NCBI RefSeq assembly: GCF_010470675.1
Contig: NZ_VOIQ01000005.1
Coordinates: forward strand, 186,001 to 250,000
Direction of reading: 5' to 3'
Length of the DNA stretch: 64,000 nucleotides
Source: Desulfovibrio sp. JC010
GTDB taxonomy: Bacteria; Desulfobacterota; Desulfovibrionia; Desulfovibrionales; Desulfovibrionaceae
How positions within the stretch are numbered: position 1 is the first letter of the stretch; each line of letters opens with the position of its first letter. Both the position numbers and the translations under genes were made by a program. This document shows positions 1 to 64,000 of the stretch, one piece after another. The notes beneath the pieces are model-generated. The model was not told where the DNA came from, did no database searches, and was given only the letters and a program-made list of their open reading frames with translations.

Positions 1-8
1 CTTTTAAA

Positions 9-40
9 ACCGGGGAATCTGTAACAGATTCCTCGGTTAG
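9..40 (+). terminator. Intrinsic-type hairpin upstream of dnaX
   Basis: Inverted repeat with arms GGAATCTG and CAGATTCC, extended by outer CCG/CGG, followed by a weak T-containing stretch. It probably ends a transcript that enters from the left of the window. The U-tract is poor, so confidence is moderate. Confidence 0.5.
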
Positions 41-75
41 TTTACTTTCTTTAGTTAACAGACGCGAAGCTAATT

Positions 76-142
76 AAAACGTTTTGGGATTCTTAAACCC
101 TTTGGAAAAGGGTTTAAGGCCCCCGGCAGGGTCGCCGAAGGC
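76..142 (+). repeat. Composite palindromic repeat, type A, before dnaX
   Basis: Contains AAAACGTTTTGGGATT, then the palindrome CTTAAACCCTTT / AAAAGGGTTTAAG, then a 3' end with GCCGAAGGCA. This copy has lost one T in the left arm. The preceding GCGAAGC (65-71) matches the left end seen in other copies. Its GAAGG lies 11 bases before the dnaX ATG. Confidence 0.9.
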
Positions 143-152
143 ATTTTCATAT

Positions 153-2096
153 ATGAGTACATCAAATCTGACAGCAAAATACCGTCCGCAGACTTTTGCT
201 GAAGTCGCCGGACAGAACGCAGTCAAAACAATTTTATCCCGTGCTGCTGAACAGGATAAAATAGCTCCCGCATATCTTTTCAGTGGAACACGCGGGGTAG
301 GCAAGACCACCATTGCCAGAATTTTCGCCAAGGCACTCAACTGCAAAAACGCACCCACTGCTGAACCCTGCAACGAATGTGATAACTGCCGTCAGATCAC
401 CGCAGGCGTGGGTGTGGATGTGGTGGAGATTGACGCCGCATCGCACGGTAAAGTTGATGATGCCCGCAGGCTCAAGGAAGATATCGGCTACGCGCCTATT
501 GAATTCCGTTACAAGGTTTTTATCATCGATGAAGCGCATATGCTTACCGTGCAGGCTTTCAACGCCCTGCTGAAAACCCTTGAAGAACCGCCGCCGCACG
601 CCACCTTCATTATGGCGACCACGGAAACTCATAAATTTCCGGCCACCATCATCAGCCGTTGTCAGCATTATGCTTTCAAGATGCTGACCAATGACGAGCT
701 GATCGCCCATCTTTCCAATATCCTGAACATGGAACAGATTGAGTTTGAGCAGGGGGCCATCGACCTCATCGCCAAGCGCGGCGCGGGCAGTGTGCGTGAT
801 TCCATGTCCCTGCTGGGACAGGTGCTGGCACTGGGCAGTGAAAAGCTTCTTGAAGATGATGTGCGTTCCATTCTCGGCCTTGCCGGGCGTGATGTTTTTT
901 TCTCACTTATGCAGGCCATTCACGGACGTGATCTGGTTTCCGTGGGTGATATCGTGCAGCAGGTTCTCGGACGCGGACTTGATCTTGGATTTTTCATCCG
1001 TGAACTGGGCAACTGCTGGCGGAATATGTTCTTGCTCAATCAGTCCGGTGAGCGGGCAATACCGCTGCTCGGCCTTTCTTCCGAGGAAGCTGCTGAGTTC
1101 ATGAAATGGGCCCAGACTTTCGACCGTTCCTTTATCCATGCCTGCTGGCAGATGACCGTGGACGGGCAGCGCAAGGTCATGACCAGTCTTGAGCCGGCCA
1201 TGGCCCTTGAACTTTTGCTGCTGAATATGGCCAGCCTGACCGATCTTATTTCCATGGAGCGGGCCGGGGCATTGGCTTCAGCCGCACCCGCACCGCAACA
1301 ACCGCCGCAGGCAGCTCCTGCGGCTCCCGCAAATCAGGCACCACCGCAGAGTGCGCCGCCAAGTCAGCAGCCTATGGGACAGCCCGCAGGCGGACAACCG
1401 GGCGGTCAGACTCCGCCGTGGCAGGGGGGACAGCAGGGAATGCAGCAGCCTCCGGCACAGCAGCAGGTTCCTCCGCAAAATCAGGGAATGGCTCCGCAGA
1501 GCATGGGCGCAAACGGTCGTCCCATGGGCCGTACCGAGTCCGGTTCTCCCGCAGGTAACCGTTCCACCAATGATATGGGAGCTGATGATTCCTCCCTTCC
1601 TGACGCGGCGGGGTCGCAGACCGGCAGTGACTTAAATCCCCCTGTTCCTGAATCGGAGAACCCGGCAGCGGAATCAATGCCGCCGCTGGAGCGTGTTCCC
1701 GAACCTGCTCCGGTCAAGCCGTCATTTCCGGCAACTGTCAGCGGCCCGCGCGATTTTCAGGGCTTTCTGCAATATGCAGGCGACAGCGGTAGTTGTTCCA
1801 TTTCCGGTCTGAACAAATGTAAGGGTGAATTGATTGACGGTAAGCTGGTTTTGACTTGCGCTAATTCTTTTCACAAAGGGCAGGTCTGCGGACGTGATTC
1901 CCGCGGTGTTGTGGAGCGGTTGGTCTCAGAATATTTCGGCCCGGAAACTGAGCTGGAAATCCAGATTACCCAGAAGGGCAAGCGTAAGAGCAGGCAGGAA
2001 ATCCGCACTGAGGTGGAAGCTCATCCGGATGTGCAAAGGGTCATGGAATCCTTCGGGGCAAGCATTATTTCCATTGATCCGCGCAAAGATATTTAA
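153..2096 (+). CDS. dnaX: DNA polymerase III subunit gamma/tau
   Basis: Clamp-loader AAA+ ATPase of the replicative polymerase, 647 aa. Walker A (GTRGVGKTT) lies near residues 45-53, the four zinc-binding cysteines at 64, 73, 76 and 79, the DEAH Walker B at 126-129, and the SRC sensor motif near 167. Residues of about 395-500 are a Pro/Gln/Gly-rich linker, followed by a tau-type C-terminal domain. The reading frame stays open upstream through the palindromic repeat to position 84, but conservation begins at MSTSNLTAKYRP, so 153 is chosen as start. The order dnaX-ybaB-recR is a widely conserved replication and repair cluster. No frameshift site for a short gamma form was identified. Confidence 0.97.
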   Translation: MSTSNLTAKYRPQTFAEVAGQNAVKTILSRAAEQDKIAPAYLFSGTRGVGKTTIARIFAKALNCKNAPTAEPCNECDNCRQITAGVGVDVVEIDAASHGKVDDARRLKEDIGYAPIEFRYKVFIIDEAHMLTVQAFNALLKTLEEPPPHATFIMATTETHKFPATIISRCQHYAFKMLTNDELIAHLSNILNMEQIEFEQGAIDLIAKRGAGSVRDSMSLLGQVLALGSEKLLEDDVRSILGLAGRDVFFSLMQAIHGRDLVSVGDIVQQVLGRGLDLGFFIRELGNCWRNMFLLNQSGERAIPLLGLSSEEAAEFMKWAQTFDRSFIHACWQMTVDGQRKVMTSLEPAMALELLLLNMASLTDLISMERAGALASAAPAPQQPPQAAPAAPANQAPPQSAPPSQQPMGQPAGGQPGGQTPPWQGGQQGMQQPPAQQQVPPQNQGMAPQSMGANGRPMGRTESGSPAGNRSTNDMGADDSSLPDAAGSQTGSDLNPPVPESENPAAESMPPLERVPEPAPVKPSFPATVSGPRDFQGFLQYAGDSGSCSISGLNKCKGELIDGKLVLTCANSFHKGQVCGRDSRGVVERLVSEYFGPETELEIQITQKGKRKSRQEIRTEVEAHPDVQRVMESFGASIISIDPRKDI

Positions 2097-2163
2097 GAAT
2101 AGCCGGGTGTTGTCCGGTTATTTGTGGTGTTAGTAAAAGTAAATTATTCCAAGGAGTAATATA

Positions 2164-2475
2164 ATGAAAGGTATGAACGATCTCGTACGTCAGGCTCAGG
2201 TTATGCAGCGTAAAATGGCTGCTCTGCAGGAAGAACTCAAGACCCGCGAAGTGGAAAGCTCTGCTGGTGGCGGCATGGTTAACGTAAAAGTTAACGGATC
2301 TTCCGAAGTGCTTGAAATCAAAATCGATCCCGCTATCGTTGATCCTGAAGATGTAGAAATGATTCAGGATCTGGTACTCGCAGCTGTAAACGATGCCAAC
2401 AAAAAAGCAAAAGCCATGATGGAATCAGAAATGTCCGCCATCACCGGCGGTATGAATATTCCTGGAATGTTCTAA
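2164..2475 (+). CDS. ybaB: YbaB/EbfC family nucleoid-associated protein
   Basis: A 103 aa protein of the YbaB/EbfC family, small dimeric DNA-binding proteins usually encoded between dnaX and recR, as here. The N-terminal helix (MNDLVRQAQVMQRKM) and the family segment with VNGSSEVLEIKIDP are visible, and the tail is rich in Met and Gly. A good ribosome binding site (AAGGAG) lies just ahead. A role in nucleoid organisation or in recombination with RecR follows from the family and context, not from this sequence alone. Confidence 0.95.
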   Translation: MKGMNDLVRQAQVMQRKMAALQEELKTREVESSAGGGMVNVKVNGSSEVLEIKIDPAIVDPEDVEMIQDLVLAAVNDANKKAKAMMESEMSAITGGMNIPGMF

Positions 2476-2481
2476 ATTATT

Positions 2482-2592
2482 GATGCCTCCGGCGGCTGGG
2501 GAAGGGGAACTTTTGGGAAAAGTTCCCCTTCCCCAGACCCCATCCCCTCAAAATTTTTTAGTAGGGCTTCGCCGTTGGAAGCGTTACGTTTG
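2482..2592 (-). repeat. Composite palindromic repeat, type C, after ybaB
   Basis: Inverted copy. It starts with GCCTCCGGCGGC just after the ybaB stop, has palindrome arms CTGGGGAAGGGGAACTTTT and AAAAGTTCCCCTTCCCCAG, and ends with TTTTTTAGTAGGGCTTCGCCG. It may end the ybaB transcript. Confidence 0.88.
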
Positions 2593-2648
2593 GGGGCCTT
2601 TTTTTAATATTTTTTTCCGCGTCCTGCCGTCATTTGCTTTGAATCCCA

Positions 2649-2720
2649 ACTAAAACGTTTTGGGATTCTTAAACCCTTTTGGAAAAGGGTTTAAGGCCCC
2701 CGGCAGGGTCGCCGAAGGCA
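2649..2720 (+). repeat. Composite palindromic repeat, type A, before recR
   Basis: Full copy with arms CTTAAACCCTTTT and AAAAGGGTTTAAG. The 3' end GTCGCCGAAGGCA finishes 4 bases before the recR ATG, so its AAGG is the only apparent ribosome binding site. Confidence 0.92.
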
Positions 2721-2724
2721 ATAA

Positions 2725-3330
2725 ATGGAAAATTTACCTGAGCCTTTACGGGTAGTCGCTCAAGAGCTGGCAAAGTTGCCGGGCCTTGGTCCCAAATCTG
2801 CGTTGAGAATCGCACTGACCATGCTCAAGATGCCTAAGGAGAAAGTCTCCGGCATCGGGCAGAGTGTTATTGATCTGCGTGAGAAGCTTTGCATCTGCGA
2901 GCAGTGTGCGAGTATTACCGATACCTGTCCCTGTAAGATCTGTTCCGATCCCAAGCGCGAGCATGACAAGCTCTGTCTGGTTTCGGAATGGGATTCCCTG
3001 CTGGCAATTGAGGAGATGGGGCTGTACCGCGGTTATTATCTGGTGCTTGGCGGGCTGCTTTCTCCGCTGGACGGGGTGACACCGCAGCAGCTGGAGTTCC
3101 AGAAGCTTGAAGAGCGTCTAGCCAAGGGCGAGGTCAAAGAACTCATCCTCGCGCTTGGTGCTACTGTTGATGCTGAAGCTACAGCTTCTTTCATCAAAAA
3201 CATGGTCGAAAATAAATTTCCCGAAGTGGCTCTTTCCCGTCTCGCACAGGGCATCCCCATCGGTTCTGAAGTAAAATACACTGATAAAGAGACGCTTAGG
3301 CAGTCACTTGAGTATCGCCAGAAGCTTTAG
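2725..3330 (+). CDS. recR: Recombination protein RecR
   Basis: RecR, 201 aa, the usual length. It acts with RecO and RecF to load RecA at gaps. The N-terminal helix-hairpin-helix (KLPGLGPKSALRIA, about 18-31), the zinc-finger cysteines in CICEQCASITDTCPCKIC (about 54-71) and the Toprim domain (LCLVSEWDSLLAIE onward, about 81) are visible. The start is fixed by conservation. The Shine-Dalgarno-like AAGG belongs to the palindromic repeat directly upstream. Confidence 0.97.
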   Translation: MENLPEPLRVVAQELAKLPGLGPKSALRIALTMLKMPKEKVSGIGQSVIDLREKLCICEQCASITDTCPCKICSDPKREHDKLCLVSEWDSLLAIEEMGLYRGYYLVLGGLLSPLDGVTPQQLEFQKLEERLAKGEVKELILALGATVDAEATASFIKNMVENKFPEVALSRLAQGIPIGSEVKYTDKETLRQSLEYRQKL

Positions 3331-3367
3331 ATAAAAACGCACAAACCTATAAGCTGCCTCAATTCAA

Positions 3368-3492
3368 AACAACTGAAACGTTTTGGGATTCTAAAACCCT
3401 TTTGGAAAAGGGTTTTAGCCGCCGGAGGCAAAATCTTTTCATCAAAAAGCGCGTAGCGCATCAAAGTAAAGCCCGCAGGGTCGCCGAAGGCA
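3368..3492 (+). repeat. Composite palindromic repeat, type A variant, before recD2
   Basis: The palindrome arms are CTAAAACCCTTTT and AAAAGGGTTTTAG: both arms differ from the usual copy and still pair. Two 3' modules follow in series, GCCGCCGGAGGCA and then GTCGCCGAAGGCA, separated by AAAAAGCGCGTAGCGCATCA. The last one ends 2 bases before the recD2 ATG. Confidence 0.9.
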
Positions 3493-3493
3493 A

Positions 3494-5686
3494 ATGTCAG
3501 ATATATTAACTGGTGAAGTCCGGACAGTTGTTTATCATAATGAAGAGAACGGTTACATTGTAGCCCGTATCTCATCCAAGGACGAGCCTACGCAGATCAC
3601 GGTTGTGGGAGTTCTGGGGTCTCTTACGCCCGGCGAATCCGTGGAACTTCACGGTCGCTGGAAACAGCATCCCAAATTCGGCCGTCAGTTCGAGGCGGAT
3701 TTTTATGAACGGGTCCGTCCAGCAACGGAAGCCGGGGTGATTCGTTTCCTGAAATCGTCTTCCATTAAGGGCATCGGTGAAGCAATCGCTACCGACATGG
3801 TCAAGACATTCGGCATAGATGTGCTGGATATTCTGGACGAAGAACCGGAAAAGCTGCTCAAGATCAAAGGTGTTTCCAAGAAAAAACTGGAGGCTATTAA
3901 AGAGTCATGGTCCTCCCAGCGCGAGATCAAGAACCTCATCCTCTTTCTGCACACCCACGAAGTGCCGCCAACATACGCGGCTAAAATTTTCAATCTTTAC
4001 GGCGGTCAGGCCGTCAACAAGATTAGCGAAAATCCGTATGAACTGGCCTATGAAATCCGGGGCATCGGCTTTAAAACCGCTGATACTATGGCTCTTAAGC
4101 TGGGCTTTGCACCTGATTCACCGCAACGTATTGAAGCGGCCATCGTGTATTCGCTGTTTTCGGTAAGCGAGCGGGGCGGGCATATGTTCTCGCCCAAGGC
4201 CAAGCTTGTTGAGGACGTGGCTAAAATGCTCGGCGGCATTGATCTGGAACTGATCAGCGAGGGCATCTTTTCGCTGGAAGAACGCAAACGGGTCCGGGTG
4301 GAAAACCTGCCCGAACAGGACATTGAAGAAGCGGTTTTCCTGATGCATTTCTACCGTTTTGAACGGGAAATCTGCAAACGGATGCATGGTCTGGTCAGTC
4401 ATCCTTCCCCGGTGAGTCGGGAGAAGGTGGAGAAAGCCTTGCCCGAAGTTGAGGCCGAACTTGGTTTTGAGCTTTCGGATGAGCAGCGCGAGGCTGTCTT
4501 TGAGGCCTGCGTAAACAAATTTTTCATCATCACCGGGGGACCGGGAACGGGTAAGACAACCATCACCCGCGCCGTGGTCATGACCCTGAAAGAGCTGGGG
4601 CTGAAGATCAAACTTGCCGCTCCCACCGGGCGCGCTGCCAAGCGGTTATCCGAGGCCACCGGGCGTTCGGCATCCACCATCCACCGCATGCTGCAGTTCA
4701 CCCCGGAAGACGGCGGTTTTTATTACAATGAAGACCAGAAGTTGAAGGCCGATGTATTGGTGGTGGACGAGGCTTCCATGCTCGATGCCCAGCTTTGCCT
4801 TGCGGTGCTGCGGGCTGTTCCGCTGACCTGCAGGGTAATCTTCGTCGGCGATGTCAACCAGCTGCCTTCCGTGGGACCGGGTAACGTGCTTTCCGATCTG
4901 CTGCAAAGCGGGCAGGTGCCCAGCGCGGTGCTGAACCATATTTTCCGGCAGGCACAGGAAAGTTATATTGTCGTCAATGCCCACCGCATCAACGGCGGGG
5001 AATTTCCGTTGCCGCATCCGCAGGAAGCCCCGGAAGCTGACTTTTACTGGATTCCGCAGGAGTCGCCGTTAAAGGTGCAGGAAATGATCGCCCAGACTGT
5101 CTGCGAACGTATTCCTGAACGCTACGGACTTGATCCCATGACCGATGTGCAGGTGCTGACCCCCATGCATAAGGGCGATGTGGGCACCCAGAAGTTGAAC
5201 GCACTGCTTCAGGAACGGCTTAATCCCGGCAACGGCAAGGGGCTGAAGCGCGGCTTCGTGGAGTACCGTGTCGGCGACCGTGTTTTGCAGCTGCGTAACA
5301 ACTACGAGAAGGAAGTCTTTAACGGTGACCTCGGCCGGGTCATGTACATCAATACTGAAGAGAACGAACTCACTGCCGAGTTTGACGGCAATATCGTACA
5401 TTACGAACTTTCCGAGCTTGATGAATTAACCCTCGCCTATGCGGTCAGCGTGCATAAATCGCAGGGCAGCGAGTATCCTGCAGTGGTCATGCCCATTGTT
5501 TCGCAGCACTATCTGCTGTTGCAGCGCAACCTGCTCTACACCGGGCTGACCCGCGCCCGCAAATTGGCCGTGCTCATTGGCAGCAAACGGGCCTTCACCA
5601 TCGGGTTGAACAACGTTACGGCGGGTAAGCGGTTTACCAACCTGCGTCATCGCATCAAGCAGATATTTGATGAGAATTTATTGTAA
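3494..5686 (+). CDS. recD2: RecD2-type superfamily 1B DNA helicase
   Basis: ATP-dependent 5'-3' DNA helicase of the RecD2/YrrC family, 730 aa. The N-terminal OB-like and helix-hairpin-helix regions (for example IKGIGEAIA near 93 and IKGVSKKKLEAIK near 123) distinguish it from RecBCD-bound RecD. Walker A (GGPGTGKTT) lies near 348, Walker B (VVDEASML) near 424, and the C-terminal motif VSVHKSQGSEYP near 650. It follows recR with only a palindromic repeat between them, which fits a DNA repair role. The start is supported by the family N-terminus and by GAAGG 4 bases upstream. Confidence 0.93.
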   Translation: MSDILTGEVRTVVYHNEENGYIVARISSKDEPTQITVVGVLGSLTPGESVELHGRWKQHPKFGRQFEADFYERVRPATEAGVIRFLKSSSIKGIGEAIATDMVKTFGIDVLDILDEEPEKLLKIKGVSKKKLEAIKESWSSQREIKNLILFLHTHEVPPTYAAKIFNLYGGQAVNKISENPYELAYEIRGIGFKTADTMALKLGFAPDSPQRIEAAIVYSLFSVSERGGHMFSPKAKLVEDVAKMLGGIDLELISEGIFSLEERKRVRVENLPEQDIEEAVFLMHFYRFEREICKRMHGLVSHPSPVSREKVEKALPEVEAELGFELSDEQREAVFEACVNKFFIITGGPGTGKTTITRAVVMTLKELGLKIKLAAPTGRAAKRLSEATGRSASTIHRMLQFTPEDGGFYYNEDQKLKADVLVVDEASMLDAQLCLAVLRAVPLTCRVIFVGDVNQLPSVGPGNVLSDLLQSGQVPSAVLNHIFRQAQESYIVVNAHRINGGEFPLPHPQEAPEADFYWIPQESPLKVQEMIAQTVCERIPERYGLDPMTDVQVLTPMHKGDVGTQKLNALLQERLNPGNGKGLKRGFVEYRVGDRVLQLRNNYEKEVFNGDLGRVMYINTEENELTAEFDGNIVHYELSELDELTLAYAVSVHKSQGSEYPAVVMPIVSQHYLLLQRNLLYTGLTRARKLAVLIGSKRAFTIGLNNVTAGKRFTNLRHRIKQIFDENLL

Positions 5687-5689
5687 GGA

Positions 5690-5771
5690 TGCCTTCGGCG
5701 ACCCTGCCGGGGGCCTTAAACCCTTTTCCAAAAGGGTTTAAGAATCCCAAAACGTTTTAGTTATGCTTCGC
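5690..5771 (-). repeat. Composite palindromic repeat, type A, after recD2
   Basis: Inverted copy beginning 3 bases after the recD2 stop with GCCTTCGGCGACC. Palindrome arms CCTTAAACCCTTTT and AAAAGGGTTTAAG, then CCCAAAACGTTTTAG and GCTTCGC. Confidence 0.92.
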
Positions 5772-5802
5772 ATTTGTAATATTGTACAATTGTCCGTTGT
5801 AA

Positions 5803-5878
5803 AAAGGCGAAGCCCTAGTAAAAGGTTTTGAAGAGTCCAGAGAAACTTTTGCAAAAGTTTCTCTGGCCGCCGGAGGCA
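5803..5878 (+). repeat. Composite palindromic repeat, type B, at the 3' end of the c-di-GMP gene
   Basis: Starts AGGCGAAGCCCTAGTAAAAG. Perfect palindrome at 5837-5866 with arms CCAGAGAAACTTTT and AAAAGTTTCTCTGG around GC, then GCCGCCGGAGGCA abutting the stop codon of the minus-strand gene. It may end that transcript. Confidence 0.92.
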
Positions 5879-5881
5879 TTC

Positions 5882-8152
5882 TTACCTTCTGCGTCTTTCC
5901 CGAACCCAGCAGTTTCCTTCGATGGATTTTGCCCATTTTTTTAAAGACGCGGCCTGTTCGCCGATTTCCATGAGATTCTGGTCCGGTTCGCAGTCAAGGA
6001 TAGCCAAGGACACTGATACGAGCGGGAATTTTGCAATGGAACCGTCCCGTCCTTTGCCTTCCATCCAGCCTTGCGCGGCATCATCTTCGTTGTAGTTGTT
6101 CTTGACCAGTCTTTTGAAAATACGGGTTACGGACTTGCAGATACGTTCTGCTTTTGCCGTGTCGGTGACCATTACGAAATCATCCCCGCCGATGTGGCCG
6201 ACAAAATCGCCGTTGGCACCGTGTCTCTTGCTGGCCCATGAGACTATTTTGCTGATCTGAAGGATGATTTTATCGCCGTTTTTGAATCCGTAGGTGTCGT
6301 TGTAGACCTTGAAGTTGTCTAGGTCGGCGTAGATGATGCTGTATTTTTCCTTGGCCTTCATGCGGCGGTCGATTTCTTTTTCAATATCGAGGTTGCCGGG
6401 CAGTCCGCTGAGCGGGTTGGTTCCTTTGGCCACCTCCACCTGTACGTGGGCCAGCGTATCCAGCAGGCGTTGTACGGAAACAGTACCCATGAGCTGTCCT
6501 TTAAAAGTGACTACAATATCGTCGTAAGCCCGTTTGCGGGAGCGGGCCATGGCCTGCTGGGATACTTTTTCAACCGTTGTTTCAAGGTCAACGACGAGTG
6601 GTGCATCATCCATAACCGATGAAATGGGCTTGTTGGAATAGAGGGCCACGCCGTATTTACCGGAAAGATGCTTGTTCAGCTTGTATTCCATGACCAGACC
6701 GCAGGGGTAATTGTTTTTGACCACTACGATGCTGTTCAGTGAATTGGTGTCCTTGAAAATCTGCTGCACCATGGGCACCGGGGTGTCTGATTCAACCGAC
6801 TCTACTTTCTCCACAAGGTTTTTGACCGGAATGCCGTAGGTTGTGGTGTTGGACACCAGATCAGAGTTGCGGCGCATGGTCAGTGCTTCTTCTGTCAGCT
6901 TCGGTTTTTCCCGTTGCGGTCTGGCGAAGAAATAACCCTGCCCCAGATGTACGCCCATGTCGGTCACGGTCAGGGCCTGTTCCTGTGTTTCAATCCCTTC
7001 TACAATCAGCTTGCCGCCGATTTTTTCCGCGAAATCGGTGAAGGTGTCGATGAGGGCGCGGTTGACCTGATTGGTCTCGATGTTGTCTACAAAAGATTTG
7101 TCCAGCTTGATGTAGTCCGGCTTGATCTCGGCAATGGAGGTGAGACCGGAGTATCCGGTGCCTGCGTCATCAATGGCCACCAGATAGCCCTGATTGCGGT
7201 AGTGGTCCAAAGTTTTGCGGAAGGTTTTGAAATCTTTGACGCTGTGACGTTCGGTTATTTCAAAAACAATGTTGCCGGGCTTCAGACCCCATTTATCGAG
7301 CAGCAGCTTGGTTTCCCCGGTGGTGAAGTTGGGATCGACAATTGTGCGCGGATGGATATTCAGGAAAAGTTTGTGGTGCGGGCTGTGATCTCCGAAGGCT
7401 TTGATGGCGGCCTCGCGGCATAATTTTTCCAGATGGAAGAGTTTGCCCAGCTTTTCTGCCATATCAAAGAGGGTCAGCGGAGAGCGGAAGGGGGAATTCT
7501 GCGGGCCGCGTGCCAAGGCTTCCCAGCCGTGAATGGATTTATCACTGAGGTTTACAATGGGCTGGTAGTGGCTGCGGATGTCGGAACCGGTGATGATATC
7601 GCTGAATTCGTTGCTGAGTTCAAGCTTTGAGATATCAACACTTTTTTGTGCTTCAAGCCGGGCTTCACCAATGGCCGAGAGAAAGCTGGACCAGAGCTTG
7701 TCATTGGTCTGCTCGGCCTGAAATGATGAATGCCCGCTGTTTACGGTCACGTTATTTCCGGTGCGACCTATCTGGTCGCTTTTGATGCTGTTTTCAATAT
7801 TTACTTTGGCCTGATAGGCCAATTCCTGCAGAGAAAAATTGTTCATGGTGTCTGTTGGGTCCAGCAGGAAGAATTCCCCGGCGTTGAAAGAAAATATATG
7901 AAAATCATTATGCTGCAGACTTTTCTGTCCTTCTTTGGTTATGGCGCGGCGGATTTCGTTTTCCAGCTGATCTGCCCATTCCGGTCCGTACATGGCCGAA
8001 AGTGTGGGAAAGTCCTGAATTGCAAAGTATAATATATTGAGCCGGCCGACATTCTGGATCAGGCTTCCGATCCCCGGCCCCTCAAGGATATTTATTTTGT
8101 CTTCATGAGGAGCGGTAAGGTTATCGGCTTTTTTCTTCAATAGTTGTAGCAT
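5882..8152 (-). CDS. EAL-CBS-GGDEF cyclic-di-GMP signalling protein
   Basis: A 756 aa cytosolic protein. Residues of about 30-105 look like a degenerate GGDEF domain (FNAGEFFLL where GGDEF is expected). An EAL phosphodiesterase domain follows at about 200-425 with WEALARG, ITERHS, DDAGTGY, KLDKSF, EGIE and a terminal GQGYFFARP, so its metal and catalytic residues appear intact. A CBS-pair-like region covers about 435-575, and a C-terminal GGDEF domain at about 590-750 carries GGDDF. Both synthesis and breakdown of c-di-GMP are possible; net activity cannot be read from sequence. The GTG at 8179 is in frame, but the ATG at 8152 with GGGGA upstream is preferred. It is transcribed away from the EPS cluster that begins 264 bp further on. 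Confidence 0.9.
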   Translation of the reverse strand: MLQLLKKKADNLTAPHEDKINILEGPGIGSLIQNVGRLNILYFAIQDFPTLSAMYGPEWADQLENEIRRAITKEGQKSLQHNDFHIFSFNAGEFFLLDPTDTMNNFSLQELAYQAKVNIENSIKSDQIGRTGNNVTVNSGHSSFQAEQTNDKLWSSFLSAIGEARLEAQKSVDISKLELSNEFSDIITGSDIRSHYQPIVNLSDKSIHGWEALARGPQNSPFRSPLTLFDMAEKLGKLFHLEKLCREAAIKAFGDHSPHHKLFLNIHPRTIVDPNFTTGETKLLLDKWGLKPGNIVFEITERHSVKDFKTFRKTLDHYRNQGYLVAIDDAGTGYSGLTSIAEIKPDYIKLDKSFVDNIETNQVNRALIDTFTDFAEKIGGKLIVEGIETQEQALTVTDMGVHLGQGYFFARPQREKPKLTEEALTMRRNSDLVSNTTTYGIPVKNLVEKVESVESDTPVPMVQQIFKDTNSLNSIVVVKNNYPCGLVMEYKLNKHLSGKYGVALYSNKPISSVMDDAPLVVDLETTVEKVSQQAMARSRKRAYDDIVVTFKGQLMGTVSVQRLLDTLAHVQVEVAKGTNPLSGLPGNLDIEKEIDRRMKAKEKYSIIYADLDNFKVYNDTYGFKNGDKIILQISKIVSWASKRHGANGDFVGHIGGDDFVMVTDTAKAERICKSVTRIFKRLVKNNYNEDDAAQGWMEGKGRDGSIAKFPLVSVSLAILDCEPDQNLMEIGEQAASLKKWAKSIEGNCWVRERRRR

Positions 8153-8415
8153 GATGTAGTATCCCCGACAGATATACACTGTTCAATTTGTTGGTCGATG
8201 TGCTTGTTCGTTTCAGTATGGTGCGCAAAAACTACTCTCAATTTTCAAGCGGTTGTTACTGTGCTGTTACAATGTGTTTAAGAATTGTTGCGGAGATGGC
8301 TTCTGCGGTTGGCGGATGTTTTATGTTTTCAGCAGATATCTTCATAAATTACTGGTGCAATGGTCATAACTAAGGTATTTTAAAGCAAAAATAATTTTGA
8401 AGAGGGTAATGGAAA

Positions 8416-9504
8416 TTGATGAGATTGTTGCTGGTCTCCCCTGATTTGCGCCTTATGGGCGGGGTTGCTGAAACCGTGAAGACTTTGCTCGGTCAGCTTG
8501 AAGGGAGGGTGGACGTCACCCAGGTCATGTTTGGAGCCCGGGTCGGGCAGACCAGTCTTATCATGCGTGTTTGCAGAACCATACTGGATTTGTTTTATTT
8601 TGCCCGGATGCTCGTTTCCGGGCGTTTTGATATCGTCCACTTGAATCCTTCATTGGTTTTTGTTTCAGTATTAAAGGAGACAGTCTTATTCATTCTCTGC
8701 TGGCTGTTGGGATATTCAGGCAGGACCTTTATTTTTATCCATGGCTGGGATCAGGATTTTTTTAAACGGATTGCTTCCGGATGGATAAGTGCAAAGGTTA
8801 TGCGTGCGGTGCTGAATCGGGCGGGATTGGTTCTTGTACTGGCAGAAGAGTTCAGGGATGAATTGATCCGGCTGGGGGTGGATGAGTCAAAGGTTGAAGT
8901 GGTCAGCACTATGGTTGATATGGATAGCGTCCCATTCTCTTCCGGATGCGCACGTGGCGAAAAGTCCATGCTGTTTATCTCGCGGATGATAGTCGGCAAA
9001 GGTGTGTATGAAATTATAGACGCCTTCAGTCTGTTAAGTAAGAGGTATGCCGGGCTTAAGCTGGTCATGGCCGGGGACGGCCCGGAGCGCGGAAGGTTGA
9101 TGGAGCTGGCCGCTTCGCGTGATCTTCGTAATATTTCTTTTCCGGGGCATATTCAGGGGCAGGATAAATACAGAGCTCTTGAGGAAAGTTGTATTTTTCT
9201 TTTGCCTACATACAGCGAAGGGCGTCCGGTTTCGTTGCTGGAGGCCATGGCGTCCGGGCTGGTCCCGTTGGTGACTGACGTCGGGGGTATAAAGGATGTG
9301 ACTGAACCGGATGAGACGGCTGTACTGCTGCCGGAAGCGAGTGCTGAAGCAATAGTTGATGGTGTTTCCCGTGTGTTGGATGATTCCGCACTCAGGATAA
9401 GGGTAGCTGGGAATGCACAAAAATACGCAAGGGCAAATTTTTGTTCCCGGCAGGTGGCTGAACGGATCATAGGTTTATATTCCCGTATTATTCGGGAGTC
9501 TTAA
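8416..9504 (+). CDS. GT4-family glycosyltransferase
   Basis: A 362 aa retaining glycosyltransferase of the GT4 (GT-B) type, which adds a sugar to a lipid-linked intermediate in the cytoplasm. The N-terminal glycine-rich segment (SPDLRLMGGVAETVKTL) and the C-terminal EGRPVSLLEAMASG motif, with the two glutamates that contact the donor nucleotide, are visible. Between them lies the usual FISRMIVGKGVYEIIDAF segment. It is the first gene of the EPS cluster, and an AGAGGG site precedes the ATG. The sugar specificity cannot be told. It is the only ordinary glycosyltransferase in the cluster. Confidence 0.92.
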   Translation: MMRLLLVSPDLRLMGGVAETVKTLLGQLEGRVDVTQVMFGARVGQTSLIMRVCRTILDLFYFARMLVSGRFDIVHLNPSLVFVSVLKETVLFILCWLLGYSGRTFIFIHGWDQDFFKRIASGWISAKVMRAVLNRAGLVLVLAEEFRDELIRLGVDESKVEVVSTMVDMDSVPFSSGCARGEKSMLFISRMIVGKGVYEIIDAFSLLSKRYAGLKLVMAGDGPERGRLMELAASRDLRNISFPGHIQGQDKYRALEESCIFLLPTYSEGRPVSLLEAMASGLVPLVTDVGGIKDVTEPDETAVLLPEASAEAIVDGVSRVLDDSALRIRVAGNAQKYARANFCSRQVAERIIGLYSRIIRES

Positions 9505-9522
9505 ACATCAGCGGCAGGTGGC

Positions 9523-10785
9523 ATGACTGGATTATTATTCCTGTTTTTCTTTTTCCGTCCGATCATGTTCATGGATATCGGGTGGTTGGTCTTCGGTCTC
9601 AATGTGACCGAGGTCTTTGCTATTTTTGCCACCGGAATTTTGATTATCGCTTTTATTTTACGCGCTGTCGTTGCCAAACAGCTGAATATCTCTATTGTTG
9701 ATTTCTTTCTTTTTTCTTTCGTGCTTTGGGTTTTATTTATTTACCTGCTTTATATTGACCGTTCCCATTTAAAGGAAGCTGCAAAGTTTGTGCTCCCATT
9801 TATAACATATTTTGTTTTGAAAAATGTTATTATGGATGTTAAAAGTTATACCCGTTTTTTGAAAATGATGCTCATCGGGTATGCTGTTCCCATTCTCGCA
9901 AGTACATATCTTATTGTTCAGGGACGTGGTTTATACACGGTTTTATTCTGGACCGGGCTTTCAAGATTTAGTGGTGTGTATGCAAATCCTCATAACCTTG
10001 GTCACTGCATGGCCTTGTATCTGATGGCTCTTGTTCTATATACTGTTATATGTTCCGAACATGAAGATATTCTGCCTGTTTTGAAGCAGAGGCTGTTTTT
10101 TATTTTTTCCTGCACTATAAGTGTTTTTGCTCTCTATTGCTTATACAAAAGTTATGTGCGGACCTGTTTTTTCGGGTTTCTGCTTTTTATCTATTACTAT
10201 TTGTTCAGGGTTAATAAAAAGCTGCTGGCTCTCCTGACCATGATCATGGGAGTGGTTCTCGTGCTTTCCGCTGCTGTGCTGTATACTATTTTCTCCGATA
10301 TGTTTGATGCTGCCAAAGGTCCGGATAAAAGCCAGTTCGGTTCCGGGCGTCCTGTCATATGGATGCATAATATTGAGGAATTTGCTTCGCAACCGCTAGA
10401 CGGTATTCTGGCCGGGGTCGGGGTCGGAAATATCAATTCCCATATCCCGGAACGTAAGCGGCGGCAGATCGGGGATATGCTCAACAGTCACAACGATTTC
10501 CTTGATGTGCTGACCCAGACCGGAATAATCGGATTTTTCCTTTTCGTGGCTTTCCAATTCTGTTTATTTCAGAAAATACGATTACTTGAGGGCAGGGAGC
10601 GTTACGTGTTCCTTGCCCTGTTCCTGACCGTTACCTTTATGAATTTTGTCAGCAACAGCTATGTCACCCGCTTCGGGCTGGGGCAGATGTTTTACGCTAT
10701 TCTTGTTTATATTGAATTGCCGGAACATAAAATCCGCAGGATGCAGGCCGCAGCGGAGGCTGAAGACCCGGAGAAACTGCCATGA
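9523..10785 (+). CDS. Wzy/O-antigen ligase-like polysaccharide polymerase
   Basis: A 420 aa integral membrane protein with about 10-12 hydrophobic segments. The long periplasmic stretch between about 255 and 320 ends in SHNDFLDVLTQTGIIGF, a pattern typical of the O-antigen ligase/polymerase family (Wzy, WaaL, EpsG-like). Its place between a glycosyltransferase and a heparinase-family gene, with a flippase and chain-length protein in the same cluster, favours a Wzy role: polymerising repeat units on the periplasmic face. GGCAGG serves as ribosome binding site. The last four bases overlap the next start (ATGA), so the two are probably translationally coupled. Confidence 0.82.
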   Translation: MTGLLFLFFFFRPIMFMDIGWLVFGLNVTEVFAIFATGILIIAFILRAVVAKQLNISIVDFFLFSFVLWVLFIYLLYIDRSHLKEAAKFVLPFITYFVLKNVIMDVKSYTRFLKMMLIGYAVPILASTYLIVQGRGLYTVLFWTGLSRFSGVYANPHNLGHCMALYLMALVLYTVICSEHEDILPVLKQRLFFIFSCTISVFALYCLYKSYVRTCFFGFLLFIYYYLFRVNKKLLALLTMIMGVVLVLSAAVLYTIFSDMFDAAKGPDKSQFGSGRPVIWMHNIEEFASQPLDGILAGVGVGNINSHIPERKRRQIGDMLNSHNDFLDVLTQTGIIGFFLFVAFQFCLFQKIRLLEGRERYVFLALFLTVTFMNFVSNSYVTRFGLGQMFYAILVYIELPEHKIRRMQAAAEAEDPEKLP

Positions 10786-12614
10786 ACAGGGAGCGGGCAG
10801 TCTGGCTGCTGAACAGATTGCGGGCCATGGGACCTCTTGAAATCCTTCGGCGTTGTCGCAATGAGCTTTATGCCTTTGCTCAGGGCCGTGGATATCTGCT
10901 TGCTCCAGATCCGCCTGTCCCGGATTTCAGTCGCAGGTCCGCTGTTTTTGTTCCTGAAACTGAGGGCATGGATGCTGCCGAGATCCTGCGTGTTGCTGAC
11001 CGTCTGCTGGATCAGGGTATGGATGTATTCACTCTTACCGGGATTGAGTGCGTTAATCCGCAATGGAATCGCGATCCGTTCACGGGAATTGATGCACCGC
11101 TGAACTTCGGTAAAAAAATCAATTTCAAAGACCGCAACCTGTGCGGAGACATCAAATATCTCTGGGAGCCGGGCAGATTTCTGCAGGCTGTTCCCCCGGC
11201 TCTTGCATGGCGTGTCAGCGGGAATGAAAAATATCTTCGTGCAGTGCGATCCATGATTGAATCATGGCTGGAGCAATGTCCGTACATGCTGGGCGTGCAC
11301 TGGGCCAGCTCCCTTGAGCTGGGCATCAGGCTTATAAACTGGAGTCTGGCCTGGCAGTATGTTGGAGGGCTTGAGTCCCCAATGTTTGAAGGGGAACAGG
11401 GGCGGGCTTTCCGGGATCGCTGGCTTAAATCCATCCATCAGCATCTTCATTTTATCAACGGCTGGTACTCGCAGGGGTCGTCAGCCAATAACCATCTCAT
11501 CGGTGAAGCTGCCGGGGTTTTCATCGGTTGCTGCACATGGCCGTTCCGGGATGGATGCGGGAGCTGGAAAAAGCGTGCTCTTGGGATTCTTGAAACGCAG
11601 GCGCGCAAGCAGGTCTGGCCCGATGGGGCAGGCAAGGAGCAGACCCTTTCCTACCAACGTTTTGTGCTTGATTTTATGGTTCTTGCCCATGCGGCTTCAC
11701 CGCAATCTTATTCAGAAGAATATTGCGCAATTCTTGAACGGATGGCCGGATTTATCCATGCCATGAGCGATGAACACGGTAATGCGCCCATGATCGGCGA
11801 TGCTGATGACGGGCTGGTCTGCGGTCTTTCCCTCATACCGGGTAATATTTTGTCCCCGGCTAGGCCGTGCGATACGGAGTTGCAGGACTCTTTTCCGCAG
11901 GGCGGATACCATATTTTCCGTGATGAACAGGCCGGACTGTTCGCGGTGGTTGATTGCGGCCCCTTGGGGTTCGGCTCACTTGCCGCCCATGGACATGCGG
12001 ATGCACTGTCGTTGTATCTTGCTGTCGGCGGTGTTGAGTTTTTAATTGACCCAGGCACATATGTTTATGGTTCCGATCCTTTTTGGCGGGAATATTTCCG
12101 GGGTACATCGGCTCACAATACCGTGCGTATTGACGGGCTGAACCAGAGCGAATCCGGCGGTGATTTTTTATGGACCAGCCATGCCCGTGCCCAAGGCAAT
12201 GTTGAGCGGGCCGGGGACATTGACAGCTTTCGGGGCAGTCATGACGGTTACCAAAGGCTGGAGGATCCTCTGGGGCATCGCCGCGTCATCTCATTTAAAC
12301 GGCAGGAACGGTGCATATCAGTCCGGGATGAATTGCTCTGCACCGCTGACCATTCTGCAGAACAGTTCTGGCATTTCAGTGAGGATTGCAGGGTGGAGGT
12401 TGTTTCGGAAAATAAGGTGGTAGCGGAAAATTCAGGCATACGGATCAGCATGAAATTCGCTGCGGGCGTGCGTTTGAAATTATTCCACGGGGATGAATCA
12501 AAGCCGCTGGGCTGGGTGTCCAGAAGATTCGGGGTTAAAACCCCTTCCACAACACTTGTTGCCGAGGCTGCTCTGGCAGGGGATACGGTGTTGTCTGTGG
12601 AGATTTTTTACTAA
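10782..12614 (+). CDS. Heparinase II/III family protein (first copy)
   Basis: A 610 aa protein of the heparinase II/III or alginate-lyase-like superfamily. The N-terminal (alpha/alpha) toroid region carries WASSLELGIRLINW (about 172) and SSANNHLIGEAAG (about 229). The C-terminal beta-sandwich contains AAHGHADALSLYL and GTYVYGSDPFWREYFRGTSA, the usual histidine and tyrosine region of the family. No N-terminal signal peptide is evident. In EPS clusters such proteins are thought to modify or trim uronic-acid-containing polymers; the actual substrate is unknown. It overlaps the preceding gene by 4 bases. Confidence 0.87.
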   Translation: MNRERAVWLLNRLRAMGPLEILRRCRNELYAFAQGRGYLLAPDPPVPDFSRRSAVFVPETEGMDAAEILRVADRLLDQGMDVFTLTGIECVNPQWNRDPFTGIDAPLNFGKKINFKDRNLCGDIKYLWEPGRFLQAVPPALAWRVSGNEKYLRAVRSMIESWLEQCPYMLGVHWASSLELGIRLINWSLAWQYVGGLESPMFEGEQGRAFRDRWLKSIHQHLHFINGWYSQGSSANNHLIGEAAGVFIGCCTWPFRDGCGSWKKRALGILETQARKQVWPDGAGKEQTLSYQRFVLDFMVLAHAASPQSYSEEYCAILERMAGFIHAMSDEHGNAPMIGDADDGLVCGLSLIPGNILSPARPCDTELQDSFPQGGYHIFRDEQAGLFAVVDCGPLGFGSLAAHGHADALSLYLAVGGVEFLIDPGTYVYGSDPFWREYFRGTSAHNTVRIDGLNQSESGGDFLWTSHARAQGNVERAGDIDSFRGSHDGYQRLEDPLGHRRVISFKRQERCISVRDELLCTADHSAEQFWHFSEDCRVEVVSENKVVAENSGIRISMKFAAGVRLKLFHGDESKPLGWVSRRFGVKTPSTTLVAEAALAGDTVLSVEIFY

Positions 12615-12731
12615 GTTTTTTTATTTCAGCAGGTTTAATGTTCCGGTCTATGCTTTTTTCTGTTATTTGTTAGTTAATTAAGTTGTTTTTGCATATCTTT
12701 CGGGTTCTTTTTGCTCCGGGGAGTGTTACAC

Positions 12732-14240
12732 GTGGCAGCTGTTTTTTCTTTTATATCTGTTCTGGCAGCATGGATTGCTCTCTACTGGGATTCTTTTCCG
12801 CCTCTTTTGCGGCGTTGGAATACGGATGATTATTCTTACTGCTGGCTGGTTGTGCCCCTTGCCCTTTATGTTGCATGGCAACGGAAGGATTTACTTCCGA
12901 AAGTCATTACCCCGTCGGCCGGGTCGGCTTATGCTGCCCTGCTGCTGACCGGGGTTTTGTTTTTTTTGGGCAAGGCTTCAGCAGTAGACGCGCTGGTTTT
13001 TGTTTCCATGTGGCTTTGCGTGGTGGCGCTGGTTCTGTTCATTTACGGCTGGCGGTCCATGAAAGCGTTCTTTTTTCCGCTTCTTGTGCTCGCTTTTGCC
13101 GTGCCACCGCCGCCGTTCATCAACAGAACGCTTACCTTCAAGCTGCGCCTTATTTCATCCGATATTTCAGTGCGCATAATGCAGTTCATTGATATCCCGG
13201 TGTTCAGGGAAGGAAATGTCATTGATCTGGGAGTGATCCAGCTGCATGTGGTGGATGCCTGCAGCGGGTTGCGCTATGTTTTTCCGACTATTCTGCTCGG
13301 TATTCTGATGGGCTACTGGTTCAATACCCGCACATGGCAGCGGGTGCTGGTTATCCTTGCTACAGTGCCAACGGCAATTTTCACCAATGCCCTGCGTATT
13401 GCTATTGTCGGTTATCTGGCCCGTAATGTTTCCGTGGAGACTGCGGAGAGTTTTTTTCACGATGCTTCCGGTATTGTTATTTACCTGCTTTCAATTGTTC
13501 TGCTGGCCGCATGCAGCCTGCTGCTGAATTTGATCGGCGGGCGAAAACCGGAACAGCGTGCCGGATCGCGCCCCGGATATTACGGTCAGCCCGCCGGTAG
13601 GGCATTGCATGTTTTTCTTATGGCTGTGGTGCTCGGTGTCTATTTCGCCGGGAATATGTATCTGCTTTCCGGGCGGGTGGTGCCGCAGCGCGTGAGCTTT
13701 GATAATTTCCCCATGGCTTTGGGGGATTACGCCGGTAAGCGGGAGTATTACGGCGAGAACATTCTTAAATCCCTTGGCTCTGATGATTATCTTGCCGGGG
13801 TTTTCCGCGATGATAAGTCCGGGCGGGATATTCTGGTTCTGGTAACCTACTATGATTATCAGGAGCCGCAGCGCGCGGCTCACAATCCGGTCAGCTGCCT
13901 GCTGGGTGGAGGGGGCTGGAGCCTTGCTTCATCGCGGGATATTCCTGCTGATCCTGAGAAAGGACTTCCTTTCCGGGTGCGCAGGCTGCTTCTGGATAAA
14001 CCGGGTGAGCGGTTGCTGGCATTCTACTGGTTCCAGCAGCGGGGCCGGGTGATTACGGACGAGTATATGAATAAAATTTATCTGGCTCTTGATTCCATCA
14101 CCCGCCGGCGCACGGACGGCGCGCTGGTTCGCGTGGAGTTGCTGCTGCGGGACAATGAAAGTGTGGAGCAGGGCCAGAAGGTTCTGGAGAATTTTATTAA
14201 GAGCTTTTCATCAAAGCTTAAACCTTATATTCCTGAATAG
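12732..14240 (+). CDS. Exosortase fused to an EpsI domain
   Basis: A 502 aa membrane protein. The N-terminal half has about eight membrane segments and the exosortase triad: Cys177 in VVDACSGLRY, Arg222 in TNALRIAIVG and His243 in FFHDASGIVIY. The C-terminal half (about 300-500) is an EpsI domain with NPVSCLLGGGGW and WFQQRGR. Exosortases are thought to cleave C-terminal sorting tails (PEP-CTERM and relatives) on proteins made alongside an EPS. Fusion to EpsI is known for the XrtD subgroup, which is a likely but unproven assignment. GTG 12732 is preferred over TTG 12711 because GGGGAG sits 8 bases ahead. The next gene follows after 36 bp. Confidence 0.9.
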   Translation: MAAVFSFISVLAAWIALYWDSFPPLLRRWNTDDYSYCWLVVPLALYVAWQRKDLLPKVITPSAGSAYAALLLTGVLFFLGKASAVDALVFVSMWLCVVALVLFIYGWRSMKAFFFPLLVLAFAVPPPPFINRTLTFKLRLISSDISVRIMQFIDIPVFREGNVIDLGVIQLHVVDACSGLRYVFPTILLGILMGYWFNTRTWQRVLVILATVPTAIFTNALRIAIVGYLARNVSVETAESFFHDASGIVIYLLSIVLLAACSLLLNLIGGRKPEQRAGSRPGYYGQPAGRALHVFLMAVVLGVYFAGNMYLLSGRVVPQRVSFDNFPMALGDYAGKREYYGENILKSLGSDDYLAGVFRDDKSGRDILVLVTYYDYQEPQRAAHNPVSCLLGGGGWSLASSRDIPADPEKGLPFRVRRLLLDKPGERLLAFYWFQQRGRVITDEYMNKIYLALDSITRRRTDGALVRVELLLRDNESVEQGQKVLENFIKSFSSKLKPYIPE

Positions 14241-14276
14241 TGTTTCGGTGTTGAATTTACAAATACGGGGAAGTCG

Positions 14277-16661
14277 ATGCGAAAAAATATTCTTGCGTTA
14301 ATCCTGATCATTGCAGCTGTCTGTTTGCTTTCCGGTTGCGAAAAACGACGGGATGATTTTTATCAGAAGGCAGTGGAATATTATAATAAAAAAATGTTCA
14401 CCGAAGCCGGACTTGAAATAAAGAACGCACTTTCCATCGACCCGGAGTGTGCTTCCTGCCGTTTGCTGCTGGGTAAAGTGGCTTTGGAAAAGGGTAATTT
14501 TCAGGGAGCTTTTATTAATTTCAGGTATGCCACTGATCTGGACCCGGAGCTTGTGGAAGCGAAGGTGGAGTTGAGCAAGCTTTACCTGCTGGCCCGTGAG
14601 TATGACGATGCCGGGGACATGGCCCGCATGGCCTTGAATCTGGATGCATCGAATATTGAGGCCCGGTTGGTGCTGGCTTCTGTTCTTGCGGAGAACAAAA
14701 AGTTTTTTGAAGCGGAGAAGATGCTCGAAATTGCCCTGAACGAAGATCCGGGCAACCCCGATGTCTATCTTTCCATGTCCAGCGTATACACCCGGCAGGA
14801 CAAGATGAAAAAGGCTGAAGAAGCCCTGCTTGAAGGGATCAGCCGTATTCCCCGTGATCCGTCTTTGCTGATGAAGACTGTGGCTTTTTACCGAAGCACC
14901 AATCAGAACGACAAGGCCATGCAATATGTGGAAAAGCTTCTGGATGCAGGGGAGGGAGATCCGCGTATTGAAGTTTTTGCGGCGGAATTTTATTCCGCTT
15001 CAGGGAATCTTGCCAAGGCTTCAGAATTGCTGGCCGATGTTGTGCACAGTCATCCTGAAAAAGCGGAATATAGGGTTATTTATTCACGCATCCTGAATTC
15101 CCAGAAGAAATTTTTGGAAACCGAGAAGGTCCTTAAAGAAGGTTTGGCTCTGGATACAGCCTCCCTGCCGATAAGGACCGCTCTGGCCGGGCTTTATATG
15201 TCGCAGGGGCGGCAGGAAGAGGCGGTAAAAGTTCTCAGGAACGGAATTGCCCTTGATCCCGAAGCTACTGAAAGTTCCGATTCTGTTGTCTACCGCAAGC
15301 AGCTGGCGACCATGTTTCTGGATATGAATGAATCGGGCCGGGCAATTGAACAGCTCAACAAGGTTATTGAACTTAACCCCAAGGATGCCGAGGCTCACTA
15401 TTTGCGTGGGCAGATTTATCTTTTCGAGGGGCGCGGGCAACTGGCGGTTTCCGAATTCCGGCAGGTGATCAGGGATAATCCGGAAAGTGCTCCCGCCTAC
15501 GTGCTCCTGGCCCGTGCGCATCTGATCAATGATGAAACAAGCATCGCCATTGAAAATCTTAAAGAAGCCATCAATCTTGATCCGGGCTACGGGCCGGCAA
15601 GGGAAGTGCTGATCAATACTTATCTGGACCGCAAGGACTGGCATCAGGCCATTCTTGAGTTGCAGCGTCTGCGGGAAAAGCGTCCTGATGATATCCAGAT
15701 TATGGCGGCTATCGGCGATGTCTATGCCATTAAAGGGGACCGGAACCTTGCCAACCGTACTTTTTATGAGTTGTCAAAGGAGTTTCCCGATTCCCCGGTG
15801 GGGCAGATGAAAATGGCTGAACTGGCCCGTTCCGAAGGTAAGAATTCCCTAGCGGAAAAACATTATAACGCAGCCCTGAAGATTGCGCCGGAATCACTGG
15901 CCGCCATTCAGGGCAAGGTGGAAATTCTCACCGCCCAGAAAAAATATACCGCTGCGACAAAATTCTGTGAAAAATTACTGACTAAGTTTCCCGATAACCC
16001 GAGGATTTATGAGCTGCTTGGTCGTATTTATGCTGTAAGAGGTAATGTAGAAGCAGCGGAGACCAATTATACCCGGGCCACGGTGCTGGCCCCGGACTGG
16101 ATGCTGCCGTATCTGCGCATCGGTGATCTTTACGTGAGTCAAAAAAAGCTCAAGGCAGGGATTGCCAAATTCAAGGATGAGGTCAAAAAAGACGGCGCAA
16201 GTCCCGGACCGCAGTTCATTCTGGGGCTCCTGTATGAGCAGAACGGGGATTATGATAAGTCTCGCGAGGTATATTCTCAATTGCTGAAACAGCATCCGGG
16301 ATTCCAGCTGGCAGCCAACAATCTTGCCTACCTGCTGGCCACACGTTTTTCGGATAGTGGCGAACACATGGCAGAAGCTTTGAAGCTGGCCCGGATAGCG
16401 GCCAGCAGCCAGAGTCCCGAAGCCCTTGATACGCTCGGCTACGTGCTTTACCTGAACGGAGAGTATGAGCAGGCTTTGCATGTGCTTAACTCCGCGCTTC
16501 AGATACTGCCGGAATTTTCAGCTGCCCTTTTCCACAAAGCCATGGTCTACTATCGAGAAGGAAAGAATGATGATGCCAAGAAAATACTTAATAAGCTTTT
16601 GAAAAGTAAGGATGATTTTCCTGAGAAAAAGGAAGCTGAGAACCTGCTTAAGCGTCTTTAA
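14277..16661 (+). CDS. prsT: PrsT-like TPR-repeat lipoprotein
   Basis: A 794 aa protein with a lipoprotein signal (LLSGC, lipidated Cys21) and then almost continuous tetratricopeptide repeats to the C-terminus, recognisable by recurring A..LA...Y...G and LDP spacing. Large TPR lipoproteins of this type (PrsT) accompany exosortase/EPS loci and are thought to scaffold the envelope assembly machinery. The size is close to, though somewhat shorter than, the family norm of about 900 aa. Start ATG is preceded by GGGGAAG. It lies directly after the exosortase. Protein partners cannot be named from sequence. Confidence 0.88.
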   Translation: MRKNILALILIIAAVCLLSGCEKRRDDFYQKAVEYYNKKMFTEAGLEIKNALSIDPECASCRLLLGKVALEKGNFQGAFINFRYATDLDPELVEAKVELSKLYLLAREYDDAGDMARMALNLDASNIEARLVLASVLAENKKFFEAEKMLEIALNEDPGNPDVYLSMSSVYTRQDKMKKAEEALLEGISRIPRDPSLLMKTVAFYRSTNQNDKAMQYVEKLLDAGEGDPRIEVFAAEFYSASGNLAKASELLADVVHSHPEKAEYRVIYSRILNSQKKFLETEKVLKEGLALDTASLPIRTALAGLYMSQGRQEEAVKVLRNGIALDPEATESSDSVVYRKQLATMFLDMNESGRAIEQLNKVIELNPKDAEAHYLRGQIYLFEGRGQLAVSEFRQVIRDNPESAPAYVLLARAHLINDETSIAIENLKEAINLDPGYGPAREVLINTYLDRKDWHQAILELQRLREKRPDDIQIMAAIGDVYAIKGDRNLANRTFYELSKEFPDSPVGQMKMAELARSEGKNSLAEKHYNAALKIAPESLAAIQGKVEILTAQKKYTAATKFCEKLLTKFPDNPRIYELLGRIYAVRGNVEAAETNYTRATVLAPDWMLPYLRIGDLYVSQKKLKAGIAKFKDEVKKDGASPGPQFILGLLYEQNGDYDKSREVYSQLLKQHPGFQLAANNLAYLLATRFSDSGEHMAEALKLARIAASSQSPEALDTLGYVLYLNGEYEQALHVLNSALQILPEFSAALFHKAMVYYREGKNDDAKKILNKLLKSKDDFPEKKEAENLLKRL

Positions 16662-16683
16662 GCTTAATGATCAACAATATATA

Positions 16684-16723
16684 AAAATGGAGGATGTAAA
16701 ATTATGCATCCTTCATTTTTTTT
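16684..16723 (+). terminator. Hairpin with T-run inside the EPS cluster
   Basis: Arms AATGGAGGATG and CATCCTTCATT (one mismatch) around a TAAAATTATG region, followed by eight T residues. It lies between prsT and the sugar transferase and could act as a partial terminator that splits the cluster into two expression levels. Confidence 0.7.
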
Positions 16724-16794
16724 GTTAGTATTATAGGTAACTACTCAGGTCCGTTTTTTGGTTCAGCTTTTGTTGTTTAAGCCCGGGAGGTATT

Positions 16795-18186
16795 ATGGAA
16801 TGGAAGATACATATCTCACCGCATATGCTTGAACCGGTTCACAGGATTCTCGATGTCGGTACCGGGCTGTTTCTTCTTCTGGGGCTCTATTACCATTTTT
16901 CCCCTGATTCTTTTGTTTCCAAGTCTACCCACATTGCTTTGCTGGTGTCCGTTACAGCTGCATTTTCTGTGGTCTCTTTTCATATCGCCGGGGTCTACCG
17001 GGAGTGGGCTGCTTCTGATCTTGTTGCGGAATGCAACCGCATAGTTGCGGCCATATTTCTCATTTTCAGCGGTTTGCTGCTGTCCGCTTATGCATTCAAG
17101 GTCTCAAGTATCTATTCCAGACGGGTCATTCTGGCGGCCATGTTCCTCTGGCCTGTATTGCTTTGTGTGGAACGTGTGCTCCTGCGTAAGATTGTTTTCC
17201 GTATATTTGCTGAAAATGTTGCGGCCCGCAGGGCTGTTGTGGCCGGGTGCGGAAAACTTGGACGTTCTCTTTCCGCCTGGGTGGATGATAATCCCTGGGC
17301 CGGAATACGGATTATGGCCTTTTTTGATTCGGTTGAATGTGACTGTGAGAGCAATTCACTTTGCGAGGGCACTTTGGATGATTTGCCTGCATATGTGAAT
17401 AAGAATCATATTCAGCTTGTGTTTGTGGCTCTGCCCATGCGTGATGAATCCGTGCTCAATGAGCTTTTGCTGAGGCTGGAAGATAGCACCGCCCAGATTT
17501 ATTTTTTCCCGGATATGTCCATTTTCAAGCATCTCATGGGCGGGGATGTGGCTCATGTGGCCGGGCAGACCGCCATCGTGCTCCGGTCTTCGCCTTTTGA
17601 AGGCATGAACGGATTCCTCAAGCGCATGGAGGATTTGATTATTTCCAGCATGATTCTGATCATGATTTCACCGCTTATGCTGCTTATCGCACTGGGAATC
17701 AAGTTGACTTCAAAGGGGCCGGTGCTGTTCAGGCAGTGGCGTTACGGGCTGGAGGGAGAGCCTTTCCAGATTTACAAGTTCCGGACCATGAAGGTGCTGG
17801 AGAATGGCTACAGCTTTACCCCGGCTACTGATAGGGACCCCCGGATTACGTGGTTCGGGCGTTTTCTGCGCAAGAACAGCCTTGACGAGCTGCCCCAGTT
17901 CCTGAATGTGCTGGCCGGGTCCATGTCTATTGTGGGGCCGCGGCCCCATGCGGTGAAGATGAATGAGGATTACCGCAAGCATATTCCCGGATACATGCTC
18001 CGGCATATCTCCAAGCCGGGCATTACCGGATTGGCGCAGATGAACGGTTATCGGGGCGAAATTAAAAATGATGAGGATATGCAGAAACGCATCTCTTTTG
18101 ATATCGAATATCTGCAGCACTGGTCCGTACTCATGGACCTTAAGATCATTTTAAAAACCGTCTACAAGTTTGCGTGGAGACAGTAA
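16795..18186 (+). CDS. Initiating sugar transferase (EpsB-like polyprenyl glycosylphosphotransferase)
   Basis: A 463 aa inner membrane protein that would transfer the first sugar phosphate to undecaprenyl phosphate. Four to five N-terminal membrane segments (to about 125) are followed by a nucleotide-binding-like fold ([12 protein letters not shown], about 146) and then a fifth hydrophobic segment. The C-terminal bacterial sugar transferase domain carries [30 protein letters not shown] and VGPRPH. This matches the WbaP/EpsB group found in exosortase loci. GGGAGG precedes the ATG. The donor sugar is unknown. Confidence 0.93.
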
Positions 18187-18260
18187 AATTTCATGTCTGA
18201 AAAATGGCTTAACGGTTTAAATTCATTGAATAAGAACTTTTAAGAGATTTTGGAGGTCTT

Positions 18261-18836
18261 GTGAACAGTTTAAAATTATTTATTTTATGCTGCCTTGTCA
18301 TTTTATTTGCATTAAATTCTCAGGGGGCTTCCGCTGAGCTGACTGTAAATGATGAATACAGGCTTGGATCTGAAGACATTATTGAAATTTCGGTCTGGGG
18401 CGATGAAGAGCTTGCACGGGAGGTTGTAGTCAGGCCCGACGGCGGGGTCTCGTTTCCCCTTGCCGGGGACGTGAAAGCCGGAGGGCTTACCGTTAACGAA
18501 CTGCGCGATAAACTCAAAGAACGTATTAGCGAGTTTATTCCCGATGCTCCGGTTACGGTTATCCTGCGCAAGGTGGAGCACCCCAAGGTTTACGTCGTGG
18601 GAAAAGTTAATAAACCCTCAGTCCTCGTAATGGGGCAGGACATGACCGTGGTTCAGGCTCTGGCCATGTCCGGGGGCTTGAGTCCATTTGCGGAGAGCGG
18701 CAGCATCATTATCGTCCGCAGGTCCAAAGACGGCTCGCAGAAGGTTTTTCCCTTTGACTATGACGAATTGGCTGACGGCGAGAATTTAAAGCAGAATATT
18801 ATCCTTAAACCCGGCGATACCGTCATCGTGCCTTAG
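18261..18836 (+). CDS. Wza-like polysaccharide export protein
   Basis: A 191 aa periplasmic or outer-membrane-associated export protein. An N-terminal signal peptide (about 1-26) precedes the poly_export segment YRLGSEDIIEISVWGDEEL and the VRPDGGVSFPLAGDV motif. One SLBB-like domain follows (HPKVYVVGKVNKPS, about 109-190). The single SLBB domain and small size resemble the short exporters in exosortase loci rather than full-length Wza. No lipobox cysteine is apparent. The start is GTG with GGAGG five bases upstream. It probably works with the beta-barrel protein encoded next. Confidence 0.92.
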   Translation: MNSLKLFILCCLVILFALNSQGASAELTVNDEYRLGSEDIIEISVWGDEELAREVVVRPDGGVSFPLAGDVKAGGLTVNELRDKLKERISEFIPDAPVTVILRKVEHPKVYVVGKVNKPSVLVMGQDMTVVQALAMSGGLSPFAESGSIIIVRRSKDGSQKVFPFDYDELADGENLKQNIILKPGDTVIVP

Positions 18837-18874
18837 GATATGTTTGCTTTAATCGGTTTAGACGGGGGAGTCAG

Positions 18875-20590
18875 ATGTCCGGATCGGTTCGCAGAATCTT
18901 ACGCGTTGCGGTATTCAGTCTTGTACTGGTGCCGGTCTGCGTTGTTCTCGCAGGGGAGGGAGGAATCTCCTGGCGGGTACGGATTCCTGTGATCCAGCCT
19001 CTTTCCGGCTGGTCCGGCAGGGCGGAAACAGGCTCGGCCGTTCATGTGGCAGATCTGAAGCTTCCGGTTAATGATGTGACCCTTTCGGCTGAACCGTTTG
19101 AACCTGTTGGTGAGCAGTCCTCCGTAGTCCGGGCTGTTGTCTCTGACGAAGTTGTGCGCAAGAGGGCGGCTGCTTCAGCTGTTCCTGCCGCCCCTGAACC
19201 TGTCGCCCCTGAACCTGTCGCCCTTGAATCTGTCGCTGAACCCGTGGCTGATGTTGAAGTCGGACCGGGCGTGGTCGCTTCAGTTGATGATATAAAGAGT
19301 GGGACTCCCGGCGGTAACGTCAAGAAAAAAGCTTCGGAAGCTGAGCAAAAGCGGGAATTTCAGGAGTCTGTTGAATCACACTCCGTATCTGTTATTCCCT
19401 CGGTTATCGCCCGCGAGAAGGAGGCTGTTGCTTCGGGGGATGACAGCTTTTACACCACACCCAAACGGGCAGTGGGGCTTTCCGGCAAGAAAGTAAAGCT
19501 GAAGCCTATTCTCAGGCTGCGCGAGATGTATGACAGCAACGTGGATTACAAGAAGTTTGATGATTTTGTGACCGAGATCACTCCGGCGCTCAAGGTTGAT
19601 ATTTATGATGAGGACCTGAAGATTAATTTCAGGGGGGATTTTATTTACAAGGATTACCTCAACCACAATGAGCTGGACAGGTATGATTACAATGTGGACC
19701 TTTCCGGCAGTTACAAATTCAGTCCGGCCCTTGAAGGCTCTGTTGATCTGAATCATAGGCGGTATCACAACCTTGACCAGAACACCTATGAGTCCGGCGG
19801 TGTGGATATTGATCCGACCATTATTTTAAAGACTTCCGCCACCCCTTCGCTGACCTGGCGCATGGGGGAGAAGGATAATCTGGTAATCAGCAACTATATC
19901 GATAAGACCAATTACGAACGCAGTTCCGATTCAGATTACCTGACCAATGTCTTGAGTTTTATCTGGGGGCATGCTCTAGATAATGAGCGAACTACTTTAT
20001 ATCTTGGTGAAATGAATACCTTTACCCATTACAGTCGTGAAATGGACGGATTTAAGAGTGATCAGGTCTCGTTTCAGGGGGTGGTCGGTATTGATCATCA
20101 GTTTACAGAGGGCTGGAAGCTTTCAGTTAAAGGAGGGCCGGGAGTTACTTTTTCTAATTATTCAAGTGACTCAATAACCGGTGATAGTACGGATTTTCTC
20201 TATCAGTTTCGTGCGGAGTTGGGGTATCGTGAGCTTACATTCAGTGTTGTTCCGGCCCTTGAAAGGACTGTGCGGCCCGGACGATACGGAGAGAACGAAA
20301 TTTTTGATCAGGCGGAGTTGTATTTCAGGTATGAGTTTTCTGAGTATCTGACTCTGGATATGATCAATACTTACTGGATGAATGAGTCGGATGGAAAGAG
20401 CGGCGGAAGCAGGCATAAGGCTACCGGCGTGTTTTCTCAGTCGGTGGTGAACTGGATATTCGAAGAAGATTGGAGCGCGTATTGCGGGGTCAGCGTCAAC
20501 TATTCACGCAATGAGATCAGCGGTACCAATAATGAAAGGTTCAGAAGCTGGGTCGGGATATCATATGCATTCCCGACCGAGATAAATTAA
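18875..20590 (+). CDS. Exosortase-system outer membrane beta-barrel protein
   Basis: A 571 aa protein with a signal peptide (VFSLVLVPVCVVLAGE, to about 29), a low-complexity region of about 170 residues rich in Pro, Glu, Val and Ala, and a C-terminal part (about 205-571) of alternating polar/aromatic strands as in outer membrane barrels (for example GDFIYKDYLNHNELDRYDYN). It resembles the uncharacterised barrel family associated with PEP-CTERM/exosortase loci (TIGR03016 type). It may be the outer membrane channel for the polymer; this is inference. The linker contains 15-bp tandem DNA repeats at 19193-19237. Confidence 0.78.
   Translation: MSGSVRRILRVAVFSLVLVPVCVVLAGEGGISWRVRIPVIQPLSGWSGRAETGSAVHVADLKLPVNDVTLSAEPFEPVGEQSSVVRAVVSDEVVRKRAAASAVPAAPEPVAPEPVALESVAEPVADVEVGPGVVASVDDIKSGTPGGNVKKKASEAEQKREFQESVESHSVSVIPSVIAREKEAVASGDDSFYTTPKRAVGLSGKKVKLKPILRLREMYDSNVDYKKFDDFVTEITPALKVDIYDEDLKINFRGDFIYKDYLNHNELDRYDYNVDLSGSYKFSPALEGSVDLNHRRYHNLDQNTYESGGVDIDPTIILKTSATPSLTWRMGEKDNLVISNYIDKTNYERSSDSDYLTNVLSFIWGHALDNERTTLYLGEMNTFTHYSREMDGFKSDQVSFQGVVGIDHQFTEGWKLSVKGGPGVTFSNYSSDSITGDSTDFLYQFRAELGYRELTFSVVPALERTVRPGRYGENEIFDQAELYFRYEFSEYLTLDMINTYWMNESDGKSGGSRHKATGVFSQSVVNWIFEEDWSAYCGVSVNYSRNEISGTNNERFRSWVGISYAFPTEIN
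19193..19237 (+). repeat. Tandem 15-bp repeat encoding PEPVA
   Basis: Two exact copies of CCTGAACCTGTCGCC and a third diverged copy (CTTGAATCTGTCGCT), followed by a partial fourth. They lie in the disordered linker of the beta-barrel gene and are a likely site of length variation by slippage. Confidence 0.9.
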
Positions 20591-20600
20591 GAGAGGCCAT

Positions 20601-22352
20601 ATGCAGGAAAGCTCGGAGATTGCATATTATCTTGATGTATTGAAGCGCAGGAAATACCAGTTCCTTCTTCCGGCGGGGGTTGTGTTTTCGCTGATCGTTA
20701 TTCTGGCTTTCGTGCTTGCTCCGGTCTACAAGTCCACGGCAACCATCCTTATTGAGGATCAGGATATCCCGCAGGATCTGGTTCAGACTACGGTTACAGG
20801 TTTTGTGGAAGAAAGGTTGCAGGCTATCTCACAGGTTGTTCTCAGTCATGGTAACCTTTTGAATATTATCAAGGAATTTGAGCTGTATCCCGATCTGGTC
20901 GGCAAATACACCACTGAGGAAATTATTACCAAGATGCGTGAGGATATCCAGCTGGAACCCATTACCGCTGAGGTTACCAACCAGTATTCCGGCCGTCCGG
21001 GAACGGCTACCGTTGCATTTACCCTCTCTTACGAAGGGCGGCGTCCGCAGAAGGTGGCGCAGGTGGCAAATGTGCTTACCTCCCTTTATCTGAAGGAAAA
21101 CCTGAAGGAGAGAGAGGAAAAAGCCAAGTCCACCTTTGAATTCCTTGAATTGCAGCTTGCCGAGTTGCGGTCTGAAATTCTGGAGCTTGAATCCAGCATA
21201 GCCGTTTTCAAGGAGGAGCATGTCAACCAGCTGCCGGAGTTGCTGGTCCATAACATGAACTCCATGGAGCGGTTGCAGCGGGAGCTGGATCAGGTGCAGG
21301 AGCAGATTGCATCACTCAAGAACCGCAAGGTTTACCTTGAAGGACAGCGGGCGAGCATTGATCCCCGGCTGCGTATTGTAGCAAACGACGGGACCCGCTT
21401 TTCCACCGCCCGTGAGGATCTGGAAAAACTGCGTCGCGAATATCTTTCTTTGAAATCAAGATACTCATCACGTCATCCCGATGTGCAGGCCATGAAAAAG
21501 CAGATGCAGGCTCTTGAAGAGGAAGTTGATGCTGCAGAAAACATCGATTCCCTGAACCGGGAAATCAGGAATAAGGAGCAGGAGTTGACTGTCCTGCATA
21601 AGAGATATTCGGATAAGCATCCTGAAGTGATCATGCTCCGCAAGCAGATTGATGCTCTGAACGAGAGTCTGGAGGAAGCGGCTTTGCAGGACAGCATGTT
21701 TGAGTCGGCATCCGACCTGCCGGATAATCCGGGTTATATTCAGATCGAAACCCAGATTGCCTCCACCGAGCTTGAGATTGCCGAGGCTGAGCGTAATTAT
21801 GCGGAACTGGTCAATCAGTACAGGGCCTATCAGCACAGGGTGGTCAGTACCCCGCAGGTGGAGCAGGAATACAAAATACTGCTGCGCGATTATGATAACG
21901 CACAGCTAAAGTATCAGGATATCAATAACAGATTGCTGGCCGCACGCGAAGCCAAAGGACTGGAGCAGAGCCAGCTGGCTGAACGGTTTACCCTGATTGA
22001 TCCGCCTATTGTCCCGGAAAAACCCATTCGGCCCAATCGGCTGGCGTTGATACTTGTCGGCTTTGTGCTGGCTCTCGGCGTGGGGGCGGGGACCGGAACA
22101 GTGCTGGAGTTTATGGACCGTTCAATTCGGCGGCCTGAAGAACTTTCGTCTATAGTGAAGTATCCGGTACTGGCCATTGTGCCCTATTGGGAGACCGAGC
22201 TTGAAGCAAGGGCCATTGTGCGCAAAAAATGGGTAATGCTATTTACCGTTTTTTCTTTCATGATGCTCAGTGTGGCAGCGGTCCATATTTTTTATATGCC
22301 GCTGGATATTATTGCTGTAAAAGTAGTGCGTAAGGTGATTTTGAACTTCTAG
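20601..22352 (+). CDS. Polysaccharide chain-length determinant (Wzz/GNVR family)
   Basis: A 583 aa inner membrane protein. A first membrane helix lies at about 17-38 (FLLPAGVVFSLIVILAFVLA) and a long periplasmic coiled coil at about 170-440. A PPIVPEKPIRPNR segment leads to a second helix at about 475-498, and a further hydrophobic segment lies near 545-567. It is the co-polymerase that sets chain length and partners a separate tyrosine kinase, encoded 16 bp downstream. The kinase domain found in fused Wzc proteins is missing, as is usual in exosortase loci. Confidence 0.92.
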   Translation: MQESSEIAYYLDVLKRRKYQFLLPAGVVFSLIVILAFVLAPVYKSTATILIEDQDIPQDLVQTTVTGFVEERLQAISQVVLSHGNLLNIIKEFELYPDLVGKYTTEEIITKMREDIQLEPITAEVTNQYSGRPGTATVAFTLSYEGRRPQKVAQVANVLTSLYLKENLKEREEKAKSTFEFLELQLAELRSEILELESSIAVFKEEHVNQLPELLVHNMNSMERLQRELDQVQEQIASLKNRKVYLEGQRASIDPRLRIVANDGTRFSTAREDLEKLRREYLSLKSRYSSRHPDVQAMKKQMQALEEEVDAAENIDSLNREIRNKEQELTVLHKRYSDKHPEVIMLRKQIDALNESLEEAALQDSMFESASDLPDNPGYIQIETQIASTELEIAEAERNYAELVNQYRAYQHRVVSTPQVEQEYKILLRDYDNAQLKYQDINNRLLAAREAKGLEQSQLAERFTLIDPPIVPEKPIRPNRLALILVGFVLALGVGAGTGTVLEFMDRSIRRPEELSSIVKYPVLAIVPYWETELEARAIVRKKWVMLFTVFSFMMLSVAAVHIFYMPLDIIAVKVVRKVILNF

Positions 22353-22368
22353 AGGACAGGGAGTCAGG

Positions 22369-23259
22369 ATGAGCAAATTGCTCAAGGCTGTTGAAAAGGC
22401 CAGACGAAACCGCATGCTGCAGGAAGAGCAGCTTAAAGCAGAAAGTGTGAACGAGTCTGCCGGTTCTACTGTGCCTGATATGCCGCCACCAATGCCGGAA
22501 GACAGTATCGGCGACAATGCTGCTGATAGTGATGGCGGACAGGATAAATGCAGCATCGTTCCGACTTCTTTTTATACCGACGATATTGTTCTGGATGAAT
22601 TGCAACTGGCGAAAAACAGGATTCTGACCAAAAACAGCAGTGCTTCATTTACGGATATTTACAACCTGCTGCGGACCCAGATTTTTCACCGTACCAAAAG
22701 GAAAAATCACAATGTGCTGATGGTTACCAGTGCCATGCCCGGCGAAGGGAAGACCATCACCTCCATCAATCTGGCCATAAGTATTGCCCGCGAGGTGGAC
22801 CAGTTCGCCCTGCTGGTGGATACTGACATGCGTAACCCAAGTATTCATAAGTATCTGGGAATAGAAGTGGAAAAGGGGCTGACCGATCATCTGCTCCATG
22901 ATATTCCTGTTCCGGACCTTTTGATCAAGCCGGGTATTAACAAGCTTTCTTTCCTTCCCGCCGGGGAACCCATCAAGGGGTCCACGGAGATACTCGGTTC
23001 TCCCAAGTTGCAGGAATTAATTACGGAAATGAAGGACCGTTATCCGGACCGTTATGTTGTCTTTGATTGCCCGGATCTGCTGCATGCACCTGATGCGCTG
23101 GTTTTTTCCAGTTATGTGGATGGGATAATTTTTGTTGTGGAAGCAGGTAAAACTTCTCGCGAATATGTCCAGAAGGCTCTTGGTCTTCTGGAAGGACGAA
23201 ATATTGTAGGCGTTGTTTTGAATAAGACCGAAAGGGAAAGTCTGGACGTTGTCAGCTGA
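22369..23259 (+). CDS. CpsD/CapB-type bacterial tyrosine kinase
   Basis: A 296 aa cytoplasmic P-loop kinase. Walker A is SAMPGEGKTITS (about 121), Walker A' is LLVDTDMRNPSIHKYLG (about 144) and Walker B is VVFDCPD (about 228). The N-terminal 100 residues are acidic and variable. It should couple to the upstream chain-length protein to control EPS polymerisation and export. The tyrosine-rich C-terminal tail that many BY-kinases autophosphorylate is not seen; the protein ends in ERESLDVVS. Either another tyrosine is used or it works mainly as an ATP-driven partner. Confidence 0.9.
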   Translation: MSKLLKAVEKARRNRMLQEEQLKAESVNESAGSTVPDMPPPMPEDSIGDNAADSDGGQDKCSIVPTSFYTDDIVLDELQLAKNRILTKNSSASFTDIYNLLRTQIFHRTKRKNHNVLMVTSAMPGEGKTITSINLAISIAREVDQFALLVDTDMRNPSIHKYLGIEVEKGLTDHLLHDIPVPDLLIKPGINKLSFLPAGEPIKGSTEILGSPKLQELITEMKDRYPDRYVVFDCPDLLHAPDALVFSSYVDGIIFVVEAGKTSREYVQKALGLLEGRNIVGVVLNKTERESLDVVS

Positions 23260-23271
23260 GGCGGTGACTGA

Positions 23272-24252
23272 ATGTATCGTGAGTTCTACGGCTTGGATGA
23301 AAAGCCATTCAATATTCTCCCTGATCCTGAATATTTTTATTTGAGTCAGTGGCACCAGCAGGCCATCACCCATATTGATTACGGGTTGATGAACGGAGAC
23401 AGCCTTATCCTGCTTACCGGGGATGCAGGCACAGGCAAAACTTCCATTATCTATAAGCTGCTGCTTGAACACAGCGAAGACACCATTGTCGGTGTTATCT
23501 TCAACAGTGCTGTGGGCGGGGATCATATCGTGGAAATGATCCTTACCGAGCTTGAAGCTGAAATGCCGGAGAACCCTACCCCGGCATCCTGTCTCGATGC
23601 CCTGCAACAGCATCTGCTGAAAATTTATACTGAAGGTGAGAAACGGGTCCTGCTTATTTTGGATGAGGCTCAGAATCTGAGCGATGATGCTCTTGAGCAG
23701 GTGCGCATGATTTCCAATCTGCAGGCCGGGAAGGATAACCTTATCTCTATCCTTATGGTCGGGCAGACCGGTTTTCGCGACAGGTTGCGTAAGGCCCAAT
23801 ACAGCCAGATTGTGCAGCGCATTGTGGTTAGTGCCCATCTTTCCCGGCTGCGGGAGCAGGAAGTGAAGGAGTATATCTACTATCGTTTGCGTCAGGGCGG
23901 AGCCGAAGATCCGTTCATGATATTTACGGAAAATGCGTTAGCCAAGATCTGTGAGTATTCTCACGGAATTCCGCGTAATATTAATGTGCTTTGCGAGGGG
24001 GCCCTTATTTTCGGGTTCGCAGATGACATTACTCCCGTTACCGCTGATATTGTGGAGACTTTTGCCAGGGAGCGCATAAATGACGGGCTGCTCACTGTCC
24101 CGGAATCAACCCGTTGCTATGCTGAGGATGAGGTCGGTCGCTATATTGATGATCTGGAAAAAAGGGTGGCCAGCCTTGAATCTTCCGTGGGTATTGTGAA
24201 GCGGACTCTGGTTAAAATCATACAGAAGATTAAGCGCTTGAACGGAAAATAG
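23272..24252 (+). CDS. ExeA/GspA-like AAA+ ATPase of exosortase loci
   Basis: A 326 aa ATPase. It begins with the family signature MYREFYGLDEKPFNILPDP. Walker A is LLTGDAGTGKTS (about 43), Walker B is LLILDEAQNL (about 125), and the arginine/sensor region RIVVSAHLSRL lies near 184. The C-terminus forms a short coiled coil (LEKRVASLESSVGIVKRTL). It matches the ATPase that recurs in PEP-CTERM/exosortase EPS clusters (TIGR03015 type), related to ExeA. Its exact job in EPS assembly is unknown. No GspB-like peptidoglycan domain is fused. Confidence 0.88.
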   Translation: MYREFYGLDEKPFNILPDPEYFYLSQWHQQAITHIDYGLMNGDSLILLTGDAGTGKTSIIYKLLLEHSEDTIVGVIFNSAVGGDHIVEMILTELEAEMPENPTPASCLDALQQHLLKIYTEGEKRVLLILDEAQNLSDDALEQVRMISNLQAGKDNLISILMVGQTGFRDRLRKAQYSQIVQRIVVSAHLSRLREQEVKEYIYYRLRQGGAEDPFMIFTENALAKICEYSHGIPRNINVLCEGALIFGFADDITPVTADIVETFARERINDGLLTVPESTRCYAEDEVGRYIDDLEKRVASLESSVGIVKRTLVKIIQKIKRLNGK

Positions 24253-24266
24253 TTATAGGAGGCGCG

Positions 24267-26219
24267 ATGCGGCTTAAACCGGTTCTGGGTGCTTTGGTTT
24301 TGTTTTCGGTACTCTGGATTCCTTGTGCCGTGTCTGCCGCCGGATCTTCTGTTGCCGGCTATTCTGTTTTCAAAGAACGCCCCCGGCTCTATTTCAATAA
24401 AACCAGACTTAAGGAATTGCGTTCCCTGAAAGACGTGAAACCTTATTCCGATTTTCTGCGTATTATCCGTAAACGCGGGCGCGGACAGGTGGGCCACCGG
24501 GCACCTTCAAATCTGCTGCGTTACAATGAGGAAACTTTGCGTGTCCCGGCCAATGGGCTGGTTAACCATGCTTTTTACCATCTTATCACCGGAGATCTTT
24601 CTTCCTTTGCCACAGTACAGAATTTGTTGAGGACTTTTTGTTCTTCACCGGACTGGGCGAGCAATGAGGATCTCGGGGCGGCTCACAGTCTTTTCGCCTT
24701 ATCAGTTGCTTACGACTGGCTGTACGATGACCTTTCGTCGGCCCTGCGGCTGATGGTCAAGGATGCTATCATTGAACACGCTGAAATTCTGGATGAAATA
24801 ATCCGTAGCAAACGGCTTTGGTGGGCACAGGATAGGGGGCTGCTTCAGAACCATAATTACGTGAATACCGGAGCACTGGCCGTGGCCGGGATCGCTCTCT
24901 ACGGGGAGGATCGCAGGGCTGAAAAATGGCTGAAGACGGCTGAGAAAAATTTTGACCGTGTCCTGTCTCTGCTTTCACCGGACGGCGGGTCCCATGAGGG
25001 AATCGGATACTGGAGTTACGGAACCCTCTGGCTGCTCAATTATTATATGGCCATGGCTCCGGCGCAAGGGCTGGAGAAAGTGCGTGACAACGGATTCCTG
25101 CGTAATACGGCTAAATTCCGGCTTTATGCTTCACTGCCCGGTTTTCAATATAATGTTGATTTTGCCGATTCGCCCATAGTGGATTTTTACGGTCCGGGAG
25201 CGATTCTGCGCTGTCTTGGCAGGATTTTTAAGGATGGGCATGCCCAGTGGCTGGCTGCTGAAGTAGAACGCAAACGACGCATGAGCACAATCCTCTGGCA
25301 GGATTACGTCTGGTATGATCCCGATCTTAAGCCGCAGGGCCCGCAGGATCTGCCCCTGCATGCGTGGTTTGATAATCTCGGTATTCTGCTGACCCGTTCT
25401 TCGTGGGAGGATGATGCTTCTCTTGTTTTTTTTAAATGCGGTCCGCCGCAGGGATTTCATGCTTTGTCCAAAGGTAATTTCCCCGGTTCGCACATCCACC
25501 CGGATGCCGGACATTTCGGGCTTTGGTCGGGTAAGCGTTCGCTGGTCAACGATGACGGATTTCTGCTTAAGAAATTCTCCATCAACCACAATATTCCGGT
25601 CTTCAATAAAATCGGCCAGTTGGGAGAGGGAACAGCTGTTTTTATGCTTCTCAACTATAAAAAGGGCAAGGGGGCGACCCCGAAACCGCGTTATGTGAGC
25701 GGAAACGGTTATCAGGGTGTGGAGGTCGAACTGGCCGGATATTATCCGGCATCGGTGCGTCCGAAATCGTGGAAACGGGCGATCGTGGTTATTAATGGAG
25801 CGGATATTTTTGTGCGTGACCGTATCGTTCCTGCGGGCAACACTTCCATTTTTTATCCCATGCATCTCTACCGCAAGGCCCGTCTGGTGCGTAAGGCCGG
25901 TGACGGAAAACTGTGTATTGAGCGGGACAGCGGTTATGCACTGAATTTTCATGGTGAAGGTTTCAGTACTTCTCTTAAGCGTTACGCCGGGCTGTTGCGG
26001 TTCATGGGCAAGAAGATTCCCCGTTCCGGCATGCTTTTTCAGGCGGAGCGCAAAACATCAGCACCTTCGACCATGTTTACGGCAGTGGGCAGGCCTGTTG
26101 ACGGATGCACAAATCCGGAACTTTTGGTCAGTCCTGTGAGCGGAGACAGTGTTGAAGTTGAGTGCCGCGGCGGCAGGTATCGCATTGATTTTTCCAGGCT
26201 CGGGGTGCAGAAATTATGA
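24267..26219 (+). CDS. Heparinase II/III family protein with signal peptide (second copy)
   Basis: A 650 aa probably periplasmic enzyme. A signal peptide covers about 1-26. The N-terminal segment ERPRLYFNKTRLKELRS is typical of this family. The toroid region carries AHSLFALSVAYDWLYDDLS and QNHNYVNTGALAVAG, and the beta-sandwich has SHIHPDAGHFGLWSGKRSL. It differs from the first cluster copy in being exported. It may cleave or epimerise an acidic polysaccharide during or after export. The substrate is not known. The stop overlaps the start of the sulfotransferase gene by 4 bases (ATGA). Confidence 0.87.
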   Translation: MRLKPVLGALVLFSVLWIPCAVSAAGSSVAGYSVFKERPRLYFNKTRLKELRSLKDVKPYSDFLRIIRKRGRGQVGHRAPSNLLRYNEETLRVPANGLVNHAFYHLITGDLSSFATVQNLLRTFCSSPDWASNEDLGAAHSLFALSVAYDWLYDDLSSALRLMVKDAIIEHAEILDEIIRSKRLWWAQDRGLLQNHNYVNTGALAVAGIALYGEDRRAEKWLKTAEKNFDRVLSLLSPDGGSHEGIGYWSYGTLWLLNYYMAMAPAQGLEKVRDNGFLRNTAKFRLYASLPGFQYNVDFADSPIVDFYGPGAILRCLGRIFKDGHAQWLAAEVERKRRMSTILWQDYVWYDPDLKPQGPQDLPLHAWFDNLGILLTRSSWEDDASLVFFKCGPPQGFHALSKGNFPGSHIHPDAGHFGLWSGKRSLVNDDGFLLKKFSINHNIPVFNKIGQLGEGTAVFMLLNYKKGKGATPKPRYVSGNGYQGVEVELAGYYPASVRPKSWKRAIVVINGADIFVRDRIVPAGNTSIFYPMHLYRKARLVRKAGDGKLCIERDSGYALNFHGEGFSTSLKRYAGLLRFMGKKIPRSGMLFQAERKTSAPSTMFTAVGRPVDGCTNPELLVSPVSGDSVEVECRGGRYRIDFSRLGVQKL

Positions 26220-27187
26220 TCCATGTATTTTTGCTTTATGACAGCAGATCAGGTTCCACGCTGCTTTCTTCACTGCTTAACCGTTACGCCGGGGTTGTGG
26301 TTACGCAGGAGAGTCATTTCATCCCCCTTGTGCTGGAAAGCTACCCGGATGAACAAGCCATGGACGTGGATGGGCTGCTGGACCTTCTTTATTCAGAGCC
26401 CCGTTTCTGTGAATGGGGAATCGGGCGGGAGAATCTGCGCAACAGGCTGGATGGGCTTGAGCGGTTAACTTACCGTACTGTGTTTGATGCTGTTTTCAGG
26501 GAATATTTTAAAGTGCGCGGTGAAGGTCAGCCGGAAGTGCTCGTTATCAAGGGAGCGCGGCACGATTTTCATCTAACCCGACTGCGGGAAATTTTTGAAG
26601 GCGCGAGGTTTATCTCGCTGATTCGTGACGGGCGGGCGGTCTATAATTCCAAGCTGGACATGGTTTCCCTGACCGGAATGAAGATGTCCAACAATATTTT
26701 TCAGGCCGCTTTTGATTGGAAGAAAATGTTGCGCAGGCTTGCCGGGCAGTCTCTGATCCGCTTGCGTTTTGAAGATCTGCTTGCCGAACCGGAAGCTGAG
26801 GTGTCGCGGCTGCTTGCTGCGCTGGGTGTCAGCTCCGCAGGGCGTGAATTTGTTTCATCGCAGCAGGAGTATTATGAGCTGATCGGCAAAAAACAGAAGC
26901 ATCTGCATGCAAATGTAGGCCGGGACCCGGACCGCAAAATTGCAGTGAAATGGAAAGACCGCTTGAGCGCGGCGCAGATTCAGCTTTACGAACTGATTTG
27001 CGGCCCTGAACTTTTACAGAACGGCTATGAGCTCTGCGCTCCCGGAAATGTGCCGTTTAAAGAAAGTACCGGGCTTATCCTCGGACAGGGGTTGCATTGG
27101 ATATGGCTCAAGGTGCGCAATATTTTTTACTATACCTTTATTGAGCGCAGTATTCTCCGCAAGCTGAAGGAGAAGAAGTTTGAGTAG
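26216..27187 (+). CDS. Sulfotransferase family protein
   Basis: A 323 aa cytoplasmic sulfotransferase. The N-terminal SRSGSTLLSSLLNR (about 10-23) is the 5'-phosphosulfate loop for PAPS. FISLIRDGRAVYNSK (about 136-150) is the 3'-phosphate motif. Then comes IRLRFEDLLAEPEAE, a common C-terminal motif. It would move sulfate from PAPS to a carbohydrate. Its coupling to a heparinase-family gene and to a flippase gene suggests the EPS is sulfated before or during export. The acceptor is unknown. Confidence 0.87.
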   Translation: MIHVFLLYDSRSGSTLLSSLLNRYAGVVVTQESHFIPLVLESYPDEQAMDVDGLLDLLYSEPRFCEWGIGRENLRNRLDGLERLTYRTVFDAVFREYFKVRGEGQPEVLVIKGARHDFHLTRLREIFEGARFISLIRDGRAVYNSKLDMVSLTGMKMSNNIFQAAFDWKKMLRRLAGQSLIRLRFEDLLAEPEAEVSRLLAALGVSSAGREFVSSQQEYYELIGKKQKHLHANVGRDPDRKIAVKWKDRLSAAQIQLYELICGPELLQNGYELCAPGNVPFKESTGLILGQGLHWIWLKVRNIFYYTFIERSILRKLKEKKFE

Positions 27188-28628
27188 CACCCATTCTAAT
27201 CTGAAAAAACTTATCCTCGTCTTCACTGCCAAGGGAGTGAAAGGTGTGGGCGGGCTGCTGCTGGCCTGGGTGCTGGCCAAGAAGTACGGGGCTTACGGTT
27301 CCGGGGTGTTTTTTATCGGCTATACCTTTGCATTTCTCTGTGCCAGTTTTGCGCAACTGGGCATCGGGAACGGTTGTTTGCGCTATATCCCGCAGTTACG
27401 CGCTGAGGATGAATCCAATCTTTCGTCCATGTGGACCATCTCACAACTGATTGTGGGCGCATTTGCTTTGCTGCTTTCGGCGATGGTTATGCTTTTTGCC
27501 GAACCTGCGGCCGGATTGGTTTTTAAAGATGTGTCAAAATGGGCGTATATTTTTTGTGCTGCGCCCATTATTTTTTTCTGGAGCCTGACCAGAATCAACA
27601 TCATGGTCCGCCAGAGCTTAGGGGATATGTCCGGGATTACGCTGGTGGAAAACCTGATAATTCCGGCAGGTATGCTGCTGTTTGGCGGTTTGTCTTTTGT
27701 CATTGATTTCAGCGTGCTTGTTTTTCTGGCGACCGTAACTTCCCTTTATTTTATTTCGTTTTTGTATGCATTTTTCAGCACCCGGAAGGATTATAACTTA
27801 CGGTTCTCGCTGAAGCTGCGCAGTTCTTTGCGGGTGCGGGAAATACTTATCTATTCCATACCGCTGCTGGTCATTGCTTTTTCCCAGACTTCCCTGATCT
27901 GGATAAATACGCTTATTCTCGGTGCTGTGGGGGCTGTTGTTGATGCCGCTCTATTTGTGGCGGCCATGAAAGTTGCGGTGAGTATTTCCATTCTGCTTTA
28001 TACCTTTAACAGCGTTTACGCCCCGCAGATTTCTTCAGCCTATGCCCGTGACGACTTTGATTCTATCCGTTCATTATACCGTGATGCCACCCATGCGCTT
28101 ACCTTTTGTTCCTTTTTGCTGCTGGCTGTAGTGGCGGTTTATGCGGAAGTGATTATGAATTTTTTCGGTGCGCAGTATGATGCAGGAGCAGCCTGTCTGC
28201 TCTGGATGCTGGTCGGGCAGATCTGTAATTGCTATACGGGTCCGGTGGGCTATCTGCTTATTCTTTCAGGTAAATCAAAGCTGGAAGTGTACAATACCGT
28301 TGCCGGATTGGTTCTTAATGCCGGACTCTGCCTGCTGTTTTACAAAACTTTCGGGGTCAGCGGGGCCGGGCTGGCTTTCTGTCTTTCCAATGTGCTTATC
28401 AATCTGCTGCGTTATTTTCAGTGTCGAAGATTCTTCAGAATTAATTGGCTGGATCGCACCCAGAAGTATTTTATTGGGATGCAGATGTTACTGGTCTGCG
28501 CTTTCCTGCTCTTAAATTTTTACAGTGTGAACCGGGAACTGCTGGTCGCGGTACTGTCTGCCGTATATCTGCTGCTTAATATCAGCAACGTTTCCAGCCT
28601 GATCAGCAAGCTGGGCAATCAGCATTAA
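27180..28628 (+). CDS. Wzx-type polysaccharide flippase
   Basis: A 482 aa membrane protein with 12-14 hydrophobic helices, of the oligosaccharide flippase (MOP) superfamily. The N-terminal TAKGVKGVGGLLLAWVLAKK and YGAYGSGVFFIGYTFAFL segments are typical. It would move lipid-linked repeat units across the inner membrane and completes the Wzx/Wzy set of the cluster. The start is TTG 27180, inside the end of the sulfotransferase gene, with AAGGAG 7 bases ahead. Its last 4 bases overlap the end of the convergent wtpC gene. Confidence 0.9.
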   Translation: MSSTHSNLKKLILVFTAKGVKGVGGLLLAWVLAKKYGAYGSGVFFIGYTFAFLCASFAQLGIGNGCLRYIPQLRAEDESNLSSMWTISQLIVGAFALLLSAMVMLFAEPAAGLVFKDVSKWAYIFCAAPIIFFWSLTRINIMVRQSLGDMSGITLVENLIIPAGMLLFGGLSFVIDFSVLVFLATVTSLYFISFLYAFFSTRKDYNLRFSLKLRSSLRVREILIYSIPLLVIAFSQTSLIWINTLILGAVGAVVDAALFVAAMKVAVSISILLYTFNSVYAPQISSAYARDDFDSIRSLYRDATHALTFCSFLLLAVVAVYAEVIMNFFGAQYDAGAACLLWMLVGQICNCYTGPVGYLLILSGKSKLEVYNTVAGLVLNAGLCLLFYKTFGVSGAGLAFCLSNVLINLLRYFQCRRFFRINWLDRTQKYFIGMQMLLVCAFLLLNFYSVNRELLVAVLSAVYLLLNISNVSSLISKLGNQH

Positions 28629-29662
28629 AACAGGTGCAGGCTTTGCTCCGGGATGGCTACTTTAATGGGTAATCCTGGTTCCAGTTCGCCGTTGCCGATC
28701 ATCTTGCGCGGTACAAGGGCGAAAATTTCCAGACCTTCATAATCCAGAGTGACCCGGATATGGAATCCTCCGGCAGTGATGCCCTTGATGATACCGTAGA
28801 AGCTGTTCTGTCCGTTGTGTTCACCTATTTCACTACCCAGCAGCACTTCTTCGGGCCTGAAGGCCAGCATTGTTTCTGACCCTTGTTTTTCCATCCTGCA
28901 ATCAAGTATCAGGTCGCCCAGTTTTACGGAGTCTTTCATGGGAATGCAGGGGAAAGTGTTATTCATGCCTACGAATCCGGCCACAAACTCTGAACCGGGG
29001 GAGTTGAAAATATCGCGGATTTTTCCTTTGCGGACCAGTTCGCCGTTCCTGATGATAGCCCCGTTGGTGGAGAGGTAGAGAGCTTCATCAAAGTCGTGGG
29101 TGACCATCACAAAAGTAATCCCGGTTTCGCGGTGCAGATCTTTGAGCAGGTCCTGAACTTCCTGCCGGAAAGACGGGTCCAGTGCAGAGAGCGGTTCATC
29201 CAGCAGCAGTACTTTGGGCTTTACCAGCAGGGCGCGGGCAATGGCTGCACGCTGGCGTTCCCCGCCGGAAAGGTGGCGCGGGGTGCGGGGCAGAAGGTGG
29301 GAGATATTCAGCTTTTCCGCAAGTTCGGAAGCCTCGCAAACGGCTTTTTCTTCACTGATGCCCTGATATTTGGCACCGAAGATTATGTTTTCCAGTACGC
29401 TTAAGTGCGGAAAAAGAGCGTAGTCCTGATAGACAATGGACAGGCCCCGTTTTTCCGGAGGCAGGTGTACAATTTCATTGCCCGAAATTTTGATGGATCC
29501 TGAAGCTACCGGGACCAGCCCGGCGATGGTTTCCAGCAGCACGGATTTACCAGACCCGGTGGGGCCGAGCAGGGTGAAAAAGTCGCCTTCGGGGATATGC
29601 AGGTTGATGTCCCGCAGGGCGAATTCGGGCAGTTCAACATTGAGTTTTTCGATTTTAATCAT
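28625..29662 (-). CDS. wtpC: Tungstate/molybdate ABC transporter ATP-binding protein
   Basis: A 345 aa ABC ATPase that powers oxyanion import. Walker A is LGPTGSGKSVLL (about 33), the signature is LSGGERQRAAIARAL (about 133), and Walker B is VLLLDEPLSALDP (about 155). A C-terminal beta-rich domain (about 240-345) resembles TOBE/regulatory domains of ModC-type proteins. It overlaps the permease gene by 4 bases and so should be translated with it. The tungstate assignment comes from the WtpA-like binding protein in the same operon; molybdate is also possible. Confidence 0.88.
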   Translation of the reverse strand: MIKIEKLNVELPEFALRDINLHIPEGDFFTLLGPTGSGKSVLLETIAGLVPVASGSIKISGNEIVHLPPEKRGLSIVYQDYALFPHLSVLENIIFGAKYQGISEEKAVCEASELAEKLNISHLLPRTPRHLSGGERQRAAIARALLVKPKVLLLDEPLSALDPSFRQEVQDLLKDLHRETGITFVMVTHDFDEALYLSTNGAIIRNGELVRKGKIRDIFNSPGSEFVAGFVGMNNTFPCIPMKDSVKLGDLILDCRMEKQGSETMLAFRPEEVLLGSEIGEHNGQNSFYGIIKGITAGGFHIRVTLDYEGLEIFALVPRKMIGNGELEPGLPIKVAIPEQSLHLF

Positions 29663-30447
29663 GATTCCCTGCTCCCAAGTCCGCGTGAAAGAAGTCGCAG
29701 TGCCGCAAAGAGCACCAGTGAAAGAAAGATCAGCCAGATAGCCACCGGGCGGGAATATGAAAGCCCGTAGGCGGTGAACCGTTCATACATGAGTACCGGA
29801 GCGATCATGGGATGGTAGGCCACAATAACCACCGCGCCGAATTCACTCAGCGCACGGGCCATGCACATGATCATTCCGGTCAAAAGGGAACGCCATGCAA
29901 GGGGCAGGGTGACCCGGAAAAATGTCTGGGTGGGTGATGCTCCGAGGGTGCGGGCCGCTTTTTCCAGCCGTTCGGGTACGGCCTCAAATCCGTCCCGTGC
30001 GGCATTGAGGTAGAAAGGGAGCCCTACAAAGACCAGCACAGCCACAATCCCGGTATTGGTGCCCATGATGCGGATTCCGGCATCCATCAGCATCTGGCCG
30101 ATCCAGTGGTTGCGTCCGGCTATGGAGAGCAGGGCGATACCGATGACCGGGTGCGGGATCATGATCGGCATGTCGATTATGGATTCCACCAGTGCTTTGC
30201 CTTTGAAGTCCTTGCGGGCCAGCAGGAAAGCGAAGGGAGTGCCGATGGCGAAAGATATGAATGCCGCCAGCCCGGAACAGAGCATACTGCGGGTGATGGC
30301 CGCACGCACATCCGGGTCCATAATGGTCTGGAGCATTTCCTCATAGCTGGAACCGAGGATCAACTGGCTTAAGGGGACAAGAATGAAGCCGAGGACCAGC
30401 ACGGTGGAAACAATGGAGCTGACTGATGTCTTGTGAAATTTTCTCAT
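29659..30447 (-). CDS. wtpB: Tungstate/molybdate ABC transporter permease
   Basis: A 262 aa inner membrane permease with about six helices. The EAA loop for contact with the ATPase is visible in AARTLGASPTQTFFRVTLP. SEFGAVVIVAYHP near 190 is shared with ModB/WtpB/CysT-type permeases. The gene lies between wtpA and wtpC in one minus-strand operon. A strong hairpin lies between wtpA and this gene and probably lowers its expression compared with the binding protein. The ribosome binding site is weak. Confidence 0.9.
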   Translation of the reverse strand: MRKFHKTSVSSIVSTVLVLGFILVPLSQLILGSSYEEMLQTIMDPDVRAAITRSMLCSGLAAFISFAIGTPFAFLLARKDFKGKALVESIIDMPIMIPHPVIGIALLSIAGRNHWIGQMLMDAGIRIMGTNTGIVAVLVFVGLPFYLNAARDGFEAVPERLEKAARTLGASPTQTFFRVTLPLAWRSLLTGMIMCMARALSEFGAVVIVAYHPMIAPVLMYERFTAYGLSYSRPVAIWLIFLSLVLFAALRLLSRGLGSRES

Positions 30448-30458
30448 GGCAGGAATAA

Positions 30459-30488
30459 GGAAAGCCGGGATTTAACCCCCGGCTTTCC
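30459..30488 (-). terminator. Intra-operon hairpin between wtpA and wtpB
   Basis: Perfect arms GGAAAGCCGGG and CCCGGCTTTCC. It lies 15 bases after the wtpA stop on the minus strand with only a short T-containing tail. Such hairpins commonly protect the binding-protein message from 3' decay or act as partial terminators. Confidence 0.75.
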
Positions 30489-30502
30489 GTTGTAAGGTCA
30501 GA

Positions 30503-31480
30503 TTATTTCTTTACTTTGACGAGTTTCTGGAGCTCGGCAGGCATGTTCTTGACCATTGCTTCGTCAGGAACGATGGCCGGAACAAAGGGGGGCTGGCCCA
30601 TTTCTTTCAGGATTTTCAGGCCGCCCTCAGGGGAGAGCATGTAAGCCATGAAAGCTGTGGCGGCAGGCTTGTTGGGGGCATCTTTGATCTGGGTGATGCC
30701 GTAGGTGATGGATTTACCGATACGGTCGATGGTGGTGCCGGGCTTTTTGCCGCTGACAGTCACTTTAGCCTGCTTGTAGAAGTTGTTGTATTTGTAGTCG
30801 GAAAGGTTGATGTGTTTGTCGAGGGTGATGTATTTCAGACCGTGCTGTACTGCCACGGAGAGGTATTCCCATGCGTAATCCATGTTTCCGGTCTTGAGCA
30901 GGGAGATCAGCTCAACGGATTTGGGGCGGACCCATTCTTTTTTGCGCTGGGAGATCAGCTTATCAAAGAGACCTTTTTTGCCGTAAAATTTTTCAGCCAG
31001 CTGCAGAACCATGACACTGCGGTAGCCGCAGGGGTCGAGGTTGGGATCGGAGTGGCCCCAGACAACGCCGGGCTTGGCGAGGATTTCATACCAGTTGTCT
31101 GCGTTCACTTCGGAAGCGTATTTGGAATCGTCGGTGTAGCAGAGTACCAGCTGGTTGGTGGCGAAACGGATGTTGAAGTCCGCGTATTTGGGGATCAGGT
31201 TCTTGTCGATGACCACATAGTCGGCGGAAGCCATGATGTCTGCGGGCTTGCCCACTTCGGAAATCATGCGCGCCATTTTGGTGGAACCGCCGGCTTCACG
31301 TTTGATGTCAACACCGGGATGCATGGCTTCGAATTCCTTTTCCATCTTGGCAAGGGGAACAGAAAGGCTGCCTGCGTGAAACATGATCACATCACCGCTG
31401 ATTTCATCTGCGGCAAAGGCGGGCATAGCTGATACCAGTGAAAGCATAACGAGCATCACTCCTAAAGATATAAAACGCAT
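30503..31480 (-). CDS. wtpA: Tungstate ABC transporter substrate-binding protein
   Basis: A 325 aa periplasmic protein with a signal peptide ending at about AFA-ADE (residue 24). The segments [32 protein letters not shown] and [14 protein letters not shown] match the WtpA branch of molybdate/tungstate binding proteins rather than the TupA branch. Tungsten is used by tungsten formate dehydrogenases and aldehyde oxidoreductases of sulfate reducers, which gives a rationale. A GGAGAG site precedes the ATG. A sigma-70-like promoter is visible 50-80 bases upstream. Confidence 0.92.
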
Positions 31481-31530
31481 TTTCTCTCTCCAGTTTAGGA
31501 TAGTTAAAATTTAAGGGCAATTGGAATAAC

Positions 31531-31559
31531 CGTATATTTAGTAGGGGAATTGTTGTCAA
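31531..31559 (-). promoter_or_regulatory. Sigma-70-type promoter for wtpABC
   Basis: On the minus strand TTGACA (31554-31559) and TATACG (31531-31536) are separated by 17 bases, and the wtpA start is about 50 bases downstream. No classical ModE palindrome was recognised. Confidence 0.6.
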
Positions 31560-31593
31560 ACTGGTGATATGTCATGCGCTGCATAATAAAAAA

Positions 31594-31623
31594 AGGCAAA
31601 AAAAAGCAGCATATGAATGCTGC
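31594..31623 (-). terminator. Terminator of the ribbon-helix-helix gene
   Basis: On the minus strand the arms GCAGCAT and ATGCTGC (31606-31623) are followed by eight T residues. It lies about 100 bases downstream of the small regulator gene and separates it from wtpA. Confidence 0.85.
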
Positions 31624-31725
31624 GCGGTATGGACTCTTTGTCCGGGAAGAAGAAACATGGGCGCAAAAATGCTGCCGCTTGTTATTTGGGGGTGTGAACG
31701 AGCGGCTTTTTAAACTTGAATCCGT

Positions 31726-31947
31726 TTAGTGCGTGATCTGCTTGGTTGCAGTCTTGGAAGTCATTTCGCTGTCATTGCAGAGTTTGACCCTGTTGTAAAA
31801 GAGGTCTTCAGGACCTGCCTTGCTGAAGAGTTCCTGCAGCAATACGTTCAGGAACATGGACTTGCTGATTCCCAAGTTCTCGCAGGCATCTTCAATTTTT
31901 TCATTGATTTCGTGGTTCAGATACACATCTGATAACCGTGTATGCAT
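31726..31947 (-). CDS. Small ribbon-helix-helix-like protein
   Basis: A 73 aa protein. The N-terminal beta-strand-like MHTRLSDVYLNHEINEKIEDACENL and the following LGISKSMFLNVLLQELF resemble the strand-helix-helix layout of CopG/Arc-type DNA-binding proteins; the family assignment is by pattern only. A perfect ribosome binding site (AAGGAGG) precedes the ATG, and the gene has its own promoter and terminator, which argues that it is real. It sits upstream of wtpABC but is a separate transcript. It could regulate wtp or itself. It could also be an antitoxin without a visible toxin. Confidence 0.65.
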   Translation of the reverse strand: MHTRLSDVYLNHEINEKIEDACENLGISKSMFLNVLLQELFSKAGPEDLFYNRVKLCNDSEMTSKTATKQITH

Positions 31948-31980
31948 AGTTGCCTCCTTAAATGATTGTTCTCGTTTACT

Positions 31981-31998
31981 ATTATATTGAGTTTCAAT
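31981..31998 (-). promoter_or_regulatory. Promoter with overlapping palindrome for the small regulator
   Basis: Read on the minus strand, TATAAT (31981-31986) is a perfect -10 box about 35 bases before the start codon. Directly next to it lies ATTGA-GTT-TCAAT (31986-31998), a palindrome in the spacer. This placement would suit autorepression. Confidence 0.5.
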
Positions 31999-32126
31999 TC
32001 AGTGTTTCTTCGCTTACCGCTACTTAATACATAATATGAAAAACTTGTTATGTACAGGGGGTTGCGCCGATTTAACCGTTCTGTCGTCAATTCTTAAACT
32101 TGGAATTTTGCACCAGACTGAACGGA

Positions 32127-32189
32127 TGTGCAGTTTGTGAACTTGTGCATTGCACATATGTGCAAAAATAATGTGCAAATGGATGTGCA
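32127..32189 (+). promoter_or_regulatory. Array of TGTGCA operator half-sites
   Basis: TGTGCA occurs at 32127, 32144, 32159, 32172 and 32184, and its reverse complement TGCACA at 32151. The central part forms the perfect palindrome TGCACATATGTGCA (32151-32164) and a second one, TGTGCA-T-TGCACA (32144-32156). It lies 60-125 bases upstream of the -24 element, the usual place for a sigma-54 enhancer-binding activator. Confidence 0.7.
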
Positions 32190-32248
32190 GATCAGGGTGG
32201 GAAAATGTTTAAAAATGATAAGTTGTTGTAAAGTAAGGGAAAGTGTTT

Positions 32249-32264
32249 TTGGCACGCTAGATGC
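32249..32264 (+). promoter_or_regulatory. Sigma-54 (RpoN) type promoter
   Basis: TTGGCACGCTAGATGC matches the -24/-12 consensus TTGGCACGNNNNTTGC at all but one fixed position, with GG and GC exactly 10 bases apart. The predicted start of transcription is near 32275 on the plus strand. No plus-strand gene follows for more than 4 kb. Confidence 0.75.
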
Positions 32265-32274
32265 TAAGTAGAAA

Positions 32275-32413
32275 AGCAAGACGGGCGAGGAAATTGTTCC
32301 CCTGCACTTTCCTCAAGCATAGCCCGAATAAATATACAGTCTTCATTCCTCATCATCACTCCTTTAAGTATAAAAGGACCGGGCTCCTCCAACCCGGTCC
32401 TTTTATATTTTTT
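32275..32413 (+). ncRNA. Candidate sigma-54-dependent small RNA, about 140 nt
   Basis: The interval between the sigma-54 promoter and the terminator contains a 5' stem (CGGGC 32282-32286 with GCCCG 32322-32326; GAGGAAA 32287-32293 with TTTCCTC 32308-32314), an open CU-rich middle with TTCCTC (32346) and CTCCTTT (32359), and a terminator hairpin whose loop reads CTCCTCC (32384-32390). These pyrimidine tracts could pair with Shine-Dalgarno sequences of target mRNAs. The layout resembles that of the sigma-54-driven Qrr RNAs of Vibrio, with no sequence similarity claimed. A weak TTG-initiated frame crosses the region and looks accidental. Confidence 0.6.
32372..32413 (+). terminator. Intrinsic terminator of the candidate small RNA
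   Basis: Perfect arms AAAAGGACCGGG (32372-32383) and CCCGGTCCTTTT (32393-32404) with a 9-base loop, followed by ATATTTTTT. Outer sequences TTTAAGTAT and ATACTTAAA could extend the pairing. Confidence 0.9.
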
Positions 32414-32428
32414 ATACTTAAATAAAAG

Positions 32429-32458
32429 AACGGCCGGTCTTTCTTAGTCCGGCCGTTA
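32429..32458 (-). terminator. Terminator of the FMN dehydrogenase transcript
   Basis: Arms AACGGCCGG and CCGGCCGTT, followed on the minus strand by CTTTTATTT. It lies 26 bases beyond the stop codon of the dehydrogenase gene. Confidence 0.8.
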
Positions 32459-32484
32459 TCATAAGTCTTAATCCCAGTGACCAA

Positions 32485-33495
32485 TTAACGGTACAGAACC
32501 CTGATATCCACAAAGCTAGCCTTTTCAGTCCCGGTGAGAACCATGGCAGCGGTGAGTTCTGCTTTGAGCTGGTCGATGTATTTTTCAACACCTTCCAGCA
32601 GACCGCCCATGGTGGCAATGGAGAAGGGGCGGCCGATCATGACTGCATCCGCGCCCAGTGCCAGCATTTTAAGCACGTCGCTTCCGGTGCGTACGCCGCC
32701 GTCGACCATTACGGAACACTGTCCGGCAACAGCGCGGGAAATTTCAAAGAGCACCTCCGCTGTGCCGGGGCAGGAATCGAGCACGCGTCCACCGTGGTTG
32801 GAAACAACGATGCCTTTTGCTCCGGCATCAATTGCCATGCGTGCTTCATCCGGGGTCATGATGCCTTTGAGGATGAAGTCGGCATTGACGGATTCTATAA
32901 TCTCGCGCAGTTTGCGCATGCATTTGGGGGTAACCGGGCGGCCCATTTTTTTAAGGGTGATCAGGCCCGCAGCATCGATATCCATGCCGATGATCTTACT
33001 TCCGGTTTCTTCCGCTTTCCGGAGTTTCTCGTTCAGTTCTTTATCTTCCCAGGGCTTGATAAAGGGAATGCCGTGTCCGGCAACATCTTTGATAGCCGCA
33101 AAGCCGCTTTCATGGATAAAGGGCGGTACCCCGTCTCCTGTGCAGCCGATAATTCCTTTTTCCTTACAGCCTTTGAGCTTGTTGGTGATGTAGTCCAGCT
33201 CGCTGACCTTGCCGCCCATGTTGAATTCCACACCGCCGATGGGGGCGGCAATGACCGGGATATCAAGGTCGATGCCCATGACATTGACTGAAGTGTCCGG
33301 TTCACTGAATTCATGGATGGTGCGCATGTTCAGCTTCAGATCTTCTAGAGCCTTAACATTGTTCTTGAAGCTGGATGCGGTACCCAGTCCGCCCATGCCG
33401 GGAACCTCGCCCACGCAGGCTTTACCGTTACAAACGGGGCAGACTTTGCAGTAGCCTTTCATCAATTCACGAGCATTATCACGTATTTCTTTCAT
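32485..33495 (-). CDS. FMN-dependent 2-hydroxyacid dehydrogenase
   Basis: A 336 aa flavoprotein of the lactate/glycolate oxidase superfamily. The (beta/alpha)8 barrel shows VIAAPIGG, FILKGIMTPDEARMA with the conserved Lys, VVSNHGGRVLD with the active-site His and Arg, and VDGGVRTGSDVLKMLALGAD for FMN phosphate. It differs from aerobic enzymes in a cysteine-rich N-terminus (CKVCPVCNGKAC, about 18-29), which may bind a metal or cluster. Lactate or another 2-hydroxyacid is the likely substrate. It is downstream of a TauE-type permease and a GntR/FadR regulator on the same strand. AAGGAG precedes the ATG. Confidence 0.87.
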   Translation of the reverse strand: MKEIRDNARELMKGYCKVCPVCNGKACVGEVPGMGGLGTASSFKNNVKALEDLKLNMRTIHEFSEPDTSVNVMGIDLDIPVIAAPIGGVEFNMGGKVSELDYITNKLKGCKEKGIIGCTGDGVPPFIHESGFAAIKDVAGHGIPFIKPWEDKELNEKLRKAEETGSKIIGMDIDAAGLITLKKMGRPVTPKCMRKLREIIESVNADFILKGIMTPDEARMAIDAGAKGIVVSNHGGRVLDSCPGTAEVLFEISRAVAGQCSVMVDGGVRTGSDVLKMLALGADAVMIGRPFSIATMGGLLEGVEKYIDQLKAELTAAMVLTGTEKASFVDIRVLYR

Positions 33496-33510
33496 TTGAG
33501 ATCTCCTTGG

Positions 33511-33585
33511 GATGCCTACCGGCGGTCCCTGCCGGGGGCCTTAAACCCTTTTCCAAAAGGGTTTAAGAATCCCAAAACGTTTTAA
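33511..33585 (-). repeat. Composite palindromic repeat, type A, upstream of the dehydrogenase gene
   Basis: Inverted copy with arms CTTAAACCCTTTT and AAAAGGGTTTAAG. The gene-facing module is GCCTACCGGC, a variant of the usual GCCTTCGGC, and lies 16 bases before the dehydrogenase start. Confidence 0.9.
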
Positions 33586-33611
33586 TAGTTTTAGATATTT
33601 ATTCAACCAAC

Positions 33612-33700
33612 ATCGGCGAAACCCTAGTAAAAGTTTTTGAAGAGTCCAGAGAAACTTTTTGCAAAAAGTTTCTTTGGCCCCCGGAGGGTCGCCGAAGGCA
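33612..33700 (+). repeat. Composite palindromic repeat, type B, at the tauE 3' end
   Basis: Starts CGGCGAAACCCTAGTAAAAG. Arms CCAGAGAAACTTTTT and AAAAAGTTTCTTTGG, with one G:T pair, then CCCCCGGAGGGTCGCC and GCCGAAGGCA, finishing next to the stop of the permease gene. Confidence 0.9.
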
Positions 33701-33702
33701 TT

Positions 33703-34500
33703 TTAGAATATAGAAATAAGCATTCTGGTAGCCACAATTATCAGCAGCACTGCGAAAATCTTTTTGAGCTTGCCTACGGGCAGGCTGTGGGCCAGCCGTA
33801 CGCCGATGGGAGCGGTCAGCATACTGGCTGAAACGATACCGATCAAGGCGGGCAGGTAAACATAACCGATGCAGTAATGGGGCAAGCCTTCCACACCGAT
33901 TCCGGTCCAGACGTATCCGGCAGTTCCGGCAATGGCGATGGGCAGACCGATGGCAGCAGCAGTGCCGATGGCGGTATGGATGACGATGTTGCACATGGTC
34001 AGGAAGGGTACGGAAAGGGTTCCGCCGCCGATACCCACAAGACTGGAAAAGATACCGATGACGTTACCGGCTGCAAACATCCCTTTAGTGCCGGGCACCT
34101 GCCGGGAAGCTTTGGGTTTGAGGCCGAAAAGCATCTGCGAGGCCACGTAGTAGAGGAAGACCACGAAGATTCCTTTCAGGAAATTGGTGTTCATAAAGGA
34201 AGTGGAAATGGAACCTAGAAACGTTCCGAGGATGATGCCCGGAGTTATGGCTTTGAATATATCCCAGCGTACAGCCCCGCGTTTGTTGTGCGAACGCATG
34301 CTGGAGATGGAAGTGAAGATGATGCTGGCAAGGGAAGTTCCCAATGCGATGTGCATGAGGTGCACTTCCGGGATGCCTAAGGGAGGCAGGGTGAAGACGA
34401 GGATGGGCACAATGACCAGTCCGCCGCCGATGCCGAGCAGTCCGGCCATAATTCCGGCAAAAATACCGAGTACAACGAAAATCAGTAAGGTGGAGAACAT
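33703..34500 (-). CDS. TauE/SafE family membrane permease
   Basis: A 265 aa inner membrane protein with about eight helices in two repeated halves, each with a glycine-rich start (AGLLGIGGGLVIVPIL at about 20 and GIFSSLVGIGGGTLSVPFL at about 150), the signature of TauE/SafE exporters. Members move sulfite, sulfonates or organic anions. Its position between a regulator and a 2-hydroxyacid dehydrogenase suggests a small organic acid such as lactate or sulfolactate; this is inference. GGAGG precedes the ATG. A 28-base gap to the regulator gene supports one operon. Confidence 0.88.
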   Translation of the reverse strand: MFSTLLIFVVLGIFAGIMAGLLGIGGGLVIVPILVFTLPPLGIPEVHLMHIALGTSLASIIFTSISSMRSHNKRGAVRWDIFKAITPGIILGTFLGSISTSFMNTNFLKGIFVVFLYYVASQMLFGLKPKASRQVPGTKGMFAAGNVIGIFSSLVGIGGGTLSVPFLTMCNIVIHTAIGTAAAIGLPIAIAGTAGYVWTGIGVEGLPHYCIGYVYLPALIGIVSASMLTAPIGVRLAHSLPVGKLKKIFAVLLIIVATRMLISIF

Positions 34501-34528
34501 GCGTTCCTCCGTGGCTTTTAGCTAGTGG

Positions 34529-35224
34529 TTATTTAGATGAATCACGGCCTGTTGCCGCTTCTTCCACTTCTGAGATGTGCTGGCGCATGGTTTCACGGGC
34601 CAACGCCGGGTCCCGGTTTTCAAATGCTTCAAGGATTTTGAAATGTGCGGCAATGGAAGCCTGCTGCCTTGCGGGCGGTTGCAGGATTTCGCTGCGGCTT
34701 TCTTTCATGATGCGGTCAAGGGCCTGCATCATTTCCGGGAAAATGGAGTTCCCGGTTGCCTTGGCGATTTCATGATGCAGAGAGGCATCGAGCTCGCTGG
34801 TGTTTTTACCGCTTTGGGCCTGCATCTGCTGATCGCAGACTATGACCTTCATGCGGTTCAGTGTTTCTTCGTCCATGGAAGCGGCGGCCAGCGCGGCGAT
34901 TTCCGGTTCAATTACTTTTCTGAACTGGAAAATGTCGCTGATGCGTTTTTTCTGGTCGCTGAAAGCTGTGGTGAAGGCATCGAAGATGTCCGCATCCATA
35001 TCCGCTAGAATGTAAGTTCCGTCACCGCGGCGGCTTTCCACCAGATTTTTCTGGGCCAGCGATTTGATGGCTTCGCGGATAGAGCTTCTGGAAACCTTGA
35101 ATTTTTCCGCCAGAGCACGCTCCGCAGGCAGCTTGTCGCCTTTTTTTAGATTGCCCGATTCAATAAGCTCGGCAATCTGCCGGGCCACTGACTGGTGCAC
35201 TGTTTTTGTCGGATTTGAATCCAT
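34529..35224 (-). CDS. GntR-family regulator, FadR/LldR subfamily
   Basis: A 231 aa DNA-binding regulator. The winged helix is at about 8-72 (VARQIAELIESGNLKKGDKL, PAERALAEKFKVSRSSIREA, SLAQKNLVESRRGDGTYI) and an all-helical FCD ligand-binding domain follows (about 95-220). Members of this subgroup often sense lactate or other carboxylates, in line with the dehydrogenase downstream. The frame is open to 35368, but ATG 35224 with AGGA upstream is chosen because it starts just ahead of the conserved domain. Two palindromic sites lie in its promoter region and suggest autoregulation of the operon. Confidence 0.9.
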   Translation of the reverse strand: MDSNPTKTVHQSVARQIAELIESGNLKKGDKLPAERALAEKFKVSRSSIREAIKSLAQKNLVESRRGDGTYILADMDADIFDAFTTAFSDQKKRISDIFQFRKVIEPEIAALAAASMDEETLNRMKVIVCDQQMQAQSGKNTSELDASLHHEIAKATGNSIFPEMMQALDRIMKESRSEILQPPARQQASIAAHFKILEAFENRDPALARETMRQHISEVEEAATGRDSSK

Positions 35225-35228
35225 AATG

Positions 35229-35270
35229 GGTCCTACCAATTTGTGAATTTGAGCAATTGGTCTGACCAAT
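35229..35270 (-). promoter_or_regulatory. Two candidate operators for the FadR/LldR-type regulator
   Basis: ATTGGTC-T-GACCAAT (35256-35270) is a perfect palindrome of the TGGTC/GACCA type used by FadR/LldR-group proteins. A second imperfect site, GGTCCTACC (35229-35237), overlaps the leader just before the start codon. Together they could repress the whole operon. Confidence 0.7.
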
Positions 35271-35310
35271 ATCATTGATTGGAGGATCGGGCAAGGGGAG
35301 AGGGACGTTA

Positions 35311-35346
35311 AAAAAAGCTGCCTATCATACGATAGACAGCTTTTTA
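35311..35346 (-). terminator. Terminator downstream of rsgA
   Basis: Arms AAAAAGCTG-C-CTATC and GATAG-A-CAGCTTTTT around ATAC; on the minus strand it ends in seven T residues. It separates the rsgA transcript from the promoter of the regulator operon. Confidence 0.88.
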
Positions 35347-35365
35347 TAAATCGGTACAATTTAAA

Positions 35366-35460
35366 CAACTAAAAGGTTTTGGGATTCTTAAACCCTTTTG
35401 CAAAAGGGTTTAAGCCGCCGGAGGCGAAATGGTTTGTCAAAAAGCGCGCAGCGCATCAAA
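35366..35460 (+). repeat. Composite palindromic repeat, type A, at the rsgA 3' end
   Basis: AACTAAAAGGTTTTGGGATT, arms CTTAAACCCTTTT and AAAAGGGTTTAAG around GC, then GCCGCCGGAGGCG and the tail AAAAAGCGCGCAGCGCATCA that abuts the rsgA stop. Confidence 0.92.
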
Positions 35461-36504
35461 TTATTTCTTCTTCCACTTACGGGAATATTTTTTCTTTTTG
35501 CCTGATTTTTTCTTGGCCCGTTCAGCGATTTCAGCGGTGTTTTTTTCGGCTTCTTCTTTGAGCTTGAGGTAATTTTCCAGCCTGCGGCGGGTGATGGTGT
35601 TGTTTTCAAGGGCCTCGCGCACTCCGCAGCCGGGTTCGCGCTCATGGCTGCAATCGGAAAAGCGGCACATTTCTTCTGCTTCCACAATTTCGCTGAAAGC
35701 ACGGTCGATCCCGGCATGGCAGTCGTGTAGCTGCAATTCGCGGATGCCCGGAACGTCGATAAGCAGTGCTCCGGTGGGCATTACGTGCAGGGAGCGGGTG
35801 GTCGTGGTGTGACGGCCTTTGTCGTCACCCTGACGGATGGCCCCGGTCTTTTCTTTTTCCGTGCCGTTGACGGTGTTGAGCAGGGTGGTTTTGCCGACCC
35901 CGGATGAGCCGAGCATGGCTATGGTTTCGCCGGGTTTGAACCATTTCTGGAGGCATTCAACACTTTGCGGGTCCTTGCCGTTGATGGTCATGATCGGCAT
36001 TCCATCAAAAAGATGATCGGCCTGCTTGCGGTATTCCAGTGCTTCTGCGGTCAGGTCTTCCTTGGTCAGCACGAGTACGAAATTTACCCCGGCCTCAAGG
36101 GCGAGGGAGATGTATCGTTCAATGCGGTTCAGATTGAATTCGCTGTTGCAGGAGGAGACGATGAAAAGTGTATCGATGTTGGCGGCAATTGGTTGCAGCT
36201 TTACTTCCTGACCGGGGGCCATGCGTTGCAGCAGGCTGGTGCGCGGCAGTACTTTTACCGGGACCATTGTTTCGCGGTCCATGAGCAGCCAGTCGCCTAC
36301 GGTGGGCTGTTCGTTCAGGCTGCCGATGCCTTTTCCGGCAATTTTGAGCAGCAGTTCGGATTCTCCGGTAGAAACAACCAGATGCCCCTTGTGGGTCATG
36401 GTTACACGTGCGGGAATAAGTTCGGTACTGTTTTCAGCTTCAAACTGGTCTTTGAAGCTTTTTTTCCAGCCCAGTTCAGTGAGTGAATATTGTTTTTGAT
36501 TCAA
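35461..36504 (-). CDS. rsgA: Ribosome biogenesis GTPase RsgA
   Basis: A 347 aa circularly permuted GTPase that helps mature the 30S subunit. An OB-fold region comes first. Then the motifs occur in permuted order: G4 LTKED (about 149), G1 GSSGVGKTT (about 205) and G3 DVPGIREL (about 250). The zinc module CRFSDCSHEREPGC lies near 287. The C-terminus is a Lys-rich tail. TTG 36516 opens the frame, but TTG 36504 fits better because GGAGG lies 6 bases upstream of it; with the earlier start this site would lie inside the gene. Confidence 0.92.
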   Translation of the reverse strand: MNQKQYSLTELGWKKSFKDQFEAENSTELIPARVTMTHKGHLVVSTGESELLLKIAGKGIGSLNEQPTVGDWLLMDRETMVPVKVLPRTSLLQRMAPGQEVKLQPIAANIDTLFIVSSCNSEFNLNRIERYISLALEAGVNFVLVLTKEDLTAEALEYRKQADHLFDGMPIMTINGKDPQSVECLQKWFKPGETIAMLGSSGVGKTTLLNTVNGTEKEKTGAIRQGDDKGRHTTTTRSLHVMPTGALLIDVPGIRELQLHDCHAGIDRAFSEIVEAEEMCRFSDCSHEREPGCGVREALENNTITRRRLENYLKLKEEAEKNTAEIAERAKKKSGKKKKYSRKWKKK

Positions 36505-36699
36505 GAAGTCCTCCAATTGAGAAATCTAAAATACAATCGGCGTACAGGCAAGGGCTGACAACCAATATATTAAAATCGGGCAATAATAAGCAGCTTCGAT
36601 TTGTTCCGTTTTCCTTTCATTATTAATGGCGGTGTGTTAATTAATAAGTAAGGACTGAAGTGGTTTTTTGCTGAACAGATTGAACTGCGGGAGTGGAAC

Positions 36700-37665
36700 A
36701 TGAGCAAGGAAGTCCGTGATCTGATCAAATTGCATCTGCCTGATTACAGCGGTTCCCGTTTCGGGAATCTGTATACCGATACTACTGAATTCATGAATAT
36801 TGATTTTAGTGATGTGATCCAATTGGGTGATGAACATTTCCTTGTCTCGAAAAATGAAATGGAACGCAGATTCGGCCTTGATGATCCCAAGTACTGGGTC
36901 AAAAGGTGCAAGCGGCTTGAGAACGGTCAGCCCCAGATCTTGAAACTTGCATTCTATGAGAAATTTCCCATGAATATCGGCCCATTCAAGATTGAGTGCT
37001 ACCGCAGCCCGCGTAAGGAGGCCCGTATACTTGATCTGGTCCGGGGTGATATGCGTTTTATGCAGGGCTATTCAGACAACGACTCCGCAGGCAATAATGT
37101 CCGCGTTCTTGATATTATTCGCGGTAAGCGGCTTGATGTCTGGGTCCACAATATTCCCGTGGATCACCGGACCTATTTCCATGAGCATTTTCCTGAAATA
37201 TTTGAAAAATATATCGGGGCCTGCGAGGCCATTAAATTCCTGCATGATAATGATGAGAAGCATGGTGATGTCCGGCGGGACCATCTCTGGGTGGAGTATG
37301 GGACCGGGGATTACCGCTGGATCGATTTTGATTATGCTTTTGAACTTTATGAGAATCCTTTCGGGCTCGATGTTTTCGGGTTGGGCAGTATTCTTATCTA
37401 TCTGGTAGGCAAGGCCAACCTGACTTCTCAGACCCTGCATGAGTACGGTATTGACCCGTCCATGCTCTCTTCATTTTCTCCGGGGGACTATTCGGTAATC
37501 ATCGGGAACAGAATCGTTAATCTGCGTAAGATTTATGATTACATCCCCGCATCATTAAATAATATTCTTATGCATTTTTCATCCTCAAGCTCGGTTTTCT
37601 ACGAGAGTGTGGATGAATTGATCTTCGATATGAATAACAGTTTGAAGGAGATACGCGGGTTGTAA
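36700..37665 (+). CDS. Protein kinase-like protein
   Basis: A 321 aa cytosolic protein of unknown function with a kinase-like fold. The catalytic loop reads KHGDVRRDHLWVEY (about 187-200) and the metal-binding segment WIDFDYAF (about 207), in place of HRD and DFG of ordinary kinases; this resembles Kdo/RIO/aminoglycoside-type kinases. A Lys-rich stretch (KLAFYEKFPMNIGPFK) could supply the ATP lysine. A glycine-rich loop is not clear. It lies 41 bp upstream of a universal stress protein gene, probably in one transcript. Start ATG has GGGAG upstream. Confidence 0.65.
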   Translation: MSKEVRDLIKLHLPDYSGSRFGNLYTDTTEFMNIDFSDVIQLGDEHFLVSKNEMERRFGLDDPKYWVKRCKRLENGQPQILKLAFYEKFPMNIGPFKIECYRSPRKEARILDLVRGDMRFMQGYSDNDSAGNNVRVLDIIRGKRLDVWVHNIPVDHRTYFHEHFPEIFEKYIGACEAIKFLHDNDEKHGDVRRDHLWVEYGTGDYRWIDFDYAFELYENPFGLDVFGLGSILIYLVGKANLTSQTLHEYGIDPSMLSSFSPGDYSVIIGNRIVNLRKIYDYIPASLNNILMHFSSSSSVFYESVDELIFDMNNSLKEIRGL

Positions 37666-37706
37666 GTAATTTCGTGCTGAGTAAAAAACAGCAGGAGGTA
37701 ACCGGG

Positions 37707-38195
37707 ATGGAAACCATGAAGATGTTGATTGCTTTTGACGGTTCAGAGAATTCATTCAAGGCTGTGGAATATGTGGGTAATATTGCCCGCAATTGTTCCG
37801 GCTGCGAGATTGTTATTCTTTATGTGGAAAGACTGCCGGATAAGGATTTATTTAATGATGATGCTGCCTGGGAAAAACAATGCGCAGAGAATGAGCAGGC
37901 TATCAAGGATAAACTGGCTGAGGCTGAAAAGAAGCTGGTTTCCATGGGAGTTAATCCCGGTGAAGTAATGACCGAGTATTTTGCCAGCTGCAAATCCCCG
38001 TTCCATGAAACAGACATCTGCTCCACCGGACGCAGTATCGGCATGGATATTCTGCGTATCCGCGAGGAGGGTGAATACGGAACCATCGTCATCGGCAGGC
38101 GTGGGGTCAGCAAGGCTGAGGAGTTTTTGTTCGGTTCTGTCTCCACAAAAGTCGTTCAGTCAGCTGTTGGGTGCACTGTCTGGGTTGTGAACTGA
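37707..38195 (+). CDS. Universal stress protein (UspA family)
   Basis: A 162 aa single-domain Usp. It starts with the beta strand and Asp typical of the fold (MLIAFDGSENSFKAVEYV) and ends with the nucleotide-binding motif TIVIGRRGVSKAEEFLFGSVSTKVV, a G-2x-G-9x-G(S/T) pattern, which suggests an ATP-binding member. A 40-residue insertion with charged residues and CKSPFHETD lies in the middle. ATG 37707 is preferred over the frame opening at 37674 because AGGAGG lies 8 bases ahead. It probably forms an operon with the kinase-like gene. Confidence 0.9.
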   Translation: METMKMLIAFDGSENSFKAVEYVGNIARNCSGCEIVILYVERLPDKDLFNDDAAWEKQCAENEQAIKDKLAEAEKKLVSMGVNPGEVMTEYFASCKSPFHETDICSTGRSIGMDILRIREEGEYGTIVIGRRGVSKAEEFLFGSVSTKVVQSAVGCTVWVVN

Positions 38196-38244
38196 TTAGT
38201 TTATGTGTATCTAATAGTTATCCGGTTTTTCAGGAGATTATATT

Positions 38245-39228
38245 TTGAAGAGATTATGCTCTTTATTTATGGGGTTACTTTTGTTGTTTACCTGTTCTGC
38301 GGTACAGGCAAAACCGAAAGTGTTCTTTATTGAAAGCTATCATAGCGACTACAAATGGGATCAGGAAATGCTCTCCGGCCTTGATTCTGTGTTTGGCGAT
38401 ATGGTTGATCTCTATAATTTTCAGATGGATACCAAGAGGCTGGCAGTTGATTGTTACTCGGAACGTGCCAGCCTTGCCTGGGAGCGTTATCTGGAGATCA
38501 ATCCCGATGTGGTGATTGTCTCAGATGATAATGCTTTGATGCTTCTAGCCGGACGTTTCCTCAAGACTGACACTCCTGTGGTTTATATGGGCATCAATAA
38601 TAATCCCCGCAATTACGCACCCCTTGGGAAAAATATTACCGGGGTACTGGAGCGTCCGCTTTATAAAAGAACTATTAAGTATTTAAAGGATATGCTTGTT
38701 TTCCGGGGGGAGAAGGTTTTGATCCTGCTGGATAAGGGTACAACCTCCGGGGCTTTCAAGGCTTCTGTTTTTCAAAATAGAGACAGTCTGATCATAAGCG
38801 GCATTGAGACTGACATCAAATTGTTATCTTCATTTGATACATGGAAAGACGCGGTGAGAAATGCCCGTGCGAACGGCTACAAGGCAATAGTTATCGGTCT
38901 GTATCACCGGATTTTTGAAAACGGTGTTCATGTGGATAGTGAAGATGTCTTGAAATGGACTTCTGCCAACTCTACAGTTCCCGTCTTTGCGTTCTGGGAA
39001 ATGAGTGTCGGCAAGGGCAAGGCTGTCGGCGGTATGGTATTGAGCGGGGAAGTGCAGGGGCGTGCTGCAGGCAAAATGGTCCAGAAAATTATTGATGGAA
39101 CCCCGGTGGAGTCCATTACACCTGTCATCCCGACACAGGGTGAGTTTGTGTTCAGTCAATCAGAACTGGACAGGTGGAAAATCAGGCTTCCTCGCTATAT
39201 CAAAAAGCAGGCCCGGATACTCAAGTAG
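38245..39228 (+). CDS. Periplasmic binding protein of the ABC_sub_bind type
   Basis: A 327 aa exported protein: signal peptide at about 1-22 (FMGLLLLFTCSAVQA), then a two-lobed type 1 binding-protein pattern with VFFIESYHSDYKWDQEML, NPDVVIVSDDNALM and VPVFAFWEMSVGKGKAVGGM. Such domains also occur as sensor inputs of histidine kinases and GGDEF proteins. Here it is free-standing and no permease or ATPase lies next to it. The start is TTG with AGGAGA 8 bases upstream. The ligand is unknown. Confidence 0.75.
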   Translation: MKRLCSLFMGLLLLFTCSAVQAKPKVFFIESYHSDYKWDQEMLSGLDSVFGDMVDLYNFQMDTKRLAVDCYSERASLAWERYLEINPDVVIVSDDNALMLLAGRFLKTDTPVVYMGINNNPRNYAPLGKNITGVLERPLYKRTIKYLKDMLVFRGEKVLILLDKGTTSGAFKASVFQNRDSLIISGIETDIKLLSSFDTWKDAVRNARANGYKAIVIGLYHRIFENGVHVDSEDVLKWTSANSTVPVFAFWEMSVGKGKAVGGMVLSGEVQGRAAGKMVQKIIDGTPVESITPVIPTQGEFVFSQSELDRWKIRLPRYIKKQARILK

Positions 39229-39338
39229 TCGTTTGTTTTGCGTCGATTGGGTTACGTTGCGGGGTAATGCTTGACTCAATGTGAATGCTCATTTATTTAA
39301 TTTTCCTCTTTGGCAAAATAACAAAGCAGGTGAAAATG

Positions 39339-39782
39339 ATGAATAAGATAAATCTTCTCTTTTTATGTACCGGCAACTCTTGTCGCAGCCAGATGGCCGA
39401 GGGCTGGACCCGTCATCTGAAAGATGACCGGGTCAATGTTTATTCCGCGGGAATCGAAACCCACGGCCTGAATCCCAGCGCGGTAAAGGTTATGGCTGAA
39501 GCCGGGGTGGATATTTCCGGTCACAAGTCCCAGCACATTGATGAACTTCGGGATGTGCCTATTGATATAGTGGTCACAGTCTGTAACCACGCCCATGAAA
39601 CATGTCCTTTCTTTCCCGGTGGAAGCAAGGTTGTTCATGTGGGTTTTGACGACCCGCCGCATATGGCAAAGGAAATCGCTGAAAAGGGCGGTTCTGCTGA
39701 AGAGCAGATGGACTGCTTCCGCAGGGTCCGTGATGATATCAGGAAATTTGTGGAGACATTGCCCGAAGCTCTGGTTGACTAA
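39339..39782 (+). CDS. arsC: Thioredoxin-coupled arsenate reductase
   Basis: A 147 aa enzyme of the low-molecular-weight phosphatase fold that reduces arsenate to arsenite. The P-loop CTGNSCRS (Cys10 to Arg16) and the second redox pair Cys82 and Cys89 in VCNHAHETCPFFPGG give the Cys10/Cys82/Cys89 set of the Bacillus/Staphylococcus type, so electrons should come from thioredoxin. ATG 39336 is an alternative start; 39339 has better spacing from AGGTGA. No arsR or arsB lies beside it. An intrinsic terminator follows. Confidence 0.93.
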   Translation: MNKINLLFLCTGNSCRSQMAEGWTRHLKDDRVNVYSAGIETHGLNPSAVKVMAEAGVDISGHKSQHIDELRDVPIDIVVTVCNHAHETCPFFPGGSKVVHVGFDDPPHMAKEIAEKGGSAEEQMDCFRRVRDDIRKFVETLPEALVD

Positions 39783-39808
39783 AGCTGTATTTGCTTTTTT
39801 ATGCTTGC

Positions 39809-39847
39809 AAAAGCCTTCTGCCGCCCGGCAGAGGGCTTTTTATTTTT
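39809..39847 (+). terminator. Terminator after arsC
   Basis: Arms AAAGCCTTCTGCCG and CGGCAGAGGGCTTT, pairing with one G:T, followed by TTTATTTTT. Confidence 0.88.
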
Positions 39848-39938
39848 GCTGCTGTTCATGTTATTCATAGTCTCTGTTAATTTTGTTTTGCTGAAAATTT
39901 TAGTTTTTTATTCCTTTTATCTGATTTTAAATTGAGAT

Positions 39939-39952
39939 TGATCACGTGATCA
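39939..39952. promoter_or_regulatory. Perfect palindrome upstream of the serine ammonia-lyase gene
   Basis: TGATCACGTGATCA, a 14-base perfect palindrome about 115 bases before the start codon in an AT-rich leader. It may be an operator. The spacing does not fit the FNR consensus exactly and the regulator is unknown. Confidence 0.45.
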
Positions 39953-40066
39953 GTATTTTTTAGTTGTCTTTTTTGGTTAATACGTAATATGGATGGGTGT
40001 AAATAAAGCAAAAGCATAGTGCTTTCAGGGGATGATCCACAAAATTTTTACAAGGCGGCAGGAGAG

Positions 40067-41278
40067 ATGGAGTCTTTAAGAGAGTTATACCGTATTGGAG
40101 TGGGGCCTTCTTCCAGTCATACAATGGGACCGCGTATGGCTGCGGAAAGGTTTTTGGAAAAACATTCTGATGCGCCCCGGTTCAGGGTTACACTTTTTGA
40201 GAGTCTTGCCGCTACTGGCAAGGGACACCTTACTGACTGGGCTGTTCTCAGCGTTCTGGGCGATGAAAAAACTGAGTTGATCTGGAAAGCTGAAGAAAAG
40301 ATGCCCGAGCATCCTAACGGTATGTATTTCGAGGCCTTGGACGATTCCGGAGCGGTAGTAGGGGAATGGAAAGGTTACAGTGTGGGCGGCGGAGCCATCC
40401 GTGAAGAAGGTGTTCCTGCGTCAAATGCCGAACCAGTTTACGGACTCAGCACTATTGCTGACATTATGGCTCATTGTGAGGATAAGGGCATCACATACTG
40501 GGAGTATGTGGAGCAATGCGAGGGGCTTGAAATCTGGGATTTTTTGCGAGGGGTATGGATTGTGATGGAAGCCTCCCTTGAACGCGGTCTGGAGCAGGAG
40601 GGCGTTCTGCCCGGTTCCATCGGGCTGCGCAGGCAGGCTAAATCGTACTACCGCCGCACCAAGCATGCGGGGCCCGACATGCAGCTTACCGGGATGACAA
40701 CAGCCTATGCGCTTGCTGTTTCCGAAGAAAATGCCGGAGGCGGTGAGATCGTAACCGCACCCACCTGCGGATCATGCGGCATTGTTCCCGCAACCTTGCG
40801 CTATCTCAAAGATACTCAGGAGCATATCAAGGAAAATGATCTGCTCCGCGCGCTGGCCACTGCCGGTTTGTTCGGTAATGTGATCAAAACCAACGCATCC
40901 ATTTCCGGTGCTGAGGTGGGGTGTCAGGGTGAGGTCGGTTCGGCCTGTGCCATGGCAGCTGCTGCCGCCACCCAGCTTATGGGCGGAACCCTGCGCCAGA
41001 TTGAGTATGCTGCGGAAATGGGCCTTGAGCATCATTTGGGCCTGACCTGTGATCCCGTGGACGGGCTGGTGCAGATTCCCTGCATTGAGCGCAATGCCTG
41101 CGCTTCCACCCGCGCCCTTGCCCGTGCCCAGATGTCCATTCTTTCCGACGGCTCCCATCGCATCCCCTTTGATGAGGTTGTGGAAGTGATGAAGAAGACC
41201 GGGCACGACCTGCCCAGCCTCTACCGCGAAACAGCTGAAGGCGGGCTGGCAAAAGCTTATAACGAGCGCGAGAAGTAA
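40067..41278 (+). CDS. sdaA: L-serine ammonia-lyase, iron-sulfur dependent, single chain
   Basis: A 403 aa enzyme that converts L-serine to pyruvate and ammonia with a 4Fe-4S cluster. The N-terminal beta domain begins ELYRIGVGPSSSHTMGPRMA. The alpha domain has APTCGSCGIVPATL, GCQGEVGSACAMAAAA and IPCIERNA, which supply the cluster cysteines. The frame opens at 40019, but ATG 40067 with AGGAGA in front is the better start. Pyruvate produced here can feed the lactate/pyruvate metabolism of a sulfate reducer. It is followed by its own terminator. Confidence 0.93.
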   Translation: MESLRELYRIGVGPSSSHTMGPRMAAERFLEKHSDAPRFRVTLFESLAATGKGHLTDWAVLSVLGDEKTELIWKAEEKMPEHPNGMYFEALDDSGAVVGEWKGYSVGGGAIREEGVPASNAEPVYGLSTIADIMAHCEDKGITYWEYVEQCEGLEIWDFLRGVWIVMEASLERGLEQEGVLPGSIGLRRQAKSYYRRTKHAGPDMQLTGMTTAYALAVSEENAGGGEIVTAPTCGSCGIVPATLRYLKDTQEHIKENDLLRALATAGLFGNVIKTNASISGAEVGCQGEVGSACAMAAAAATQLMGGTLRQIEYAAEMGLEHHLGLTCDPVDGLVQIPCIERNACASTRALARAQMSILSDGSHRIPFDEVVEVMKKTGHDLPSLYRETAEGGLAKAYNEREK

Positions 41279-41304
41279 ATGATTGACTGTTTTGATAACA
41301 ATTT

Positions 41305-41339
41305 GAAGGTCGCCCCGTTCGGGAGCGGCCTTTTTATTT
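41305..41339 (+). terminator. Terminator after the serine ammonia-lyase gene
   Basis: GGTCGCCCCG and CGGGAGCGGCC pair with a small internal mismatch and a TT loop, followed by TTTTTATTT. Confidence 0.88.
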
Positions 41340-41440
41340 GCCGGGTAGGGTGGTATGGTCTGAATAATTATTAAATTGTTTTAAATGCAGTTCGTTATTT
41401 AATTCTAGGAGTTGATAACGGCTTTGTTTATGGAGGGAAA

Positions 41441-42442
41441 ATGCGGATCTTATTTTTTTTGCTTATAATTTTTCTTTTGCCTCTTAATGCCCATGCGAAG
41501 TTGATTAAGTCCTTTTCAGACGAAGTTGTCAGACAAACACTTCAAACAGTGTATAATCAATGCAGATCTGATACGTCCGGTAAGGTTGCCGATTACATTC
41601 CTGCTCTTGCGAAAGGTGACCCAAAGCATTTCGGTATAGTCATATGTACTGTGGATGGGAAAATGTACAAAATCGGAGATACGGATGTTACTTTTGCCAT
41701 TGAATCCATATCAAAAATATTTTCTCTAGCACTGGCTCTGGAAGATGCAGGCAGGGAGACTATCCTCAAAAATGTAGGCGTGTACCATACCGGATTGCCT
41801 TTTAATTCCATTATTGCCTCCGATGTCCGTGAGGTGATATTGCAGAATCCTCTGGTCAATGTCGGTGCGATTACGACAACCAGTTATATCAATGGCACGG
41901 ACAGTAATGATAAGTGGCGGCGAGAGTTGGATAAATTCAACCTGTTTGCCGGGCGTAAGCTCACAGTAATGGAAGATGTCTTCAGGTCCGAAGCCGAAAC
42001 CAACCAGCACAATCGTGCTTTGGCCTGGCAGTTCAGCAGCTTTGGTTATCTTAAAGGTGACCCGGATGATGCTACATTGCGTTATACCCGAGCTTGTTCA
42101 GTGGGGATAACCTGTAAGGATTTGGCCGTAATGGGGGCAACTCTAGCTAATCAGGGCTGTAATCCTGTTACTGGAAAGCAGGTGGTCAAAAAAGAATTTG
42201 TGCGGGATATCCTGTCTGTCATGACCATTGCCGGGCTTTATGATTCCACGGGGCCGTTTTTTTTCCGTACCGGACTGCCAGCCAAAAGCGGGGTAGGAGG
42301 AGGAATTGTAGCAGTTGTGCCGGGGCGATTTGCGATTGCAACTTTTTCGCCTCCTTTAGATAAATTCGGGAATTCCGCACGTGGTGTAAAGGCCATGACG
42401 AAATTGTCGGAAAATTTGGAGCTACATGTTTTGAATCCGTGA
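41441..42442 (+). CDS. glsA: Glutaminase with signal peptide
   Basis: A 333 aa glutaminase of the beta-lactamase-like fold, which hydrolyses glutamine to glutamate and ammonia. The catalytic Ser-x-x-Lys is in ESISKIFS (about 88). NVGAITTTSYINGTD, LAWQFSSFGYLKGD and LPAKSGVGGGIVAVVPG are family motifs. Unlike most bacterial GlsA it has a clear signal peptide (FFLLIIFLLPLNAHA), so it should act in the periplasm. GGAGGG precedes the ATG. A terminator follows. Confidence 0.9.
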   Translation: MRILFFLLIIFLLPLNAHAKLIKSFSDEVVRQTLQTVYNQCRSDTSGKVADYIPALAKGDPKHFGIVICTVDGKMYKIGDTDVTFAIESISKIFSLALALEDAGRETILKNVGVYHTGLPFNSIIASDVREVILQNPLVNVGAITTTSYINGTDSNDKWRRELDKFNLFAGRKLTVMEDVFRSEAETNQHNRALAWQFSSFGYLKGDPDDATLRYTRACSVGITCKDLAVMGATLANQGCNPVTGKQVVKKEFVRDILSVMTIAGLYDSTGPFFFRTGLPAKSGVGGGIVAVVPGRFAIATFSPPLDKFGNSARGVKAMTKLSENLELHVLNP

Positions 42443-42458
42443 TTCCTGTAGAAAGATG

Positions 42459-42498
42459 AAAGGCCGGGGCTGACGCTCCGGCCTTTTGGGGTTTTTAA
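42459..42498. terminator. Bidirectional terminator between glsA and the oligopeptide ABC gene
   Basis: Arms AAAGGCCGG and CCGGCCTTT. On the plus strand it is followed by TGGGGTTTTT. It lies between two convergent genes and overlaps the last bases of the minus-strand gene. Confidence 0.75.
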
Positions 42499-43451
42499 TA
42501 CAAATGACAAGCGACCTTATGATCGCTTTCCGTCTCTTTGAGTTCCGGTTGCTCCTGCGAACAAATATCCATGGCCTTTGGGCAGCGGGGGTGGAAAGGA
42601 CATCCTGAGGGGGGTGAAATAGGGCTGGGCATATCTCCTTCGATAACTACATCCTCTCCCTGAACTGCCGGGTCCGGGACCGGAACAGCATCAAGCAGGA
42701 TTTGTGTGTAGGGATGCTGGGGATTGCTGTAGAGCTTTTCCGCAGTGGTGATTTCCATAAGCCGGCCCAGATACATGACCGCCACTCGGTCGCTGATGTG
42801 GCTGACCACCGAGAGGTCGTGGGAAATGAATACGTAGCTCAGTCCGAATTCCTGCTGGATGGATTTAAGCAGGTTGAGAACCTGTGCCTGCACGGAAACG
42901 TCCAGTGCTGATACGGGTTCATCACAGATGATCAGGTCCGGGTTCATGGCAATGGCCCGGGCGATGGCAACGCGCTGACGCTGACCTCCGGAAAATTCGT
43001 GGGGGTAGCGTTTGTGGTGCTCCGGTCTTAAGCCGACCTGAACCAGCAGTTTTTCCACCCGCTGTTGAATCTCTTCTTTACTGCCGGATTTGTGGATACG
43101 CATGGATTCGGAAATAATATTGCCGATTCGCTGGCGCGGATTGAGCGAGGAATACGGGTCCTGAAAGACCATTTGGAGCATGGTGCTGCGTTCGGCTGTG
43201 GTCCAGTCATCAAGCTTGCGTCCTTTGAAATTTATGGTCCCTTGATCCGGCTTTTCCAGTCCGGTAAGCAATCGGGCGAGGGTGGATTTACCGCAGCCGG
43301 ATTCTCCCACCAGTCCGAGAGTTTCACCTTTTTTTACCTCAAGTGTGACGTCGTTAACTGCTTTGACTGTGGCCTTGGACATGGAAAAAAGGCCGTTGCT
43401 GACCGGGTAGTGGCGTTTGACGGTTTTTATTTCCAGAATGTTTTCGTTCAT
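42495..43451 (-). CDS. Oligopeptide ABC transporter ATPase, DppF/OppF type
   Basis: A 318 aa ABC ATPase. Walker A is [15 protein letters not shown] (about 51), the signature is [15 protein letters not shown] (about 152) and Walker B is [14 protein letters not shown] (about 174). The C-terminal oligopeptide extension [20 protein letters not shown], with its cysteines, is typical of DppF/OppF. It partners the DppD-like ATPase encoded 15 bp upstream. No permease or binding protein gene is in the window, so the transported peptide or metal complex is unknown. Confidence 0.92.
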
Positions 43452-43466
43452 TTTTGACTCATTTTA

Positions 43467-44429
43467 TTATGTATGCAGCCAGCAGCGTAACTGTCTGCCG
43501 TCTTTTTCCAAAAGCTGCGGTTCCTGTTCACGGCAGAGGTCAAAGGCCCGCTCACAGCGCGGGTTGAAGCGGCAGCCGCGGGGCAGGTCCAGCAGGGCGG
43601 GGACATTGCCGGGGATGGGGGTAAGTTCCGTGCGGCAGCCCAGCCGGGGCACGGAATTGAGCAGCCCCTGCGTGTACGGGTGTAACGGTTCTTTAAAAAT
43701 ATCGGAAATGGAAGCTGATTCCACAATCTGTCCCGCGTACATAACCGCCACCCGTGTTGCCACCCGTGCCACCACGCCAAGGTCATGGGTGATGAGCATG
43801 AGCGAGCCGTTCATTTTGTGTTTCAGATCATCCAGCAGCCGTAGAATCTGGGATTGAATGGTCACATCCAGCGCGGTGGTGGGTTCGTCGGCGATGAGGA
43901 TTTCCGGGGAACAGACCAGAGCCATGGCGATCATGACCCTTTGGCGCATGCCGCCGCTAAGTTCATGGGGAAAATTGTTGATCCGTTTCTGCGGGTTGGG
44001 GATGCCGACCAGCTTGAGGGCATCTACAGCGGCTTCTGCTGCCTGCTTTTTATCCAGACCTTTATGCAGACGCAAGGTTTCACCGATCTGGTCCCCGATT
44101 TTAAAAACCGGATTCAGCGAGGTCATGGGCTCCTGAAAGACCATTGATAAATGGTTCCCGCGTATTTTCTGCAGCTTCTGTTCGGAGAGTTGTACAAGAT
44201 CCTGATCACGGTAAAGGACCTGTCCGCCTGTGATCCGGCCCGGCGGATCGGGGATAAGCCCCATTACCGAGAGGGAAAGTACGGTCTTGCCGCAGCCGGA
44301 TTCACCGACGATGGCTAAAGTTTCTCCTTGCCCTAAGTCCAGACTGGCATTATCCACAGCCTTGATGATTCCGCCCGGAGTGGCGAAAGATGTGGTCAGA
44401 TTCTTGATTTTTAACTTTGGTGCGGTCAT
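43467..44429 (-). CDS. Oligopeptide ABC transporter ATPase, DppD/OppD type
   Basis: A 320 aa ABC ATPase with Walker [20 protein letters not shown], the long Q-loop region FQEPMTSLNPVFKIGDQI, the signature LSGGMRQRVMIAMAL and Walker B ILIADEPTTALDVT. The C-terminal oligopeptide motif has CRFNPRCERAFDLC. The frame runs upstream to 44654 across the trmFO start, but homology begins at MTAPKLKIKNL, so ATG 44429 is used. The ribosome binding site is weak. The trmFO gene starts divergently about 100 bases away. Confidence 0.9.
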   Translation of the reverse strand: MTAPKLKIKNLTTSFATPGGIIKAVDNASLDLGQGETLAIVGESGCGKTVLSLSVMGLIPDPPGRITGGQVLYRDQDLVQLSEQKLQKIRGNHLSMVFQEPMTSLNPVFKIGDQIGETLRLHKGLDKKQAAEAAVDALKLVGIPNPQKRINNFPHELSGGMRQRVMIAMALVCSPEILIADEPTTALDVTIQSQILRLLDDLKHKMNGSLMLITHDLGVVARVATRVAVMYAGQIVESASISDIFKEPLHPYTQGLLNSVPRLGCRTELTPIPGNVPALLDLPRGCRFNPRCERAFDLCREQEPQLLEKDGRQLRCWLHT

Positions 44430-44528
44430 AAATGGTGAGTTATGTATAATTTTGCAGGATCGCGAAACACATCTAATATTTAATAGTTTAGATAACATAA
44501 AAATACAATCGACTTTGGAGTAATATAC

Positions 44529-45845
44529 GTGGATAAAATCGCAGTAATCGGTGGCGGACTGGCCGGGTGTGAATGTGTAATGCAGCTGGCCAAGGCTGAG
44601 GTTGAAGTCGTTCTCTATGAAATGAAGCCTGATAAATATTCCGAGGCCCACCACCTGCCCGGTCTGGCGGAGCTGGTTTGTTCCAATTCCCTGCGTTCCG
44701 GTGAGCTGAACACCGCCATCGGGGTGCTCAAAAAGGAAATGGAAGCCCTCGGTTCCGTGCTCATGAAAGCAGCAATGAAGGCCCGTGTTCCCGCTGGTTC
44801 CGCGCTGGCAGTAGACCGTGAAGTTTTTTCCAAGCTGGTCACCGAGGAAATCGAGCAGAACGAATTTATCACTGTGGTCCGCAAGGAAATCACTTCCCTT
44901 GATGATCCTGAGCTGGCTGATTTTTCCAAAGTTATAGTTTGCGCCGGACCGCTCGCTTCCGAAGGGCTGACCGAAAGCCTGATCTCCAAAATCGGCGAAC
45001 AGCGTTTATATTTTTATGATGCCATCGCGCCCATTGTCAGCCGTGATTCCGTGAACATGGACGTGGCTTTTTACGGCTCGCGCTACAAGCCTGAAGATGA
45101 CGATTACCTGAACTGCCCCATGACCGAGGAGCAGTATTACTCCTTCATCAAGGAACTTAAAGAGGGCGAGCGCGTCGTGCCCCGTGAATTTGAAAAGGAA
45201 ATCCATTTCGAGGGCTGCCTGCCCATCGAGGAAATGGCGGATCGTGGCGAGCAGACCCTTTCCTTTGGTCCCCTCAAGCCCGTAGGGCTGATCGATCCGC
45301 GCACTGAAGAGCAGGCTTACGCTGTGGTCCAGCTGCGTGCCGAGAACAAGGACAAGACCGCCTTCAACCTTGTAGGTTTTCAGACCAAGCTCAAGTATCC
45401 GGAACAGAAGCGCATTTTCCGCATGATTCCCGGCCTTGAGGACGTGGAATTCCTGCGCATGGGGTCCATTCACCGTAACACTTACGTCAACGCCCCGGAA
45501 GTTCTGGACGAAAAGCTGGCCCTCAAGGCCGATTCGCGCATTCATCTTGCCGGACAGATCACCGGAGTGGAAGGTTATCTCGAATCCGCAGCCTGCGGAC
45601 TCTGGGTAGGGCGCATGCTCGCCGAGCAGGCCAAGGGCAACGAGCTTCCCGCGCCGCCGCCGGAAACTTCCATGGGCGCACTGCTCGGGCATCTGCGCGA
45701 AAAGAAAAAGAATTTCCAGCCCTCCAACGTCCAGTTCGGCCTCATGCCCGCGCTCAATAAACGCGCACCCAAGCGAGTTAGAAAAGAACTCTACGGTAAA
45801 CGGGCAATGGAAATTTTTGAAAGCTGGTTCAACGCGAACTTCTAA
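44529..45845 (+). CDS. trmFO: Folate-dependent tRNA U54 methyltransferase TrmFO
   Basis: A 438 aa flavoenzyme that makes ribothymidine at position 54 of tRNA using methylenetetrahydrofolate. The N-terminal FAD-binding motif AVIGGGLAGCECVMQLAKA, the LVCSNSLRS segment, the FYDAIAPIV block and the C-terminal GQITGVEGYLESAACGLW block, with its conserved cysteine, are all present. Length is normal. The start is GTG with GGAG 9 bases ahead. A palindromic repeat separates it from the MATE gene. Confidence 0.96.
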   Translation: MDKIAVIGGGLAGCECVMQLAKAEVEVVLYEMKPDKYSEAHHLPGLAELVCSNSLRSGELNTAIGVLKKEMEALGSVLMKAAMKARVPAGSALAVDREVFSKLVTEEIEQNEFITVVRKEITSLDDPELADFSKVIVCAGPLASEGLTESLISKIGEQRLYFYDAIAPIVSRDSVNMDVAFYGSRYKPEDDDYLNCPMTEEQYYSFIKELKEGERVVPREFEKEIHFEGCLPIEEMADRGEQTLSFGPLKPVGLIDPRTEEQAYAVVQLRAENKDKTAFNLVGFQTKLKYPEQKRIFRMIPGLEDVEFLRMGSIHRNTYVNAPEVLDEKLALKADSRIHLAGQITGVEGYLESAACGLWVGRMLAEQAKGNELPAPPPETSMGALLGHLREKKKNFQPSNVQFGLMPALNKRAPKRVRKELYGKRAMEIFESWFNANF

Positions 45846-45881
45846 CAGCACAATTTTCAAAGCTATTCATTATTAAAACCA

Positions 45882-45952
45882 ACTAAAAGGTTTTGGGATT
45901 CTTAAACCCTTTTGCAAAAGGGTTTAAGGCCCCCGGCAGGGTCGCCGAAGGC
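45882..45952 (+). repeat. Composite palindromic repeat, type A, before the MATE gene
   Basis: ACTAAAAGGTTTTGGGATT, arms CTTAAACCCTTTT and AAAAGGGTTTAAG around GC, and GTCGCCGAAGGCA ending 8 bases before the ATG. It supplies the only apparent ribosome binding site. Confidence 0.92.
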
Positions 45953-45959
45953 ATCTCTA

Positions 45960-47297
45960 ATGACAAATAAACATCCTTTTGAAATTAAACCGAACCGGAC
46001 ATTGCTGACTTTGGCGATTCCGGTTCTTTTCTCTATGGTCGCCGAGCCTTTGACCGGGCTGGTGGATACTGCCTTTGTTGCCAAACTGGGGCCTGAGCCG
46101 CTGGCCTCGCTGGGCATCGGGACTATTGTGTTCTCGTCCGTGTTCTGGGTTTTCGGATTCTTGGGCATCGGTACTCAGACTGAAGTCTCACACGCTCTGG
46201 GCAAGGGCGATCTGGAGAGGGCTGCATCGCTGGGCTGGATGGCGGCGGGGATTTCCGCTGTGCTGGGCATGGTTTTGATTGTTCTTGTCTATCCGTTTTT
46301 AGGGCATATCGCGGTGATGATGGGCGGCGAAGGGACCGTGCGTGATCTGGCCGTGGACTACATGGGCTACCGTCTGCTGGGTGCTCCGGCAGTGCTGGTG
46401 GTGCTGGCCTGCTTCGGCTCTTTGCGCGGCTATCAGGATATGCGTTCCCCGCTGTGGATTGCGGTGGGCATGAACGCGATCAACGTGGTGCTGGACTGGG
46501 GGCTTGTGTTCGGTAAAGGGCCGTTCCCGGTTATGGGCGTGGGCGGTGCTGCGCTGGCAAGTGCCATCAGCCAGTGGATCGGCGCAGTCTGGGCGGTGCT
46601 GGTGGTGCGTAGACATTACGGTTTTAATCTTGGATTCAGCCTTTCGGATGCACGGCGGCTGTTTGTGATCGGCGGGGATATGTTTGTGCGTACCGGGTGC
46701 GTATGTTTGTTCCTGCTGCTCTGCACCCGTTTTGCCACCAAGGCCGGGGCGGAGTCCGGGGCCGCACATCAGGCTATCCGCCAGTTTTATGTTTTTCTGG
46801 CCCTTTTTCTGGATGCTTTTGCTATCAGCGGGCAATCTCTGGTGGGCTATTTTGTGGGCCGCGCAGACCGGGGAACAGCGCGCAAAGTCGCGTCACTGGT
46901 CTGCAAATGGAGTTTCGTTACCGGGGTGCTGCTGACCATCGGCATGTATCTGGGGCAGCAGCCTGTTGTCTGGCTGTTGGTTCCGGAAGAAGCGTCCATG
47001 GTCTTTGGTCCGGCATGGCTGGCAGTTACTTTTTTGCAGCCGATCAACTCGCTTTCATTTGCCACGGACGGAATTCATCTTGGAACCGGGGATTTCCGCT
47101 ATTTGCGTAATGCCATGCTGACAGCTGTTCTTACCAGCGCGAGTGCCCTTTTTGTGGTAGATTGGCTCCAGCCGGAAAATATGCTGTTTTGGATCTGGAT
47201 AGTGGCCGGATTATGGACCAGTTTGCGGGCTTTGTTCGGTATGATCCGCATCTGGCCGGGGATTGGAAATGGTCCGCTTGCGTTGCGTCAGGATTGA
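45960..47297 (+). CDS. MATE family efflux protein (DinF-like)
   Basis: A 445 aa inner membrane transporter with 12 predicted helices. The N-terminal LLTLAIPVLFSMVAEPLTGLVDTAFVAKLGPEPLA is typical of the DinF branch (positions about 14-48). It would export cationic drugs or metabolites using a sodium or proton gradient. The frame is open upstream through the repeat to 45912, but homology starts at MTNKHPF. No regulator lies beside it. Confidence 0.9.
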   Translation: MTNKHPFEIKPNRTLLTLAIPVLFSMVAEPLTGLVDTAFVAKLGPEPLASLGIGTIVFSSVFWVFGFLGIGTQTEVSHALGKGDLERAASLGWMAAGISAVLGMVLIVLVYPFLGHIAVMMGGEGTVRDLAVDYMGYRLLGAPAVLVVLACFGSLRGYQDMRSPLWIAVGMNAINVVLDWGLVFGKGPFPVMGVGGAALASAISQWIGAVWAVLVVRRHYGFNLGFSLSDARRLFVIGGDMFVRTGCVCLFLLLCTRFATKAGAESGAAHQAIRQFYVFLALFLDAFAISGQSLVGYFVGRADRGTARKVASLVCKWSFVTGVLLTIGMYLGQQPVVWLLVPEEASMVFGPAWLAVTFLQPINSLSFATDGIHLGTGDFRYLRNAMLTAVLTSASALFVVDWLQPENMLFWIWIVAGLWTSLRALFGMIRIWPGIGNGPLALRQD

Positions 47298-47330
47298 CAA
47301 CGTGAGTGAACAATCATATCAAGCTTTTGC

Positions 47331-47552
47331 CTGAGGTGCTCTCGCGAGCTTAATAGGGAACCCCGTGAAAGTCGGGGACGGACCCGCCGCCGTGAGTCCT
47401 GTGTATTTTTTACCCCGTGGATCAAAGCCAGTTTGATCCTGCGTGCCACTGATTAAATTCGGGAAGGCCGGGTGAAATAGGACGAGTCGGAAGACCTGCC
47501 CGGGTACAAATCACGATCATTCTGACGGACAACGGGGCTTTTGCCTGTCAGA
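47331..47552 (+). ncRNA. Cobalamin (B12) riboswitch
   Basis: Shows the conserved aptamer blocks GGGAACCCCGTGAAAGTCGG and GACGGACCCGCCGCCGTGA (47356-47396), GCCACTG (47444-47450), GGGAAGGCCGGG (47461-47472) and GACGAGTCGGAAGACCTGCC (47481-47500). A further hairpin with arms TTCTGAC and GTCAGAA (47520-47552) follows and may be the expression platform. It has no long T-run, which suggests control of translation or decay. It precedes cbiK and the B12/iron transporter genes. Bases 47298-47330 ahead of it hold nothing recognised. Confidence 0.95.
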
Positions 47553-47621
47553 AATACTGTGCATGTTTGAATGTGCATGGTTCCACAATCTTATAAGCCC
47601 CCCAAATTCCAGGAGACTGTT

Positions 47622-48524
47622 ATGCAGTGTCGTTTTGGGGACAAATCCAAGTTCATCCCCGCATTTCTTCTTGCCTGTTTTCTGCTGATTCCTTCACTTG
47701 CCATGGCCGGACACGGTGAAGCCAAACCTGTTAAAAAAGGCATTATGCTGGCTGCTTTCGGTTCCAGCATGCCCGAGACCCAGCCTGCATTTGATGCCAT
47801 CGACAAGGCTGTGAAAAAGGCTTTCCCCGGTGTTCCGGTTTACTGGTCCTATTCTTCGGCTATTATCAGAGATGTGCTGGCTAAAGAAGGCAAGATTGTT
47901 GATTCCCCGGTTATGGCTATGACCAAGATGATGGATGCAGGTTTTACCCATGTAGCCGTGCAGTCCCTGCATACCATTCCCGGTGAAGAATATTTCGGAA
48001 TAGTTGAAACCGTGGAAGCCTTCGAAGGCATGCCCAAAGGTATCAGCAAAGTAACTGTGGGCAAGCCGCTCCTTTACTCCGATGAAGACATGCGGCGTAC
48101 TGTAAAGGCCGTTGTTGCCAACATTCCCAAAGACCGCAAGGCCAAGGATGCTGTTGTGCTTATGGGCCACGGAACCCACCACTTTGCCAATATTTACTAC
48201 CCCGCTTCTCAGGATTATTTCTCCAAGGTTGACCCTAAGATTTTTGTTGGAACTGTTGAAGGTGCACCTTCCCTTGATGAGGTGAAAGTGCTGCTCAAGA
48301 AGAGCAAAGCCAAGAAAGTCTTCCTTATGCCTTTCATGTCTGTTGCCGGTGACCATGCCCGTAACGATATGGCTGGTGATGAAGATGATTCATGGAAATC
48401 CGAATTGACCAAAGATGGTTACAAGTGTGTTCCCGTACTCAAGGGTACCGCTGAATTCCCGCAGGTTGTGGATATCTGGGTTGACCATCTCAAGGTTGCT
48501 TTCAAGCACCTTGATGCTCATTAA
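47622..48524 (+). CDS. cbiK: Periplasmic-type sirohydrochlorin cobaltochelatase CbiK
   Basis: A 300 aa chelatase that inserts cobalt (or iron) into sirohydrochlorin. A signal peptide is present (FIPAFLLACFLLIPSLAMA, about 10-28), as in the periplasmic CbiK of Desulfovibrio vulgaris. Metal-binding histidines are in VQSLHTIPGEEYF and VLMGHGTHHFAN, and VAGDHARNDMAGDE is a further family motif. ATG 47622 with AGGAG ahead is chosen over the frame opening at 47571. It is first in a riboswitch-controlled operon with an ABC importer and cobI, so it may serve metal or heme handling in the periplasm rather than the cytoplasmic B12 pathway only. Confidence 0.94.
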   Translation: MQCRFGDKSKFIPAFLLACFLLIPSLAMAGHGEAKPVKKGIMLAAFGSSMPETQPAFDAIDKAVKKAFPGVPVYWSYSSAIIRDVLAKEGKIVDSPVMAMTKMMDAGFTHVAVQSLHTIPGEEYFGIVETVEAFEGMPKGISKVTVGKPLLYSDEDMRRTVKAVVANIPKDRKAKDAVVLMGHGTHHFANIYYPASQDYFSKVDPKIFVGTVEGAPSLDEVKVLLKKSKAKKVFLMPFMSVAGDHARNDMAGDEDDSWKSELTKDGYKCVPVLKGTAEFPQVVDIWVDHLKVAFKHLDAH

Positions 48525-48542
48525 TTAAATCAGGCGGTGAGG

Positions 48543-49610
48543 ATGGAATTTTCAGGTAATAGAAGGGCGCAGGCAGTTATAGTACTGTCCTTGCTCGTGC
48601 CGGTTTCCATCTTTGCCGCCTGTCTTTTCGGGGCTTACGGAACTGAACCTGCACAGGTTCTGGCGGTATTCAAGTCCGTTCTCGGTACCGGTACCCAGAA
48701 GGTTGATCAGGCCCTTTCGTTTATTATTATTGATCTGCGACTCAGCCGGGTCTGTCTTTCTTTTCTGGTGGGTATGTCGCTGGCTGTGGCCGGGACTGTT
48801 TATCAGGGCATTTTGCGCAACCCTCTGGCTGACCCGTTTACCCTCGGGGTAAGCAGCGGTGCTGCTTTCGGAGCCAGTCTGGCAATTTTCTCCGGTTCGA
48901 CCGTGCTCGGTGCTGAACTGTGGACCAGATTCGGTAATCTGTTCCTGCCGCTGGCGGCACTTGCCGGGGCAATGGCCGCGCTTGGCGCGGTGCTCATGCT
49001 GGGCCGGATCGGTGGAAGACTGCGCCGGGAAACCATGGTTCTGGCCGGGATTGTGGTGGCGACTTTTCTTTCCGCGCTCATTTCCCTGCTTAAATCCCTT
49101 GATGAGGAGTCCGTGACGTCCATTGTTTTTTGGATCATGGGCAGTTTTCAGGGGCGCGGCTGGAGTCATCTGCAATTGTTTCTGCCGTACTTTATCGCCG
49201 GAATGATTCCGCTGGTTTATTATTCCCGTGAACTTGATATCCTGTCCCTTGGTGAGACTCAGGCCCGTCATCTGGGTATGGATGTTTCCCGCGTGCGTAT
49301 GGCCCTGCTTATCGGTTCCGGTCTGCTGACCGGGGCGGCGGTGGCTGTGTCCGGGATTATCGGATTCGTGGGGTTGATTGTCCCCCATCTGGTGCGCATG
49401 TTTCAGGGCGCGGAACACAGGCCGCTTTTGCTGTCTTCCTCCCTGCTGGGTGGCCTGCTGCTGGTCTGGTCTGATGTTATTGCAAGATCGCTGCTTTCCG
49501 GCGGCGAGGAACTTCCGGTGGGCGTGGTAACCGCGCTGCTGGGCGGACCGTTTTTCTGCATTGTGCTTCGTTCCGGTTTTCGAAGTGGAAACGGGGGAAG
49601 CGGCTTATGA
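48543..49610 (+). CDS. BtuC/FecCD-type ABC permease
   Basis: A 355 aa inner membrane permease with about ten helices. The segments LRLSRVCLSFLVGMSLAVAG, RNPLADPFTLGVSSGAAFGA and SGIIGFVGLIVPHLVRM are signatures of the BtuC/FhuB/FecCD family that imports B12, siderophores or heme. Riboswitch context favours corrinoids. GTG 48537 is an alternative start; ATG 48543 follows AGGCGG by 5 bases. Its stop overlaps the ATPase start by 4 bases. Confidence 0.93.
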   Translation: MEFSGNRRAQAVIVLSLLVPVSIFAACLFGAYGTEPAQVLAVFKSVLGTGTQKVDQALSFIIIDLRLSRVCLSFLVGMSLAVAGTVYQGILRNPLADPFTLGVSSGAAFGASLAIFSGSTVLGAELWTRFGNLFLPLAALAGAMAALGAVLMLGRIGGRLRRETMVLAGIVVATFLSALISLLKSLDEESVTSIVFWIMGSFQGRGWSHLQLFLPYFIAGMIPLVYYSRELDILSLGETQARHLGMDVSRVRMALLIGSGLLTGAAVAVSGIIGFVGLIVPHLVRMFQGAEHRPLLLSSSLLGGLLLVWSDVIARSLLSGGEELPVGVVTALLGGPFFCIVLRSGFRSGNGGSGL

Positions 49611-50383
49611 TCAGGATTACGGACTTGAAAGCCGGATACGCAGGGCGGGAAGTTCTGCACGGGCTGAATCTTGAATTTCCCGCAGGTTCCATGACCGCCA
49701 TTCTCGGTCCTAACGGCAGCGGTAAAACTACCCTTGTGTCATCAATTTCAGGTGTGCTTTCTCCTTTGAGGGGTACTGTTGAAATTGAAGGGCGGGAGGT
49801 TAATGCATACCGTCCCCGCGAACTGGCCGGGATTATGGCTGTGCTGCCGCAGCGGGTCGATCCTGCCTTCGGGCTGACCGTGAAATCCATGGTCATGATG
49901 GGCCGATACGCTCACGGTTCCGGTTTTTTCGGTTATGATGCAGAAGATGAATGCATTGTTGCCGAAGCTATCGGGCGGGTGGGGATCAAACACCTTGCAG
50001 AGCGGTCGGTGGCCGAGCTTTCCGGCGGAGAATTTCAAAGGGTGCTTATGGCCCGCACTGTGGCTCAGCAGGCCCGGGTTATGGTGCTGGATGAAGCTTC
50101 TTCCGGCATTGACGTGGCAGGAAAGATCGAGCTTTTTGATCTGTTGAAATCCATGAACCGGGATGGCGCGACCATTGTTTGCGTGATCCATGACCTCAAT
50201 CTGGCGGCCCTTTATTTTGAACGGCTGGTCTTTTTATCCAAGGGTAATGTGGTTCTGGACGGCTCTCCGGCAGAAGTAATCACAGAGGAAAATATTTCAA
50301 ATGTTTATGAAACATCTGTTGCGGTTGTTGAGCATCCCCGTCTCGGCGTTCCGCAGGTTCTTTTTTCTCCTGCTGCTGATTAG
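49607..50383 (+). CDS. BtuD/FecE-type ABC ATPase
   Basis: A 258 aa ATPase. Walker A is LGPNGSGKTTLV (about 34), the signature is LSGGEFQRVLMARTV (about 138) and Walker B is VMVLDEASSGIDV (about 157). The family switch histidine is in VIHDLNLAA. It powers the upstream permease. Overlap by 4 bases (ATGA) suggests coupled translation. Its last 83 bases overlap the start of the binding-protein gene in another frame. Confidence 0.93.
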   Translation: MIRITDLKAGYAGREVLHGLNLEFPAGSMTAILGPNGSGKTTLVSSISGVLSPLRGTVEIEGREVNAYRPRELAGIMAVLPQRVDPAFGLTVKSMVMMGRYAHGSGFFGYDAEDECIVAEAIGRVGIKHLAERSVAELSGGEFQRVLMARTVAQQARVMVLDEASSGIDVAGKIELFDLLKSMNRDGATIVCVIHDLNLAALYFERLVFLSKGNVVLDGSPAEVITEENISNVYETSVAVVEHPRLGVPQVLFSPAAD

Positions 50384-51251
50384 TTTTGCATCAGGCTTTG
50401 CTCCGTTTGGGGCGGTCAGTGCGCAGGCTGCGGTTTCAATTTCCGATGATTTCGGTAATGAGATAGCTTTGCAGGGACCGGCAAAACGCATTGTGGCCTT
50501 GTACGGATCGTTTAATGAGATTCTCTACGGTATGGATCTCGGCGACAGGCTGGTGGCCCGTACTGCTGCGGATCATTACCCGGAGCAGATTACAGCTTTG
50601 CCTTCCATCGGCACGCACATGCGGCCCAATCCGGAACTCATCGTGGCCCTCAAGCCTGATCTGGTGTTGCAGATGGCCGGGCGTTCGCAGGCTGCCACGG
50701 CCCTTGAACCTTTAAAGGAACGGGGAATTCCCTGTGCCATGTTCAAGGTCGCTTCCTTTGAAGAAATGTTTTCCATGATCCGCAGGTTGGGCGTACTCAC
50801 CGGGGAATCGGACGCGGCAGGCAGATTGATTGATTCCATGAATGGCCGTTTGGATAAAGTGTTGCAGAAATATGTGACTTCATCCGTGCTGCCGTCCGTG
50901 TTTTTTGAAATACGATATCCTAACCTGCTGGCTGCCGGACAGGATTCAATTGTTAATGATATTATCCGTCATGCCGGGGGATTCAACTGCGTCAGTAATC
51001 GTAAAAAGATTGTGCGCATGGGCGAGGAAGAATTGATGCGGCTTAACCCGCAGAACTATGTTTACCAGACCGGACGCATGAATCCGTCTCCGGTCAGGCC
51101 TGATGAGCGCAGTCATTTTAGGCTCATTGATGCGGTGCGAAATAAAAGAATTTTAAAGGTGGATGAGTCGGTTTTTTCCCGGCCCGGTCCCAGAAATGTG
51201 GAAGCCGTGGAGATTCTGGCGGACTTCCTGCTTAATAATAAAGAGAAATAA
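50301..51251 (+). CDS. BtuF-like periplasmic binding protein
   Basis: A binding protein of up to 316 aa for B12 or an iron complex. A hydrophobic signal region (FFFLLLLISFASGFAPFG, about 20-37) leads into VSISDDFGNEIALQGPAKRIVAL, the standard start of this family, and later RHAGGFNCVS and VDESVFSRPGP. The true start is uncertain: ATG 50301 and ATG 50307 both give an unusual overlap of about 80 bases with the ATPase gene. A GAGGAA lies 10 bases before 50301. The cobI start codon follows its stop directly. Confidence 0.87.
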   Translation: MFMKHLLRLLSIPVSAFRRFFFLLLLISFASGFAPFGAVSAQAAVSISDDFGNEIALQGPAKRIVALYGSFNEILYGMDLGDRLVARTAADHYPEQITALPSIGTHMRPNPELIVALKPDLVLQMAGRSQAATALEPLKERGIPCAMFKVASFEEMFSMIRRLGVLTGESDAAGRLIDSMNGRLDKVLQKYVTSSVLPSVFFEIRYPNLLAAGQDSIVNDIIRHAGGFNCVSNRKKIVRMGEEELMRLNPQNYVYQTGRMNPSPVRPDERSHFRLIDAVRNKRILKVDESVFSRPGPRNVEAVEILADFLLNNKEK

Positions 51252-51959
51252 ATGAGTAATTCCGGAAAAATATATGGCATCGGGGTCGGCCCCGGTGATT
51301 CTGATCTGTTGACTGTGAGAGCGGTGCGCGTGCTGGAAAAAGTGGACGTGGTTTTCGCCGCTTCATCAACCAAGAATGAATATTCACATTCCCTTGAAAT
51401 TGCATCCGAATTCGTGCGTGAAGATTGTGAAGTGGTCAAGCTCGGCTATCCCATGACCCGCGATAAGGAAGTGCTGACCGAGGCATGGGAAGATAATTGC
51501 CGCATTGCCTGTGAGATGCTCAGAGGCGGCAAAACAGCTGCGTTCCTGACTCTTGGTGATCCGCTCATCTATTCTACTTTCGGCTATATGATGCAGACCA
51601 TGAAACGGCTTTGTCCTGAAGTGGAATTCGAGGTTGTTCCCGGCATCACATCATATCAGGCTGCTGCGGCGCGGTCACAGCAGGTGCTGGTGGAATCGGG
51701 GCAGAATCTGCTGCTTACTTCCGGTGTTGCCGATGCTGAGAAGTTTGCCGAGTCTTTGGAGATGGTCGATAATGCGGTGATTCTCAAGGCTTACCGTAAT
51801 TTCCCGGAGCTGCGTAATACAGTGAATGAAATGGATAAGATGGATGTGAAATTCTACACCCGTCTGGGGCTGGACGGGGAGGCCATTTATCTGGACATCA
51901 ATGAAGTGCCGGAGAAGACGACATATCTTTCGCTTATGTTGCTGACGGCGAAGAAGTAA
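51252..51959 (+). CDS. cobI: Precorrin-2/cobalt-factor II C20-methyltransferase
   Basis: A 235 aa SAM-dependent methyltransferase of corrin ring synthesis (CobI/CbiL). GIGVGPGDSDLLTVRAVRVL (about 8-27) and TLGDPLIYSTFGYMM (about 97-111) are family motifs, and VVPGITSYQAAAARSQQ follows. It acts directly after the metal chelation step catalysed by CbiK-type enzymes, which explains the shared operon. Its ATG abuts the stop of the binding-protein gene. A terminator ends the operon. Confidence 0.94.
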   Translation: MSNSGKIYGIGVGPGDSDLLTVRAVRVLEKVDVVFAASSTKNEYSHSLEIASEFVREDCEVVKLGYPMTRDKEVLTEAWEDNCRIACEMLRGGKTAAFLTLGDPLIYSTFGYMMQTMKRLCPEVEFEVVPGITSYQAAAARSQQVLVESGQNLLLTSGVADAEKFAESLEMVDNAVILKAYRNFPELRNTVNEMDKMDVKFYTRLGLDGEAIYLDINEVPEKTTYLSLMLLTAKK

Positions 51960-51982
51960 TTGATATTTTAGTGCAAATTAAG

Positions 51983-52019
51983 AAGGCCGTGAATCTGTGA
52001 GATTTACGGCCTTTCTTTT
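51983..52019 (+). terminator. Terminator of the cbiK-cobI operon
   Basis: Arms AAGGCCGTGAATC and GATTTACGGCCTT (one mismatch) around TGTGA, followed by TCTTTTA. It also faces the end of the minus-strand higA gene. Confidence 0.9.
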
Positions 52020-52020
52020 A

Positions 52021-52329
52021 TTAACAGAAATGCAGTTCCTTGCAGGTGCGAACTTCCCTTGCAATGCGAAGTTCGAGCTGTTCGTCCTTGGCTGCTTCAA
52101 GATCGTATTTCTGCTGCAGATTTAGCCAGAATTGTGGTGTGGTATCAAAAAATTTTGCCAAACGCATGGCCGTGTCCACCGTTACTGCACGCTGTCCTTT
52201 TACAACTTGTCCAATACGTTGGGCTGGTATGCATAGAGCTGCTGCTAGTTTGTTTCTGCTTAAGCCCAATGGTTCCATGAATTCTTCCAGCAATATTTCG
52301 CCGGGATGAATTGGTCCGAAATCTGCCAT
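52021..52329 (-). CDS. higA: HigA-type antitoxin
   Basis: A 102 aa helix-turn-helix antitoxin. It starts with the HigA/VapI signature IHPGEILLEEFMEPLGLSRN, then has LAAALCIPAQRIGQVVKGQR as the recognition part, and TPQFWLNLQQKYDLE. It would neutralise HigB and repress the pair. It lies 10 bp downstream of higB, in the toxin-first order usual for this family. Its stop is close to the cobI terminator from the other side. Confidence 0.93.
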   Translation of the reverse strand: MADFGPIHPGEILLEEFMEPLGLSRNKLAAALCIPAQRIGQVVKGQRAVTVDTAMRLAKFFDTTPQFWLNLQQKYDLEAAKDEQLELRIAREVRTCKELHFC

Positions 52330-52339
52330 GTTTTCCTCC

Positions 52340-52624
52340 CTAGCTGTGGTAATCGGTTATTTCCACTTGATAAGCGTGGTTGTTTTTCCAAATAAAACAA
52401 ATTCGGTATTGGTTGTTGATCCGAATACTGTGTTGATCTGCCCGGTCTCCTTTCAAGGCTTCCAGCCTGTTGCCGGGCGGTACTCTTAAATCATTCAAGT
52501 CTTCTGCGGCATCTATCTGGATTAGTTTTTTGTATGCGTTTCTAGCGAGTTGGTTAGGAATAATCTTTGAATAGCTACGTTTAAAGATTTTTTCTGTCCC
52601 GCTGTTCTTGAACGATTTAATCAT
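52340..52624 (-). CDS. higB: HigB-type mRNA interferase toxin
   Basis: A 94 aa RelE-superfamily toxin that cleaves mRNA on the ribosome. It has the start MIKSFKNSGTEKIF, the segment LRVPPGNRLEALKGDRADQ and the C-terminal SIRINNQYRICFIW, with the basic residues used for catalysis in HigB/RelE proteins. The frame opens at 52693, but family similarity begins at ATG 52624. Three CGTTA/TAACG-type half-sites lie just upstream. Confidence 0.92.
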   Translation of the reverse strand: MIKSFKNSGTEKIFKRSYSKIIPNQLARNAYKKLIQIDAAEDLNDLRVPPGNRLEALKGDRADQHSIRINNQYRICFIWKNNHAYQVEITDYHS

Positions 52625-52639
52625 GATAAATAAATATAT

Positions 52640-52664
52640 CGTTAGAGGTGTAACGTCAAGCGTT
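52640..52664 (-). promoter_or_regulatory. Candidate HigA operator
   Basis: CGTTA-gaggtg-TAACG (52640-52655) overlaps a second inverted repeat AACG-tcaag-CGTT (52652-52664). Together they make three spaced half-sites 16-40 bases before the higB start, as expected for autoregulation by the antitoxin. Confidence 0.65.
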
Positions 52665-52680
52665 GTAGTGTGGTTTGAAA

Positions 52681-52712
52681 AAGAAGGCCGCAACAGGTGT
52701 TACGGCCTTCTA
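52681..52712 (-). terminator. Terminator of the aminotransferase gene
   Basis: Arms AGAAGGCCG and CGGCCTTCT; on the minus strand the stem ends in TTCTTTTT. It lies a few bases after the aminotransferase stop and ahead of the higB operator. Confidence 0.88.
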
Positions 52713-52717
52713 TATTT

Positions 52718-53668
52718 TTAACTCTTAATAATCGGCGTCCCTGTTTCCTGTAAATCTTTTTGCAGCAATTCGCGCATACGCTTGCAGATGGGGCCGGGGC
52801 GGACATCGTGGATGGGTTTTTTGTTGAAGCGTACAACTCCTACGGCATCGATGGATGTGCCGCAGATGATTACTTCTTTTGCCAGCAGGATATCTTCTTC
52901 TGAGACAGCCCGGAAATCCACTTCAATCTCATCTTCAATGAGCTGCAGGGCGCGGGCAATAGTGGTCCCGGCCAGTGAGTTGGTGAATTTGGGAGTATAG
53001 AGTTTACCGTCCGGGCTGACAATGCAGACATTTTCAGTGGCACCTTCGGCGAGAAAGCTGAGATCGTCAAAGCAGAAAGGTACATCGAAACCTTCCTCCT
53101 TGGCGTTGATTTTCATCATTACGTTGGGCAGGTAGTCGATGGATTTGATTGTGGCCAGATAAGGCTGTTTGGCCGGAACCTTGCTCCTGAAGGCGGTTAC
53201 GCCTTTCTCATACCATGATTCAGGTTTGGGTTCGTGCTTGTAGACCACGATATACAGGGAGGGAATCGGACATTCGTAAGGATCGATGCCGAACCCGCCG
53301 GGACCGCGTCCGAGCAGTACGCGCACCAGACCGGAGTCAACACCGGATGCCCCGGCAACTTCCAGAATGAGATTGCCGAGTTCATCCCACGAGCAGGGCG
53401 GCTCAAGGCTGATTGTACGCGCGGAGCGTTTCATGCGGCGCAGGTGCGGCTGCAGCTGGTAGAGCTTGCCGTCCACGAACTTCATGGTTTCAAATACGCC
53501 GTCCCCGCGATGTACCAGATGGTCATCCCAAGGCATGAGCATGAGCTTGGGGTCGGTGCAGACCAGCCCGATGCGGTGTTCGTAAAAGGCACAGACTTTC
53601 TCGGTTCCCGCGCGCATGGCGGAAATCATGGCATCAATATATTCGTTACTGTCTACTTTTCTGATCAA
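52718..53668 (-). CDS. Class IV PLP-dependent aminotransferase
   Basis: A 316 aa fold-type IV enzyme. HRGDGVFETMKFVDGKLYQL (about 52-71) is the typical start of the domain, the PLP lysine is in TIKSIDYLPNVMM (about 172), AEGATENV holds the cofactor-binding Glu, and SLAGTTIARALQ binds the phosphate. It could be a branched-chain or D-amino-acid aminotransferase or aminodeoxychorismate lyase; the sequence does not settle which. The start is TTG with GGAG 7 bases ahead. Its leader contains a large inverted repeat. Confidence 0.88.
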   Translation of the reverse strand: MIRKVDSNEYIDAMISAMRAGTEKVCAFYEHRIGLVCTDPKLMLMPWDDHLVHRGDGVFETMKFVDGKLYQLQPHLRRMKRSARTISLEPPCSWDELGNLILEVAGASGVDSGLVRVLLGRGPGGFGIDPYECPIPSLYIVVYKHEPKPESWYEKGVTAFRSKVPAKQPYLATIKSIDYLPNVMMKINAKEEGFDVPFCFDDLSFLAEGATENVCIVSPDGKLYTPKFTNSLAGTTIARALQLIEDEIEVDFRAVSEEDILLAKEVIICGTSIDAVGVVRFNKKPIHDVRPGPICKRMRELLQKDLQETGTPIIKS

Positions 53669-53731
53669 TTCCGGACTCCGTAAAATTTATCTAAACCCCA
53701 TCAGGGATCATAACCGCCATAAGCTTCAGGG

Positions 53732-53789
53732 AATCCCACTTCCGCAAAGCGGTGATACACTACCGCCAAAGGGTGGCCTTTCGCAAGTG
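53732..53789. repeat. Large imperfect inverted repeat upstream of the aminotransferase gene
   Basis: Outer arms CCACTTCCGCAAAG and CTTTCGCAAGTGG with two mismatches, inner arms GCGGT and ACCGC. In RNA of the minus strand it would form one long stem in the leader of the aminotransferase mRNA. It does not match the palindromic repeat family. Function unknown. Confidence 0.6.
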
Positions 53790-53805
53790 GAATAGGTAAT
53801 AAAAA

Positions 53806-53848
53806 AAGCGGTGAAGTCAAAACAACTTCACCGCTTTCTAATTTTTAA
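53806..53848. terminator. Strong terminator downstream of asd
   Basis: Perfect arms AAAGCGGTGAAGT and ACTTCACCGCTTT around CAAAACA. On the minus strand it is followed by TTTTATTACC after the stem T run, on the plus strand by CTAATTTTT. It ends the asd transcript about 110 bases after the stop codon. Confidence 0.9.
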
Positions 53849-53880
53849 AGGCACCCTTTAATAAGTTTTGCAAAAATCAA

Positions 53881-53955
53881 AACTACTAAAAGATTTTGAA
53901 GAGTCCAGAGAAACTTTTGCAAAAGTTTCTTTGGTCCCCGAGGGGCCGCCGGAGG
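53881..53955 (+). repeat. Composite palindromic repeat, type B, at the asd 3' end
   Basis: ACTACTAAAAGATTTTGAAG, arms CCAGAGAAACTTTT and AAAAGTTTCTTTGG around GC (G:T pairs), then GGGGCCGCCGGAGGC, which abuts the asd stop codon. Confidence 0.9.
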
Positions 53956-54984
53956 CTATTTCACACGGACCAGATCGCGTTCGATAAGGGTCTCGGCGAT
54001 CTGTACGGTGTTCAGGGCTGCGCCTTTGCGGATGTTATCGGAAACGATCCACATGTTCAGGCCGTTTTCGATGGTTTCATCTTCGCGGATACGTCCGACG
54101 TATACATCGTCTTCACCGGTGGCGTCGATAGCCATGGGGTAGAGGTTCTTCTCGGGGAAGTCCACTACGGTACAGCCGGGGAAGTTGGAAAGCATGTTGC
54201 GGCATTCCTCAACAGTTACTTTCTCTTCGGTCTCAATGTTCACGGATTCGGAGTGGCTGTAGAAGACGGGCACGCGTACGGTGGTGGCGGTGAGTTTGAT
54301 GGAATCATCACCCATGATCTTCTTGGTCTCGTTGACCATCTTCATTTCTTCTTTGGTGTAGCCGTTATCCATGAAAACATCGATGTGCGGCAGGCAGTTG
54401 AATGCGATCTGGTGCGGGTAGGCACTGGGGACCACGTCTTTGCCGTTGAAAAGTCTGCTGACCTGTGTTTCCAGCTCGGTGATGGCTTTCTGTCCGGTAC
54501 CGGATACAGCCTGATAGGTGGAAACGATGATACGTTTGATCTTTGCTGCATCGTGGATGGGCTTCAGCGCAACAACCATCTGGATGGTGGAACAGTTGGG
54601 GTTGGCGATGATGCCGGGGTGCCAGTCGAGGTCTTCAGGGTTTACTTCAGGTACCACGAGAGGAATCTTGGGGTCCATGCGCCACTGGCTGGAGTTATCC
54701 ACAACTACGCAACCCGCCTTGGCAGCAAGGGGAGCGAATTTTTCGGAGGTACCGCCGCCTGCGGAAAAAAGAGCCAGATCGAATCCTTCGAAGGAGTCTT
54801 CTTTCAACTCGATAACGGTCAGCTCTTCGCCTTTATAGGGAACCTTGGTTCCGGCGGAACGGGCGGAAGAAAAGGGAACAATTTCTGATGCGGGGAAGTC
54901 GCGCTGCTCAAGCACTTTGAGCATTTCACGGCCTACCGCGCCAGTGGCCCCTACAACTGCAACTCTGGGATTTTTGGTACTCAT
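53956..54984 (-). CDS. asd: Aspartate-semialdehyde dehydrogenase
   Basis: A 342 aa NADPH-dependent enzyme that makes aspartate semialdehyde for lysine, threonine, methionine and cell-wall diaminopimelate. AVVGATGAVGREMLKVLEQR (about 9-28) binds NADP. The catalytic cysteine is in IIANPNCSTIQMVV (about 129). The substrate-binding segment YQAVSGTGQKAI and the active-site His region VRVPVFYSHSE are present. Length and motifs place it in the Gram-positive/delta-proteobacterial branch. GGAGG precedes the ATG. A long plus-strand frame over the same bases is an artefact. Confidence 0.96.
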   Translation of the reverse strand: MSTKNPRVAVVGATGAVGREMLKVLEQRDFPASEIVPFSSARSAGTKVPYKGEELTVIELKEDSFEGFDLALFSAGGGTSEKFAPLAAKAGCVVVDNSSQWRMDPKIPLVVPEVNPEDLDWHPGIIANPNCSTIQMVVALKPIHDAAKIKRIIVSTYQAVSGTGQKAITELETQVSRLFNGKDVVPSAYPHQIAFNCLPHIDVFMDNGYTKEEMKMVNETKKIMGDDSIKLTATTVRVPVFYSHSESVNIETEEKVTVEECRNMLSNFPGCTVVDFPEKNLYPMAIDATGEDDVYVGRIREDETIENGLNMWIVSDNIRKGAALNTVQIAETLIERDLVRVK

Positions 54985-55042
54985 AACTAAACCTCCGTAT
55001 TCTTGACCCGGACCATCGGCAGTCCGGTTTGTTTATTGGGTA

Positions 55043-55170
55043 TGATACGCTTCGCGTTTTGATAGGTGATTTCGCCTCCGGCGGCCAAAGGAGCAAGCCG
55101 CTCCGCTCTCTGTATCCGTAAGACTCGAAGCAAAGTTTCTCGCCTAACGGCTACAGGCCTTTGGAATCCC
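55043..55170 (-). repeat. Degraded copy of the composite palindromic repeat
   Basis: Between asd and metF. Recognisable pieces are CGCTTCGCGTTTTGAT, GCCTCCGGCGGCCAAAG and AAAGTTTCTCGCC. The central palindrome is broken by an unrelated segment that has its own small hairpin (GGAGC/GCTCC). Confidence 0.55.
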
Positions 55171-55190
55171 TACTTACTTTAATAATTATC

Positions 55191-56063
55191 CTAAAATTTT
55201 AATGCTTGCCCGATTTCGAGGCAGGCTTTTGCTCTGTTTAATGTGTAAAGATGCACTCCGGGTGCGCCGCCGTCCAGCAATTCCTGAGCCTGTCTGGTAG
55301 CGAATTCGATACCCAGTTTGTAGACCGCCTCATCGCCGCCTTCCGCATGTGCTTTTTCAAGCGCGCTGAGGAATTTGCCGGGGATGGCCGCTCCGCACAG
55401 GGAAAGAATGAATTTCGCGGATTTGAGGCTCATGATGGGCAGCACTCCGGGCAGTACAGGGACATCAATGCCCATGCCTTTCAGCCTGTCGCAGAAATCA
55501 AAGTAGACCCGGTTATCGAAAAAGAGCTGGGTGATGATGAATTCTCCGCCCTCATCGATTTTGTACTTCATCCACTTGAAATCTTCCTTGATGGAAGGGG
55601 ATTCAAGGTGCGCTTCCGGGTATCCGGCCACTGCAATGCCTACGCCGGGATGCTTTTCCTTAACGTAAGTGACGAGGTCTGAGCCGTGCTTGAAGGTCTG
55701 GGTGTTGAAGTCAAAATCATCATCGTCCGCCGGGGCGTCGCCGCGCAGGGCAAGGATGTTTTCAACGTCCGCCTCCTGAAGGGCGGAAACAAATTCACTG
55801 ATGTTTTCAGGGCTGGCACCGACACAGGTCAGGTGTGCAAGAGGTTCAATCCCTGCATCCTGCTTCATTCTTTTAACAATTTCAAGTGAATTGTCCTGAG
55901 TTCCTCCGCCCGCGCCGTAAGTGACAGACGCGAAAAGCGGATTTAGAACTTTAAGCTTTTCCACAACATCAAAGAATTTAGGCCACGATTCGCGGTCCTT
56001 GGGCGGGAAAAATTCCAGTGATATGAACTGTCCGTTTTTATTAATCAGATCGATAATCTTCAT
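55191..56063 (-). CDS. metF: Methylenetetrahydrofolate reductase
   Basis: A 290 aa FAD enzyme that reduces 5,10-methylenetetrahydrofolate to 5-methyltetrahydrofolate for methionine synthesis or one-carbon flow. FISLEFFPPKDRESW with the catalytic Glu lies at about 13-27, SVTYGAGGGTQDNS near 54, LTCVGAS near 87, NILALRGDAP near 107, and FIITQLFFD near 175. The frame extends upstream through a palindromic repeat to 56171, but ATG 56063 with GGAG 7 bases ahead is the start. Confidence 0.95.
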   Translation of the reverse strand: MKIIDLINKNGQFISLEFFPPKDRESWPKFFDVVEKLKVLNPLFASVTYGAGGGTQDNSLEIVKRMKQDAGIEPLAHLTCVGASPENISEFVSALQEADVENILALRGDAPADDDDFDFNTQTFKHGSDLVTYVKEKHPGVGIAVAGYPEAHLESPSIKEDFKWMKYKIDEGGEFIITQLFFDNRVYFDFCDRLKGMGIDVPVLPGVLPIMSLKSAKFILSLCGAAIPGKFLSALEKAHAEGGDEAVYKLGIEFATRQAQELLDGGAPGVHLYTLNRAKACLEIGQALKF

Positions 56064-56076
56064 GATGGCTCCAATT

Positions 56077-56200
56077 TGATGCGCTGCGCGCTTTTTGATG
56101 AATGGATTTGCCTCCGGCGGCCCTCCGGGGGCCAAAGAAACTTTTTGGAAAAGTTTCTCTGGACTCTTCAAAAACTTTTAGTAGGGCTTCGCCGCTGTAG
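56077..56200 (-). repeat. Composite palindromic repeat, type B, upstream of metF
   Basis: Inverted copy. From the gene outwards: TTGATGCGCTGCGCGCTTTT, GCCTCCGGCGGCCC, arms CCAAAGAAACTTTTT and AAAAGTTTCTCTGG, then CTTTTAGTAGGGCTTCGCCG. In type order it matches the rsgA copy with a type B core. Confidence 0.9.
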
Positions 56201-56231
56201 CGCGGCAGATCGTGCGAGGCTTTTGGTTATT

Positions 56232-56639
56232 CTAACGAACGTTTTCACGTTCTTTCAGCATTTCGAGTATTTCGTAGTTGACGGGCAGGAATTTTACATC
56301 GCGCATGTTTTTAAGATCGAACCAATCGAAACGCTGATTTTCAAGTGATTTCACTTGGCCGGAAAATTCCCAGATGTCGAAAAAATTTAGGTGAACTGTA
56401 TATTCGGGGTACTCTACTGTTTTTTCTATCCAAAAGTCAAAGCTTGTAGGGATTATACCCAGTTCTTCCTGCAGTTCACGGACAAGTGCATCGCCGAGGG
56501 ATTCATTGATCTCGACCTTGCCGCCGGGAAATTCCCACCATCCGGCATAATCCTTACCCACGGGCCGCTCCGCAGAAAGAAATAATCCCTCTTTCCAGAT
56601 AACCCCGGCAACAACTTCGATAGGTTTGTTTTTGGTCAT
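56232..56639 (-). CDS. mutT: MutT-type Nudix hydrolase
   Basis: A 135 aa Nudix enzyme that probably removes 8-oxo-dGTP from the nucleotide pool. The Nudix box starts at GGKVEINESLGDALV and ends RELQEELGI (about 38-61), with all conserved Glu and Arg residues. WEFPGGKVE in front of it and DWFDL near the C-terminus are usual in MutT rather than other Nudix branches. A NUDIX enzyme acting on another nucleotide is the alternative. Confidence 0.88.
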   Translation of the reverse strand: MTKNKPIEVVAGVIWKEGLFLSAERPVGKDYAGWWEFPGGKVEINESLGDALVRELQEELGIIPTSFDFWIEKTVEYPEYTVHLNFFDIWEFSGQVKSLENQRFDWFDLKNMRDVKFLPVNYEILEMLKERENVR

Positions 56640-56661
56640 TTCAATGTGGATTAAACAAGCT

Positions 56662-56753
56662 AGACAGCGAAGCTTATTAAAAGGTTTTGAAGGGATGGGG
56701 TCTGGGGAAGGGAAACTTTTGCAAAAGTTTCCCTTCCCCAGCCGCCGGAGGCA
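56662..56753 (+). repeat. Composite palindromic repeat, type C, at the ABC-F 3' end
   Basis: GACAGCGAAGCTTATTAAAA, GGTTTTGAAGGGATGGGGT, arms CTGGGGAAGGGAAACTTTT and AAAAGTTTCCCTTCCCCAG around GC (56702-56741), and GCCGCCGGAGGCA next to the stop codon of the ABC-F gene. Confidence 0.92.
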
Positions 56754-56755
56754 TC

Positions 56756-58750
56756 TTAATTATCTTCCAATAATTGCTTTTTGCGTTCTTCCAGTTCGGC
56801 GATTTCTTCTTCGAGCACGGCCATTTTTTCCATGAGTTCTTCGGCCCAGTTGCAGGTCTCAGTGTAGCGGGAATTCAGTTCCACTGCTGCTGCGCCGTCA
56901 TCATAGAGAGCGGGATCGTTAAGCTGTTCTTCCATGGTGGCCTGATCTTCCATGGTTTTTTCAAGATCCTTTTCGAGTTTTTCATACTCGGCAGTCTTGG
57001 GCTTGAGTTCCTTGTACAGGGCATTGCGGATTTCAGCCTGACGGCGCTTATCTTCCTTGCTCAGCTTGCGCTTGGCGGGCTTGTAGCTGTCGTTGGATTC
57101 AGCGGGGTCAGACTGGGCTGCGGGGGCTGCAAGTTTTTCCTTGCGATAGTCGTCGTATTCTTTGAAAGAGAAGAAAGTCTCGATTCCCGAATCAGTCAAA
57201 GCCCATATTTCATCAGCCACTTCGCCGAGCAGGTAGCGGTCATGCGCTACAAAGAAAAGGGTGCCGTCATAATCTTTCAAAGCCCGGATAAGTCCTTCGC
57301 GGCTTTCAAGGTCAAGATGGTTGGTGGGTTCGTCAAGAATGAGCAGGTTGGCCCGTGAAAGGAACAGCGATGCGAGAATCAGCCTGTTCTTTTCACCACC
57401 TGAAAGGGCGGAAACTTTGCGCTCGAAATATCCTTCGCCGAGCAGGAACAGGCCGAGAACGCTTTTGAGTTGCTCTTCGGTGGTGTCCGGGTCGCAGAGG
57501 CGGCGGATTTCGGAAAGAGCGGTTCTTTCGTCACGTAAAATATCGCTTTGATGCTGGCTGAAGTAGGCGAGAGATGTGTTCTGGCCCACTTTTGCAAAGC
57601 CTGCATTGGGCTTGAGTGTTCCCATGATCACTTTGAGCAGGGTCGATTTACCGGCACCGTTGGGCGCGGCAAGGGCAACTTTTTTGCCCCGGAAAAGCTG
57701 GAAATTGAGCAGGGGCCAGATGGACGGCGGTTTGCCGTCATAGGAAAATTCAAGATCAACTATGCTGATAGCGGCTTTGTCTCCGCGTGATGTCGGGGGC
57801 AGACGAAAACTCAGGGTGCGGCCGGAACGGTTGAGCTCGGCCTCTCCTTTGATTTTGTTTAACTCCTTGGACATCTTTTCCACTTTCTTGATTTTGGACT
57901 GGGCCTGTGCGGCCTTGCGGGCCTTGACCCGGAAGCGGTTGATGTAGGAGTTTTCGGCTTCGATGCGTGCAGAAAGCTTGGCGGCCTCGCGACTGCGCTG
58001 TTCCGCATTTTCGGCCTGCCATTTAAGGAATTCGGTGAAGTTGCCGCGTCTGACCTGCGGACGCCCGGAACCGAGGAAAAGCACATGGGTACCGACTTTA
58101 TCGAGAAAAATACGGTCGTGTGCCACGTAGATGACTGCACCACGAAAGGAAAGCAGGTAGCTTTCCAGCCATTCCACGGCCTCAAGATCAAGGTGGTTGG
58201 TGGGTTCGTCCAAAAGGAGCAGGTCCGCACCCTGAAGGAGTACGCGGGCAAGTTTGGCGCGTTCTCGCCAGCCGCCGGAAAGTTCTTTGATTTTGCTGAG
58301 CAGGTCGTGTTCGGAAAAGCCCAGCCCGGTGAGGATGGTACGGGCTTTGTGTTCGGGATTGTATCCGAACTGGTGTTCTAATTCAGCCTGTTTTTCGGAG
58401 AGCCGCTCCATGAGTGCCTGATCATTTTTTTGTCCGGCTTCTTCCCATTGTTCCCAGAGCTTATTCCATGAGGGCAGAGCGGAAAGTACCCAGCTGAGCA
58501 GGGTGTTTTCAAGGATTTCCCCGGTCAGTTCCTGCGCCACGTATCCGAGACGCGCACCTTTGGAAATGGAAAGCACTCCGCCGTCCGGTTCTATTTTTCC
58601 GGCAATGAGCTTAAGCAGGGTGGATTTACCGCAACCGTTGGGGCCGGCCACGGCAAGGCGCATTCCTGCGGACACTTCAAAAGAAAGGTCGCTGAACAGG
58701 TCTTCCCCGTTGTAGGATTTTTCAAGGGACGAAATAGTGATTCTGGGCAT
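56756..58750 (-). CDS. ABC-F family ATPase (Uup-like)
   Basis: A 664 aa cytosolic protein with two ABC domains and no membrane part. The first has Walker A AGPNGCGKSTLLKL and signature LSGGWRERAKLARVL; the second has AAPNGAGKSTLLKV and LSGGEKNRLILASL. Between them lies the charged P-site linker (about 235-315). The C-terminal 100 residues form a coiled coil (YEKLEKDLEKTMEDQATMEE). ABC-F proteins act on the ribosome or, for Uup, on DNA-related processes. ATG 58750 is used because homology starts at MPRITISSLEKSY. Confidence 0.92.
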   Translation of the reverse strand: MPRITISSLEKSYNGEDLFSDLSFEVSAGMRLAVAGPNGCGKSTLLKLIAGKIEPDGGVLSISKGARLGYVAQELTGEILENTLLSWVLSALPSWNKLWEQWEEAGQKNDQALMERLSEKQAELEHQFGYNPEHKARTILTGLGFSEHDLLSKIKELSGGWRERAKLARVLLQGADLLLLDEPTNHLDLEAVEWLESYLLSFRGAVIYVAHDRIFLDKVGTHVLFLGSGRPQVRRGNFTEFLKWQAENAEQRSREAAKLSARIEAENSYINRFRVKARKAAQAQSKIKKVEKMSKELNKIKGEAELNRSGRTLSFRLPPTSRGDKAAISIVDLEFSYDGKPPSIWPLLNFQLFRGKKVALAAPNGAGKSTLLKVIMGTLKPNAGFAKVGQNTSLAYFSQHQSDILRDERTALSEIRRLCDPDTTEEQLKSVLGLFLLGEGYFERKVSALSGGEKNRLILASLFLSRANLLILDEPTNHLDLESREGLIRALKDYDGTLFFVAHDRYLLGEVADEIWALTDSGIETFFSFKEYDDYRKEKLAAPAAQSDPAESNDSYKPAKRKLSKEDKRRQAEIRNALYKELKPKTAEYEKLEKDLEKTMEDQATMEEQLNDPALYDDGAAAVELNSRYTETCNWAEELMEKMAVLEEEIAELEERKKQLLEDN

Positions 58751-58879
58751 GATATATATGTTTTGCTGTAAAATTGTGGGCTGAGAAAGCGAGTTAAAAT
58801 ATATATTCATCCTGCAGATTGCAAGGGTAATTGAAAGTTTAAATTTGACCGCGTTGCAGGCAACAGTTATCCCCAATCC

Positions 58880-59179
58880 ATGAGTACATGGTATGTATAT
58901 CTGCTGCGTTGCAGCGACAACTCACTCTATTGCGGAGTAACCACTGATCCTGCACGCAGGCTGGAAGAGCATAATTCCGGCAAGGGCGCGAAGTATACTC
59001 GTTGTCGTCTGCCCGTTGAATTTGAAGCTTATGAATCTTTCCCGGATAAGCGTGCTGCTTATCGCGCTGAGTATGCTGTAAAGCAAAAGCGGGCAGGACA
59101 GAAGGTCGGGTTTCTTAGGGAGCTGGCAATGCAAGACAATGCTGTGCCGCCTGATCGCGTTAAATGCGAAGCAAACTAA
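58880..59179 (+). CDS. GIY-YIG nuclease-fold protein (UPF0213/YhbQ-like)
   Basis: A 99 aa small protein of the GIY-YIG fold. The first motif is WYVYLLRC and the second LYCGVTTDPARRLEEHNSG, with the catalytic Arg in place of the usual YIG-x(10)-R arrangement; the terminal Glu is in AYRAEYAVKQ. Proteins of this group (YhbQ, SLX1-like) are thought to be DNA-binding or structure-specific nucleases. The gene starts divergently 129 bp from the ABC-F gene. Confidence 0.88.
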   Translation: MSTWYVYLLRCSDNSLYCGVTTDPARRLEEHNSGKGAKYTRCRLPVEFEAYESFPDKRAAYRAEYAVKQKRAGQKVGFLRELAMQDNAVPPDRVKCEAN

Positions 59180-59217
59180 GCCGCCGGAGGCATCTCTTTT
59201 AATTCTTAAAAAGCGTG
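59178..59217 (+). repeat. Partial palindromic repeat, right end only
   Basis: Has GCCGCCGGAGGCA and the tail AAAAAGCGTGTTAGCGCAT that links repeat and gene in other copies, but lacks the central palindrome. It lies exactly between two convergent stop codons. Confidence 0.75.
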
Positions 59218-60231
59218 TTAGCGCATCAAATCCTGTATTTTTTTTAAAACCGTTTCAGGTTCTATTCTACGCAGACATTCCCGGTCTTTTTTGCAATTGC
59301 TTTTGCCGTGCAGTGAGCAGGGGCGGCATTCCATTTCTGACTCAAGCACAACATCACGCTTTCCTGCGGGGTAGAATCCCCATGCTTTTGAGGTCGGTCC
59401 GAACATGGCGATTACCGGGGTGGATACGGAAGCGGCCAGATGCATGGGGCCGGAATCCCCGGTGATCAGCAGGGCGGATTTTTCCAGCAGGGCGCAGGTC
59501 TCGCGCAGCTGAAGCTGACTGGTGAAGTTTGCTCCATGGGATTGCGGCTCGAAGACGTTGTCGTCGCGTCCGATGATTGCCCAGTTTATGGATGCAACAT
59601 CGAGCATGGCGATGAGTTTCTGCCAGTTTTCTTCGGGCCATGCTTTGTCGGGATGAGTGGCGTAGGGATGCAGGGCGATGAAATTTTGACCTAGGTCATG
59701 TTCTTCCATGAGTGTTCGGATGATATTTCTTTCGTTATCAGCCAGATAGATACGCGGCAGAAGTTCCGGGGCTTCCGGGATTTCTTCTTCGAGGGCGGAA
59801 GCGTATCGTTGGGTGACCCGCAGTTGGGAAAGTCTTTCGTCCAGTTTGGGAGAACGGGTCAGCCTGAACATGCGCCGATCAAGGGAAAATTTGTTGTAGC
59901 GGGAAACTTTTCCTTTCCAGCGTGCGGCAAGGATTCTGGAGCGCAGGGTGGAGTGCAGGTCGATGAGTTCGCATCCTTCGTACTCGGCGGCGAGTTGTCC
60001 GGCCTTTTTAATCCATGCCAGATCACCGAGGTCTTTTTTATCAAGACTGATGACTTTTGTGATATGGGGATTATTTTCTAATACAGGGCTGCTGGAAACT
60101 TTGGTAATAACCGAGAAAGTGCAGTTGTATTTATTTGCCCAGTACTCGATTACCCCGGTGGTCAGGACCACGTCACCGAGGGCACTGAGCCTGAAAACGA
60201 CTTTGTGATTTGTGTTTGGCATTGCGCGCAT
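59218..60231 (-). CDS. GT9-family (heptosyltransferase-like) glycosyltransferase
   Basis: A 337 aa cytoplasmic glycosyltransferase of the ADP-heptose:LPS type. KVVFRLSALGDVVLTTGVI (about 9-27) is the usual start. LLITGDSGPMHLAASVSTP (about 251-269) is the signature. FIALHPYATHPDKAWPEENW is the linker to the donor domain. A C-terminal cysteine group (CRPCSLHGKSNCKKDREC) is common in this subgroup. It probably adds heptose to the LPS core. ATG 60222 is an alternative start. The ribosome binding site is weak in either case. Confidence 0.9.
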   Translation of the reverse strand: MRAMPNTNHKVVFRLSALGDVVLTTGVIEYWANKYNCTFSVITKVSSSPVLENNPHITKVISLDKKDLGDLAWIKKAGQLAAEYEGCELIDLHSTLRSRILAARWKGKVSRYNKFSLDRRMFRLTRSPKLDERLSQLRVTQRYASALEEEIPEAPELLPRIYLADNERNIIRTLMEEHDLGQNFIALHPYATHPDKAWPEENWQKLIAMLDVASINWAIIGRDDNVFEPQSHGANFTSQLQLRETCALLEKSALLITGDSGPMHLAASVSTPVIAMFGPTSKAWGFYPAGKRDVVLESEMECRPCSLHGKSNCKKDRECLRRIEPETVLKKIQDLMR

Positions 60232-60387
60232 ATTTTATGTGTGAAGCTCAAAAGGTCAATGTCTTTTTTTTGTGCTCTAACTGTTTGAACTCTTGTTGAT
60301 TTTAATTTAAGATTATATTTTGTAGCAAAACCGTAGGAAATCTGGGCTGAAACGGCCCTATTTCTGTTGCGCCACTATCTGGGTTCT

Positions 60388-60426
60388 GATACTGATGCCA
60401 GTATCAAAAAGATGCCGGATGGCGTC
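60388..60426 (+). promoter_or_regulatory. Two small inverted repeats in the CNNM leader
   Basis: TGATACTG-atg-CCAGTATCA (about 60387-60406, imperfect) and GATGCC-GGAT-GGCGTC (60411-60426). They lie 30-70 bases before the start codon, where no Shine-Dalgarno sequence is seen. They may be operators or leader RNA hairpins. Confidence 0.4.
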
Positions 60427-60452
60427 ATTCAACAACTTTAACTCAAAAATTA

Positions 60453-61520
60453 ATGCTGGAATTAATACTTTCCGTCAGTGTAGCCACACTTGTTTCCGCC
60501 TACTGTTCAGTCAGTGAAGCCGTATTTTATTCCTTTCCTTGGAGCAGGATCGAAACCCTGCGCAAGGAAGGTCACAAATCCGGGGCGATTCTGCATAAGC
60601 TGCGTGCCAATGTGGACCGGCCCATCACTGCCATTCTGACCCTCAATACTGTTGCCCATACTGCCGGGGCCGCTTTTGCCGGTGCTGCATGGGCATCTGT
60701 TTACGGGGCGGAGACCCTGCCTTGGTTCACGCTTGGATTTACAATCGTCATTCTCGTTCTGTCTGAGATTCTGCCCAAGACCATCGGCGTGCTTTACTGT
60801 GAACCTCTGGGACGGGTGCTGGCCCGGCCCATGGAAATTTTAATCTGGATATTTCTTCCGGTTATCTGGATCTGCGGTATTTTTTCGCGTCTTGTTAACA
60901 GAAACAAGAGCTGTGAAGGACCGCAGGCCACGGAAGATGATATAAAAGCTATGGTCAGCCTGACCAGGAGATCCGGGGCGATCAAACCGTATGAAGCCCT
61001 CTCAATTGCCAACATCCTGTCGTTGGACGACAAGATTGTTGAGCAGATTATGACTCCCCGGACTGTTGTGTTCTCTCTTCCTGCTGAGATGACCGTAGCG
61101 GAGGCCCATGCCAAGTACAGCGCATGGCCGCACAGCCGTATTCCCGTTTATGAAGGTGATGATCCTGAAGACATTGTCGGGGTTATTTACAGGCGTTCTG
61201 TTTTTGAAGCGCTTGCGGATGACCATGATGATGTGAAGCTTTCAGAGTTGATGAAACCGGTCCGTTTTGCGCTGGAAAACATCACTCTGGATAAGTTGCT
61301 GGTCAAATTCCTTGAAAGCCGCATGCATTTGTTTGTGGTGCTGGATGAATACGGCGGAATGTCAGGGGTTGTAACCCTTGAAGATGTAATGGAAGAGATC
61401 CTCGGCAGCGAGATCGTGGACGAGACCGATCAGGTTGTGGACATGCGCGAACTCGCCCGCAGGAGAAGAAAAGAACTGGTCGTCAGCAAGGAAGAAGCTT
61501 CCGCTGACGTTTCGAAATAA
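60453..61520 (+). CDS. CNNM/DUF21 membrane protein with CBS pair
   Basis: A 355 aa membrane protein of the CNNM/HlyC-CorC family. The DUF21 part (about 1-170) has an N-terminal helix with SVSEAVFYSFPWSRIETLR and further helices (FTIVILVLSEILPKTIGVLYCEPLG). A CBS pair follows (about 190-320; IMTPRTVVFSLP and LFVVLDEYGGMSGVVTLEDVMEEILG). The C-terminal CorC_HlyC domain of longer relatives is absent. Magnesium or sodium transport is suggested by the family. The gene ends 14 bp before ccmE and might be co-transcribed. No clear ribosome binding site. Confidence 0.88.
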   Translation: MLELILSVSVATLVSAYCSVSEAVFYSFPWSRIETLRKEGHKSGAILHKLRANVDRPITAILTLNTVAHTAGAAFAGAAWASVYGAETLPWFTLGFTIVILVLSEILPKTIGVLYCEPLGRVLARPMEILIWIFLPVIWICGIFSRLVNRNKSCEGPQATEDDIKAMVSLTRRSGAIKPYEALSIANILSLDDKIVEQIMTPRTVVFSLPAEMTVAEAHAKYSAWPHSRIPVYEGDDPEDIVGVIYRRSVFEALADDHDDVKLSELMKPVRFALENITLDKLLVKFLESRMHLFVVLDEYGGMSGVVTLEDVMEEILGSEIVDETDQVVDMRELARRRRKELVVSKEEASADVSK

Positions 61521-61534
61521 AACGGAGAATAAGA

Positions 61535-61951
61535 ATGGCCAAGAAAGGCGGAAAAGGCGTCTACATTGCCGCCTTGATCCTTTTTCTCGGTGGACTTGGG
61601 TACCTGATTTATTCAGGTGTTTCACAGGACAGCGTGTATTTTCTTAATGTTTCCGAGGCCCTTGCCATGGAAGAGTCCGAGCTTGGACAGGCAAGGCTGT
61701 TCGGCAAGGTGGCTCCTCAGAATATTGAATCCAAAGCCGGAGGGCTGGGGGTTGCTTTTGATCTGACTGATCAGGAGAAAAATACACAGACCATCCGTGT
61801 AGATTACAGCGGTGCAGTGCCTGACACTTTCAAAGAAGGTGTCGAGGTTATTGTTGAGGGTAATTTTGTCAATGGACACAAGATGTTCAAGGCAACTTCC
61901 CTCATTACCAAGTGTCCGTCCAAGTACGAGAAGGAAAACCGCGAGGGTTGA
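61535..61951 (+). CDS. ccmE: Cytochrome c maturation protein CcmE, Cys-type
   Basis: A 138 aa periplasmic heme chaperone held by an N-terminal membrane helix (VYIAALILFLGGLGYLIYSG, about 9-28) and an OB-fold domain. The heme-binding position, normally His in H-x3-Y, is Cys127 in LITKCPSKYEKE, giving the C-x3-Y variant described for Desulfovibrio and some archaea. Such systems work without CcmH and CcmG. The following genes ccmF and ccmA fit. GGAG precedes the ATG. Confidence 0.94.
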   Translation: MAKKGGKGVYIAALILFLGGLGYLIYSGVSQDSVYFLNVSEALAMEESELGQARLFGKVAPQNIESKAGGLGVAFDLTDQEKNTQTIRVDYSGAVPDTFKEGVEVIVEGNFVNGHKMFKATSLITKCPSKYEKENREG

Positions 61952-62009
61952 TCCCTTGCGGAACTGATCCGTTTAAAAAAGATTTTATCCGTAATGGAGT
62001 AATTATAAT

Positions 62010-63887
62010 ATGCAGCTTTTTGCTAACCTTCTGCTCCTCATCGCCCTGCTTGCGGCGTTGGGGGCGGGTGCTTATGCGTGCCTTGCCCTGCTCACGGGCA
62101 AACGCAGCGTGCTGGATTTGATTGACAAAGCGAATATGGCAATTGCCGGTCTGATTACAGGTTCCAGTGTCATTTTGACTATCGGCCTTATCAACCGGGA
62201 TTACTCATTCAAATATATCTACGAATACGTAGATAATACACTGCCCATTTTTTATACGCTTACAGCATTCTGGGCCGGGGCTGACGGTTCCCTGCTTTTC
62301 TGGATGCTGTCCATTGCGATTATGGGTGTTATCTTTTCCAGACTGGCTCTTTTTAAAGAGTTTTCCGAAAAAACAAGACTGTATTACTGGCTGTTTTACA
62401 TGGCGGTGCAGGCTTTTTTCCTGCTCCTGCTGACCAGTTGGTCCAATCCTTTTATGGAACTGGTCCCCACCCCGGCGGACGGGCACGGTCTTAACCCGCT
62501 GCTGCGTAACCCCGGTATGATATTTCATCCGCCGCTGCTGTTCCTCGGCTATGCCGGATTTACAAGTCCTGCTGCGCTGGCTCTTGCAGCCTACATTTCA
62601 GGTGAGCTGAAATCATGGGTGTCCTTTTGCCGTAACTGGAATATTCTCTCCTGGATTTTCCTTACCGCAGGAATCGTACTCGGCTGCTGGTGGTCCTACA
62701 TGGAACTGGGCTGGGGCGGTTACTGGGCATGGGACCCGGTGGAAAATGCTTCACTTATCCCGTGGCTCAGCGCATCTGCTTTCATGCATACCGCCATCAT
62801 TCAGATCAAACGCAAGGCCCTGCATCGGACCAATGTCTTTCTCATGAGCCTGACTCTGCTGCTGTGCATCTTTGCCACCTATCTGGTGCGCTCCGGTGTT
62901 GTGCAGTCCCTGCATGCTTACGGTGAGAACGGAGTCGGGCTGCCGCTGCTGCTTTTCCTGATGTCCAACCTTGCTGTTATCGTGTTTGTGCTGGTGGTCG
63001 GACCCCGTCCTGAAAGCAGGACACTTTCCGGCCTGAACAGCAGGCAGGGTATGCTGGTTATTGCTGCGTGGGCCTTCCTCGGTCTCGGCCTTGTGGTCGG
63101 TCTGGGAACCATGTGGCCGGTGATCAGCAAGATGTGGAGTGCCAATCCGGTGGGCCTTGACGCACGGTTTTACAACCGGGTCTGTCTGCCCCTGTTCAGC
63201 CTGATTATCCTTATTTTTACTGTCTGCCCGTGGTTCAATTGGAAAGAAGGTATTTTCGATAAACGCGGCCTGTTTCTCGTGGGCGGTGCTTTTATCGGCG
63301 GCGGCGCAATCAGTTATGTTTGCGGCCTGCATAATCCCCTCGGCCTGATTACCAGTGCTGCGGCAATTGCTTCTCTTGTGGGAATCATCGGCGTTTTCGC
63401 TTTCATCCCACAATTGCGCAAAGTCCGCTCCATGATCGGGGTTTACGGACTGCATTTCGGGGTGGCTCTTGTTTTCCTCGGCGTAGCGTGGTCCGGTCCC
63501 AACAAGGTTGAGCACCAGTATGTGGTCAAACAGGGCGAAAGTGTGCAGCTCGGCACCTATTCCGTTACCTTTAAAAGGATTACCGAAGGACAGACTCCCG
63601 AGATGGCGCATATTGCCGCTATTCTGGAAGTTACCGAGAACGGTAAACCTGTCGGCCTGATGGCTCCTGAGCGTCGTCTGTACCGCAACTTTGATCAGCC
63701 TTTTGCTGAAGTTTCGGTTATTCCCAGCCTCGGCAGCGAAATTTACGCTACCTTGCTGAGTGTTGATGCTGAAGGTAACGCAACGCTTAAGATGAGCCTT
63801 AATCCGCTAATCAACTGGCTCTGGATCGGCGGCACCCTGATGTGTCTGTTCGGATTCATGGCTTTCAGAAAACCGAAACTCTCTTAG
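62010..63887 (+). CDS. ccmF: Cytochrome c heme lyase subunit CcmF
   Basis: A 625 aa membrane protein with about 14-15 helices that attaches heme to apocytochrome. The WWD heme-handling motif is in GGYWAWDPVENASLIPWL (about 230-247). Histidines at the membrane edges that bind heme are in NPGMIFHPPLLFLGY and SASAFMHTAIIQI. A soluble C-terminal part runs from about 495 to 600, with a final helix. It is a little shorter than proteobacterial CcmF of about 650 aa. It follows ccmE by 58 bp. Confidence 0.95.
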   Translation: MQLFANLLLLIALLAALGAGAYACLALLTGKRSVLDLIDKANMAIAGLITGSSVILTIGLINRDYSFKYIYEYVDNTLPIFYTLTAFWAGADGSLLFWMLSIAIMGVIFSRLALFKEFSEKTRLYYWLFYMAVQAFFLLLLTSWSNPFMELVPTPADGHGLNPLLRNPGMIFHPPLLFLGYAGFTSPAALALAAYISGELKSWVSFCRNWNILSWIFLTAGIVLGCWWSYMELGWGGYWAWDPVENASLIPWLSASAFMHTAIIQIKRKALHRTNVFLMSLTLLLCIFATYLVRSGVVQSLHAYGENGVGLPLLLFLMSNLAVIVFVLVVGPRPESRTLSGLNSRQGMLVIAAWAFLGLGLVVGLGTMWPVISKMWSANPVGLDARFYNRVCLPLFSLIILIFTVCPWFNWKEGIFDKRGLFLVGGAFIGGGAISYVCGLHNPLGLITSAAAIASLVGIIGVFAFIPQLRKVRSMIGVYGLHFGVALVFLGVAWSGPNKVEHQYVVKQGESVQLGTYSVTFKRITEGQTPEMAHIAAILEVTENGKPVGLMAPERRLYRNFDQPFAEVSVIPSLGSEIYATLLSVDAEGNATLKMSLNPLINWLWIGGTLMCLFGFMAFRKPKLS

Positions 63888-63897
63888 GCGGATTGCA

Positions 63898-64000
63898 GTG
63901 TCTGAGAATGGAAGCATAGCTCTTAAGGTGCGCAAGGCAGCCAAGTTCTTCGGGACAAGGCTGATCTTCAAGGATGTCAGTTGCGATGTGCTGCGCGGGG
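63898..64000 (+). CDS. ccmA: CcmA-like ABC ATPase, 5' end only
   Basis: Only the first 34 codons are in the window. The start is GTG 63898, 10 bases after the ccmF stop. The sequence LKVRKAAKFFGTRLIFKDVS is the usual opening of an ABC ATPase before the Walker A motif. CcmA, the heme-release ATPase, is expected after ccmF in this operon type; the cut prevents confirmation. Confidence 0.75.
   Translation, partial: MSENGSIALKVRKAAKFFGTRLIFKDVSCDVLRG

Follow-up and report, generated by a model that had tools for sequence, protein, structure and literature searches.

A putative upstream activating sequence of TGTGCA repeats at a sigma-54 promoter preceding a predicted small RNA in Desulfovibrio

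The window considered here, a stretch of 64,000 nucleotides (64 kb) from contig C5 of Desulfovibrio sp. JC010, contains an array of six short repeats whose interpretation as the upstream activating sequence of a sigma-54 promoter is well supported by its arrangement and conservation. The conserved stretch past this promoter is predicted to be a small RNA. We consider it likely, judging from the DNA, that the array is a binding site for a ZraR-like regulator, which in its phosphorylated form would activate this small RNA; the RNA in turn would probably repress chosen mRNAs. Two features extend the initial annotation of the array as an enhancer: the promoter appears to drive a small RNA, and the same motif is found at ZraP-like genes next to a kinase/regulator pair.

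The TGTGCA array and its sigma-54 promoter

The array occupies 32127..32189 on the + strand and is the proposed upstream activating sequence (enhancer). The initial annotation had described five TGTGCA copies, starting at 32127, 32144, 32159, 32172 and 32184, together with one TGCACA at 32151, and all of them were found at these positions. The two overlapping palindromes that it had derived from them are also present, as TGTGCATTGCACA (32144-32156) and TGCACATATGTGCA (32151-32164). The best conserved portion of the array is its core palindrome, TTGCACATATGTGCAA, at 32150..32165 (no strand assigned).

Over the whole window, the hexamer is not over-represented, both strands together giving 27 TGTGCA/TGCACA matches versus 33 expected. 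Nevertheless, no other hexamer family of the window packs as many non-overlapping copies into 63 bp. Such a density had been called very unlikely by chance, and this was borne out, since six copies in 63 bp were reached by 0/300 shuffles of the window and 0/5000 shuffles of the spacer: the largest 63-bp cluster in the 300 dinucleotide shuffles of the 64 kb held four copies, once, and the 5000 shuffles of the 537-bp spacer gave a maximum of three, also once. Searched across all 4.39 Mb of the genome, TGTGCAN{4,30}TGTGCAN{4,30}GTGCA has five matches (reversed control, 0), three of which are the array itself, one the promoter of a ZraP-like gene, and one a site upstream of an Lrp-like gene (by eye). 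The pattern TGCACN{3,8}GTGCA occurs at 29 places in the host genome versus 5 in the control; those with inspected surroundings are a group at C1 496.9-500.2 kb, C6:37781, C1:173772, and the array.

Two clusters elsewhere in the host genome lie by genes that were classed by eye. At C6 ~37.8 kb (L047 5773-5820), TGTGCACATTGCACA and more GTGCA/TGCAC copies lie near the start of a TPR-like gene on the - strand, and at C16 ~65.7 kb (L048 5701-5762), three TGTGCA direct repeats lie upstream of an Lrp/AsnC-like gene with a sigma-70-like promoter. At C6:37772 and C16:65700, the patterns used gave no nearby sigma-54 element in the stretch from the cluster to the gene.

The sigma-54 type element (-24/-12) of the array is TGGCACGCTAGATGCT, at 32250..32265 on the + strand and 60 bp past the array end, and it shows the GG-N10-GC arrangement of such elements. 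Activator sites of sigma-54 promoters are usually located some 60-150 bp upstream; the six hexamers span -123 to -61 relative to the element, providing conserved activator-like sites at the expected distance. Position, promoter, and conservation thus all fit an upstream activating sequence, as the initial annotation had proposed from the location. TGGCACN6TGCT has 19 sites in the host genome, and the only three with at least two hexamers within 200 bp upstream (3/19) precede the small RNA (six hexamers) and two ZraP-like genes (two and three hexamers). Together with the genome-wide rarity of the three-repeat pattern, this bears indirectly on one condition that the initial annotation had named against the enhancer, an equal frequency of the motif in random intergenic DNA.

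The same arrangement is found throughout the genus. TGGCACN6TGCT with 4-8 TGTGCA/TGCACA copies no more than 180 bp upstream is present in 17/17 genus genomes (14 loci aligned via the fixed promoter pattern, the other three read by eye), and none of these genomes has lost the association of the array with the sigma-54 element and the RNA. Absence of the array from orthologous intergenic regions had been named as evidence that would count against the enhancer, and its presence in 17/17 genomes favours the earlier claim. Read by eye, TGCAC-N4-GTGCA is found at 16/17 loci and the longer TTGCAC-N4-GTGCAA at 15/17, the L022 version ending in G; the core palindrome is absent from G002 (L016), which has half-sites only. 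A DNA search gave matches in 16/16 other genus genomes, some over the RNA part only, and in 0/41 genomes outside the genus, and a plasmid collection searched with the intergenic stretch gave no match.

The array spacer is bounded by an FMN-dependent dehydrogenase gene (32485-33495, - strand) and a divergent 73-aa ORF (31726..31947, - strand), which is ribbon-helix-helix-like (RHH-like) by eye and matches neither Pfam nor NCBIfam models at E<=0.001. In 17/17 genus genomes, this ORF adjoins the array in divergent orientation, and it was found in 0/41 relatives outside the genus at E<=0.001. It is restricted to the genus and has conserved upstream blocks of its own; the matched frame in G004 contains one stop. 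A terminator-like hairpin (31606-31623) separates the ORF from a tungstate transporter region (28625-31480), where 30503-31480 meets the WtpA equivalog cut-off and ATPase and permease ORFs were recognised by eye.

Structure and possible targets of the predicted small RNA

The predicted small RNA, of ~135-140 nt, would extend over 32277..32412 on the + strand, its start being placed from the -12 element and its end from a hairpin. In the fold of 32274-32412, three + strand features can be distinguished: a 5' hairpin with a C-rich loop, UCCCCU (32282..32326); the linker UCUUCAUUCCUCAUCAUCACUCCUU (32340..32364), which is complementary to a Shine-Dalgarno sequence plus start codon and is the best conserved unpaired stretch; and a terminator-like hairpin with the loop CUCCUCCAA, followed by a T run (32366..32410). 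A simple terminator scan (loop limit 8) calls this last hairpin on the - strand only, the + strand terminator being judged from the fold, and the hairpin may additionally serve the gene on the - strand.

The linker is pyrimidine-rich and nearly invariant in the alignment of all 17 RNA regions. Four RNAs spread over this alignment, two of them folded from stretches lacking a few 5' bases, fold better than all 200 shuffles of each (z -8.35, -6.50, -9.15, and -6.27); the middle of the linker, CAUUCCUCAUCAUCAC, is unpaired in 4/4 folds, and its first bases are paired in 2/4. The consensus structure has 15 pairs, and two-sided changes with pairing kept are seen in 7 of these (3/4 in the 5' hairpin and 4/11 in the terminator hairpin), which do not amount to seven independent proofs because the sequences are related. 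The stretch is intergenic and structured, carries a terminator-like hairpin, and is conserved in both sequence and structure, as expected of a trans-acting small RNA.

A covariance model run with stricter filters recovers this RNA in 17/17 genus genomes with at least 110 bits. Outside the genus, the 280 genomes of the order that were searched gave no strong match (0/280) and 11 matches at E<=0.01, the best with 33 bits; one of these weak loci, L191, has a loose sigma-54 element with two hexamers at a distance of ~1 kb, and nothing of the kind is present at the ten remaining loci. The six Rfam matches at E<=1 in the region 31400-32600 are all below threshold, the best having 28.9 bits versus the 54 required. 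The linker pattern was found in six records of a named genome collection, from which near records may be omitted; two of them are Desulfovibrio (UBA2564 and Glu_egg_str_bin110), and the remaining four, from unrelated groups, are probably due to chance.

Since the linker, the 5' loop, and the terminator loop are all complementary to the Shine-Dalgarno sequence, the RNA would be expected to act by translational repression. A target search with the 18-base complement and up to 3 mismatches gave five hits (control, 1), one of them the locus of the RNA itself. Of the four others, three are start-codon regions, of RpoD-like, FadL-like, and DctP-like genes (named by eye), matches that are partly expected because the query itself contains a Shine-Dalgarno sequence and an ATG. 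When the FadL-like start was ranked against 178 background starts, 0 to 2 of them were equal or better in six genomes, 4 to 22 in five, and 31 to 41 in three, no start being called in the other three; it ranks high in 6/17 genomes and lower in others, and FadL was not accepted as a target. With the host linker, ftsA (by eye) makes up nine of the ten best-scoring background start regions, a gene sampled solely on account of its proximity to the zra locus. By eye, ftsA starts with TGATGAGGAG, complementary to the small-RNA linker, are present at nine loci (L046, L069, L072, L074, L075, L076, L077, L078, and L082).

A ZraR-like regulator as candidate activator

The initial annotation had placed the activator outside the window, which agrees with the position of the candidate on another contig, at C1:503,497-504,921. 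Pattern searches found three motif places at C1 ~496.9-500.2 kb, two of which precede ZraP-like genes; these genes follow TGGCACACCCTGTGCT and TGGCACACCACGTGCT, upstream of which lie sites of the TGTGCA type. These two genes are followed by those of a DUF4405 protein, a histidine kinase, and a response regulator (L046 9526-14925). The locus thus has the composition of a ZraPSR-type system, with kinase and sigma-54 regulator genes beside ZraP-like genes under sigma-54 type promoters. The third place (L046 6916-7020, C1 ~496.9 kb) consists of TGCACTTATGTGCAACTGCATTGCACA and a degenerate -24/-12-like element, TTGCACAGCAATTGCA, upstream of a gene for an FtrD-like protein (Pfam) and of ABC permease and ABC ATPase genes (by eye); it is possibly a further member of the ZraR-like regulon.

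The response regulator has a receiver domain, a sigma-54 interaction domain, a Fis-type helix-turn-helix (HTH), and the GAFTGA loop, and it was found at E<=1e-150 in 17/17 genus genomes. The ZraP-like proteins belong to Pfam Metal_resist and remain below the NCBIfam ZraP cut-off, the equivalog cut-offs being missed for ZraP (47 vs 200 bits), ZraS (217 vs 479), and ZraR (405 vs 760). Among NCBIfam models, the kinase scores best with AtoS (224) and the regulator with AtoC (446), both below their own cut-offs, and NtrC also scores above ZraR; the term ZraR-like therefore rests on the ZraP neighbourhood. The regulator is ZraR-like by neighbourhood and domain order and is not an equivalog.

The association of motif and zraP promoters recurs within and outside the genus. 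A scan of the zra locus in each of the 17 genus genomes, restricted to promoters of the TGGCAC type having two or more GTGCA/TGCAC copies within 200 bp, gave 23 promoters in 16/17 genomes, the contig of G009 ending too early. At least two full hexamers are carried by 20/23, and 22/23 are followed by an ORF with a ZraP-like start (by eye; in G001, L072:7979, another frame was called). The spacing of the half-sites differs between the small-RNA array and the zraP promoters, as it does between clades at zraP. In the order, the regulator was found at E<=1e-120 in 82/120 genomes, six of them in the genus, and 20 loci were hand-picked across genera from the 76 non-genus genomes with a match. A TGGCAC-type promoter with at least two hexamers stands before a ZraP-like gene at 12/20 of these loci, shortly before it at 11 and about 300 bp before it at L154. 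A thirteenth locus, L162, has a looser element only. The promoter patterns found nothing at 7/20 loci (8/20 with the stricter pattern); of these seven, L160, L164, and L167 have no ZraP-like hit, and L165 has an incomplete contig. Of 37 loci, 36 retain ISRRTLQY in the HTH, and 25 (17/17 in the genus) retain ISRRTLQYKLKKYGL. Since the HTH is kept both with and without the motif, it agrees with the assignment but does not prove it.

Other readings of the array and of the conserved stretch have to be weighed against this one. Chance clustering of one hexamer in AT-rich spacer DNA would draw on the shortness of the repeat unit and nothing else; the shuffles never reached six copies, and, because the array is conserved in 17/17 genus genomes, this explanation is refuted and its probability practically nil. 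Instead of an RNA, the stretch past the promoter could be a gene for a short peptide, either on the - strand, after an AAGGAG, or on the + strand, given that the linker in reverse complement has the form of a Shine-Dalgarno sequence plus ATG, that a MRNEDCI-like start recurs in 16/17 rows of the alignment, and that a 54-codon + strand frame (32261-32425) overlaps the RNA. However, the - strand product varies in length and sequence beyond ~8 residues (8 to 27 in the stretch read), its ATG turns into ATA in some rows, and indels shift its frame; the 54-codon frame begins inside the -12 element, ahead of any transcript, and no + strand frame is common to the 17 rows. The promoter, the linker, and the covariation in the hairpins are in line with an RNA on the + strand, and a peptide gene is very improbable.

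RHH repressors commonly bind arrays of short repeats, and, with its ORF divergent beside the array in every genus genome, the 73-aa protein might use it as an operator for repressing its own gene and/or the small RNA. Contrary to this reading, which we regard as improbable, the array lies ~180 bp from the ORF start versus 60 bp from the sigma-54 element, and the motif recurs at zraP-type promoters of genera in which searches did not detect the ORF. As 12/20 out-of-genus zra genomes have the motif and 0/20 the ORF at E<=0.01 (an empty result that is weak by itself, from a set sharing five genomes with the 41 relatives), the motif seems not to need the 73-aa protein, for which an added role at the array spacer is possible. 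The array could also be bound by another sigma-54 activator, such as the counterpart of Desulfovibrio vulgaris DVU1419, the likeness to the zraP sites then reflecting a shared specificity. DVU1419 is listed with an ncRNA target and with envelope stress (PMC4641369). However, across several genera the motif goes with zraP promoters that lie next to the ZraR-like gene, and the small RNA is not evidently the one linked to DVU1419, since it has no strong homologue in the 280 order genomes outside the genus, among which D. vulgaris is perhaps not included; such an activator is thus unlikely.

Proposed mechanism and comparison with known systems

From the anatomy of the DNA, its conservation, the motif common to the zraP-like promoters, and the RNA structure with its covariation, we infer the signal, protein binding, transcription, and action on mRNAs as follows. 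The array would be recognised by the ZraR-like regulator of the NtrC family, encoded on another contig beside the kinase and two ZraP-like periplasmic proteins. Upon envelope or metal stress, sensed by the kinase, the regulator would be phosphorylated and would occupy the central palindrome and the flanking half-sites, contacting the sigma-54 RNA polymerase at TGGCACGCTAGATGCT through DNA looping, and transcription of the ~135-nt small RNA would begin. This RNA would expose C-rich sequence complementary to ribosome-binding sites and probably repress the translation of a set of mRNAs. Phosphorylated activators of the NtrC family bind a palindrome, oligomerise on neighbouring half-sites, and remodel the sigma-54 polymerase by looping. 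With six half-sites in 63 bp, activation would tend to be cooperative and switch-like.

As a more tentative reading, somewhat doubtful at present, this genus could have a ZraPSR-type system with a hard-wired small-RNA arm, in which the regulator of the periplasmic chaperones also makes an anti-Shine-Dalgarno RNA that blocks envelope or growth proteins. The FadL-like outer-membrane protein, FtsA, RpoD, and a TRAP binding protein would be weak candidate targets. In enterobacteria, the small RNAs of the sigma-E and Cpx responses repress envelope protein synthesis in comparable fashion. If true, a ZraR-type system would also act post-transcriptionally, via RNA, and an envelope-stress system would gain an RNA arm. 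A motif from one gene set can, moreover, point to the regulator behind an orphan enhancer. In sulfate reducers, it remains unknown which processes many sigma-54 activators control (PMC4641369), and a concrete regulator, binding motif, and small-RNA target are now proposed for these bacteria.

The closest known system is ZraPSR from Escherichia coli and Salmonella, which likewise has a kinase and a sigma-54 regulator of the NtrC family next to ZraP-like genes with sigma-54 promoters and upstream sites. Contrary to the GTGCA-type motif found here, the zraP/zraSR spacer of E. coli K-12 carries the repeat GAGTAAAAATGACTCGC and contains no GTGCA, and the HTH segment of K-12 ZraR differs from the ISRRTLQY-type segment of the host regulator. 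The host system also differs in its apparent small-RNA target and in family scores below the NCBIfam cut-offs. The consensus of NtrC sites is TGCAC-N7-GTGCA; an NtrC site was rejected, since its half-sites have to be 7 bp apart and the core of the array is TGCAC-N4-GTGCA. We know of no earlier small RNA under a ZraR-type regulator, and none was found in the portions of the literature searched, which covered sources outside subscription journals. The E. coli ZraR targets given in PMC7657598 are zraP, zraSR, and mgtA, and a ChIP-seq study is cited for 25 more in PMC8249747.

Small RNAs under sigma-54 activators are represented by QseE/QseF (GlrR)-glmY, which resembles the system proposed here in having a two-component sigma-54 activator upstream of a small-RNA gene and a link to envelope homeostasis. 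QseF/GlrR activates the small RNA glmY (PMC6075780 and PMC4987338), and the latter source gives its sites as TGTC(N)10GACA, unlike those of the array; the small-RNA region has no Rfam match near threshold for glmY or for any other Rfam family. D. vulgaris DVU1419, DVU0653, and DVU0679 are sigma-54 response regulators with ncRNA targets (PMC4641369 and PMC3333781), and they are similar to the host regulator in being NtrC-family response regulators of a sulfate reducer with such targets. DVU3381, listed with the envelope-stress targets DVU3382-DVU3381 and DVU3384, most resembles the host regulator in these targets and in its envelope-stress label, yet no ncRNA target is listed for it; that it is the counterpart of the host regulator is a guess. 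Sigma-54 regulators driving small RNAs are, therefore, already known, and what is added here is the proposed activator together with the predicted small RNA.
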